A stretch of 35,035 nt of DNA, taken from Candidatus Nitrosocosmicus sp. Lineage in GTDB: Archaea > Thermoproteota > Nitrososphaeria > Nitrososphaerales > Nitrososphaeraceae. Each line of letters begins with the position of its first letter. Positions within the stretch are counted from its first letter, which is position 1. Location of the stretch: positions 1 to 35,035 of the forward strand of contig JAPSGR010000021.1 in the NCBI GenBank assembly GCA_031177355.1. Direction: 5' to 3'. Both the position numbers and the translations under genes were made by a program. Under the pieces are notes generated by a model. The model was not told where the DNA came from and searched no databases. It worked only from the letters and a program-made list of their open reading frames with translations. Below are positions 1 through 35,035 of the stretch, piece by piece.

Positions 1-79
1 ATGGTTAAAGCCATAAAACTTATTATGAATTTGTTATTAATAGGATCTTTAAATAAAAATGAGAAATACAAGTATCGAC

Positions 80-95
80 CTTTACAAATGTAAAG
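80..95. promoter_or_regulatory. Operator-like palindrome, copy 1
   Basis: CTTTACAAATGTAAAG: 6-bp inverted arms around AAAT. It lies 38 bp before the start of the TRASH regulator and about 25 bp after an AT-rich TATA candidate (49-59), so it would cover the transcription start. It is identical to the copies at 854-869 and 889-904. Confidence 0.7.
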
Positions 96-133
96 AGTAA
101 TATATCTTAGTAGTTAAATGAATTGGTAATTGT

Positions 134-652
134 ATGCCATTTAGTCTCGATGAAATCGATGTATCTATTCTGAAGTCAATATTAGAAGACGGGAGAAAAT
201 CTTTTAGACAGGTTTCAAGAGAGACAGGAATAACTACTCCAACAGTGAAAGCTAGGTATGAAAGGCTAGTTAATGTTGGATTTATCAAAGGTGTTTTACC
301 TGTCTTTGACTTTGAAAAAGTAGAATCCAATGGAGAAAAGAATCTTATTCAATTAGATGATCTGAAAGAAAATACAAAGAAGAGAAAGAGTATTCACAAA
401 GGTGCTCATAACAGCAATTTAAAAGAAGAGGTAGATGAAATTAAAAAAAGAATTACAAGTGGCTTGACTATAAATATTGTATGTGATTTTTGCGAGGGTC
501 CAGTTTTTGGTAACCCTAAAATCTTAAAGTTTGCAAATATAGAAAGGTTCTTTTGTTGTATTTCCTGCAAATCAGGTTATACTCAAAAATACCGTGGTAG
601 AATAGAATCAATCAAAAAAAGATATGAAGGAAAATCTGAGTTGGATGAATAA
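134..652 (+). CDS. Lrp/AsnC-type regulator with C-terminal TRASH metal-sensing domain
   Basis: Probable metal-responsive transcription regulator of 172 aa. Residues 1-60 form an AsnC/Lrp-type winged helix (LDEIDVSILKSILEDGR, then the recognition helix TPTVKARYERL). Residues 65-110 are a charged linker. Residues 114-155 are a TRASH-type zinc/copper knuckle with Cys117-x2-Cys120 and Cys141-Cys142-x2-Cys145. The Lrp ligand-binding (RAM) domain is absent. The same HTH-plus-TRASH architecture is known from the copper regulator of the Sulfolobus cop cluster. A perfect 16-bp palindrome lies 38 bp before the start and recurs twice upstream of the next two genes, so autoregulation is likely (inference). 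The gene converges on the YHS gene with a 9-bp gap. The metal is not determinable from sequence. Confidence 0.88.
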   Translation: MPFSLDEIDVSILKSILEDGRKSFRQVSRETGITTPTVKARYERLVNVGFIKGVLPVFDFEKVESNGEKNLIQLDDLKENTKKRKSIHKGAHNSNLKEEVDEIKKRITSGLTINIVCDFCEGPVFGNPKILKFANIERFFCCISCKSGYTQKYRGRIESIKKRYEGKSELDE

Positions 653-661
653 TATCTATTA

Positions 662-817
662 TTACGATTTGTATCCGTAGCCGTACTTTGAAGGATTTTG
701 CTCTAACTGTTGTTTACACGCAGCAGAACACAAGTACACTTTGTTGCCATTAATTTCTGATACATATTTTGCGGTTTTTTCATCCACATTCATATTACAA
801 ACTGGGTCTTTCGCCAT
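662..817 (-). CDS. Small YHS-domain protein (51 aa), probable metal-binding chaperone
   Basis: A short frame read directly from the sequence. It encodes 51 aa, starting MAKDPVCNMNVDEKTAKY and ending KYGYGYKS. The fold signature is that of a YHS domain, a relative of TRASH: DPVCNM near the N-terminus (Cys7), then VYLCSAAC (Cys30, Cys34) followed by a helix. YHS and TRASH knuckles bind Cu, Zn or similar metals, so a soluble cytoplasmic metal carrier or sensor is likely. The gene is tail-to-tail with the TRASH regulator and divergent from the exporter gene. Its promoter side carries two copies of the 16-bp palindrome. The arrangement recalls the small TRASH protein (CopM) beside the regulator in Sulfolobus cop clusters. 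The identity as YHS is firm; the metal is unknown. Confidence 0.85.
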   Translation of the reverse strand: MAKDPVCNMNVDEKTAKYVSEINGNKVYLCSAACKQQLEQNPSKYGYGYKS

Positions 818-853
818 ACGGTATGATACGTAATAACATATTTAACTATGAAA

Positions 854-869
854 CTTTACAAATGTAAAG
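854..869. promoter_or_regulatory. Operator-like palindrome, copy 2
   Basis: CTTTACAAATGTAAAG, identical to copy 1. It lies in the 213-bp divergent region between the YHS gene and the exporter, 37 bp upstream of the YHS start, just beyond an AT-rich TATA candidate on the minus strand. Confidence 0.7.
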
Positions 870-888
870 AATTCCTGCAATTTTGGTT

Positions 889-904
889 CTTTACAAATGT
901 AAAG
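889..904. promoter_or_regulatory. Operator-like palindrome, copy 3
   Basis: CTTTACAAATGTAAAG, identical to copies 1 and 2 and 35 bp from copy 2 start-to-start. It is 41 bp upstream of the short leader frame that precedes the exporter. Confidence 0.7.
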
Positions 905-944
905 TCACTGTCTTATCTATGTATTATTGGTAAGGAAATTGGAT

Positions 945-1031
945 ATGACTACAAAAGAAAAAAGCAAAACAATTGGACACAAGATTTCAATTAAATTATC
1001 ATTACAAAAACTAGAAAGGGGGGTAGAATAA
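945..1031 (+). CDS. Possible 28-aa leader peptide coupled to the exporter gene
   Basis: A short frame, MTTKEKSKTIGHK to the C-terminal LERGVE, 28 aa and rich in Lys. An AAGGA sequence lies about 9 bp before its ATG. Its stop codon overlaps the exporter ATG as TAATG (stop 1029-1031, start 1031), the classic layout for translational coupling. The exporter also has its own GGGG-rich Shine-Dalgarno inside the end of this frame. No family is recognised. It may be a real coupled leader or a chance frame; the overlap and the ribosome site favour translation. Confidence 0.4.
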   Translation: MTTKEKSKTIGHKISIKLSLQKLERGVE

Positions 1032-2506
1032 TGACTTTTACGTCTTCCTCTTCAAGTTCAACATCATCATCGTCGACACCGCAAGCAAACCCAAACAGAT
1101 GGAAAGCATTGACTATTTTGTCATTAGCTCAATTTCTAATAATTCTAGACACGTCAATAATTGGTGTTGCATTACCAACCATCCAACAACACTTTGGTAT
1201 AACTCAAACAGACCTGCAATGGATTTTTAACGCCTATGTAATTACTTTTGGAGCTTTATTACTTCTTGGCGGTAAATTATCAGACATTATAGGTCAACGT
1301 AAGGTCTTTACTGTAGGATTTCTAGTTCTTACGGGAGCTTCAGTCTTAGCAGGTATAGCAATATCAAATGACATGCTTATAACAGCCAGAGTTTTACAAG
1401 GACTAGGTGCTGCTTTGATTGCACCCTCAGCTTTGTCCATAGTAATGAATCTATTTTCAGCAAATAAATCCGAAATGAATAAAGCCATGGGTATATGGGG
1501 AGCAGCTGCACCCGCTGGCGGGACTGCGGGAGTATTCTTGGGTGGTATTATTACAGCCTGGTTTGACTGGCCATGGGTATTTCTGATAAACGTTCCTATT
1601 GGAATAGCAGTACTAGCCTTGATTCCCAAACTAATTCCTAAAGGAGTCAAAAAGAAAGGAAGTATTGACTACTTGGGTGCACTTACTATCACCGCTTCTA
1701 TAGGTATATTGATATTTTCAATTGTAAATGCCAATGAAAATAGTTGGACATCTCTACAAACGATTTCACTCTTGTCATTATCAATAGTATTATTTGGTGG
1801 TTTTATCGCAATTGAAAAAAGAAGTAAAGAGCCTTTAATGCCTCTTCATATCTTTAGGATACCTAATCTATTATCTTCTAATATTGTTATGGCTTTGCTT
1901 GGAGCTTCATGGGTTTCGATGTGGTTCTTCCTTAACCTTTACTTGCAACAAATATTGCATTATGGACCACTAAAAAGTGGTCTGGCACTACTACCAATGA
2001 CAGGTCTAATAATGATAATGATGACTTGGTTAATGCCCAAATTAATTGGAAAGTTAGGTATTAAAGAAAACTTGATTGCAGGTCTTGGACTTTTAACATT
2101 AGGACTTATTCTCTTTAGTTTTACACCGGCTAATTCTAACGACGTTAATAACAACAATAACTATGTCTTTTTAGTCTATGTTCTACCTGCATCAATCATA
2201 TCAGCATTAGGGATGTCTTTTTCATACATTCCGATATTGATATCAGCTATATCAAATGCAAAAAATGAAGAATCAGGCATAGCTTCAGGACTAGTTAATA
2301 CAACTTATCAGTTAGGCTCAGCCTTAGGACTAGCAATAATGGTTTCAGTATCTACAATTCATTCGGAATATCTTACAAGTATTGGGATTAACATGATAGT
2401 GGCATTAAATGAAGGATTCCATCTAGCCTTTATTGGTACCGCAATCATTTCTGCAATAGCGGCAATAACCGCAGTATCATTCATAAATACAAAGTCAAAA
2501 GAATAA
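1031..2506 (+). CDS. MFS transporter, DHA2 (EmrB/QacA-like) family, 14 TM
   Basis: Proton-driven exporter of the drug:H+ antiporter-2 family, 491 aa, the usual size for 14-TM members. After a Ser/Thr-rich cytoplasmic tail (residues 1-20), TM1 carries the D1 motif LDTSIIGVALPTIQ. Loop 2-3 has the motif A version GGKLSDIIGQRKVF. TM5 has the antiporter motif C region (GIWGAAAPAGGTAGVFLGG). The substrate is unknown: family members export lipophilic cations, antibiotics, siderophores or metal-chelates. It is divergent from the YHS gene, and the shared region holds two operator-like palindromes, which suggests control by the TRASH regulator and a role in metal or chelate efflux (inference). The start overlaps the stop of a short leader frame. 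Confidence 0.93.
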   Translation: MTFTSSSSSSTSSSSTPQANPNRWKALTILSLAQFLIILDTSIIGVALPTIQQHFGITQTDLQWIFNAYVITFGALLLLGGKLSDIIGQRKVFTVGFLVLTGASVLAGIAISNDMLITARVLQGLGAALIAPSALSIVMNLFSANKSEMNKAMGIWGAAAPAGGTAGVFLGGIITAWFDWPWVFLINVPIGIAVLALIPKLIPKGVKKKGSIDYLGALTITASIGILIFSIVNANENSWTSLQTISLLSLSIVLFGGFIAIEKRSKEPLMPLHIFRIPNLLSSNIVMALLGASWVSMWFFLNLYLQQILHYGPLKSGLALLPMTGLIMIMMTWLMPKLIGKLGIKENLIAGLGLLTLGLILFSFTPANSNDVNNNNNYVFLVYVLPASIISALGMSFSYIPILISAISNAKNEESGIASGLVNTTYQLGSALGLAIMVSVSTIHSEYLTSIGINMIVALNEGFHLAFIGTAIISAIAAITAVSFINTKSKE

Positions 2507-2519
2507 TCTACAAAAACTA

Positions 2520-2527
2520 TTTTTTTT
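2520..2527 (+). terminator. T-tract terminator after the exporter
   Basis: Eight T residues 14 bp after the exporter stop, followed by more AT-rich sequence. Archaeal terminators are typically such T-runs without a needed hairpin. Confidence 0.5.
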
Positions 2528-3052
2528 AATTTTATGCAAAATTTCAAACATTTCTCCATACTCTGATTAGTTAGTTCATGTGACGGAGACATCTATATTA
2601 ACAATTGTCACACGCTCAAACATTTTAGAGTGGGAAGAGGTATATGTCCTAAATTCATGATGAAATAAAAGAAGAATAAGTATTGAACATGGTAAAAGCA
2701 CTAATCTGAACAATATCTGTCAAACAAAAGTTCTACATTAAACGGTCTCTATATAGGCTTTTGAAACAAGCAGATGTTTATTTCCATTTAAATCCTTAAT
2801 TAAAGACATTGAGACTTTAGTGTTTTCAATTTACTTAAATATTTGTTATTGTTGAAAATTTCATGAATTCTATTCCACCTGAATCAACTTCCGTTGATAA
2901 TAAAAAACTTGAACAATTTTTGAAATCCCATGTAAACCCTATTTTCAAAACAAATCTAGTTATGTTAATTTCTCATAAATTTGACTATAAAACTCATCTC
3001 ATATTAAACTTGTTACTATTATTGCAGATAAACAATGTGCAAAAATAAAGTT
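2528..3052. other. Intergenic region, no convincing gene
   Basis: AT-rich. It holds one 61-codon open frame (2863-3048, plus strand) ending in a Leu-rich tail with no recognisable domain. That frame ends 5 bp before the convergent propeller gene and is probably spurious. No repeat copy is seen here. Confidence 0.5.
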
Positions 3053-4795
3053 TTATTCTACTATAACTTCTCCAATCATAGAAGGATGGTAGAAGCAATA
3101 ATAGGGATACTCGCCTGAATCTTCAAATGTAATACTATAGTATTGGTTTGGGATTATAGCTTCAGAATCAAACCCTTGACCTGCATCTTCATCGTCACCT
3201 TGTCCTGAGGTCACTGTATGTGAAATCGTATCGCCATTATACCATGTTATAGTTTGACCTCTTTCGATAGTTATAGGGTTTGGCGAATAAGACCTGTCTT
3301 CGTATAAACCTAGGATTACTGCTGGAATTGAGTTGCCAGAATTACCTCTAGAAACTTGATCATTATCGCTCTCTGATGACTGCTGCATATTTTGTTGTTC
3401 TTCTTCACCCGCAGTCGTAGCTAAAGTATCCGAGATAACCCCTGATGAACTTGCTAAAGAGGAAAAAGAAGAAGGTAGGATTCTAAATAGAGAACCGGTA
3501 TAGCTTAACACATACAAATATCCATCTGGACCTACTTCTATATCGGTTATGCCTCCGAAACCTTGACCAAAAACAAATGGCTGATTTTCTTTAGGATCAT
3601 TAACTTCTCTATCTTCAAGTAATGTTATATTTCCCTCTAATTCCCCATTATCGAAAGATAAATCATCACGTGCCTCATTTAGAATAAACCTGTACAAAAG
3701 ACCATTATTTATATCGCCTACAAACATGTCATTTTGATATTGCTCTCCCAGTTTATCTGAATTTAAGAATTTTAAAGCTGTAATTCCGATTGGTGTTAAC
3801 CAAGAAATTTTAGGTTCCGAATAACTTCCTTTACCAAAATATACAAGGTCTTCAGGAGTTGCCCCGTCATTTAATAGATCATTTTTGGATAACCCTTGAA
3901 TCAACATCCAGCCACTGTTAAAACCTGGATAAACCAAATTGATTTCGTCACCCATTGCAGGTCCGTTTTCAGTATCCCACAAATTTCCTGTAACTGGATC
4001 AAAATCCATTCCAAAACTATTTCGAATACCCATTGCATAATACAAGTTAAGGGGCGATTCATCACCAAAAATCACATCACCTTGTACAATTTGACCATTT
4101 TGAGTAACCCGTAACACTCCACCTAATCCATTTGGCTCTGGACCATCTTCAATATTCTGTGCTTGAGTTGTGTGTCTTCCTACTTCTCCTACTATAAAGT
4201 AGACGTTATTATCTGGACCAATCCTAATCTTACCTCCATTATGCTCACCTCTATCATTAGGTGGAGTGGCTGTCAAATCTAAAAGTAGGACTGGATTAAT
4301 CAATTGACCATCAACAAATTCATAGCGATAGAGCCTGTTTCCTTCCGGGTCTACATTGTCTTCTACGTCACTACCGTCTTCATTATTCCCAGATTCTGTG
4401 TAAGAAAGAAACACGTACCTGGTTCCATCAGGTTGTTGCTTTGCTACTGCAATACCTAATAGTCCTCTTTCTATACTATTAGCAACAGCTACATCAAGTA
4501 CTGGTTCTTCTTGCACCTGACCATCTATCACACGCATAACTTTGCCTGTGTTTTTTTCAGTTATCAAAATGTCATTAGGACCTAAAAATGCCAGGCTTGT
4601 AGGAAAATCTAATAATCCATTAGTCACTTTTTCGACTACCAGATTTTCGTCTTTTACCGTTGGACCAGTGGGTGATAAAGGCGCTTTAATGTATGCTCCG
4701 TACGATAGGTTAACTATAGAATAGTTCGAGTACAGTATTAAAAAAATACAAAATAAAGATAAACCAAACAATCTAAATTTTATTCTATTTCTCAA
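3053..4795 (-). CDS. Secreted glucose/sorbosone dehydrogenase-like propeller fused to a cupredoxin
   Basis: Extracytoplasmic protein of 580 aa. Residues 10-33 are an uncleaved or cleaved signal segment. About residues 50-445 form a GSDH-family six-bladed propeller (FPTSLAFLGPNDILITEK; RGLLGIAV; DRGEHNGGKIRIGPD with His185 at the catalytic-base position of soluble PQQ glucose dehydrogenase; LWDTENGP). A Ser/Gln/Glu-rich linker covers about 446-490. The C-terminal 90 residues are a plastocyanin-type cupredoxin with the complete type-1 copper set His526, Cys567, His570 and Met573. The layout suggests electrons pass from the propeller cofactor to copper at the cell surface. Substrate and cofactor (PQQ or another) cannot be told; many family members have lost dehydrogenase activity. 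It stands alone, convergent with nothing solid. Confidence 0.9.
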   Translation of the reverse strand: MRNRIKFRLFGLSLFCIFLILYSNYSIVNLSYGAYIKAPLSPTGPTVKDENLVVEKVTNGLLDFPTSLAFLGPNDILITEKNTGKVMRVIDGQVQEEPVLDVAVANSIERGLLGIAVAKQQPDGTRYVFLSYTESGNNEDGSDVEDNVDPEGNRLYRYEFVDGQLINPVLLLDLTATPPNDRGEHNGGKIRIGPDNNVYFIVGEVGRHTTQAQNIEDGPEPNGLGGVLRVTQNGQIVQGDVIFGDESPLNLYYAMGIRNSFGMDFDPVTGNLWDTENGPAMGDEINLVYPGFNSGWMLIQGLSKNDLLNDGATPEDLVYFGKGSYSEPKISWLTPIGITALKFLNSDKLGEQYQNDMFVGDINNGLLYRFILNEARDDLSFDNGELEGNITLLEDREVNDPKENQPFVFGQGFGGITDIEVGPDGYLYVLSYTGSLFRILPSSFSSLASSSGVISDTLATTAGEEEQQNMQQSSESDNDQVSRGNSGNSIPAVILGLYEDRSYSPNPITIERGQTITWYNGDTISHTVTSGQGDDEDAGQGFDSEAIIPNQYYSITFEDSGEYPYYCFYHPSMIGEVIVE

Positions 4796-5219
4796 TGTTA
4801 ATTTTTTGTATATTGTTATGTTATAGATTACTTATCAATCTACCAGTAGAATTGATATAACAATGATACATAATCTTCTGATTATAGAACAAATTAAAAT
4901 TACATTATAAAATTTAAAATCTTTACAAATCAATTTTGAAAATATAATCTTACCTCATCTTTGAATTACCGTGACTCGAAGGGTGAATTGGTAATAACAC
5001 CATATATCTAACCTTTATTGATTCGCTATTAAGGAACATTTAAATACAAATTTGTTAAATGATTATTAATATTTTAGAAGATTAAGAACCTATCCATTTT
5101 CTTTGAGTTTCTTCATAAAAATCCTATAGTATCAATAATGTTCCAAAAAAAAGAAAGTGAATGCGGCATCCATAGTACTAATATAGATGGTACTATTTCT
5201 TGATAAATTTGATCATATT
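4796..5219. other. Intergenic region, promoter side of the propeller-cupredoxin gene
   Basis: 424 bp, strongly AT-rich, without an open frame or repeat that I can support. The promoter of the minus-strand propeller gene must lie near 4800-4850, where several TATA-like stretches occur, none distinctive. Confidence 0.5.
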
Positions 5220-5726
5220 TTAATCGTCATCATCACTATCTCCTTCTCCTCCTAAATTATTATCAGACACCTCCCCCCCTATCAACCACGTAAAATAGTT
5301 GTTGGACAAATGTTCATCCTTCCATTTAGCGGTAAAGTCATAACTGGAAGCATTAATTTTGATAGCTTCGTCAAATATTTCTATAGTAAACGCAGCTCTA
5401 TCTCCTGGATTGATGGTGTAAGGACTTGTGCCACTATCTGCATTGCCTATAATATCGTCCTGATCATCATAAAAGATTGCAGTCATCTCGACTGCTTTTA
5501 TAGTGGCTGTTCCATTATTCAAAATTGAGCCGACAATTTCATCATTAAACGATCCTTCACTACTGTATCTTTGATTCAACAACACAATGTCATACTTTTT
5601 GGTATTATTGTTTTCAAAACCTTGACCAAAAGCTCCAGCATAAAAAAGACTAGTGTCTAATACCAGCAATCCTGTTGTTATCACAAAAACCATACTGAAA
5701 ACTTTGAAATTTGATACTGCTTTCAT
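5220..5726 (-). CDS. Secreted FxLYD-like domain protein with acidic tail
   Basis: 168 aa. An N-terminal hydrophobic segment (residues 9-33, ending in AFGQG) looks like a signal peptide. Residues 45-140 resemble the FxLYD immunoglobulin-like fold common in archaeal and Bacillus secreted proteins: EIVGSILNNGTATIKAVEMTA, then FYDDQDDIIG and a Pro-Gly-Asp-containing strand turn before AAFTIEI. The tail is acidic (GDSDDDD). It probably sits on the cell surface; the role is unknown. It is a single gene with large gaps on both sides. A second member of the same fold, with a different sequence, lies at 13131-13589. Confidence 0.8.
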   Translation of the reverse strand: MKAVSNFKVFSMVFVITTGLLVLDTSLFYAGAFGQGFENNNTKKYDIVLLNQRYSSEGSFNDEIVGSILNNGTATIKAVEMTAIFYDDQDDIIGNADSGTSPYTINPGDRAAFTIEIFDEAIKINASSYDFTAKWKDEHLSNNYFTWLIGGEVSDNNLGGEGDSDDDD

Positions 5727-6798
5727 TTTATTAGGTCATATATAACGAACCAGTAGAAAAAACTTTAATCATATATTCTATAATTCCAATTAATTAAATA
5801 TATTGATAGAGATGGAAATAGTAAAGGCATCAATTAGAAGCTCACATGGGGAACTTTCTCATGCTTTTGTAACTTTCTTGCACAAGAGGATGGTAAGATA
5901 CGTACGGATTGTGTTACAGATCCGATGAGTGCATCGTAAATTTGAACTCAACACCATCTTTTGCGTTATTTGTTGCAGTTAACATGGCTTTCTTATGACT
6001 GGTATAATGACTGATGTTCATGCCATGCTCTTAGATACTTATCACATGATTGTAGCCTTTATTATTTCCATTTTGTATGTTGCCTTTTTACCATAGATCT
6101 GAGTTTTCCAATGGTATTAACAGATTTGTTAAAATATTATTTATTAATGATCTAGATTATCATTTCTTGTTATAAAAATAGAGAGATTGATACTTTTTAA
6201 TCACTCTCTTGATCTTTCATGTTCTTTACTACGGTATCGACGTCATAATAAATTGAATATGAATTTCTCTAGAAATATCAGTTTTATAATATATGATACT
6301 AGTTATCAGGATATCTTTGCCGTCGTAGTCGTCATTCCCGTAATCATTTTTCCCCTCACATTCACTCAATTTAATTTGTAGTTGTTAAACTAAAAATACT
6401 AGTATTCTTCTTTTTTATTATTCAAACTATTTGAATAGTCTCACCATCACAATCTTCTAACCAAAATAGCCGGGTTGTATCAGTAAAAAACACAGTAGGT
6501 TCTGGTAACAACATTAATGTTCAAAATCAGCAAACAGGGGAAACAACACATTAACACAGAGATGAAGACTTCCTTTCTTTCAATATTTTGGCACAGAGAA
6601 TAAGTTTTTCTGTTTTATAAAAAAGCATCTAAAAAAAATGCCAACAAGCTTTAATCTTTGTAGATATTCTTGATTGTTGTTCTCAAATATACCTTCATAT
6701 TTTCAGGTAAAAGAAATATGGATAATTTTATTATCTATAAAATCTTATTAAGAGTAGTATTGATATGTCTAATTTAAAAACTAGGGTCAATCTTTCCT
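5727..6798. other. Intergenic region with a possible decayed small-secreted-protein gene
   Basis: 1.07 kb without an intact gene. A 64-codon frame at 6187-6381 begins with a plausible signal-like stretch (MNFSRNISFI at codon 25) but degenerates. Farther on, 6416-6553 contains an open, start-less stretch that translates to VKNTVGSGNNINVQNQQTGE, low-complexity Asn/Gln/Gly sequence typical of small secreted proteins. Together they may be the ruin of one gene with frameshifts. This is weak evidence. Confidence 0.3.
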
Positions 6799-7377
6799 AT
6801 GTATAGCAAACCTCCATCATTTATTGACGAGTTAAATTGTAATAGGCACATTGTACTATTTTATGAAGATGTAAAGGAGGCTCAAAAAATCCAATTTAGG
6901 TTTATAAGAAATGGACTTTTAAAGGGAGAAAATTGTATCTATATTACTCATGATAACGATATTGCATTAATTGAAAATGACATGAGGACCTATGGTATTG
7001 ATGTTTATAATTATTACAAAAAAGGACTGCTACATATACACAATGTACCTAATCTTTTTAGTCATCCAAGAGGTATTATAGAAGCTGCTCATGAATTTAT
7101 AAAGACGATGTTTTGTGGTCTTAAGCCACCTTTTAGAGTTGTAGGCAATTCAATTGATATTGTAGAGACCAAAGAGCATGTTGAATCTAATATAACTATG
7201 GAGAGAATATTTCATTCAGAATTTCACCAGTTTAATGGTATAGTAATGTGTCACTATAATGTCAACAAAAATCTATCCAATACACAAGGAAAATGGATCG
7301 AAGGTATATTAAAAAATCACCATTCAGCAATTTGTGTTACTGCTTCAGGCCAGGGGATAGCATTTGACATGAATTGA
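6799..7377 (+). CDS. MEDS-domain sensory protein (DcmR-type), stand-alone
   Basis: 192 aa made of one MEDS (methanogen/methylotroph DcmR sensory) domain. Seen: RHIVLFYEDVKEAQKIQFRF for the first strand and helix, GLLKGENCIYITHDND, a middle HNVPNLF segment, and the terminal ICVTASGQG. MEDS is related to the RecA/KaiC fold but lacks a Walker A motif here. Family members are inferred to bind small hydrocarbon-type ligands or act as signalling modules with kinases; no partner is adjacent. Two longer MEDS proteins lie at 14.2-16.5 kb. The start is the first Met, right after an AT-rich region without a clear Shine-Dalgarno. Confidence 0.82.
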   Translation: MYSKPPSFIDELNCNRHIVLFYEDVKEAQKIQFRFIRNGLLKGENCIYITHDNDIALIENDMRTYGIDVYNYYKKGLLHIHNVPNLFSHPRGIIEAAHEFIKTMFCGLKPPFRVVGNSIDIVETKEHVESNITMERIFHSEFHQFNGIVMCHYNVNKNLSNTQGKWIEGILKNHHSAICVTASGQGIAFDMN

Positions 7378-7436
7378 CATATTAATTTCCCTTAGAATCA
7401 AAATCCGATGATGTCTATAAGTAATTTGTTTAAAAT

Positions 7437-7619
7437 ATGAAAAGCGTTACTTGGATTGGAAAGAGTCTAATGCATGATCAAAAAAGCTTTAAAGACCGCG
7501 CCGATTTCGCCGTTGTGGATGGAAAAATCTATGTTTTAGGGGGAAGATTATTTGGCAACGGAGTTCCTAATGAAATTAATGAATCTTTGACTAATCTCGA
7601 TAATGATAATGATGTATGA
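7437..7619 (+). pseudogene. Kelch-repeat fragment
   Basis: 60-codon frame containing one kelch motif: RADFAVVDGKIYVLGGRLFGNG, with the usual aromatic and double-Gly. A functional kelch propeller needs four to seven such blades and here there is only one, so this looks like the remains of a larger kelch protein. The sequence after it has no continuing blades in any frame that I can see. It could be a real tiny protein, but that is less likely. Confidence 0.45.
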
Positions 7620-8080
7620 TTTTCTTTAACCGTTTGATCATATAAGGAGGAATGTCTATTGCAACGACTTCTTTAATTCGATATAGGTTATTCTTAATTA
7701 ATTTATTTGATTAAATACCCATCGCCTGTTCCAATACCTAGAATTCTATGGATATTCCTCGCAGTTTTAGTTGTCATGATATCTAACAAAACCAATTCTC
7801 CTTCTTTTCTATGTGGAAGGTTATCCGCTGGGTTAAGGTGGTTTATAACATGTCTAAATCTGACCACTCTTTTTTTGATGATGAGACAAACTTCACTTTT
7901 CTTACATACGTTATATTTTTAAATTATGTTGAAATTTGGAATAAAAATTGAACTAAGGAAAATATGAAGGCTATACTGAGTTAAGGATCCCGCCTAATAT
8001 ATGGAACTTAATCCCACCGAACGTGAGTTAAATTATACACAAGTATTGGGTGTTTTGACCATATTGATTAGTAAATTAAA
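7620..8080. other. Intergenic region with a repeat copy
   Basis: No solid gene. A 71-codon frame at 7707-7922 is hydrophobic with no domain and is probably spurious. The end of the region carries one half-copy of the dispersed repeat (8003-8022), 59 bp past the stop of the minus-strand gene. Confidence 0.5.
8003..8022 (+). repeat. Dispersed repeat, second-half motif
   Basis: GGAACTTAATCCCACCGAAC, matching the second half of the long copies at 17128 and 17858. It lies 59 bp downstream (3') of the minus-strand gene ending at 8081. Confidence 0.6.
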
Positions 8081-8305
8081 TTACATTGGAGCTGGTAGAT
8101 TCTTGTCTGACTCGGTAGAATTATTATCTAGTTCACTTGTTTGATTGTAGGCTTCATCTAACTGTAGAGTCGGGTTATTCGGATTTGTTAAATTTGAAGA
8201 ATTTTCTATCGGTAACTGCCCGTCTACTAAAGATAAAGACTCGATATTTAAAAGCCCTACTACGCTGAGAACTCCTACTAACATTAATAAATTCAATCTA
8301 TCCAT
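8081..8305 (-). CDS. Small secreted protein, unknown function
   Basis: 74 aa. Residues 5-29 form a signal peptide-like hydrophobic segment (LLMLVGVLSVVGLLN, with a likely cut after VDG). The mature part is about 45 residues, rich in Asn, Ser, Thr, Glu and Pro, without Cys or a recognisable fold, and with several N-x-S/T sites. No family is recognised. It is flanked on both sides by copies of the dispersed repeat and lies downstream of the DUF1326 gene on the same strand, with a 269-bp gap. Confidence 0.55.
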   Translation of the reverse strand: MDRLNLLMLVGVLSVVGLLNIESLSLVDGQLPIENSSNLTNPNNPTLQLDEAYNQTSELDNNSTESDKNLPAPM

Positions 8306-8464
8306 AAAAATATAACGTTATTCTATTATAAAAAGCTCTAAATCTACTAATTTAATTAGATATGTTTAACATATAATTTGACTTAAGGGGTTATTTTATA
8401 TGAATAAATCAATACCGAATACCCACAGATCTGTGACTTTTTACACAGAACCCTTTTGCCATAC

Positions 8465-8484
8465 GGAACTTGATCCTACCGAAC
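8465..8484 (+). repeat. Dispersed repeat, second-half motif
   Basis: GGAACTTGATCCTACCGAAC, 18 of 20 bases as in the copy at 8003. It lies 90 bp 3' of the minus-strand DUF1326 gene. The 30 bp before it (TTTTTACACAGAACCC) may be a degraded first half. Confidence 0.55.
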
Positions 8485-8574
8485 CAGATACTATTTAAAA
8501 TAACGTTGATATTGAAGATTAGTAAATTAATAATTCGTACTGTATATGTATTTTTATCTCAATGATATCTCTAA

Positions 8575-9213
8575 CTAGGGTCCTTCCCAACTAAATGGTA
8601 TATGCTTGCTGGATCTACCTTCTCTTTTCCACTTGAAACTCATAGTATCTACTTCATCGTTTACTGCAGTTCCCCAAGTAGCAACAGCACCTGGACCTAC
8701 CTCACTTCCAGGTGGATTTATTGTTTGAACTCTTTTACCTGGTGGAGTCATTGGGCCTCCTAATGCTACTGCTTTTGCAAGAACTTTTCCTGGAATCTCG
8801 GCACTCCATTGGCTCAAATCCTCAGTTATTTCAAATCTTATGGGGGCAAAATCAATTCCCTTGATTTCACCTATCAACTTGGCGAATTCTGACATAAATC
8901 CGCCGGCCTTTCCACTAAAAATCATCTGAAGCGCTTCTCTCTGTTTTTCATCGGCTTGTTCATCAAAAAAGAGACCAAGACTTACTTTTGTATTCCCAGC
9001 CCAAATGTTTCCTTCAAAAGCTCCTATAGCTAATGCATTCAGTCCGTCTAAGGATGTATCACCATAATGTCCTTTATTGATATGATATGCCAATATCCCC
9101 TCGCAATCTCCAAAGGTAGGCTCTTGAGCAAATTCACAAGGACATGGTATTTTACATTTACATACATCAAACCAATCTCCAGAAGCTTTCCAAGGGGGAA
9201 TGCTATCTGTCAT
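8575..9213 (-). CDS. DUF1326 family protein
   Basis: 212 aa, full length for DUF1326. The family's N-terminal signature is present: WKASGDWFDVCKCKIPCPC, with Cys18, Cys20, Cys24 and Cys26 probably binding a metal. It is followed by GDCEGILAYHINKGHYG and the conserved LGLFFDEQADEKQREALQMI segment. Function is unknown in the family; the Cys cluster suggests a metal site or redox role. It is cytoplasmic, with no signal peptide. A single gene; the region 3' of it has a dispersed-repeat half-copy. Confidence 0.88.
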   Translation of the reverse strand: MTDSIPPWKASGDWFDVCKCKIPCPCEFAQEPTFGDCEGILAYHINKGHYGDTSLDGLNALAIGAFEGNIWAGNTKVSLGLFFDEQADEKQREALQMIFSGKAGGFMSEFAKLIGEIKGIDFAPIRFEITEDLSQWSAEIPGKVLAKAVALGGPMTPPGKRVQTINPPGSEVGPGAVATWGTAVNDEVDTMSFKWKREGRSSKHIPFSWEGP

Positions 9214-10312
9214 AAAAATAGATATATGTACTAAAATATAAAATTACCTTATTTTATAGTAAATTTTACAGTATTCGCATATGTTTATAAAAATAATTCA
9301 AATATCTCCTATTTATTTACTATTCTAATTAACTCATATCTATGACTAATGTATACGCTTGATTGATTGGTAGAACCAAAAGCAACCAGAGATGCAACTT
9401 CTAGGTGTTTTTAAATTGTATGATTACAAGATCTATTATACAAAAAAGCATTAAAAGTTAATAAAATATATAGAAGAAAAGAAATCTTATAAAAACTACC
9501 TTAAAGTATTAGATATTTTTGAACATAGAGAAATTCAATAATGAATATATGAACTAGATTATAAATTTTATATATACACTAGGATTTACATTTCTCTACA
9601 ATCTTTTAGGGCTATGTTTAACAGCGAATGTATTGGTAATATCACGTATTTTCCATCTGACCCCAATTGCTACTGCTCCTCTGAATGTGAATAACAAAAC
9701 TAGTCAGGACCATTGTACAATTCCTAGAAAGGATATCAGATACAGCAACATTCGCAATCCTGACCAATAAGAATGTCCTGAAGGAACAACTCAAGCGTCA
9801 CCTCCACTTAATCCACATTTGGAATGCATTGTAAATTATAAGACTTTACACCAAAGGATGAATCTTAATACCAAACTTTTTTTTGATATGAAATATCTTT
9901 TGATAAATAAATTTACAGTTAGTGAAATTAAAGATAGTCCGTCCAAGGTTGTCTCCTTATTCTTAGTTGTTACCACATTATTTTCATTATTTATTTTCTA
10001 AAAATTTGTTGTCTTCATTATTTACTATATTCCTTGTATATGATTTTCTTACAAAATATCTGTAACTAATTGCTAAGAGGTACTTTGGTTTACTTGTTAG
10101 TGTAGTAATTCTCTTATTTCTGAGTGATAAATCCGGTCAAATTTGTTTCGCATTCAATCGAACACACTTAGATATACACACTAACAGAGCTATTGTTTAT
10201 ATCATTGATATCGATTCCCCTTTCTACATTAGTTCTTTATCTTCATCAAGTTCATCTCCCAAACTCCTTTTTTTAGTTTATGCACATTACTAAAGCGAAG
10301 TAAATATCAAAA
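9214..10312. other. Intergenic region with a start-less open frame
   Basis: 1.1 kb. A start-less plus-strand frame at 9691-9834 (47 codons) reads like protein: LVRTIVQFLERISDTATF, then ILTNKNVLKEQLKRHLH; it may be a gene remnant. Just before it, 9615-9692 encodes a 26-aa Cys-rich frame (four Cys), unsupported otherwise. A 60-codon frame at 9819-10001 looks spurious. No repeat copy is seen. Confidence 0.35.
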
Positions 10313-11938
10313 ATGTTTAGATATTTGTTCTTCGGAGAAAAATTGATAGAATTGCAAGCCGATACAAACTCGACAAATCTCGATAACTATGAAGGACGAA
10401 AGTTGTTTGGAGAGAAAACAGTCGATAATAACGTTATTTTTACAGTTGATGGGGAGGAAACATTTCGGCTAATACACGATATGATATATCAATCAAAATC
10501 GACTATAAGTATAACAAGTTACGATATAGATCCGAAATTACATCTTATTAGAAATTCAGAGCTATCCCATCAACAACAGTCACCATCAATCGATGAAACG
10601 TTATTCACAAGTAATAAAGAAGATAATAAACCCAATTCTAATTCCAAAAGCAGTCTAAATGCAAACCATATTCTAGAGAATCTGTTGATTCAAAAAGCAA
10701 TTGAAGGTGTGAGCATTAATATACTTGTCTGGGAACCAAAATTTTTTATTCGAAACTTTCCTGGAAGTAAGGCTCGTGGAATAGGAGCCAGAGAAGTAAA
10801 ACTAAAGACAATAAGAAAACTCGCTAAACTACATGGTATAGAAAGTCTAATTAATATTCGGATAGATAATATGGCGCCTACTTATACATCTGGTTTACAT
10901 GAAAAAATTATAATTTTAGATAATAAGGTGGGCTTTTGTGGCGGGTTTGATTTGATGAGTGACAAGTGGGACACATCTAGCCATGATTTTGATAATCATT
11001 TAAGGGATGACGATTACACCCCATGGCATGATATTCATTTTATGATAACTGGTGCGGCCGTATGGGATTTAATTTTTCATTTTAATCAAAGATGGATATA
11101 TTCTTTGACAAAAAATATTAATAAAACAAGGAATGCTAAAATCAACTCTCTCCATTCTTTCAATTCGCCACATTCTCTTGTTACTCCCAAGCAAATCGGA
11201 ACCAAGGCAGAGATACAAGCTTTTCGGACCTGGAAAAGTATAGACGAAAATAAAGACAAGAATTACGTATCTGGAATATACTCATGGTATGAATTACTGT
11301 TTAAACGTGCTAAAAATAGTATATATATTGAAGATCAATTCCCATTTCAAGATAAATCTATAACTCAAGTATTGGGACAACAACTTAAACTTGAAAAAAA
11401 TCTCAAAGTTATAATTGTGGGGCCGATGAAACCAAATTTACCTGGGATTTTCCTTTCGATGATTTCAAAAGAAAGCATTAATGATATTAACAATAATCTA
11501 TCATATTTGAGACAAATGGGGGAAGGCAGGGTTAAAACATATTCGTTAGTTTCTCAACATCCTGAAATTGCTCAAAAAAGACAACAAATCTACGTTCACT
11601 CTAAATTAATGATAGTGGATGATTGTTGGATTAAGATAGGCTCTGCCAACATGGATAAAAAGGGTTTTCAAGATTCGGTGGAATTTGATTTAGGTATTAC
11701 TTCCACAGAGCTTTCAAAAAAACTTAGAATCAGACTATGGAAAGAACATCTAAATCCTAAAGGTGATTTGACTTTTACAGTTAATGTGGATAATTTTGAA
11801 GAGGGATACGAAGAATGGATGAAATTGGCATACAACAATGGGAAGAGGGTTGAGGATAATAAACCAATAGATGGACATATATATTATTATAATTTTGAAG
11901 AAATGAATTTTCCCTCTCCATATTTAAATGCCAAATAA
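10313..11938 (+). CDS. Phospholipase D superfamily enzyme, eukaryote-type PLD layout
   Basis: 541 aa with both catalytic HKD motifs: His196-x-Lys198-x4-Asp203 (HEKIIILD) followed by GFCGGFDL, and His429-x-Lys431-x4-Asp436 (YVHSKLMIVDD) followed by IGSANMDKKGF. The intervening features match the PLD1/plant PLD pattern more than cardiolipin synthase: KWDTSSHDF, TPWHDIHFMITGAAVWDLIFHFNQRW, and YIEDQFPF in the place of the YIENQFF motif. It predicts hydrolysis or transphosphatidylation of a phosphodiester. Whether it works on the archaeal ether lipids of the host is unknown. No signal peptide is seen and the N-terminus is variable. A single gene, ended by a T-tract. Confidence 0.88.
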   Translation: MFRYLFFGEKLIELQADTNSTNLDNYEGRKLFGEKTVDNNVIFTVDGEETFRLIHDMIYQSKSTISITSYDIDPKLHLIRNSELSHQQQSPSIDETLFTSNKEDNKPNSNSKSSLNANHILENLLIQKAIEGVSINILVWEPKFFIRNFPGSKARGIGAREVKLKTIRKLAKLHGIESLINIRIDNMAPTYTSGLHEKIIILDNKVGFCGGFDLMSDKWDTSSHDFDNHLRDDDYTPWHDIHFMITGAAVWDLIFHFNQRWIYSLTKNINKTRNAKINSLHSFNSPHSLVTPKQIGTKAEIQAFRTWKSIDENKDKNYVSGIYSWYELLFKRAKNSIYIEDQFPFQDKSITQVLGQQLKLEKNLKVIIVGPMKPNLPGIFLSMISKESINDINNNLSYLRQMGEGRVKTYSLVSQHPEIAQKRQQIYVHSKLMIVDDCWIKIGSANMDKKGFQDSVEFDLGITSTELSKKLRIRLWKEHLNPKGDLTFTVNVDNFEEGYEEWMKLAYNNGKRVEDNKPIDGHIYYYNFEEMNFPSPYLNAK

Positions 11939-11944
11939 CAAGAA

Positions 11945-11953
11945 TTTTTTTTT
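11945..11953 (+). terminator. T-tract terminator after the phospholipase D gene
   Basis: Nine T residues, 6 bp after the stop codon. Confidence 0.5.
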
Positions 11954-12290
11954 CAAAATCATATCGAATTGGGAATCAATCATAGAATAGCATCCCAATA
12001 GGATTAACTTAGTAAAGAATTCCTTGCAATAGGCAGAATAATAACCCTATCGTTCTAGATTTACCAATAAGATGTGCTTTGTTTGTGATGCTACCATCTG
12101 AATCCAAGACCCCTGATTAATCATCCATGCATTTTAAACCCCCTGTACATATCCTCATGATTTCCACTGAACTTGTATTCCATATAGAACTTAATTCCGT
12201 TTTATTATATACTTAAGTGTAGTAACGTTACATATTTAATCAAATATCAAGTAATTCCAGAATGTATATATTATAAAAAAGGATAGAAAA
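11954..12290. other. Intergenic region between convergent genes
   Basis: No open frame is supported. It contains a diverged full-length copy of the dispersed repeat (about 12149-12200) 3' of the DUF1059 gene. Confidence 0.5.
12149..12200 (+). repeat. Dispersed repeat, diverged full copy
   Basis: It has both halves in order: ATATCCTCATGATTTCCACT then CATATAGAACTTAATTCCG, against the ATATCCGCATGGTTTCCACC and GGAACTTAATCTCACC of the best copies. It is about 90 bp 3' of the minus-strand DUF1059 gene. Confidence 0.5.
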
Positions 12291-12485
12291 TTAACTAGTT
12301 TTTATGAGTTTTCTAAAGTTTTCTAAATTCTTTGTCATCTCTTCTTGAAATGTTTCTTCTGTATATCCGTGAACTTCAATACCATGTTTTTTTGCATTTT
12401 CAAATAATTCTTCCTCTGTTTCACCATACATTGTATGAGTGCAAACAGGATCTCCTGCATCTTTGCAATTAATACTTAAGGTCAT
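12291..12485 (-). CDS. DUF1059 domain small protein
   Basis: 64 aa, the size of a single DUF1059 domain. The family signature is seen: INCKDAGDPVCTHTMYGETEEELFENA, with two Cys, then KKHGIEVHGYTEETFQEEM. DUF1059 proteins are widespread small cytoplasmic proteins of unknown function, probably binding a metal or acting as a stress-linked accessory. A stand-alone gene. A dispersed-repeat copy lies 3' of it. Confidence 0.85.
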   Translation of the reverse strand: MTLSINCKDAGDPVCTHTMYGETEEELFENAKKHGIEVHGYTEETFQEEMTKNLENFRKLIKTS

Positions 12486-13130
12486 ATAAAATCCGTATAT
12501 TTCATAAATTTAAGGATATCTATCAATTTCTATTGTTTTTCAGAATTATAATATGTCTAAAATAATTCTTTTTAGATGTATGTTAATAATAATTTTAGAA
12601 GACGGTAGAGTTGACGGCATAATCTTGGTTTTTAATAATTTATATGAATTGAATATAATCCAAAAAAACTGGCCAAAAGAAAACTATGATGAAGATATAT
12701 CTTCAGATTTCCGATTTCCCTTACTTATTCCATCTTAGTCCTTGATAGACCGCTGGAGAAGGCTTTGGTGGGCTTGGACAAAGATTTAAAGGCGTCTAAT
12801 TGAGTCAGATGAAAATAGCGACGTATCTGTTTCGAGATACTAATTGCTAGTGATGATATTATGCGTTCAATGACTGCTAATTTTGTTGCAAATATAGTCT
12901 CTATAGATGCTATTATAGTGGTCTATGTAATGAATATACTAACACGGCGCGCTGCTACTATGGATTAAAGGATGAATGCATATGAATTGTGAAGTTATAA
13001 CATACCGTGATAAATTTCTCTATCTTTCTCCTCAAGTCGACTTATTAAGTTACAAGGATTTCCCACCTAAAGTTGATCATTGGAATTGAATTACAAAAAT
13101 TTAATTAACATCTTTTAAATAAGGAAGACA
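12486..13130. other. Intergenic region with possible sensor-kinase and small-ORF remnants
   Basis: 645 bp. A 61-codon plus frame (12553-12738) is unconvincing. 12861-12968 encodes 35 aa with FVANIVSIDAIIVVYVMNIL, faintly like the start of Nitrososphaerales sensor proteins, and may be a ruin. 12976-13089 encodes 37 aa (MHMNCEVITYRDKFLYLSPQ, then VDLLSYKDF), preceded by AAAGGATG. Either could be a real small gene; support is weak. Confidence 0.3.
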
Positions 13131-13589
13131 ATGAAAGAAATCCTTTCTATCTTTTTATCTAGTTTTGTTTTCGTCATGGTGACATCATTTGCTTATGGAC
13201 AGCCATTTGATACTGCCACAAATCTTGATGCAACTACAGATCAAACTACGAATGCGACTACTCCTGAATTTACTATAGGCAAAAGTGAGAACCTTACCAT
13301 AACTGATGTTAGGTACCGCGGAGAATCAAATCAAATAACAGGAACAGTTACAAATAACTCTACAAGTGAGCAAACTTCTATATCTATATATGCAGTTTTA
13401 TTTGACAAAGACGATAATTTTCTTGGGATTGCTCAAGGAACACCTTTAGTTGATTCACTGCCCCCGGCTGATAATTCTCCATTCTCTATAGATTTATTGT
13501 CAGGATTTGGGCTATATACAATGCCTGAGGAAGTAAATGGTATTGACCATTATACAATATATGTAAGGGGATATGAGCCCCTTTTCTAA
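13131..13589 (+). CDS. Secreted FxLYD-like domain protein
   Basis: 152 aa. A signal peptide covers residues 1-24 (MKEILSIFLSSFVFVMVTSF, cut near AYG-QP). A Thr/Asn-rich spacer follows to about residue 50. One Ig-like FxLYD-type domain follows: LTITDVRYRGESNQITGTVT, then NNSTSEQTSISIYAVLFDKD with DNFLGIAQG, and a PADNSPFSIDL strand. It is probably surface-exposed; the role is unknown. A TATA-like CTTTTAAATAAGG lies before the start and AAGGA within it could serve as ribosome site. It shares fold but little sequence with the protein at 5220-5726. Ended by a T-tract at 13653. Confidence 0.78.
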   Translation: MKEILSIFLSSFVFVMVTSFAYGQPFDTATNLDATTDQTTNATTPEFTIGKSENLTITDVRYRGESNQITGTVTNNSTSEQTSISIYAVLFDKDDNFLGIAQGTPLVDSLPPADNSPFSIDLLSGFGLYTMPEEVNGIDHYTIYVRGYEPLF

Positions 13590-13652
13590 CATTAGGTGAG
13601 TCTGCCAAAAACAAAGAAAGTTGATAGATCAAATCATATCACCATTCTGTTA

Positions 13653-13661
13653 TTTTTTTTT
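13653..13661 (+). terminator. T-tract 3' of the FxLYD gene
   Basis: Nine T residues 64 bp after the stop codon, a likely archaeal terminator. Confidence 0.4.
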
Positions 13662-13938
13662 ATGAAAGGTATGAAAATAAGATTTTATAGATTTTTGATT
13701 GATAAAACTTTGGTTTCATGATACAATCAGGTAAAATTGGTATTGATGGGGGGGCGAGTGATATTCTGAAGGAACAGGTGAGTTTTGAGTATTTCCTTTC
13801 TTTGAGACTGGTCGATTGTTCGGTATCTGCTGTCTCAGATGCTGATAAATCCTCCTTCTCTAGGGAATTGGATTCTGTATAGACATCATTTGTTTCAGTA
13901 AGTTCTTGAATTTTTTTTTGAATTATTCTTAATTTCTC
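13660..13938 (-). pseudogene. Start-less open frame, possible decayed gene
   Basis: 92 codons open on the minus strand with no Met near its beginning; it opens directly after a stop at 13939-13941. The first 55 codons look like a real protein: EKLRIIQKKIQELTETNDVY, then SNSLEKEDLSASETADTEQ and SLKERKYSKL, a coiled-coil-like stretch and an acidic Ser/Glu stretch. The rest (LAPPSIPIL and on) looks non-coding. No upstream frame joins to it cleanly. It probably represents the internal part of a broken gene. The opposite strand has a 54-codon frame (13718-13882), which I take as its shadow. Confidence 0.35.
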
Positions 13939-14234
13939 TTACTACAAAAACTATTTTAAATTATCTGGATAATTCAAAGATTTCTAGATTCTCATAGTTC
14001 TATATTAGATCGTTATTGTTGTTTTTACAAATCTCCATTGGAAGTTCCATTATTACATATATCTTAAGATGGTCTAGAACCATCAAAATCAAAATTGTAT
14101 CAAATGTAAGGTACTGATAAAATCATATTTATTTTAGAAATGAATTTAAAATAAAAAAATGTTACGCTTGTAACTTAATCTCATTGGGCGCATAAAACTC
14201 TAATGCTTTACTGGTTTTGATAGATATTCTATCA
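13939..14234. other. Intergenic region 3' of the REC-MEDS gene
   Basis: AT-rich, no supported gene or repeat. Minus-strand reading gives NYENLEIFELSR in one frame, possibly more of the decayed gene at 13660-13938. Confidence 0.4.
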
Positions 14235-15206
14235 TCAACCTATCATTATATGGTTATGACATTCAATTAGATTCCTTTTTTCTTGCTCCGGTAAGGAGTC
14301 TAAATCACTTTGTCTATATGCGCATATTGGAATAAAAGGGATTTGAAATTGTGAAGGCAAAGTACACTCATAATCAACAACCTCTTTTGAAAATCCATTT
14401 TCAAAGAAACAATCCATCATACAAAATGCTCGTAGTCCTGTCTTTCCACCCTGTATGGATTGCTCCACCAAATCATGCCATTGATTTATTATCTTGCCCT
14501 TGTCTACTTTACCATCTGGGATATACCATTCTTCGTTCTTTAACATTATCAGAGATTTGTCTTTAAGTAAACTGTATACATTATAAAGTCCATTTGACTG
14601 TAAGAGAAGAGCGGTCTTTGTAACGTCCATGTCTTTTCTAATTAAAAGCAGATTTAATTCATTGGTTTCAATTCCCTTTTTGATAAAATCAACTGCGTCT
14701 CTTATCTCTTCCTGTATTGTACTATAAGAAGCGAGGACATGATCTGTTGATTTTACTTTATCAAACCTACTTTTTGCAGGAGCCAGAATAGAAAGAAGAT
14801 CAGAAAACCTAAATGGTTTTTGCAAAATGGTTATAGAAGATAACAATTTTTCCTTTTCTATTTTCTCCTTTATTATGTTATGACTAACGGTTGTTGTAAA
14901 AATTACTCTTTGTTTTGATCGCTTTTGCAGTATTTCCTTAGCCATATCAATTCCTTTAAAATTGTCCATCTTGATATCGATAATTATCGTGTCAAAAACA
15001 GATTGATAGGTTAAAATGGAATTAGTCTCTTTTAACTCTTTGTTACCCTCATAGAGTTCCTCAATACCATTAACAATGGTGTAAGATACATACGATGTAA
15101 TAGCATTAAAAAACTGTCTGTAAAGATATTGAATCTCTGAATTTGTTTCTATCACAAGAACGTTTATACGTTTTCTTGCATCAATTGATTTTGCATCAGA
15201 ATCCAT
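14235..15206 (-). CDS. Response-regulator receiver fused to a MEDS domain
   Basis: 323 aa, second gene of a two-gene operon. Residues 13-145 are a CheY-like receiver: phospho-acceptor Asp77 in TIIIDIKMD, Thr104-105 in IFTTT, and Lys130 in LQKPF. The usual acidic pair after strand 1 is reduced to Glu20 (VLVIETN), so Mg binding may be altered. Residues 155-315 are a MEDS domain (HVLASYSTIQEEIRDAVDFI; WYIPDGKVDKGKI; GLRAFCMMDCFFENG; PFIPICAYRQSDLDSL). The output is not a DNA-binding domain, so it probably signals by protein contact or ligand binding. AAGGA lies 7 bp before the ATG. It is 47 bp behind the double-MEDS gene. No kinase is nearby. Confidence 0.85.
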   Translation of the reverse strand: MDSDAKSIDARKRINVLVIETNSEIQYLYRQFFNAITSYVSYTIVNGIEELYEGNKELKETNSILTYQSVFDTIIIDIKMDNFKGIDMAKEILQKRSKQRVIFTTTVSHNIIKEKIEKEKLLSSITILQKPFRFSDLLSILAPAKSRFDKVKSTDHVLASYSTIQEEIRDAVDFIKKGIETNELNLLLIRKDMDVTKTALLLQSNGLYNVYSLLKDKSLIMLKNEEWYIPDGKVDKGKIINQWHDLVEQSIQGGKTGLRAFCMMDCFFENGFSKEVVDYECTLPSQFQIPFIPICAYRQSDLDSLPEQEKRNLIECHNHIMIG

Positions 15207-15253
15207 TTTGATTCCTTCACTTTGATTGTTGTTCAGACCCCGGTTTTGATCAC

Positions 15254-16519
15254 TCAGTTTTTTTTCACCTCCATACTTAGAATATTGAATTTCATAGTCA
15301 TGTCATTTACCAATTTTGAATGATGATCTGAATTTTTGACGTAATCAAGCATTATGTTGCTTTCGCTGTCAATGACAACATCATCCTTATGGAAAAGCTT
15401 AAAAAGATAATAATTGAAAGGGAATTGACTAAGCAAAGATTGTGGATAAGCAGAGACACAGGAACCAGCAAACTGCTTTGTGTGCCACCAGTTTTCCAAT
15501 CTAATACATTCATCAAAATGTTTGTTCATAAGAAGAAACATGGGGCAGTCTAGAGTAAGACGAATATTTTTATCCTTTCTGTTTTTGTTGTACTTGGTTT
15601 TATCCATCAAATCATCCTTTAGTTTGTCAAACTCTTTAAAATTGTCCATTAACGCAGCAAGGTAATAATTTGTCAAGTCCACCAAAACCAAATTTCCATT
15701 TTTTACATTTTCGTTAAATCCATTAATTTTAGATGAAAGTTCAAGCATATAGTCATCATTTCTTAAATAAACCGATCCATGGACACAAAGCTGTCCTCTT
15801 TTTAGCCCTTCGTTGATATAGGAAGAAATTGCATTGTCTAAGTCAAGCTGGTTGTTGTATAATAATATTATATGCGAATTTTGAGATGGATTGATAAGCT
15901 CATTGTAATTGTCTTTATGTATAAGACCATGATGCTCCATGAGTGATTTTAATTGTTTTTTATCTAGTTTGGCAATATCTTCGGCCTCATATGCGCAGAT
16001 ACCCTTCAAAGGAAATGAAAAATGCTTTTCTAAAGAGCATTCATAGTGTATTAGTTTATCGACAAGACAATCGACGGTCCCATTACCCTTTATAAATCGC
16101 TTGTTGTTAAAAAAAGATTTAGTATCTCCAAATACCCTTAGTCCATTAATCTTTCCCTTTAAACTTGATGGTAATACTGACCCTTTTGAAAGAGAATCAT
16201 CAACTGCTTTTTTCCATTTCATTTTGGTCCTATCCTCGTCAAAAAAATCACCTATAAAATACCACTGTGACGAAAGTATTGTTATTACTCCATCCTCCAA
16301 TAGTTTCAAAACATCAAATTCATGGTATTCCTTTACCATGCGCTCAATAACTTGGTCCTTATCTAATTCATCTGTTATCAACAGTATGCATTCATTATTT
16401 GACAAGCCATCTTTTAGAAATTTAAAAGCAGCATCTAGTTTCTCTTGACTATTGGAATAAATAGACAATCTATGGTTAGGAATATCAACGAAAGGAGAAT
16501 TAATAGTAGCACTAGTCAA
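15254..16519 (-). CDS. Double MEDS-domain protein
   Basis: 421 aa, first gene of the operon. Residues 15-205 are a well-kept MEDS domain (HRLSIYSNSQEKLDAAFKFL; ECILLITDELDKDQVIERM; GVITILSSQWYF; GLRVFGDTKSFF; LIHYECSLEKHF; GICAYEAEDIAKL). Residues 215-395 are a second, more diverged MEDS domain (SHIILLYNNQLDLDNAISSY; EGLKRGQLCVHGS; GNLVLVDLTNYY; NIRLTLDCPMFLL; SCVSAYPQSLLSQF). No Walker A, kinase or HTH is visible, so it is likely a ligand-binding or scaffold sensor working with the REC-MEDS protein encoded 47 bp downstream (inference). The start codon is the first Met of the frame; the promoter is in the long AT-rich region beyond it. Confidence 0.82.
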   Translation of the reverse strand: MTSATINSPFVDIPNHRLSIYSNSQEKLDAAFKFLKDGLSNNECILLITDELDKDQVIERMVKEYHEFDVLKLLEDGVITILSSQWYFIGDFFDEDRTKMKWKKAVDDSLSKGSVLPSSLKGKINGLRVFGDTKSFFNNKRFIKGNGTVDCLVDKLIHYECSLEKHFSFPLKGICAYEAEDIAKLDKKQLKSLMEHHGLIHKDNYNELINPSQNSHIILLYNNQLDLDNAISSYINEGLKRGQLCVHGSVYLRNDDYMLELSSKINGFNENVKNGNLVLVDLTNYYLAALMDNFKEFDKLKDDLMDKTKYNKNRKDKNIRLTLDCPMFLLMNKHFDECIRLENWWHTKQFAGSCVSAYPQSLLSQFPFNYYLFKLFHKDDVVIDSESNIMLDYVKNSDHHSKLVNDMTMKFNILSMEVKKN

Positions 16520-17364
16520 AGTATACGAGTAATAGGGATGAAATCCTTTTATACTTTTTTAAGGCTATTTTAGCAAAATTTTTATATTTATGTATTAAAT
16601 TGACTGTATTCCACTAATTTATTGTCGAATTGAATGTACATAGGTATAATTCGTATCTATAATCATTCGATCAGTCTAAAGGTTAATATTTCAAAACCAG
16701 ATGGTTGATTTTTGATATTAGTCTCATCCTGAGGAATAAAGAATCTTTTCTATTGGTTTGCTTATTATGGTTAGAGTAACTCATGATTATAAGCTAGAAT
16801 TCTAACAGTAGTCGAACGCTCTTCATCGAGTTTAAATACTAATTCTTCCTCTCCTGTGATTGAGCAGTATTATCCCTTACTAAAATTATCTTTATAAAAT
16901 TGAAAATTTATATAAAAAGGGACCAGATATTCTTTTTGGTTTTAAAGCCGATATTATATTTATAAAGACAAATGGAATGGGACTAATAAATGGTAATTGA
17001 AAGGTTCGACTAGCCTCAAATTGCTATTAGAAAGTAGTATGACAGTGACATTCAGTGATAGCTCTACATATAAAACCTTAATTTTTTAGTTCAAATAATA
17101 TAAAATTATAGCTGCAATTAGACTCTTGATATCCGCATGGTTTCCACCGAACTGAGCCATTAAACCATGAGGAACTTAATCTCACCGAATTATGTACCTG
17201 TGCATAGTAATTACATTGTATGGTAAAACATGTAGGCTAGCCTGTAATTATCATCTTTTTCAAACAAATCGTTTTTGTATTCATTTTCACAATAAAAGTC
17301 GCAAGAATAATGACCCTTGACTATTTTGAGAGTAAAGGTCAGTTAAACTATCCTTTGTAATCTG
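16520..17364. other. Intergenic region with a full repeat copy
   Basis: 845 bp with no supported gene. It contains the promoter of the MEDS operon near 16520-16600, a TATA-like TTTATATAAAAAGG at about 16907, and one complete copy of the dispersed repeat (17128-17186). Confidence 0.5.
17128..17186 (+). repeat. Dispersed repeat, full copy A
   Basis: 59 bp identical to the copy at 17858-17916. Two halves: ATCCGCATGGTTTCCACCGA and, after a 20-bp centre, GGAACTTAATCTCACC. Inside it CATGGTTT and AAACCATG form an 8-bp inverted repeat around an 18-nt loop (a possible RNA hairpin). It lies 178 bp 3' of the minus-strand zinc-ribbon gene. Confidence 0.85.
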
Positions 17365-17625
17365 TTATGATATATTCTTTTTTGCGCAGGAATCGCAGTA
17401 TTTTTCTAGGATGGTAGCTCCATCTGCAGTGAATATTACCTCCTGAGTAGCTATGTTACTACAACTTATACAGTATCTTGTTTTTCCGCTAATATCCGCG
17501 TATGCCCTCATCGACGAAAATTTCTTAAAGGGAGAGCGCAAAGACATTAACAAAGGATTAGAATTATTTTCACTTGTCATATAATATATATACATTTCGT
17601 TCCTATTAAGTATGTGATGATGCAT
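17365..17625 (-). CDS. Small zinc-ribbon-like protein
   Basis: 86 aa from the first Met. An alternative start at 17580 (MTSENNSNP) gives 71 aa and drops a His/Tyr-rich N-terminus that looks unlike a domain. The C-terminal half has two CxxC pairs: YCISCSNIATQEVIFTADGA, then YCDSCAKK, typical of a one-zinc ribbon. The N-terminal part (SLRSPFKKFSSMRAYADISG) is basic. Its function is unknown; such proteins often bind nucleic acids or partner proteins. Full copies of the dispersed repeat lie on both sides. Confidence 0.65.
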   Translation of the reverse strand: MHHHILNRNEMYIYYMTSENNSNPLLMSLRSPFKKFSSMRAYADISGKTRYCISCSNIATQEVIFTADGATILEKYCDSCAKKNIS

Positions 17626-17947
17626 ATCGCTGATAGATCACTATAATCGTTACTGTAAATCGAAATATGGTAGATTTCAGCTAGTTCAAATAATAATGCC
17701 CTTACATTGATCGGACTTTTGCATTTAACTTTAACCACATAGTGAAAATGAATTTTCTAGTGTTGTATAGGCCAATACAATGACATCAGAGATTATGAAT
17801 GACTTTATAGTAATAAAAATCAAAGGCTCAAGTTAAAGATAAATATCTACTCTTGTGGATATCCGCATGGTTTCCACCGAACTGAGCCATTAAACCATGA
17901 GGAACTTAATCTCACCTAACCCTAACAGTTACAATTTGATAATATGT
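17626..17947. other. Intergenic region with a full repeat copy
   Basis: 322 bp between two minus-strand genes. It holds the promoter region of the zinc-ribbon gene (TATA-like GATTATAG near 17648 on the minus strand) and the second full dispersed-repeat copy. No further open frame is seen. Confidence 0.5.
17858..17916 (+). repeat. Dispersed repeat, full copy B
   Basis: 59 bp identical to 17128-17186, including the CATGGTTT/AAACCATG inverted repeat. It lies 31 bp 3' of the stop of the minus-strand EamA transporter gene. Confidence 0.85.
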
Positions 17948-19003
17948 CTACCGATAATACCTCTTTGATTTGGAAATGATAAAATCCGACATATGAATTA
18001 CGAAAATTCCGAGAAATCCCATTATGCATCCAAAGGTGGCTAAAAATATATTCTCAGGCAGATGACTAGGATATCCCAATTCTTTTAGGGTTATTTGAAT
18101 GATAAATATCATTACAAGATTAGAAGATCCTATTGTTGCCGTAAGAGACGCACCAATCCTACGTAGGCCAATTACATAAGATAAAGAACCAATAAATGGA
18201 ATTAAAGAAAACAAAAGCAAGATAACTATGTTTCTAGGTATTGATAATAATTCCATTTGTGATGGTGATTCATTCAGATATTGTGTTGTCGTGATCATTG
18301 TATCGAATAGCAATGCAAAGACCATGAATACCACAAGAATGAGACCTGAAACAAACATAGATGCACCTGCAACATGAACGGAAGAGTGTTTTGTGACTAA
18401 TTTTCCAAGGAATAGTACACCAGCTGCAAAACCTACAGCCGAAAGGATCGCCTCCAAATCGCCTAAACTAACTAACGAAAGGATTGTGGGATATATTGAA
18501 TTAATATTTATATCTCCAGCTAGATTCGATAAATTTACATTGGAAATATCATCAATAGATATATCGCTAGCCAAAGATAGAAAGAACCCTAAAGACCCAA
18601 TAAATATACCAATGATTTGAAATTTGTTTAATCGTTCTTTTAAAAATACTCTTGCTAAGATAATTATTAGAATGATTTCAATCGGTCCAGCTATAAGAGC
18701 TTCTTTAGATGCTCCTATTCGATTTATAGAGTCATACCATGTAAATATTCCTAAAGAGAGTGATAAAGATGCCATCAGAAGAGCTTTCCAACTTTTAGTA
18801 AATATCTTGATAATATCTGCGTAGGTTTTAGTAATAATACAAGCAACTGATAACAACATTAGGCCAGATAATGTTATACTCAAAGATGAAAGCACAATTG
18901 GAGAAATTCTAAGATAATAGATTGTAAGATACTCTATAATGACTGATTCGAAAGAAAGTGCAAGAGCATACACAAAAACTACCCATGATTTATAAAATAA
19001 CAA
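17948..19003 (-). CDS. EamA/DMT family transporter, 10 TM
   Basis: 351 aa, two EamA repeats of five helices. Family features seen: the N-terminal segment FESVIIEYLTIYYLRISPIV, GIFTWYDSINRIGASKEALI at the end of repeat 1, IFLKERL-like FLKERLNKFQIIGIFIGSLG, and in repeat 2 VIGLRRIGASLTATIGSSNL followed by LKELGYPSHL and a final IGI-type helix. Family members export amino acids, nucleotides or other metabolites; the substrate here is unknown. A single gene. A repeat copy lies 31 bp past its stop. The loop between helices 5 and 6 is long and acidic (residues 140-180). Confidence 0.88.
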   Translation of the reverse strand: MLFYKSWVVFVYALALSFESVIIEYLTIYYLRISPIVLSSLSITLSGLMLLSVACIITKTYADIIKIFTKSWKALLMASLSLSLGIFTWYDSINRIGASKEALIAGPIEIILIIILARVFLKERLNKFQIIGIFIGSLGFFLSLASDISIDDISNVNLSNLAGDININSIYPTILSLVSLGDLEAILSAVGFAAGVLFLGKLVTKHSSVHVAGASMFVSGLILVVFMVFALLFDTMITTTQYLNESPSQMELLSIPRNIVILLLFSLIPFIGSLSYVIGLRRIGASLTATIGSSNLVMIFIIQITLKELGYPSHLPENIFLATFGCIMGFLGIFVIHMSDFIISKSKRYYR

Positions 19004-19541
19004 AAGAACAATTCTATATACTTTATCTCTTATATATTAGGCATTCACCTTCATTAAATACCATGTCCCAGCATTCAAAAATTGTTTAAACAGTATTCTT
19101 CTTTGCCAATTATATTATCGAATATCAATTAAATGACTATTTGTATAGGTTGAATGTTGATAGATATTTATGGACAAAGAACCATCCAATTCAATCCAAA
19201 TCAAAAAGAAAATATAATTACTAATATGGATATTGAGGAAAAATAAATTTGTGATACTGTGATAGTAGTCAAAGGATTAGTTTAGTGAGAGATCATTTAC
19301 CTAACTGCAAAATCAATTGATCAATATTTCATAGAATTATTATATTAGTTCATTTAGAAAAGTCTTTAAATTGTTTCTTGATAAATTAAATGTATAATCC
19401 TATTTTCAATACCGATATCGGCACGCTTCCAATTATATCTTTGTTGAAGTTTGACTATCTTACAATAAAACATCGTCTAAGCTAAGCAGAAATAGTATGA
19501 GATCATCTATTACGTTTTAGACATTAAATCGGTTCACCGTA
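19004..19541. other. Intergenic region, nothing supported
   Basis: 538 bp, AT-rich, no frame with coding character, no repeat copy recognised. It includes the EamA gene promoter on the minus strand. Confidence 0.5.
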
Positions 19542-20108
19542 TTAGTTTCTTATTTTTGCTCGAGCCGCAATCTTTGCTATTCTAATTGGTTCAGGAATTG
19601 AACCTTGCAGAGTAAAGGAATTAATTATTGTAGATGCTTCTTTTAAACTAATTCCCCAGTACCGGATGAATAGGTTCATGCCGGTATCTAATAGAATTTT
19701 GTCTCGCAGGCCCAGTTTACGATATTGTTCTAATTTTATCTTAGAGTCTTTGGAAAAATGATGATTTATAGCCCCTTCCAGTCCTTCCGAGTCTTCGAAA
19801 GTTATTGCTATTACCGGAAGATTGGTACTCTCTTGAAGTTCTTTACCATCTATAATATTGTACATGCTTATAATAAGCCCATCAATCATGATGCAATTAA
19901 CGTCATTTCTCTTTAATGACTTATACATAGACAAGATGATTTGTGTTGCATCATTACCTTCAATCGTAGCATTTCCAAAAATCATACCATCAATTACAAG
20001 ATCACGCCGCATTACTATTCCCGCAAGTGTAGAGCAAATACTAGTTTTTTTGAAGCTTTCGGCTATACCTAAAACTCGTATACCTTTTTTCTCAGTATGA
20101 ATTTTCAT
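19542..20108 (-). CDS. DUF99 (UPF0215) family protein, endonuclease V-like fold
   Basis: 188 aa, the usual DUF99 length. The family pattern is seen: IRVLGIAESFKK, AGIVMRRDLVIDGMIFGNAT, EGNDATQIILSMYKSL, the CIMIDGLIISMYNIID segment, and LPVIAIT. DUF99 has a fold related to endonuclease V/RNase H, with unknown activity in archaea. The expected acidic residues (Asp in VIDG, Asp in GNDAT and Asp in MIDG) are kept, but the typical second-position Asp of the opening LGIDD is Ala-Glu here. A strong Shine-Dalgarno (GAAGGAGA) lies 6 bp before the ATG. A 16-bp hairpin-like inverted repeat is 84 bp upstream. Confidence 0.85.
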   Translation of the reverse strand: MKIHTEKKGIRVLGIAESFKKTSICSTLAGIVMRRDLVIDGMIFGNATIEGNDATQIILSMYKSLKRNDVNCIMIDGLIISMYNIIDGKELQESTNLPVIAITFEDSEGLEGAINHHFSKDSKIKLEQYRKLGLRDKILLDTGMNLFIRYWGISLKEASTIINSFTLQGSIPEPIRIAKIAARAKIRN

Positions 20109-20665
20109 TTTTGTTCTCCTTCTTTCGCGAAATTAAATTTCTATAGCTGCTATGCATAAATACATTATAGTATTCTTTACAGAAATGTCTAACTCTCATC
20201 CGAGAGTCAATGGGACCTTATCAAGGAATGTTATATATTCAATTATGAAGCATTCACGAATAGTATCCATATTGGATTAACTTGATAAATAAAACCTTGC
20301 AGCAGTTAGGACAATATTTCTATTTGTCTTGATTTACAATAATTAGTGGTTTTTTTGTTAGCCTACAATATGTTTTCAAAATACCGTTAATTAAATCCTA
20401 AAGGATGTTATACACAAGGGATATCCTCATAATTTCCGCTCTTGATTATGACTCTATAAACTTGTGTGTGAATTATCGTGACATTCACCTTACATGTGTA
20501 AGCTTATACTAAGATTAAATTTCGTGTTCATATGATAGAATTTAAATTAATAAAATTTATCTATTTTAGAAATTTAATAAAATAAATATAACTTATCATT
20601 TAACATAAATAGATTCATTAAAATTTTTCGATATCTTCAAATACAAAAATTATATTATTATATAA
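20109..20665. other. Intergenic region, divergent promoters
   Basis: 557 bp between divergent genes. It contains an inverted repeat at 20192-20207 and a weak, partial match to the first half of the dispersed repeat near 20418-20436 (GGATATCCTCATAATTTCC). No open frame is supported. Confidence 0.45.
20192..20207. promoter_or_regulatory. Short inverted repeat upstream of the DUF99 gene
   Basis: ACTCTC-ATCC-GAGAGT, perfect 6-bp arms. It could be an operator or a hairpin in the 5' leader of the minus-strand DUF99 gene; a single copy, so weak. Confidence 0.3.
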
Positions 20666-21097
20666 ATGAGCTATATTGAAGAATTAGAAAAAAAATATCT
20701 GGAATTTGATAGCCTAATGAAAACTGGCCTTCCCAAGGTGGATACTCATCTAATTTTGGACATTCTTCATCGTATGGCAGGAGAAAAGAATCCCATGTAT
20801 ACCTTAGAAATCTTTCTCAATAAAAAACCCGATGTAGAGGAGTTAAGAAATAAAATATCCAATGATTTAGAAGTTATGCCGGCATTTTATGACGGGGGAA
20901 CACATGTTGTAATTGCTCATAGAATTAATCTAGAAATGCTTGAATACTTATCTTCAGATGAGAATGTTTACAGGATTCGAGGAACATATACAGGACATGG
21001 TCAAGGTGCTTCCATCGGTCCAGTATTTGAAAGAGAGGATCAAGAGGAAACATGGGCTGATTATGACAGAACCCATGGCCGCATATACGCAACATGA
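20666..21097 (+). CDS. Unrecognised soluble protein, possible ferredoxin-like fold
   Basis: 143 aa. I do not recognise the family. Residues 1-35 are helical and charged (IEELEKKYLEFDSLMKTGLP). The middle reads as beta-alpha-beta-beta-alpha-beta: YTLEIFLNKKPDVEELRNKI, then AFYDGGTHVVIAHRI, NLEMLEYLSSDENVYRIRGT. This order and the closing L..L.....V.RI pattern resemble the inhibitor-I9/propeptide type of ferredoxin-like fold, but no protease is adjacent. The C-terminus is acidic with GHGQGASIGPVFERED. No signal peptide or Cys is present. A very AT-rich sequence immediately precedes the ATG. The function is open. Confidence 0.65.
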   Translation: MSYIEELEKKYLEFDSLMKTGLPKVDTHLILDILHRMAGEKNPMYTLEIFLNKKPDVEELRNKISNDLEVMPAFYDGGTHVVIAHRINLEMLEYLSSDENVYRIRGTYTGHGQGASIGPVFEREDQEETWADYDRTHGRIYAT

Positions 21098-21636
21098 TCG
21101 GAACGAGAGGTTCTAGAGACAACATGTGCGACCAATGAGTGAAAATTTTTCCATAGATATATTTTAAAATGTATGTTATACTTAGGAATCCTATCTAAGG
21201 GAAGTGTTCCTCATGATGATAAGTATATTATATGATGAGTTAATGATGTTGTGTTATCCAAGCTAAACAGTCACAATTAGTTTATAGATGAATATGGATA
21301 TTGTTACACAGAACTGTTAAATGAACAATCTAATTTTTAGTAAACTGCGTTTATAAAAAGTTTGATTAACATAAACATTTTTGAGAATTTAAATCTATTA
21401 GCAAGCGAGACCTACATACTTGCCTACATCAAAATTAAAAATTTTCAACTTCATGATCTTTATTAAGAAGTAAAAATGGGAGAACTCACTTTGACATTGA
21501 TCTATGCTTCATTGGTCACACTAAAAGAATATTGTTATCTTGGAGATCGTGGTCTAGATGATTCTAATCTAATGATGAATGAATTAATTATCTGTCATAG
21601 ATTTGGTTAATTTATCATCAAATTTAAAAAAAACAT
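21098..21636. other. Intergenic region
   Basis: 539 bp without a supported gene. GAAGTGTTCCTCATGATG at 21201-21218 weakly resembles the reverse complement of the dispersed-repeat centre, here 3' of a plus-strand gene. Confidence 0.4.
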
Positions 21637-21682
21637 ATGTTTATGAATAAGGATAAATACGATTTGCACTTTATTCTATCAA

Positions 21683-21694
21683 TTTATATAAAAG
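21683..21694 (+). promoter_or_regulatory. TATA box deciding the membrane-protein start
   Basis: TTTATATAAAAG, centred about 24 bp before the ATG at 21712. This fits a leaderless transcript starting at that codon. Confidence 0.5.
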
Positions 21695-21711
21695 ATCATG
21701 ATCAATATAAT

Positions 21712-22281
21712 ATGAATAATTCTCATCATCAATACCCACCTTCTAAATTGTTCATAATTTACTGTACTCTAGCAGGGTTTATTGCCGCTTGGGGAATTTC
21801 TGGATTATTAGTTATTATAGATTTGATTTCTCAAACTCCTGCAGGTTCGTTCTTTGGGGCAATTGGTATATCGTTGGGATACTATGACCCTGTTAATGCA
21901 CCGCTTGTTGGATTCGTATTGCATATTTTGACAGGAACTATAGCCGGAAATATATTTGGTCAAGTTTCCTTATTTTGGAAACGAATATCGCCATATGATT
22001 CCAAGCATGGCTTAAAAACTGGGACGGTAGTAGGTGGAGTATTATGGACTACCTTATTTGTCCCCGTTGCAGTATTGGTTATGCAACCTATGTTAGATTC
22101 ATTTAACTTAGGGATAACGCCAAATCAATATGTATACTCAGTTGCCTCTACCTTTAGTAACCTTTTTGGAATAATAATATTCGGATCATTGGTATTTCAT
22201 TTAATTTACGGGGCTTTAATGGGTTTCATGGCCGGGAAGATGTGGGAAATTAAAGCATTTTCATTAACCAAAATGATTTGA
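21712..22281 (+). CDS. Polytopic membrane protein, unknown function
   Basis: 189 aa from the start at 21712. An earlier in-frame ATG (21637) would add 25 residues, but a TATA box lies inside that stretch at the right distance for leaderless initiation at 21712. About five hydrophobic segments: FIIYCTLAGFIAAWGISGLL, residues with FFGAIGISLGYYD, PLVGFVLHILTGTIAGNIFG, VVGGVLWTTLFVPVAVLVMQ, and the C-terminal FGIIIFGSLVFHLIYGALMG. Gly-rich helices and His in two of them are notable, but no family is recognised. A second stop-start overlap (TGATG at 22279) leads into a 20-codon frame of doubtful meaning. Confidence 0.7.
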   Translation: MNNSHHQYPPSKLFIIYCTLAGFIAAWGISGLLVIIDLISQTPAGSFFGAIGISLGYYDPVNAPLVGFVLHILTGTIAGNIFGQVSLFWKRISPYDSKHGLKTGTVVGGVLWTTLFVPVAVLVMQPMLDSFNLGITPNQYVYSVASTFSNLFGIIIFGSLVFHLIYGALMGFMAGKMWEIKAFSLTKMI

Positions 22282-23112
22282 TGATAAATTCAAACGGCGA
22301 TACCAAAGATTCTCTAAATCATGATAGAAAGCAGGATATTTGAACCACCTAACGATATCTTTGAGATTGTTCTATAAATGTTGCTTTGAGGCAAGTTCTG
22401 ATGATATGAGCACGAATTCAAGACAAAATGCTTGTTATTTTTAATATAGATTCTATATGTTGATTATTATTGTAATTCAATCAAATTAATTAAAATTGGT
22501 TAAATAATTGCGTTAGATAGATACCGACCTGTTTGCAGGAAATTAAAAATTTATTTATATTGACTTGTGTGGTATAATTTGTGGTCATCAGAACTAAAGT
22601 GTACTCAGATTATTAGATTAGCTAATTAGGATTTTGCAATCCGATCTAATAAACCCCTAGATTTTGAGTTTAGAATTTTGTAATTTGAAATTTATATTAG
22701 ATTCATATATCTTGTGATTAAACAAACGTTAACACAATCTTGATATTTATTGTTAATACGATGCAGTCATTACCAAAAAAATAATATTTTTGTTATATCC
22801 TATGATAATTATCTTGGTTAACGTTATTTACTTTAACTTGCCCTATAGTTGGGATCAAAAGGTATCGATAGAATCCACTAGAGGTCTTTTCAATATATTA
22901 ACAGGAGAGTTATTATCAAACGAATATTATAATCAATTAGCGTTCGAATTTTTATTTGAGATAAATAAACATACAAACCAATAAAGACAAATAGAAATCT
23001 CATGAAAATATTGAAACGGGGGCAATAAAGATTTAAAACCCTTTCGTATATCCTGATTAACCAATTTTGCTATCCGAATAAGGTTATTTTGAAAGACATC
23101 TCGTCAATAGAC
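22282..23112. other. Intergenic region before the detoxification cassette
   Basis: 831 bp, very AT-rich, in sharp contrast to the cassette that follows. A 64-codon frame at 22790-22984 (hydrophobic start, no domain) is doubtful. No repeat copy is recognised. Confidence 0.45.
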
Positions 23113-23422
23113 ATGGTGAAATATGTAAAATACCAGAGTCCGAGTAAAAAAGGACAAAAGGGAAGAAAGCACTCGGTGGATTTTGGAATTTTTCAAGCAA
23201 ATGCAAGGAGTAGCGAATGAAATGAAAGGGTTTGTAGTAATGGATAGTTTAGACGACCTATCTGAATCAATAGTTCCTACATTTTGGGAGACCAAAAAAG
23301 ACATGGACAAGTTCTATCAAACAGACAACAGAAATCTGTCAAGGTTGGTTGAAAGACTCCAAACTGTATTTGAAGAAATGCCAGAAAGAAAGGACTATCA
23401 AGTTTCAGGCCTCAAATTCTAA
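23113..23422 (+). CDS. ABM-type monooxygenase-like protein with an apparent frameshift
   Basis: Small antibiotic-biosynthesis-monooxygenase-like (dimeric alpha+beta barrel) protein. The main frame is open from 23129 to the stop at 23420-23422 and begins RVRVKKDKREESTRWILEFF, clearly coding, but it has no ATG; its first possible start is TTG at 23183. An ATG at 23113 begins MVKYV in another frame and leads exactly into it if one A of the AAAA run at 23127-23130 is removed, giving a 102-aa protein of normal length. So a one-base insertion, a sequencing error, or programmed slippage at the A-run are options; otherwise a 79-aa TTG-started protein remains. It lies 54-69 bp upstream of the dioxygenase gene and shares its higher GC. 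Confidence 0.65.
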
Positions 23423-23491
23423 TTGTATAGTCAATTTGCAGAACTTGTGTCCCATAGCCATGCATTTAAGCTGTGAGTGCTAGATAATATC

Positions 23492-24577
23492 ATGGACAAA
23501 GACGGAGGAGGCCATCAAGGCGTTCTTGGAATACATCACATCACAGCCATTGCAGGTGATCCTCAAAAAAATATTGATTTTTATACAGGCTTTTTAGGGT
23601 TACGTTTAGTCAAGCTGACGGTCAACTTTGATGATCCTCAGACATATCATTTCTATTATGGGGACAATATAGGCAGGCCGGGAACAATTCTGACATTCTT
23701 CCCTTGGCAGCACATGCCAAGAGGATTCAGGGGAACAGGCCAGGTAGTCACTACATCGTTTTTGATACCCGAAAACTCCCTAGACTACTGGATGAATAGA
23801 ATGAAAAGCCATGGTGTTGGCTTTACTGGTCCCAACCAGAGATTTGGTAACGAAGAACAGGTAATCACGTTTTACGATCCCGATGGTATGGAGCTGGAGC
23901 TTGTTGCACACAGGATTGCTGAGGAAAGGAAAAACCATGTTTGGAGAGATGGCCCCATCCCCAAAGAATATGCAGTCAGGGGGTTTTATTCAGCAACCAT
24001 TTCCTTGGAAGGGTACGAGCGGACTGCTGCTATATTAACCGAAAATATGGGTTTTTCCAAAACCAAGAATGAAGGAAACCGATTTAGGTTTGAGATTAAG
24101 AACAAGGAAAAAATAATAGACGAGTTCTACAGCAACAAGGAAGAAAGGCAAACCGGTATTTTGGATTCTGCATCAGCTGTGGACATAGTTTGCCTACCAT
24201 ATACACAAAGAGGGTACATGGGTGTGGGTACTGTACACCATATTGCATGGCGGACCCCTACTGATGAAAGCCAGATTATGATGAGAAAAAAGATTGTCAG
24301 TACAGGTCTTGATGTCACACCCATAATAGACAGAACCTATTTCCACTCTGTATATTTTAGGGAACCGGGCGGTGTCCTGTTTGAGATAGCAACCGACCGC
24401 CCGGGCTTCATGGTGGACCAAAGGGAGGAGGAGTTGGGGCAAAAACTCTTGCTACCCAAATGGTTTGAGCCCGATCGCAAATACCTCGAGAAAGTGCTTC
24501 CCAAGATCAACATTCCGTCGATTGATAGACCTTCTCCCTCCAATCAAGGGAGCGGAATAGATGGCAAAGAACCATGA
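23492..24577 (+). CDS. Ring-cleaving dioxygenase, MhqO-like (VOC/glyoxalase fold)
   Basis: 361 aa from ATG 23492; a GTG at 23477 would add five residues. Two vicinal-oxygen-chelate modules: residues near IHHITAIAGDPQKNIDFYTG with LGLRLVKLTVNFDDP, and the second with GVGTVHHIAWRTP. A metal-ligand Glu is in GGVLFEIATDRPG; the His of IHHIT and VHHIA supply the others. The sequence matches the MhqO/PcpA-like group of extradiol dioxygenases that open hydroquinone-type rings. In Bacillus this enzyme is encoded beside a carboxylesterase (MhqD) and protects against quinones and catechols. Here the next gene, with a 4-bp ATGA overlap, is just such an esterase. Base composition is clearly higher in GC than around. 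Confidence 0.9.
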   Translation: MDKDGGGHQGVLGIHHITAIAGDPQKNIDFYTGFLGLRLVKLTVNFDDPQTYHFYYGDNIGRPGTILTFFPWQHMPRGFRGTGQVVTTSFLIPENSLDYWMNRMKSHGVGFTGPNQRFGNEEQVITFYDPDGMELELVAHRIAEERKNHVWRDGPIPKEYAVRGFYSATISLEGYERTAAILTENMGFSKTKNEGNRFRFEIKNKEKIIDEFYSNKEERQTGILDSASAVDIVCLPYTQRGYMGVGTVHHIAWRTPTDESQIMMRKKIVSTGLDVTPIIDRTYFHSVYFREPGGVLFEIATDRPGFMVDQREEELGQKLLLPKWFEPDRKYLEKVLPKINIPSIDRPSPSNQGSGIDGKEP

Positions 24578-25254
24578 CGAAACTTGACTTTAAACACAGA
24601 TTTGTTCCTTCATCCTTACATCAAAGTATCGGAAATGATGCTGGTCAACAACACAAAAGGATCAAAGACAACAAATCAGAGTTACTGAACCTGTTATTGC
24701 TTCATGGTACAGGAGGAAATGAGGAGGACTTGATACCTATAGGCCAAATGATATCTTCCTCTGCATCTTTGCTAAGCCCTAGAGGTAAAGTGCTAGAAGA
24801 TGGAATGCCACGGTTTTTCAGAAGACTTTCAGAAGGTGTATTTGATATGGAAGACTTGGCGTTTAGGACTAGGGAATTAGCGGATTTTGTCAGGGAGGCG
24901 TCATATCTCTACGATTTTGACTTAAACAAAACCGTTGCAGTCGGTTTTTCCAACGGAGCAAACATTGCTGCAAGTCTCCTTCTTTCTTATTCAGATATAG
25001 TAAAAGGCGCTATACTGTTTAGGGCAATGGTCCCATTCATACCCGAAATTCCACCTGATCTATCAGGTAAAAAGGTTCTCTTGTGTGCAGGAATGTTCGA
25101 TCCAATAGTATCAAAAAACCAAACAGAAAGCCTATTAAACATATTGCAGAAAAGCAGGGCTGACGTAGCTTTGAAATGGCAGCAAACTGGACACAACCTT
25201 ACAGGAGCAGATATTACAGAATCAAAGAAATGGCTGTCTGAAAACATTAATTGA
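24574..25254 (+). CDS. Alpha/beta hydrolase, MhqD-like carboxylesterase
   Basis: 226 aa. Family features: LLLLHGTGGNEEDLIPIGQM oxyanion-loop region, LSPRGKVLEDGMPRFFRRLSEG, nucleophile Ser126 in GFSNGAN, acid Asp176 in AGMFDPIV, base His207 in TGHNLT. It is the partner typical of ring-cleaving dioxygenases in mhq operons; it likely hydrolyses an ester or thioester-type product of ring opening (exact substrate unknown). The ATG overlaps the stop of the dioxygenase gene (ATGA), so translation is coupled. GC content starts to fall at the end of the gene. Confidence 0.9.
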   Translation: MTKLDFKHRFVPSSLHQSIGNDAGQQHKRIKDNKSELLNLLLLHGTGGNEEDLIPIGQMISSSASLLSPRGKVLEDGMPRFFRRLSEGVFDMEDLAFRTRELADFVREASYLYDFDLNKTVAVGFSNGANIAASLLLSYSDIVKGAILFRAMVPFIPEIPPDLSGKKVLLCAGMFDPIVSKNQTESLLNILQKSRADVALKWQQTGHNLTGADITESKKWLSENIN

Positions 25255-25599
25255 ATCATGTCAGTCTAAGTTACAATCTATGTGCTCCTTCATGTGATGA
25301 GTATGAAGCATTTTCCGTAAAGCCATATAATTATTACCTCCGGGTCAAGCTTGTGATTAGAGTCAATATACAAATTCTCCGTAACATCGTCCTAATCTTG
25401 CCTAGGCGTGTACGTTTAAAACATCAATAATTTTTAAAATCAAATTTGTCATCCTTTTTAAATATTATTACCGATTATTTCTTATAGGTCAGATATTGCA
25501 TAATCCTAGCGAAATACTTTAATGAAATGCATCTTTTATGATTAACGATCCTATGATATTACCTTGACTTAAGAACTTAATTCCACAAGTAATAACACA
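25255..25599. other. Intergenic region after the detoxification cassette
   Basis: 345 bp; base composition returns to AT-rich. AAGAACTTAATTCCAC (25571-25586) is a weak match to the second half of the dispersed repeat and here lies just 5' of the plus-strand DAO-Rieske gene, unlike the other copies. No open frame is supported. Confidence 0.4.
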
Positions 25600-27306
25600 A
25601 TGGATCATCTAAAAAATAAAGAGTTGAGTAAAATGAATTCAGATGAAATTTATGAAAAAACTTCAGGAATAAGTCTCTCCTCCTGGTTTGCAAATACTCC
25701 AAAGTCACTTAAGCATAAAAAATTAGGAAAAAACATCTCGGTAGATGCAGTTATAGTTGGAGGAGGAATTGCAGGATTATCTACTGGATATATCCTTTCA
25801 AAAGGAGGCAAGCGTGTCGCAGTACTTGATGACGGAAATTTAGGTAGTGGTGAAACCGGACATACTACTGCACACATCACTCATGCCCTAGATGACAGGT
25901 ATTTTAATTTAGAAAAAATGTTTGGAATAGAAGGATCGTTATTAGCAGCTGAGAGTCATACAAGCGCTATTGATTTCATAGAAAGAGTTGTATCTGAAGA
26001 GAAAATTGAATGTGATTTTGAGCGGTTAGATGGTTATTTGTTCTTAGATTCAAAAGATGATAAATCTGCTTTAAAAAAAGAATTAGAAGCAACCCATAGA
26101 GTGGGTATCAACACCGAAATAGTTCAAAAACCTCCATTAAATTCATCGAACCTGGGGCCAAGTCTTAGATTTCCTAACCAAGCACAATTTCATCCATTAA
26201 AGTATCTTGTAGGATTAGCTAGGTCTATCTTGAATAACAATGGTGACATTTTTACTGGAACACATGTTCAAGAGGTTTCTAAAAATGGAATAAAAACATC
26301 CGACGGATTTCACGTGTACGCTAAACAGATAGTAATAGCTACCAATGCACCTATTGTAGATAAAGTAAGTAAAATCTATGATAAACAAATTCCATATAGA
26401 ACATATGCAGTGGGAGCTACAATAAAAAAAGGAACAGTTCCAAAGGCATTATTTTGGGACACAGGCAATTATGATTCAAAAAGTGATGTTAATCCCTATC
26501 ATTACGTTAGAATTCAAAGAATGGATTATCCTAATAGCAATGATGATAATGACAATAACTGTATCCCCAATAATTCAAAAATAAATAATGTGGAAAGTTC
26601 TTATGACTTGCTAATTATTGGTGGTGAAGATCACAAAACTGGTTATGAAAATGATGTTGAAGAAAGACATACTAGGCTAATAGATTGGGCAAAGCAACGT
26701 TTTCCAATTGAAGAAATAAAATATAAATGGTCTGGACAGGTCATGGAACCACTGGATTCATTAGCCTTTATTGGACTAAATCCAGCTGATAATGAAGAGA
26801 CCGAGAGTCAAAATAATAATATCTATATTTGTACTGGGGATTCTGGTAATGGAATAACACATGGTACTATAGCTGGTATGTTAATATCAGATTTAATATT
26901 TGGAAAGCAAAACAGATGGCGCAATTTATACAACCCTTCTAGAGACGTAAATGTTGCTCAAAAGAAAAAGAAAGTTGATAGTTCGGAAACAAGCTCCGGT
27001 AATAACAATCACGCAAAAGTGGATAATCCCAATACAATAAATAAATTTCAAAGTGAATCCTTTCTGAATTCACTTTCACTTGATCAAGGTGCAATTATAG
27101 AGCAAAACTCTGACGATCCAATTGCTGTTTACAAAGATAAAACAGGTAAAGTAACTAAATATTCAGCCAAATGTACTCACTTAGGTTGCACTGTAACATG
27201 GAATTCTTTAGAAAAATCTTTTGATTGTCCATGCCATGGTTCAAGGTTTTTTAATAATGGAAAAGTAATTAATGGTCCTGCAAACAATGACTTGGACAAA
27301 AAGTAA
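25600..27306 (+). CDS. FAD-dependent oxidoreductase (DAO family) fused to a Rieske domain
   Basis: 568 aa. About residues 40-450 are a DAO-type flavoprotein: dinucleotide motif [20 protein letters not shown], then [18 protein letters not shown], and near the end [21 protein letters not shown] Asn/Lys/Ser-rich linker follows (about 455-500). The C-terminal 70 residues are a Rieske [2Fe-2S] domain with Cys525-x-His527 and Cys543-x2-His546 as ligands and Cys530/Cys545 for the disulfide. The layout is that of Bacillus YhfW-type proteins. The ending (ANNDLDKK) is short compared with relatives but complete enough for the cluster. The substrate is unknown; electrons would pass between FAD and the cluster. 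The inserted Asn-rich loops are typical of this host's codon drift. Confidence 0.92.
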
Positions 27307-27930
27307 ATAGTAAACATTTTAACAACGATCGTAAGCATGAGGAAAACTTTACAGGATTACTGGCCTGAACCTAACCTATGACCTTACTACTATCTACATC
27401 AGATTCTAATTCAGGTGAAATAGTTGTGGATTACATGAATGTCAAGCAGTATGATAAACAATGAGAACAAATCCTTAATGCTTATCATACTTTTGGCATA
27501 TTGGCTTGTTACTGGTTGGTCTTAACTGCGTTGGCTTACGGGACTACAAACTTATGCATGTTGAGTTTACTTATCCGAGGTCAATTGATAAGTAATCCAG
27601 AATTGTATAACATACTATTTAATATCTGATCTTGCTATTCTAAGGTAATGGATATCTTATTGGTCTTTTCTAACTGTTTTTCTCTATGATGGAGGAATTA
27701 ACTGATATATTAAACATATAAACTCAATCCTTGTATGATAAAAAAATATGGAAAAATGTTTTATTTGCTATCAAATGGGGTTATAAAGTCTATTTCGCGG
27801 GGATTATTTCCAAAGACGAAATTGATAACTGAACTAAAGTAATGATTCTAGTTCCAATGTAAATATAGAATGAAGAATAAAAAACAAAAAAAGTTAAGTT
27901 AAAATAAATTTAAGCACATGTAATTACTAA
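27307..27930. other. Intergenic region with possible remnants
   Basis: 624 bp. Small plus-strand open pieces such as MTLLLSTSDSNSGEIVVDYM (27379 on, 28 codons) and a hydrophobic start-less piece with YWLVLTALAYGTTNLCM near 27510-27600 might be ruins. Neither is supported further. Confidence 0.3.
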
Positions 27931-28188
27931 CTACTGCATCGTTGAATTATCAGTCATACCTGTAGAATTGCTCATTCCTCCAGTCGTATTGCTCATTCCT
28001 CCAGTCGTATTGCTCATTCCTCCAGTCGTATTGTTAGTTCCCATTCCACCTGTCATGTTGCTGATTCCCTCGGTTATTTGTTCATGAAACATTGCAGAGA
28101 CAGGCGCAATCATTGATGCTCCCACTAATGTCGACGTTGCTGCTACTATGCTTAATACTACAAATAAGGTTGTTTTATACATATACAT
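27931..28188 (-). CDS. Small secreted Met/Asn/Thr/Gly-repeat protein
   Basis: 85 aa. A signal peptide covers residues 1-32 (TTLFVVLSIVAATSTLVGAS, cut near VSA). The mature part (about 53 aa) is a low-complexity repeat: M-S-N-T-T-G-G three times in tandem, bracketed by looser versions (ISNMTGGMGTNNTTGG; MSNSTGM). The repeats correspond to three identical 21-bp units in the DNA. N-x-T sites are dense, so surface glycosylation is plausible, and Met-rich repeats can bind Cu(I) (inference). No family is recognised. A single gene. Confidence 0.7.
   Translation of the reverse strand: MYMYKTTLFVVLSIVAATSTLVGASMIAPVSAMFHEQITEGISNMTGGMGTNNTTGGMSNTTGGMSNTTGGMSNSTGMTDNSTMQ
27971..28033. repeat. Three 21-bp tandem repeats inside the secreted peptide gene
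   Basis: Three identical units starting CTCATTCCTCCAGTCGTATT at 27971, 27992 and 28013. They keep the reading frame, each coding for one seven-residue unit. Confidence 0.95.
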
Positions 28189-28649
28189 TTTCTTTTATTA
28201 TACTTTATAAAGTTATACAAAAATGTATTATAATAATATCTAACTTTTATCTTTTAAATTATGTTGACTAAATATGTCAATATCCCTAATGTCCTCAGTT
28301 TTTTTGAAGTATTATATCGTTTTTTGACTCAAGGTGCCTTTCTCTGGAGTTTACAATTGGTGTTTATCTTTTCTTTTCCTGGATATCAATTGTCTGGACC
28401 AATTTATCAACAATCAATTTAAAATATATAGTTAATTCTATCTTAAGATAGTACAAATTCTAATTTTCTTCAACCTCTAAATTTTAACTAATATGTAATA
28501 AAACAACGATCCTAAACCTGATTATGTTGCTAGATTCAGTGACTCACATTATCTAAAAATATTTACAGTTAAAATTATTGCTATTAGCAATTAACTTCAG
28601 CACATTACATGATGTAAGAAATATTTATATATTGTAACGTGTATTACAT
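28189..28649. other. Intergenic region with the Hsp20 promoter
   Basis: 461 bp without a gene, AT-rich, divergent promoters. The last 45 bp hold two palindromes and a TATA box, described separately. Confidence 0.55.
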
Positions 28650-28657
28650 ATGTTACA
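28605..28657 (+). promoter_or_regulatory. Hsp20 promoter with flanking palindromes
   Basis: TTACAT-G-ATGTAA (28605-28617) is followed by a TATA box AATATTTATATATTG (about 28619-28634) and then by a second inverted repeat TGTAAC...GTTACA (28633-28657). The start codons (28650 and 28659) fall 24-32 bp after the TATA centre, so the transcript is probably leaderless. The palindromes flanking the TATA box look like operator sites for a heat-shock repressor. Confidence 0.55.
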
Positions 28658-29330
28658 TATGAATAATAAAGATATAATACCAAATGACTTGTTTGACCGA
28701 TTCTTTGATGTACCTTTCGGAAGAAGAGGAAGAAGATTATCTTCTATGTTTGATGCAAGGAATATGTTTGCACGAGATTTCGATTCCATTTACGATGAAA
28801 TGGACAAAATGTTTGACGTGTTTAACAATATGTCAAATAATGCTCCCAAAGAACTTGTGAGAGAGTATAATACAAAAGAAGGTAATAAGGTTCGAGAAAT
28901 TGGACCAATAGTTTATGGATATTCAATGACCATTGGACCTGACGGTAAACCACATGTAAGGGAATTTGGAAATCTCAAATCTCTAAAGAACAACAATACA
29001 CAAAATATAGGATCTCAATTGGAACAATCTTCCCAGATTTCTGCAGAAAGAGAACCATTAGTTGATGTCAATACTACTGATAACGGCATCAAAGTAATAC
29101 TAGAAATGCCTGGAATTAGAAAAACCGATATTCAAATAAAAGCATATGATTCTAAGGTTGAAGTAACAACAAGTAAGGACGCCCAAAGAAAATACCATAA
29201 GACAATTGATCTTCCAGAGCAAGCTGATATAGAGACAGCAAGGTCTGTATACAACAATGGTATATTGGAAATAACCTTCGACCAAAAGAAAGTCAATAAA
29301 CCTGCAGGTAAGGAAATTAAGATAGAGTAG
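28650..29330 (+). CDS. Small heat-shock protein, Hsp20 family
   Basis: 226 aa. The N-terminal arm is Arg/Asp/Met-rich (FGRRGRRLSSMFDARNMFAR; EMDKMFDVFNNM). A middle segment GPIVYGYSMTIGPDGKPHVR is typical of archaeal ammonia oxidisers' Hsp20. The alpha-crystallin domain is at residues 134-226: PLVDVNTTDNGIKVILEMPG, KVEVTTS, KTIDLPEQADIETARSVYNN, GILEITF. It is an ATP-independent chaperone that holds unfolding proteins. The first Met (28650) and Met4 (28659) are both possible starts. Palindromes around the TATA box suggest repressor control. A T-tract ends it. Confidence 0.93.
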   Translation: MLHMNNKDIIPNDLFDRFFDVPFGRRGRRLSSMFDARNMFARDFDSIYDEMDKMFDVFNNMSNNAPKELVREYNTKEGNKVREIGPIVYGYSMTIGPDGKPHVREFGNLKSLKNNNTQNIGSQLEQSSQISAEREPLVDVNTTDNGIKVILEMPGIRKTDIQIKAYDSKVEVTTSKDAQRKYHKTIDLPEQADIETARSVYNNGILEITFDQKKVNKPAGKEIKIE

Positions 29331-29353
29331 GATAAATCTAATCTTCAATCTTC

Positions 29354-29360
29354 TTTTTTT
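29354..29360 (+). terminator. T-tract terminator after Hsp20
   Basis: Seven T residues 24 bp after the stop codon, preceded by a pyrimidine-rich stretch. Confidence 0.45.
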
Positions 29361-29864
29361 ACAATTATATTATCTACCAATAAATTTCAAATTATTTAGT
29401 AATATTGTCACAGACTAAAATAGATACGGTTAGTAATTTTATACACAACTACAAATTATTTATTGTTAAGGAACAAAAGATTTCTATTAATGTATGACCA
29501 TGAATTATATTTACATAACAATAGTTTAATAATATTCGATTTTCATCCTATTCCAATTACCAAGTAACAAATCCAATGATGGTCTCAAGCATATAATTAT
29601 TAAATCTGACGATTCTATAGACTCATGTGGCTATCCACATGGTTTCCACCGAACCTGCAATGTATATGGAGCTGAATGCCGTCAAACTAACTACCAACTT
29701 ATAGTAAATACATAATATGTAGCTAGGTTATCTTAATACTAGTTCCTTGTCGATTGTAAAGAAAATAACGGTAATTCAAGTCCTCATACCTAGCGAACTT
29801 TGACCTGTCATATATTGTGTGTGTCGACAAGACTATTTTCAGGATATAATACTAAAATACTATT
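29361..29864. other. Intergenic region between convergent genes, with a repeat copy
   Basis: No gene is supported; it contains a diverged dispersed-repeat copy at 29631-29683. Confidence 0.5.
29631..29683 (+). repeat. Dispersed repeat, diverged copy C
   Basis: The first half is well kept (ATCCACATGGTTTCCACCGA) and so is the 10-bp lead-in ACTCATGTGG. The second half is diverged (TATATGGAGCTGAATGCCG). It lies 182 bp 3' of the minus-strand hydrolase gene. Confidence 0.65.
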
Positions 29865-31121
29865 TCATTCTTGTAGCGAAATGGTAAATTTCTTGATGTC
29901 TCTGACCGGATTTGAAAGCCAGCCAAAAAGATCTTCTAGAACCTTTTGTTCCATTGGTCCGTCAGCAGTTAGCCATTTAGATGAAGGATAAAACACGTGC
30001 CCAAGGTCTGGATACTCAATCAATGTATGATCAGGATGTCCTACTTCTGTGAGTTTTTGTTGTAAAAGTAAAGCCTGCTGTATGGGGGTTTGTGAATCAT
30101 TCTTTCCTTGTTGTATCAAAATAGATGTGTCAGAAGGAACTTTACCTATGATGTCTAAAGTAGGTATCAAAGTGTAGTGAGAGGTAAGCCAGGTAGGACA
30201 ATAACCACACTTTCCATCTGGTGTTACGAGTCCTATTGTATTTAGACCGTCTATTAACCGGGGTTTGAGTTCGTCACTGATACTTATGAAAGTATCGTTA
30301 TTTCTGTTATATTGGGGACTCAGTTGTTCTGCAGTTACCGTTCCATTAGTCGTAGTAATATTTTGAGAAAGAAGTAGAGTCTGGTTTCCCACAAGAGAAG
30401 TGAAAAGAGGATTCGCCGAGACCTCTTGGACTGATACTAATCCATCGTTATTGTGATCTAAAACTTGTTGGGCGTAAAGTATCCGGTTCGTAACTAACTG
30501 AAAGTAAAGTAATTCACGTAAATTTTGTGCTACCGACCCCATAAGTACAATGTTATCTACTTTTTCTGGATTGTCGATTGCAACTCTTGGGACAATCATT
30601 GTACCCTCACTATGTCCAACTAGAGACACGTGGTTAGCATCTACCTCTGGTTGCTGTATAAGTAGATCTAAAGCCTTTTCTACATCTTGCTTTAAATGAT
30701 TGATCGTTATCTCTTGCCATAAATTGTTATTCAAAATTGAGAGATTCTGACCTACGTTCCTCTTGTCATACTGCAATACTGCAAAGCCTCTTTCGGAAAG
30801 ATATTCAGCTATTTGAAAGAAGGGTCTGCCAGGTGGGTATACTATTGCGCCTGTTTCTTTATCTATATGGATAAAGTCTAGAGTTTCGTTCATATCCAAA
30901 GGTCCTGTACCGTGGACCAGCAGGACAGCTGGAAATGGACCATCTCCTGTGGATGGAAAATTTAATCTAGCATTTGTCTCCAAACCATTGCCCAAATCGA
31001 TAACCATATTTCTATAATTAGTTGTCTGTAAATCTGATTGAGCATGACCTGTGACAACTACACTATAAAACATAAAGCATAATGCAGAAATAGAAAGAAT
31101 TATCGAAACCTTTAATGACAA
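29865..31121 (-). CDS. Secreted alpha/beta hydrolase with two EF-hand loops
   Basis: 418 aa. A signal peptide covers residues 1-28 (VSIILSISALCFMFYSVVVT, cut near HAQ). The hydrolase core shows VLLVHGTGP, nucleophile Ser171 in LVGHSEGTM, acid Asp342 in QQGKNDSQTP and base His375 in DLGHVFYP. Between the nucleophile and the acid is an insertion of about 110 residues with two calcium-binding EF-hand-type loops: 222-233 (DHNNDGLVSVQE) and 272-283 (NRNNDTFISISD), each with the 1-3-5-12 acidic or Asn pattern, and a Cys pair CGYC at about 305-308. It predicts a Ca-dependent extracellular esterase or acyl-hydrolase; the substrate is unknown. Relatives are often annotated dienelactone hydrolase or BAAT-like. 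A single gene. Confidence 0.87.
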   Translation of the reverse strand: MSLKVSIILSISALCFMFYSVVVTGHAQSDLQTTNYRNMVIDLGNGLETNARLNFPSTGDGPFPAVLLVHGTGPLDMNETLDFIHIDKETGAIVYPPGRPFFQIAEYLSERGFAVLQYDKRNVGQNLSILNNNLWQEITINHLKQDVEKALDLLIQQPEVDANHVSLVGHSEGTMIVPRVAIDNPEKVDNIVLMGSVAQNLRELLYFQLVTNRILYAQQVLDHNNDGLVSVQEVSANPLFTSLVGNQTLLLSQNITTTNGTVTAEQLSPQYNRNNDTFISISDELKPRLIDGLNTIGLVTPDGKCGYCPTWLTSHYTLIPTLDIIGKVPSDTSILIQQGKNDSQTPIQQALLLQQKLTEVGHPDHTLIEYPDLGHVFYPSSKWLTADGPMEQKVLEDLFGWLSNPVRDIKKFTISLQE

Positions 31122-31324
31122 AACATTTGATGATATATGTTCTATAAATTAAAGATTACTGGTTCATGATTGGTATATAATTAATTGTACCATTGTAGCC
31201 CTGATATTAATCAAATAATAACAAAAAGAATAATGACGGTGTTGTATTCTCTACTAACGAATCTAATTTTGTGTAAAACCTATTTCCCCAATTTATTAAA
31301 AATACTTTTAAAAAAAGAAAAAAA

Positions 31325-31333
31325 CTTTTAAAG
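31325..31333 (+). promoter_or_regulatory. TATA-like box before the Cys-rich secreted protein
   Basis: CTTTTAAAG, centred 26 bp before the ATG at 31355, which favours that codon (fifth in the longest frame) as a leaderless start. A second similar box (31306-31314) lies 19 bp upstream. Confidence 0.4.
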
Positions 31334-31342
31334 ATTCCATTT

Positions 31343-31879
31343 ATGAGGGAATGTATGTTTACAATTACAAAAACTATTGGCTTGGTGGCCATATCTTTAC
31401 TGGTTTTTTCCTCATTCATGCTCTATAGCTATGCTTTACCAAAAGATCCTAAATGGGGTAAGGAGGGATATTGCCTTGATCCGGTTGAACAATTATCTGG
31501 TCAAAAGTATTTGACCTGCTGTTGGCAAGAAATTGGACCCAGCCCAGATGCGTCAGAAGCTGAGACAGAGATTACGCGTTGTCAAACATGCTGGTATGAT
31601 GTTAATGGTCAACCTGATAATTGTGGTGACATTTATGAACCTCGACACAATGAAGAAGTAAGCCCGGGTGCTTCTCCGACTGAAGGTGTGTCTGATGACC
31701 CTAAAGCTGGAGACGATCCTAATCCGGGTATTCCACCAACTGAGGGTGTAGTTGATGAAACAGAAAACCAAAACAATGGAAACGAAAATGAAAATGATGA
31801 TACAACATCAAACACTATTCCAAGAAAGGGTGGAGACTTGGGTATATCTGACCTTAACGAAAATGTGATTGTTCAATAG
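31343..31879 (+). CDS. Secreted Cys-rich protein with Pro/Glu/Asn tail
   Basis: 178 aa from the first Met, or 174 from the Met at 31355, which gives a cleaner signal peptide (TITKTIGLVAISLLVFSSFM, cut near SYA) and fits the TATA spacing. Residues 33-95 hold six Cys (YCLDPVEQ; TCCWQEIG; TRCQTCWYD; NCGD), suggesting three disulfides or a small metal site. The tail has two copies of a P-G-x-x-P-T-E-G-V unit (PGASPTEGV and PGIPPTEGV), then an Asn/Glu-rich linker. No family is recognised. It is probably surface-exposed. It is divergent from the secreted hydrolase with a 221-bp gap. Confidence 0.72.
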   Translation: MRECMFTITKTIGLVAISLLVFSSFMLYSYALPKDPKWGKEGYCLDPVEQLSGQKYLTCCWQEIGPSPDASEAETEITRCQTCWYDVNGQPDNCGDIYEPRHNEEVSPGASPTEGVSDDPKAGDDPNPGIPPTEGVVDETENQNNGNENENDDTTSNTIPRKGGDLGISDLNENVIVQ

Positions 31880-32278
31880 CATACGGATTTCCAATCTCCT
31901 TTCTTCTGTTGATCACATGATAGACTTAGGTAAATCATTAAGCTCAAGGATTTCATATGTTAATGAAGCCTAATTGACATTGATTTTATGGTTACATACC
32001 TTTCACCGTATTGTAGTTGAGAATTGTTGCAGTGACTGTAGAACGTTACCATATGATTTATAGTAACTACTTTACCTCCAAATTTGCAATCCACACTTCT
32101 CGCTCTATAATAATTTTTTTGTCATAAAATAAGTGCAAATGATTTTTTTTAAATAATCTATTACATCCTATTCGCTCTCGCGTCGTTAGGGCGATTTTAT
32201 TTTCAATCCTATTGATTGATGGTGACGATTCAATAAACACATCTAGTCAATAAAAATAATGTTGCATTAATAATAGTA
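31880..32278. other. Intergenic region, nothing supported
   Basis: 399 bp with no coding-like frame and no repeat. A run of eight T at about 32144 may end the upstream transcript. Confidence 0.45.
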
Positions 32279-32434
32279 ATGCCTGAAGAACATGTTAACA
32301 AAAAAAAGAATGACTCGCAGCAAGATGTAGGCGATGCGGCTGACAACAGTGAGATTAACATGGATGAGTCAGGCAACATCCCAAAACCGGGACCAAGAGG
32401 AATCGCAAAAAAGATGAGAGAGACACAAAATTAG
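32279..32434 (+). CDS. Small charged protein, unknown function
   Basis: 51 aa, read directly from the sequence: MPEEHVNKKKNDSQQDVGDA to the C-terminal IAKKMRETQN. It is highly hydrophilic and probably disordered, with a Gly/Pro turn IPKPGPRGIAKKM near the end. Base composition is richer in GC than the flanks and codon choice looks coding. No signal peptide or Cys. No family is recognised. Its start lies after TAATAGTA without a Shine-Dalgarno, compatible with leaderless translation. Confidence 0.6.
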   Translation: MPEEHVNKKKNDSQQDVGDAADNSEINMDESGNIPKPGPRGIAKKMRETQN

Positions 32435-33009
32435 ACAAAAAACCTTGAGCCTAATGACACGTAACCCTTCTTTACATTTTATTTTCTAAGCTAGCAAAAT
32501 ATGCAGTAGACGATTTAAATAGAGATAATTATTTCAACAAATAAAGAATACTAGCATCAGTATGGCTAATGAGGTAGATTAGAGAGTATATACGATTCTA
32601 CTTGCCAGGTGTTTTTGTATCGTACCTTATCCTTTCTATCCTTGAACATCTGAAACGCTTTGGAGGTCAGTGACAGATTTTTATTACAATACATTTCCTA
32701 TTTACAACTGTATTTTCTATGATGGTATCGACGTCCTGGAGGAATATGTGTGCAGCCTTAGCAATTTCTCTCGTCGCCCCGCATTGAATTGATAGTTTTT
32801 GACCGGATGTTCTTTCGCATCTTTATTTGAAATGGATAAAAATAGAAATTATAAATAAAATGTTTAAGAATATTTGATTTGATTTTTCTGATTCTAAAAT
32901 AAAGAAATAAAATAGAATTTTGTGATATTGTGGTTAGAAATGATGTTAGAGAATTTTATTTAGTAGAGTTAACGAAATTAACTACCTTAGTCTTTTATAT
33001 TGTTGGAAA
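32435..33009. other. Intergenic region containing a decayed gene
   Basis: 575 bp. The minus strand carries coding remains at 32566-32819, described separately. The last 190 bp are very AT-rich and hold the promoter of the phosphoribosyltransferase gene (TATA-like CTTTTATATTG at about 32992). Confidence 0.45.
32566..32819 (-). pseudogene. Decayed Nitrososphaerales-type helix-turn-helix protein
   Basis: Two pieces in different frames on the minus strand. The first, from about 32816, reads SGQKLSIQCGATREIAKAAH, then IFLQDVDTIIENT. After a stop the second reads LTSKAFQMFKDRKDKVRY. This order, a Thr-Arg-Glu-Ile-Ala-Lys helix-turn-helix start followed by Ser-Lys-Ala-Phe-x-Met-Phe, matches a paralogous family common in Nitrososphaerales as I remember it. 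No start codon and at least one frame break and internal stops are present, so it is a ruin. Confidence 0.5.
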
Positions 33010-33726
33010 ATGATTTTGTTTGATTCATTAAAGAACAAGTTTCAGTTACGCTTTAAAAATAGAGAGTCTGCAGCCAAAATACTTGCAGGTGCGTTGGAAG
33101 ATTCATTAAATAAGCTAAAAATTGACAAAAATAAAGACACCTTATCATTACTTAGTATACCTCGAGGTGGCGTAATAGTTGGAGACATCGTTGCAAACAA
33201 GTTGCCATATAAGAACGAGTTTAATATAATCATACCTAGAAAACTTACGGCTCCTCATAATCAAGAAATAGCAATTGGAGCGATAATGGAGGAAGAATTG
33301 GTCTATTTAAACGAAGAAGTCATAACAGAAATAGAAATTGATTTAGATTACATTGAAAGAGAAAAATCAAGACAATTAGAGGAAATAAAGCGTCGCAAAT
33401 CTTTATACAAAAATACAAAAGAATTACTAAATATCAAAGATAAAATAGTTATTTTGACAGATGACGGTGCAGCTACTGGGGCCACAATAATAGCAGCTTC
33501 TAGATGGATAAAAAAACAGAATCCAAAGGCAATTGTGATTGCTATCCCCGTAGCTTCAAAGGATACAGTAGAGAAATTAAAGAAAGAATGTGAAATTGTA
33601 ATCACAGCCACAACCCCATCTGCTACTAACTTCAAATCTGTGGAACAATATTATCAGGAATTTAAACCTGTAGAAGATGAAGAAGTTATAGAGATTTGTA
33701 GAAAGAGAAATTTACTATCTTTGTAG
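33010..33726 (+). CDS. Phosphoribosyltransferase family protein
   Basis: 238 aa, type I PRTase fold. Seen: IPRGGVIVGDIVANKL (pyrophosphate-loop region), PRKLTAPHNQEIAIGAIMEE in the flexible loop, and the PRPP-binding motif VILTDDGAATGATI at residues 147-160 with the Asp-Asp pair. A long helix (YIEREKSRQLEEIKRRKSLY) precedes it. The acceptor base is unknown. In many bacteria an identical type of PRTase is fused to, or adjacent to, a dienelactone-hydrolase-like domain; here such a hydrolase lies 398 bp away, convergent. Confidence 0.9.
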   Translation: MILFDSLKNKFQLRFKNRESAAKILAGALEDSLNKLKIDKNKDTLSLLSIPRGGVIVGDIVANKLPYKNEFNIIIPRKLTAPHNQEIAIGAIMEEELVYLNEEVITEIEIDLDYIEREKSRQLEEIKRRKSLYKNTKELLNIKDKIVILTDDGAATGATIIAASRWIKKQNPKAIVIAIPVASKDTVEKLKKECEIVITATTPSATNFKSVEQYYQEFKPVEDEEVIEICRKRNLLSL

Positions 33727-33873
33727 ATTTTCTTTCATTTTTGCTATGTCTATACTAGACGGGTAAAAAGCGACATAAAATATGCGAATTTTTTGGGGGA
33801 AATTATGACAATATAAATGATATTTATAAAGAAACTCATTAAATGGCTTTTATTGGCATGATTTAACAAAACC

Positions 33874-33881
33874 TTTATAAA
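33874..33881 (+). promoter_or_regulatory. TATA box of the first mini-peptide
   Basis: TTTATAAA, centred about 25 bp before the ATG at 33903, predicting a leaderless transcript. Confidence 0.5.
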
Positions 33882-33902
33882 AGTCTGCAACAAACCATTC
33901 TT

Positions 33903-34007
33903 ATGAAAAAATTATTGGCGATAATAGGTGCTCTGATATCCGGAGGCATAGCTTTCGTAGTCTCAACTTCATCACAGATAGCTGAGGCTGGATCAAACTT
34001 AAATTAA
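33903..34007 (+). CDS. 34-aa hydrophobic mini-peptide 1
   Basis: Read directly from the sequence: MKKLLAIIGALISGGIAFVV and then STSSQIAEAGSNLN. A Lys-Lys N-terminus and a 17-residue hydrophobic core make a signal-peptide or single-TM segment with almost nothing after it. It is clearly paralogous to the next peptide. A TATA box lies 25 bp before the ATG. No family is recognised. It may be a membrane-active or signalling peptide, or a leftover signal sequence; the repeated pattern argues for a real gene. Confidence 0.6.
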   Translation: MKKLLAIIGALISGGIAFVVSTSSQIAEAGSNLN

Positions 34008-34022
34008 AGAGGTAAGAAAGGG

Positions 34023-34115
34023 ATGAAAAAGCTATTCGCATTAATAAGCGCATTTATCACAGGCGGCCTCACTATTGTAACACAATCAGCAACTGCTGCT
34101 CTGACTGGAAACTAA
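34023..34115 (+). CDS. 30-aa hydrophobic mini-peptide 2, paralogue of peptide 1
   Basis: MKKLFALISAFITGGLTIVT, then QSATAALTGN. Aligned to peptide 1: MKKL, an aromatic or Leu, A-[IL]-I, [GS]-A-[LF]-I-[ST]-G-G, then V and Ala-rich end. Substitutions are conservative, which is the pattern of a selected protein. It begins 15 bp after the stop of peptide 1, with AAGAAAGGG before the ATG as a ribosome site, so the two form a small operon. It is followed by a T-tract and the convergent hydrolase gene. Confidence 0.6.
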   Translation: MKKLFALISAFITGGLTIVTQSATAALTGN

Positions 34116-34117
34116 CA

Positions 34118-34124
34118 TTTTTTT
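34118..34124 (+). terminator. T-tract after the mini-peptide pair
   Basis: Seven T residues 3 bp after the stop of peptide 2, directly abutting the stop of the convergent hydrolase gene. Confidence 0.4.
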
Positions 34125-34862
34125 CTATTGTAATTTGTCTAAATACCATTTACTAGATATGTTTGCGACCTGTTCTATTGCACCATCTTCTTCAAATAAA
34201 TGACCTGCATTTGGTATCATTACCAACTCTTTATATTTTACATTTCTTAATTGCTTGAATACTTTTTTGTTTAGGTCAATTACTGCCTTCGAATCCTTTG
34301 CCCCTATTATAAGCAAGGTCGAACAAGTAGCTCTTTGGATACTTTCAGGTCTGACTAGGTCTGGCCGGCCGCCTCTAGACACTATAGCATACACATTGTC
34401 TTGAACTATAGATGCCTCAAATGCAGCAGCAGCACCTGTGCTAGAACCAAAATAGCCAATTGGTAAACCACTAACCTTGGGAGAATTATCTATTATCCAG
34501 TTGGTAATAGAAACCAGTCTATTAGATAGCAGTCTAATGTTAAACTTGTTGAGTAAAAGACCCGGAATCTTGCACATGATTTTTTGACTTCTAATGTCTG
34601 TTTCCTGTTGTTCCAGAGTGAGTAAATCAACAAGAAGGGTTGCAAATCCAACTCCATTCAAGGCTTTGGCGACATACTGATTTCTAGGACTATTCAGGCC
34701 ACTTCCGCTTCCATGAGCAAAAATGATCAATCCCAGTAGACCAGAATTGGGAACAGATAATTCTCCTTGTAAGAAAGCCTCACTATTGGGCGATATCGGG
34801 ATATGAAGATTAATGGATACAACATTGGTGGCCTTATCACCAGAAGTTACACTTTCTGTCAC
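34125..34862 (-). CDS. Dienelactone hydrolase-like alpha/beta hydrolase
   Basis: 245 aa, cytoplasmic. Features: LIIFAHGSGSGLNSPRNQYV (oxyanion region), nucleophile Ser141 in YFGSSTGAAA, acid Asp190 in IIGAKDSKAV, base His221 in NAGHLFEE. The sequence matches the hydrolase part of bacterial proteins that combine a phosphoribosyltransferase and a dienelactone hydrolase. In this window the PRTase is a separate gene 398 bp away in the opposite direction, with the two mini-peptides in between. The substrate is unknown. The promoter is in the AT-rich sequence past 34862. Confidence 0.87.
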   Translation of the reverse strand: MTESVTSGDKATNVVSINLHIPISPNSEAFLQGELSVPNSGLLGLIIFAHGSGSGLNSPRNQYVAKALNGVGFATLLVDLLTLEQQETDIRSQKIMCKIPGLLLNKFNIRLLSNRLVSITNWIIDNSPKVSGLPIGYFGSSTGAAAAFEASIVQDNVYAIVSRGGRPDLVRPESIQRATCSTLLIIGAKDSKAVIDLNKKVFKQLRNVKYKELVMIPNAGHLFEEDGAIEQVANISSKWYLDKLQ

Positions 34863-35035
34863 AGATAATGATTTGTTTTAATTAATAATATAGTTTAAGA
34901 TATTCATAAATAGCTAACAAATTAAATTATATCCTTAGAACTTTACCTGCTTTTACTAATATATTATAGTACATGATGATTTCACTTATTTTAAATTAGG
35001 TTCTTCCAGGTCCATATTAAGGCTATTTTTACCTT
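34863..35035. other. Right edge of the window
   Basis: 173 bp, AT-rich, promoter side of the hydrolase gene; no gene is seen before the window ends. Confidence 0.5.

Follow-up and report, generated by a model that had tools for sequence, protein, structure and literature searches.

The stretch of Candidatus Nitrosocosmicus DNA analysed here (the window, 35,035 nucleotides) begins at a contig end and carries, close to that end, a regulator gene (134–652, + strand), a gene for a YHS mini-protein (662–817, − strand) and a gene for an MFS exporter (1031–2506, + strand), the last preceded by a short leader open reading frame (ORF; 945–1031, + strand). Set among these genes are three exact copies of the 16-mer CTTTACAAATGTAAAG, at positions 80–95, 854–869 and 889–904. 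A first-pass annotation of this DNA had noticed the identical palindromes and proposed a cop-like module with its own operator.

The regulator is a 172-residue protein of the HTH-TRASH, CopR type, and the sole match of this kind in its own genome. Pfam searches bore out the earlier call of a TRASH regulator, placing an Lrp/AsnC-type HTH at residues 5–52 (PF13412, E = 4e-11; PF13404, E = 9e-11) and a TRASH domain at the C-terminus (PF08394, E = 1e-5); the latter, at 25.9 bits, falls just under the Pfam cutoff of 27, and the TRASH domains of orthologues, at 31.0 and 31.6 bits, lie above it. Cysteines C117, C120, C141/C142 and C145 were invariant among 15 orthologues. No RAM domain was detected in the regulator, and the linker between HTH and TRASH showed low predicted order; the structure prediction was of low confidence (pLDDT 50) and served for secondary structure only. 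Some relatives encode a longer paralogue of 209–211 residues with HTH, RAM and TRASH-like domains (L044:4296-4931 and L061:2944-3573), a possible second copper regulator that could share the operator with the regulator described here. Genomes G013 and G014 contain regulator copies with internal stop codons and intact operators (loci L069, L070 and L074), an apparent decay of duplicated regulators.

The YHS mini-protein (51 residues, MAKDPVCNM...CSAAC), likewise as first annotated, matched PF04945 at 34.0 bits (cutoff 30.3, E = 3e-8) and is conserved, together with its operator, across the family; it is predicted to be a cytosolic Cu(I) chaperone or carrier. The exporter, also correctly described at the outset, is an MFS protein of 491 residues and of probable DHA2/EmrB type (PF07690, E = 9e-55) whose nearest solved relatives are EfpA structures (E = 4.5e-52), and which scores just under the cutoff of TIGR00711 (224.8 bits against 230.2). 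Downstream of it (3053–4795, − strand) lies a gene for a glucose/sorbosone-dehydrogenase-like protein with a C-terminal cupredoxin (plastocyanin/azurin) domain, near which no operator was found.

The leader ORF encodes 28 residues, MTTKEKSKTIGHKISIKLSLQKLERGVE, and begins 40 nt past the third palindrome, about where other target genes begin relative to the 16-mer. It was open up to the exporter start in 7/8 loci (0.71 expected from shuffled sequence), stood in the same relative frame in 8/8, and in most cases encoded TKEK or SKEK near the N-terminus of the peptide. A G-rich, Shine-Dalgarno-like stretch (GGGGGG, 1018–1023, + strand; GGAGG in most relatives) precedes the exporter start, and none precedes the leader ORF. 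Since the leader stop overlaps the exporter ATG (TAATG), translation of the two is probably coupled, and the exporter would likely be made from a two-cistron message on which the short leader is read first. A function of the leader peptide in its own right is possible, if unsupported.

Distribution of the palindrome in the genome, genus and family

The arms of the palindrome, CTTTACA and TGTAAAG, are perfectly complementary, and the central AA is its asymmetric part, giving each copy two mismatches to its own reverse complement. In the 2,322,072-base genome, the exact 16-mer was confined to its three window positions, so it is neither common nor random there; the symmetric core, TTTACANNTGTAAA, matched only the same three positions, compared with one match for the reversed control pattern. 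Operator 1 (80–95) lies upstream of the regulator gene and is a predicted site of autoregulation; operator 2 (854–869) is assigned to the YHS mini-protein, whose start codon is 36 nt away, and operator 3 (889–904) to the transcript of leader ORF and exporter. Near matches with up to two mismatches were more numerous (34, compared with 12 for the control), but eight such loci, when inspected, were either intragenic or lacked the promoter of a recognisable copper gene, and we therefore claim only four operators in this genome, the fourth being described below. The divergent side of operator 1 (1–79) is the contig end, and may hold a promoter and a gene cut at base 1; at one related locus (L049), an ODP-type beta-lactamase-fold gene occupies that side.

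In a set of 15 Nitrosocosmicus genomes, the core occurred 69 times, compared with 14 for the reversed control. A recognisable copper gene started within about 140 nt of 50/69 of these sites: the regulator 18 times, the YHS mini-protein 18 times, a CopA-type ATPase 11 times and the exporter four times, with HMA chaperones and a His-rich protein also among the genes behind genus sites. The reversed control pattern was absent from the loci of sites preceding cop genes. A set of 70 genomes from the family Nitrososphaeraceae held 184 matches to TTTACANNTGTAAA, compared with 43 to the reversed control, so that a common or random motif is ruled out at the level of genome, genus and family alike. Sites adjoined regulator orthologues in nine genera, and in genera other than Nitrosocosmicus a single operator often stood between divergent regulator and CopA genes; in one genus (g6), the regulator gene had no adjoining site, and the operator preceded CopA and YHS genes elsewhere in the genomes.

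The genes that follow sites in the family are those for the regulator, the P1B Cu-ATPase, the exporter and the YHS mini-protein, with one for a copper-storage protein in some places. The first-pass reading of the palindrome as the module's own operator, in a cop-like arrangement, thus gains support from conservation before regulator, YHS and exporter orthologues in related genomes. On this comparative evidence, the palindrome is a genuine conserved operator, and the gene set around its three copies is the core of a group of copper-defence genes conserved across Nitrososphaeraceae, which are soil ammonia-oxidizing archaea. The His-rich protein that recurs behind the operator (L039:4200-5012, L064:4661-5116 and L206:1152-1943) had no significant Pfam match and is a candidate new copper protein.

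Presence of the sites followed presence of the regulator. When the comparison was limited to genomes of 85% completeness or more, and the regulator was scored where full-length, sites were found in 34/34 genomes that had it (mean 3.82 sites, control 0.68), whereas genomes without it averaged 1.00 site (control 0.85), no more than background. The difference gave p = 8e-4 in a Fisher test and p = 2e-5 in a Mann-Whitney test, both of which ignore kinship between genomes. The single sites that some regulator-less genomes still hold are at this background level, and in G002, which lacks the regulator, no site was found. That another factor binds the palindromes, the TRASH regulator gene being merely nearby, would accord with the facts that a palindrome alone does not name its binder and that HTH-only Lrp proteins and RAM-TRASH paralogues exist in the family. 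Yet the excess of sites is limited to genomes with the HTH-TRASH regulator, placement suited to autoregulation is found at nearly all orthologues outside g6, and the half-sites resemble the CopR motif of Pyrococcus furiosus, all of which makes such a binder very improbable.

Copper ATPase and the nature of the signal

The first-pass annotation had also supposed that the ATPase of a cop cluster was here replaced by the MFS exporter, giving a regulon of possibly new specificity. Neither part of this survives. The genome's single P-type ATPase is a CopA on a separate contig from the regulator (G000:C126, L081:4032-6242, − strand), with an N-terminal YHS domain, PF00122 and a CPC motif visible in the translation, and it scores 587.4 bits against the copper-translocating model TIGR01511 (cutoff 397). 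Its operator, GCTTACAATTGTAAAG, lies 37 nt upstream of the ATG with a TATA box between, and has one mismatch in the 14-base core and the standard position. The separation of cop module and CopA in this genome (97% complete) is one of contigs, the window beginning at a contig end; in sister genomes, the CopA orthologue adjoins the regulator and carries the same operator. Because own and sister CopAs are both under the operator, the replacement is ruled out and the new specificity falls with it: the exporter and the YHS mini-protein extend a copper regulon. An operator on CopA points to Cu(I) as the signal, which is most likely the metal sensed, rather than a new one. It is the operator alone that ties the exporter to copper handling, in which we infer a role for it.

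Sensing of another metal, or of a drug-like compound with the exporter as main output, is the reading that the exporter's kinship with EmrB/EfpA-type drug pumps might suggest. On the window contig the regulator has no ATPase gene next to it, and no HMA copper chaperone was found in the genome at 97% completeness, both of which are in keeping with it. We nevertheless consider it improbable, given the shared operator of own and sister CopAs and the company that regulator and operator keep in relatives, where HMA chaperones adjoin them and where, at three loci, the operator separates a DUF326 copper-storage gene from that of a regulator homologue. At L160, L162 and L163, the DUF326 (Csp-like) gene is divergent from the regulator homologue, with the operator between, and a second P-type ATPase gene follows.

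Promoter geometry and the sign of regulation

Predicted TATA boxes lie 2 nt past operator 1 for the regulator (98–105, + strand, TAATATAT), 8 nt past operator 2 for the YHS mini-protein (838–845, − strand, TTAAATAT) and 8 nt past operator 3 for the exporter (913–920, + strand, TTATCTAT). Spacing of this kind is fixed in the family. The TATA box started exactly 8 nt past the 16-mer in 30/30 scored CopA and 20/22 scored YHS promoters, compared with 0–2 nt in 18/19 scored regulator promoters, where promoters with no clear TATA-like match (3/33 CopA, 1/23 YHS and 11/30 regulator) were left unscored. The archaeal BRE lies just upstream of TATA, so the operator covers the BRE at the regulator gene and stops short of the BRE at target genes. 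An offset of 8 nt at targets and 0–2 nt at the regulator thus predicts opposite regulation from one operator.

Dual action of the kind described for P. furiosus CopR, in which copA is activated and copR repressed, with the strongest response to Cu and Ag (PMC7830388), is the best-supported inference by analogy. The HTH-TRASH regulator would bind TTTACA-NN-TGTAAA at its own promoter, at those of the YHS mini-protein and MFS exporter and, on the other contig, at that of the YHS-domain CopA, a P1B-1 ATPase. Cu(I) held by the TRASH cysteines would change the shape of the DNA-bound regulator, and in this Cu(I)-bound form it would turn on the detoxification genes, at which the operator sits just upstream of BRE/TATA; at its own gene, where the operator overlies the BRE, it would keep expression low.

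The same operator and genes would also serve a plain metal-released repressor, with all promoters blocked until Cu(I) frees the DNA. At every promoter the operator is at most a few bases away from BRE/TATA, and CopR of Thermococcus onnurineus is reported, in work as cited in PMC7830388, to repress copA, on which account the sign of regulation predicted here by analogy is uncertain. However, simple blocking would have no need of the strict spacing of 8 or 0–2 nt, and the CopR proteins of P. furiosus, Saccharolobus and Halobacterium activate copA; a simple repressor is accordingly possible but doubtful. Taking operator, gene content and geometry together, we hold with considerable confidence that the module belongs to a CopR-type copper-sensing regulon of Nitrososphaeraceae, in which the regulator would act through the palindrome as a Cu(I) switch of probable dual action.

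Relation to known systems

All CopR features that can be judged from sequence are present in the system, a copper regulon of the archaeal CopR type whose operator is particular to this family and whose output is wider, comprising the mini YHS protein, CopA and the MFS exporter. As in P. furiosus (CopR, PF0739), an HTH and TRASH regulator, a divergent copR/copA arrangement and several target promoters go with a semi-palindromic operator, of half-sites TTNNCA/TGNNAA, directly upstream of the BRE (TTNNCAWWWTGNNAA; PMC7830388). Compared with that system, the operator here is likewise semi-palindromic and beside BRE/TATA, and in sister genomes and other genera the regulator gene is clustered with, or divergent from, that of a Cu P1B-ATPase, one operator serving both. 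The two differ in that the spacer here is of two bases, not three, with stricter arms (TTTACA/TGTAAA); in that the regulator has no His tail; in the presence of the YHS mini-protein and MFS exporter among the targets; and in the location of this genome's CopA on another contig. The missing RAM domain was dropped as a further difference, PfCopR itself consisting of HTH, TRASH and His parts. The cop cluster of Saccharolobus and Ferroplasma (CopR or CopT, CopA, and CopT, CopM or CopZ) is similar in that CopA and a small protein that binds metal are controlled jointly with the regulator, except that the small protein here is of YHS type, not TRASH or HMA, and that a DHA2 exporter and leader ORF are added.

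Within the same organism family, Nitrososphaera viennensis has a CopA2-CopZ-CopT region with genes for a P1B ATPase, an HMA chaperone and a TRASH-type regulator, although its motif for copper limitation, TTCSGSMTTTGWACYANT, differs in sequence from the operator here (PMC7785015). CopA2 rises under copper limitation in that organism, the regulation of these genes having been left open (PMC7785015), and such a rise is contrary to what a pure copper-excess switch would predict. We found no thaumarchaeal copper operator in the open-access literature, and a report in a subscription journal is possible. Ammonia-oxidizing archaea rely heavily on copper enzymes, and the analysis supplies a concrete operator, regulator and list of targets over 70 genomes, with a testable prediction from the TATA offset. 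It also connects a motif of euryarchaeal CopR with one found in archaea only distantly related, and adds to copper homeostasis two probable members, a mini YHS protein and an exporter of the drug-pump type.

Two further features are put forward tentatively and jointly: that a single palindrome may yield opposite responses through a shift of the TATA box by 6–8 bases, with target genes turned on and the regulator gene kept low, and that the copper-controlled DHA2 exporter, coupled to its leader, might provide a further efflux route beside CopA, either for copper itself or for a small molecule that binds it. By sequence, this MFS gene falls in the family of the EfpA, EmrB and QacA DHA2 drug exporters, from which it is set apart by its place under a copper operator and by its conserved, probably coupled leader ORF.
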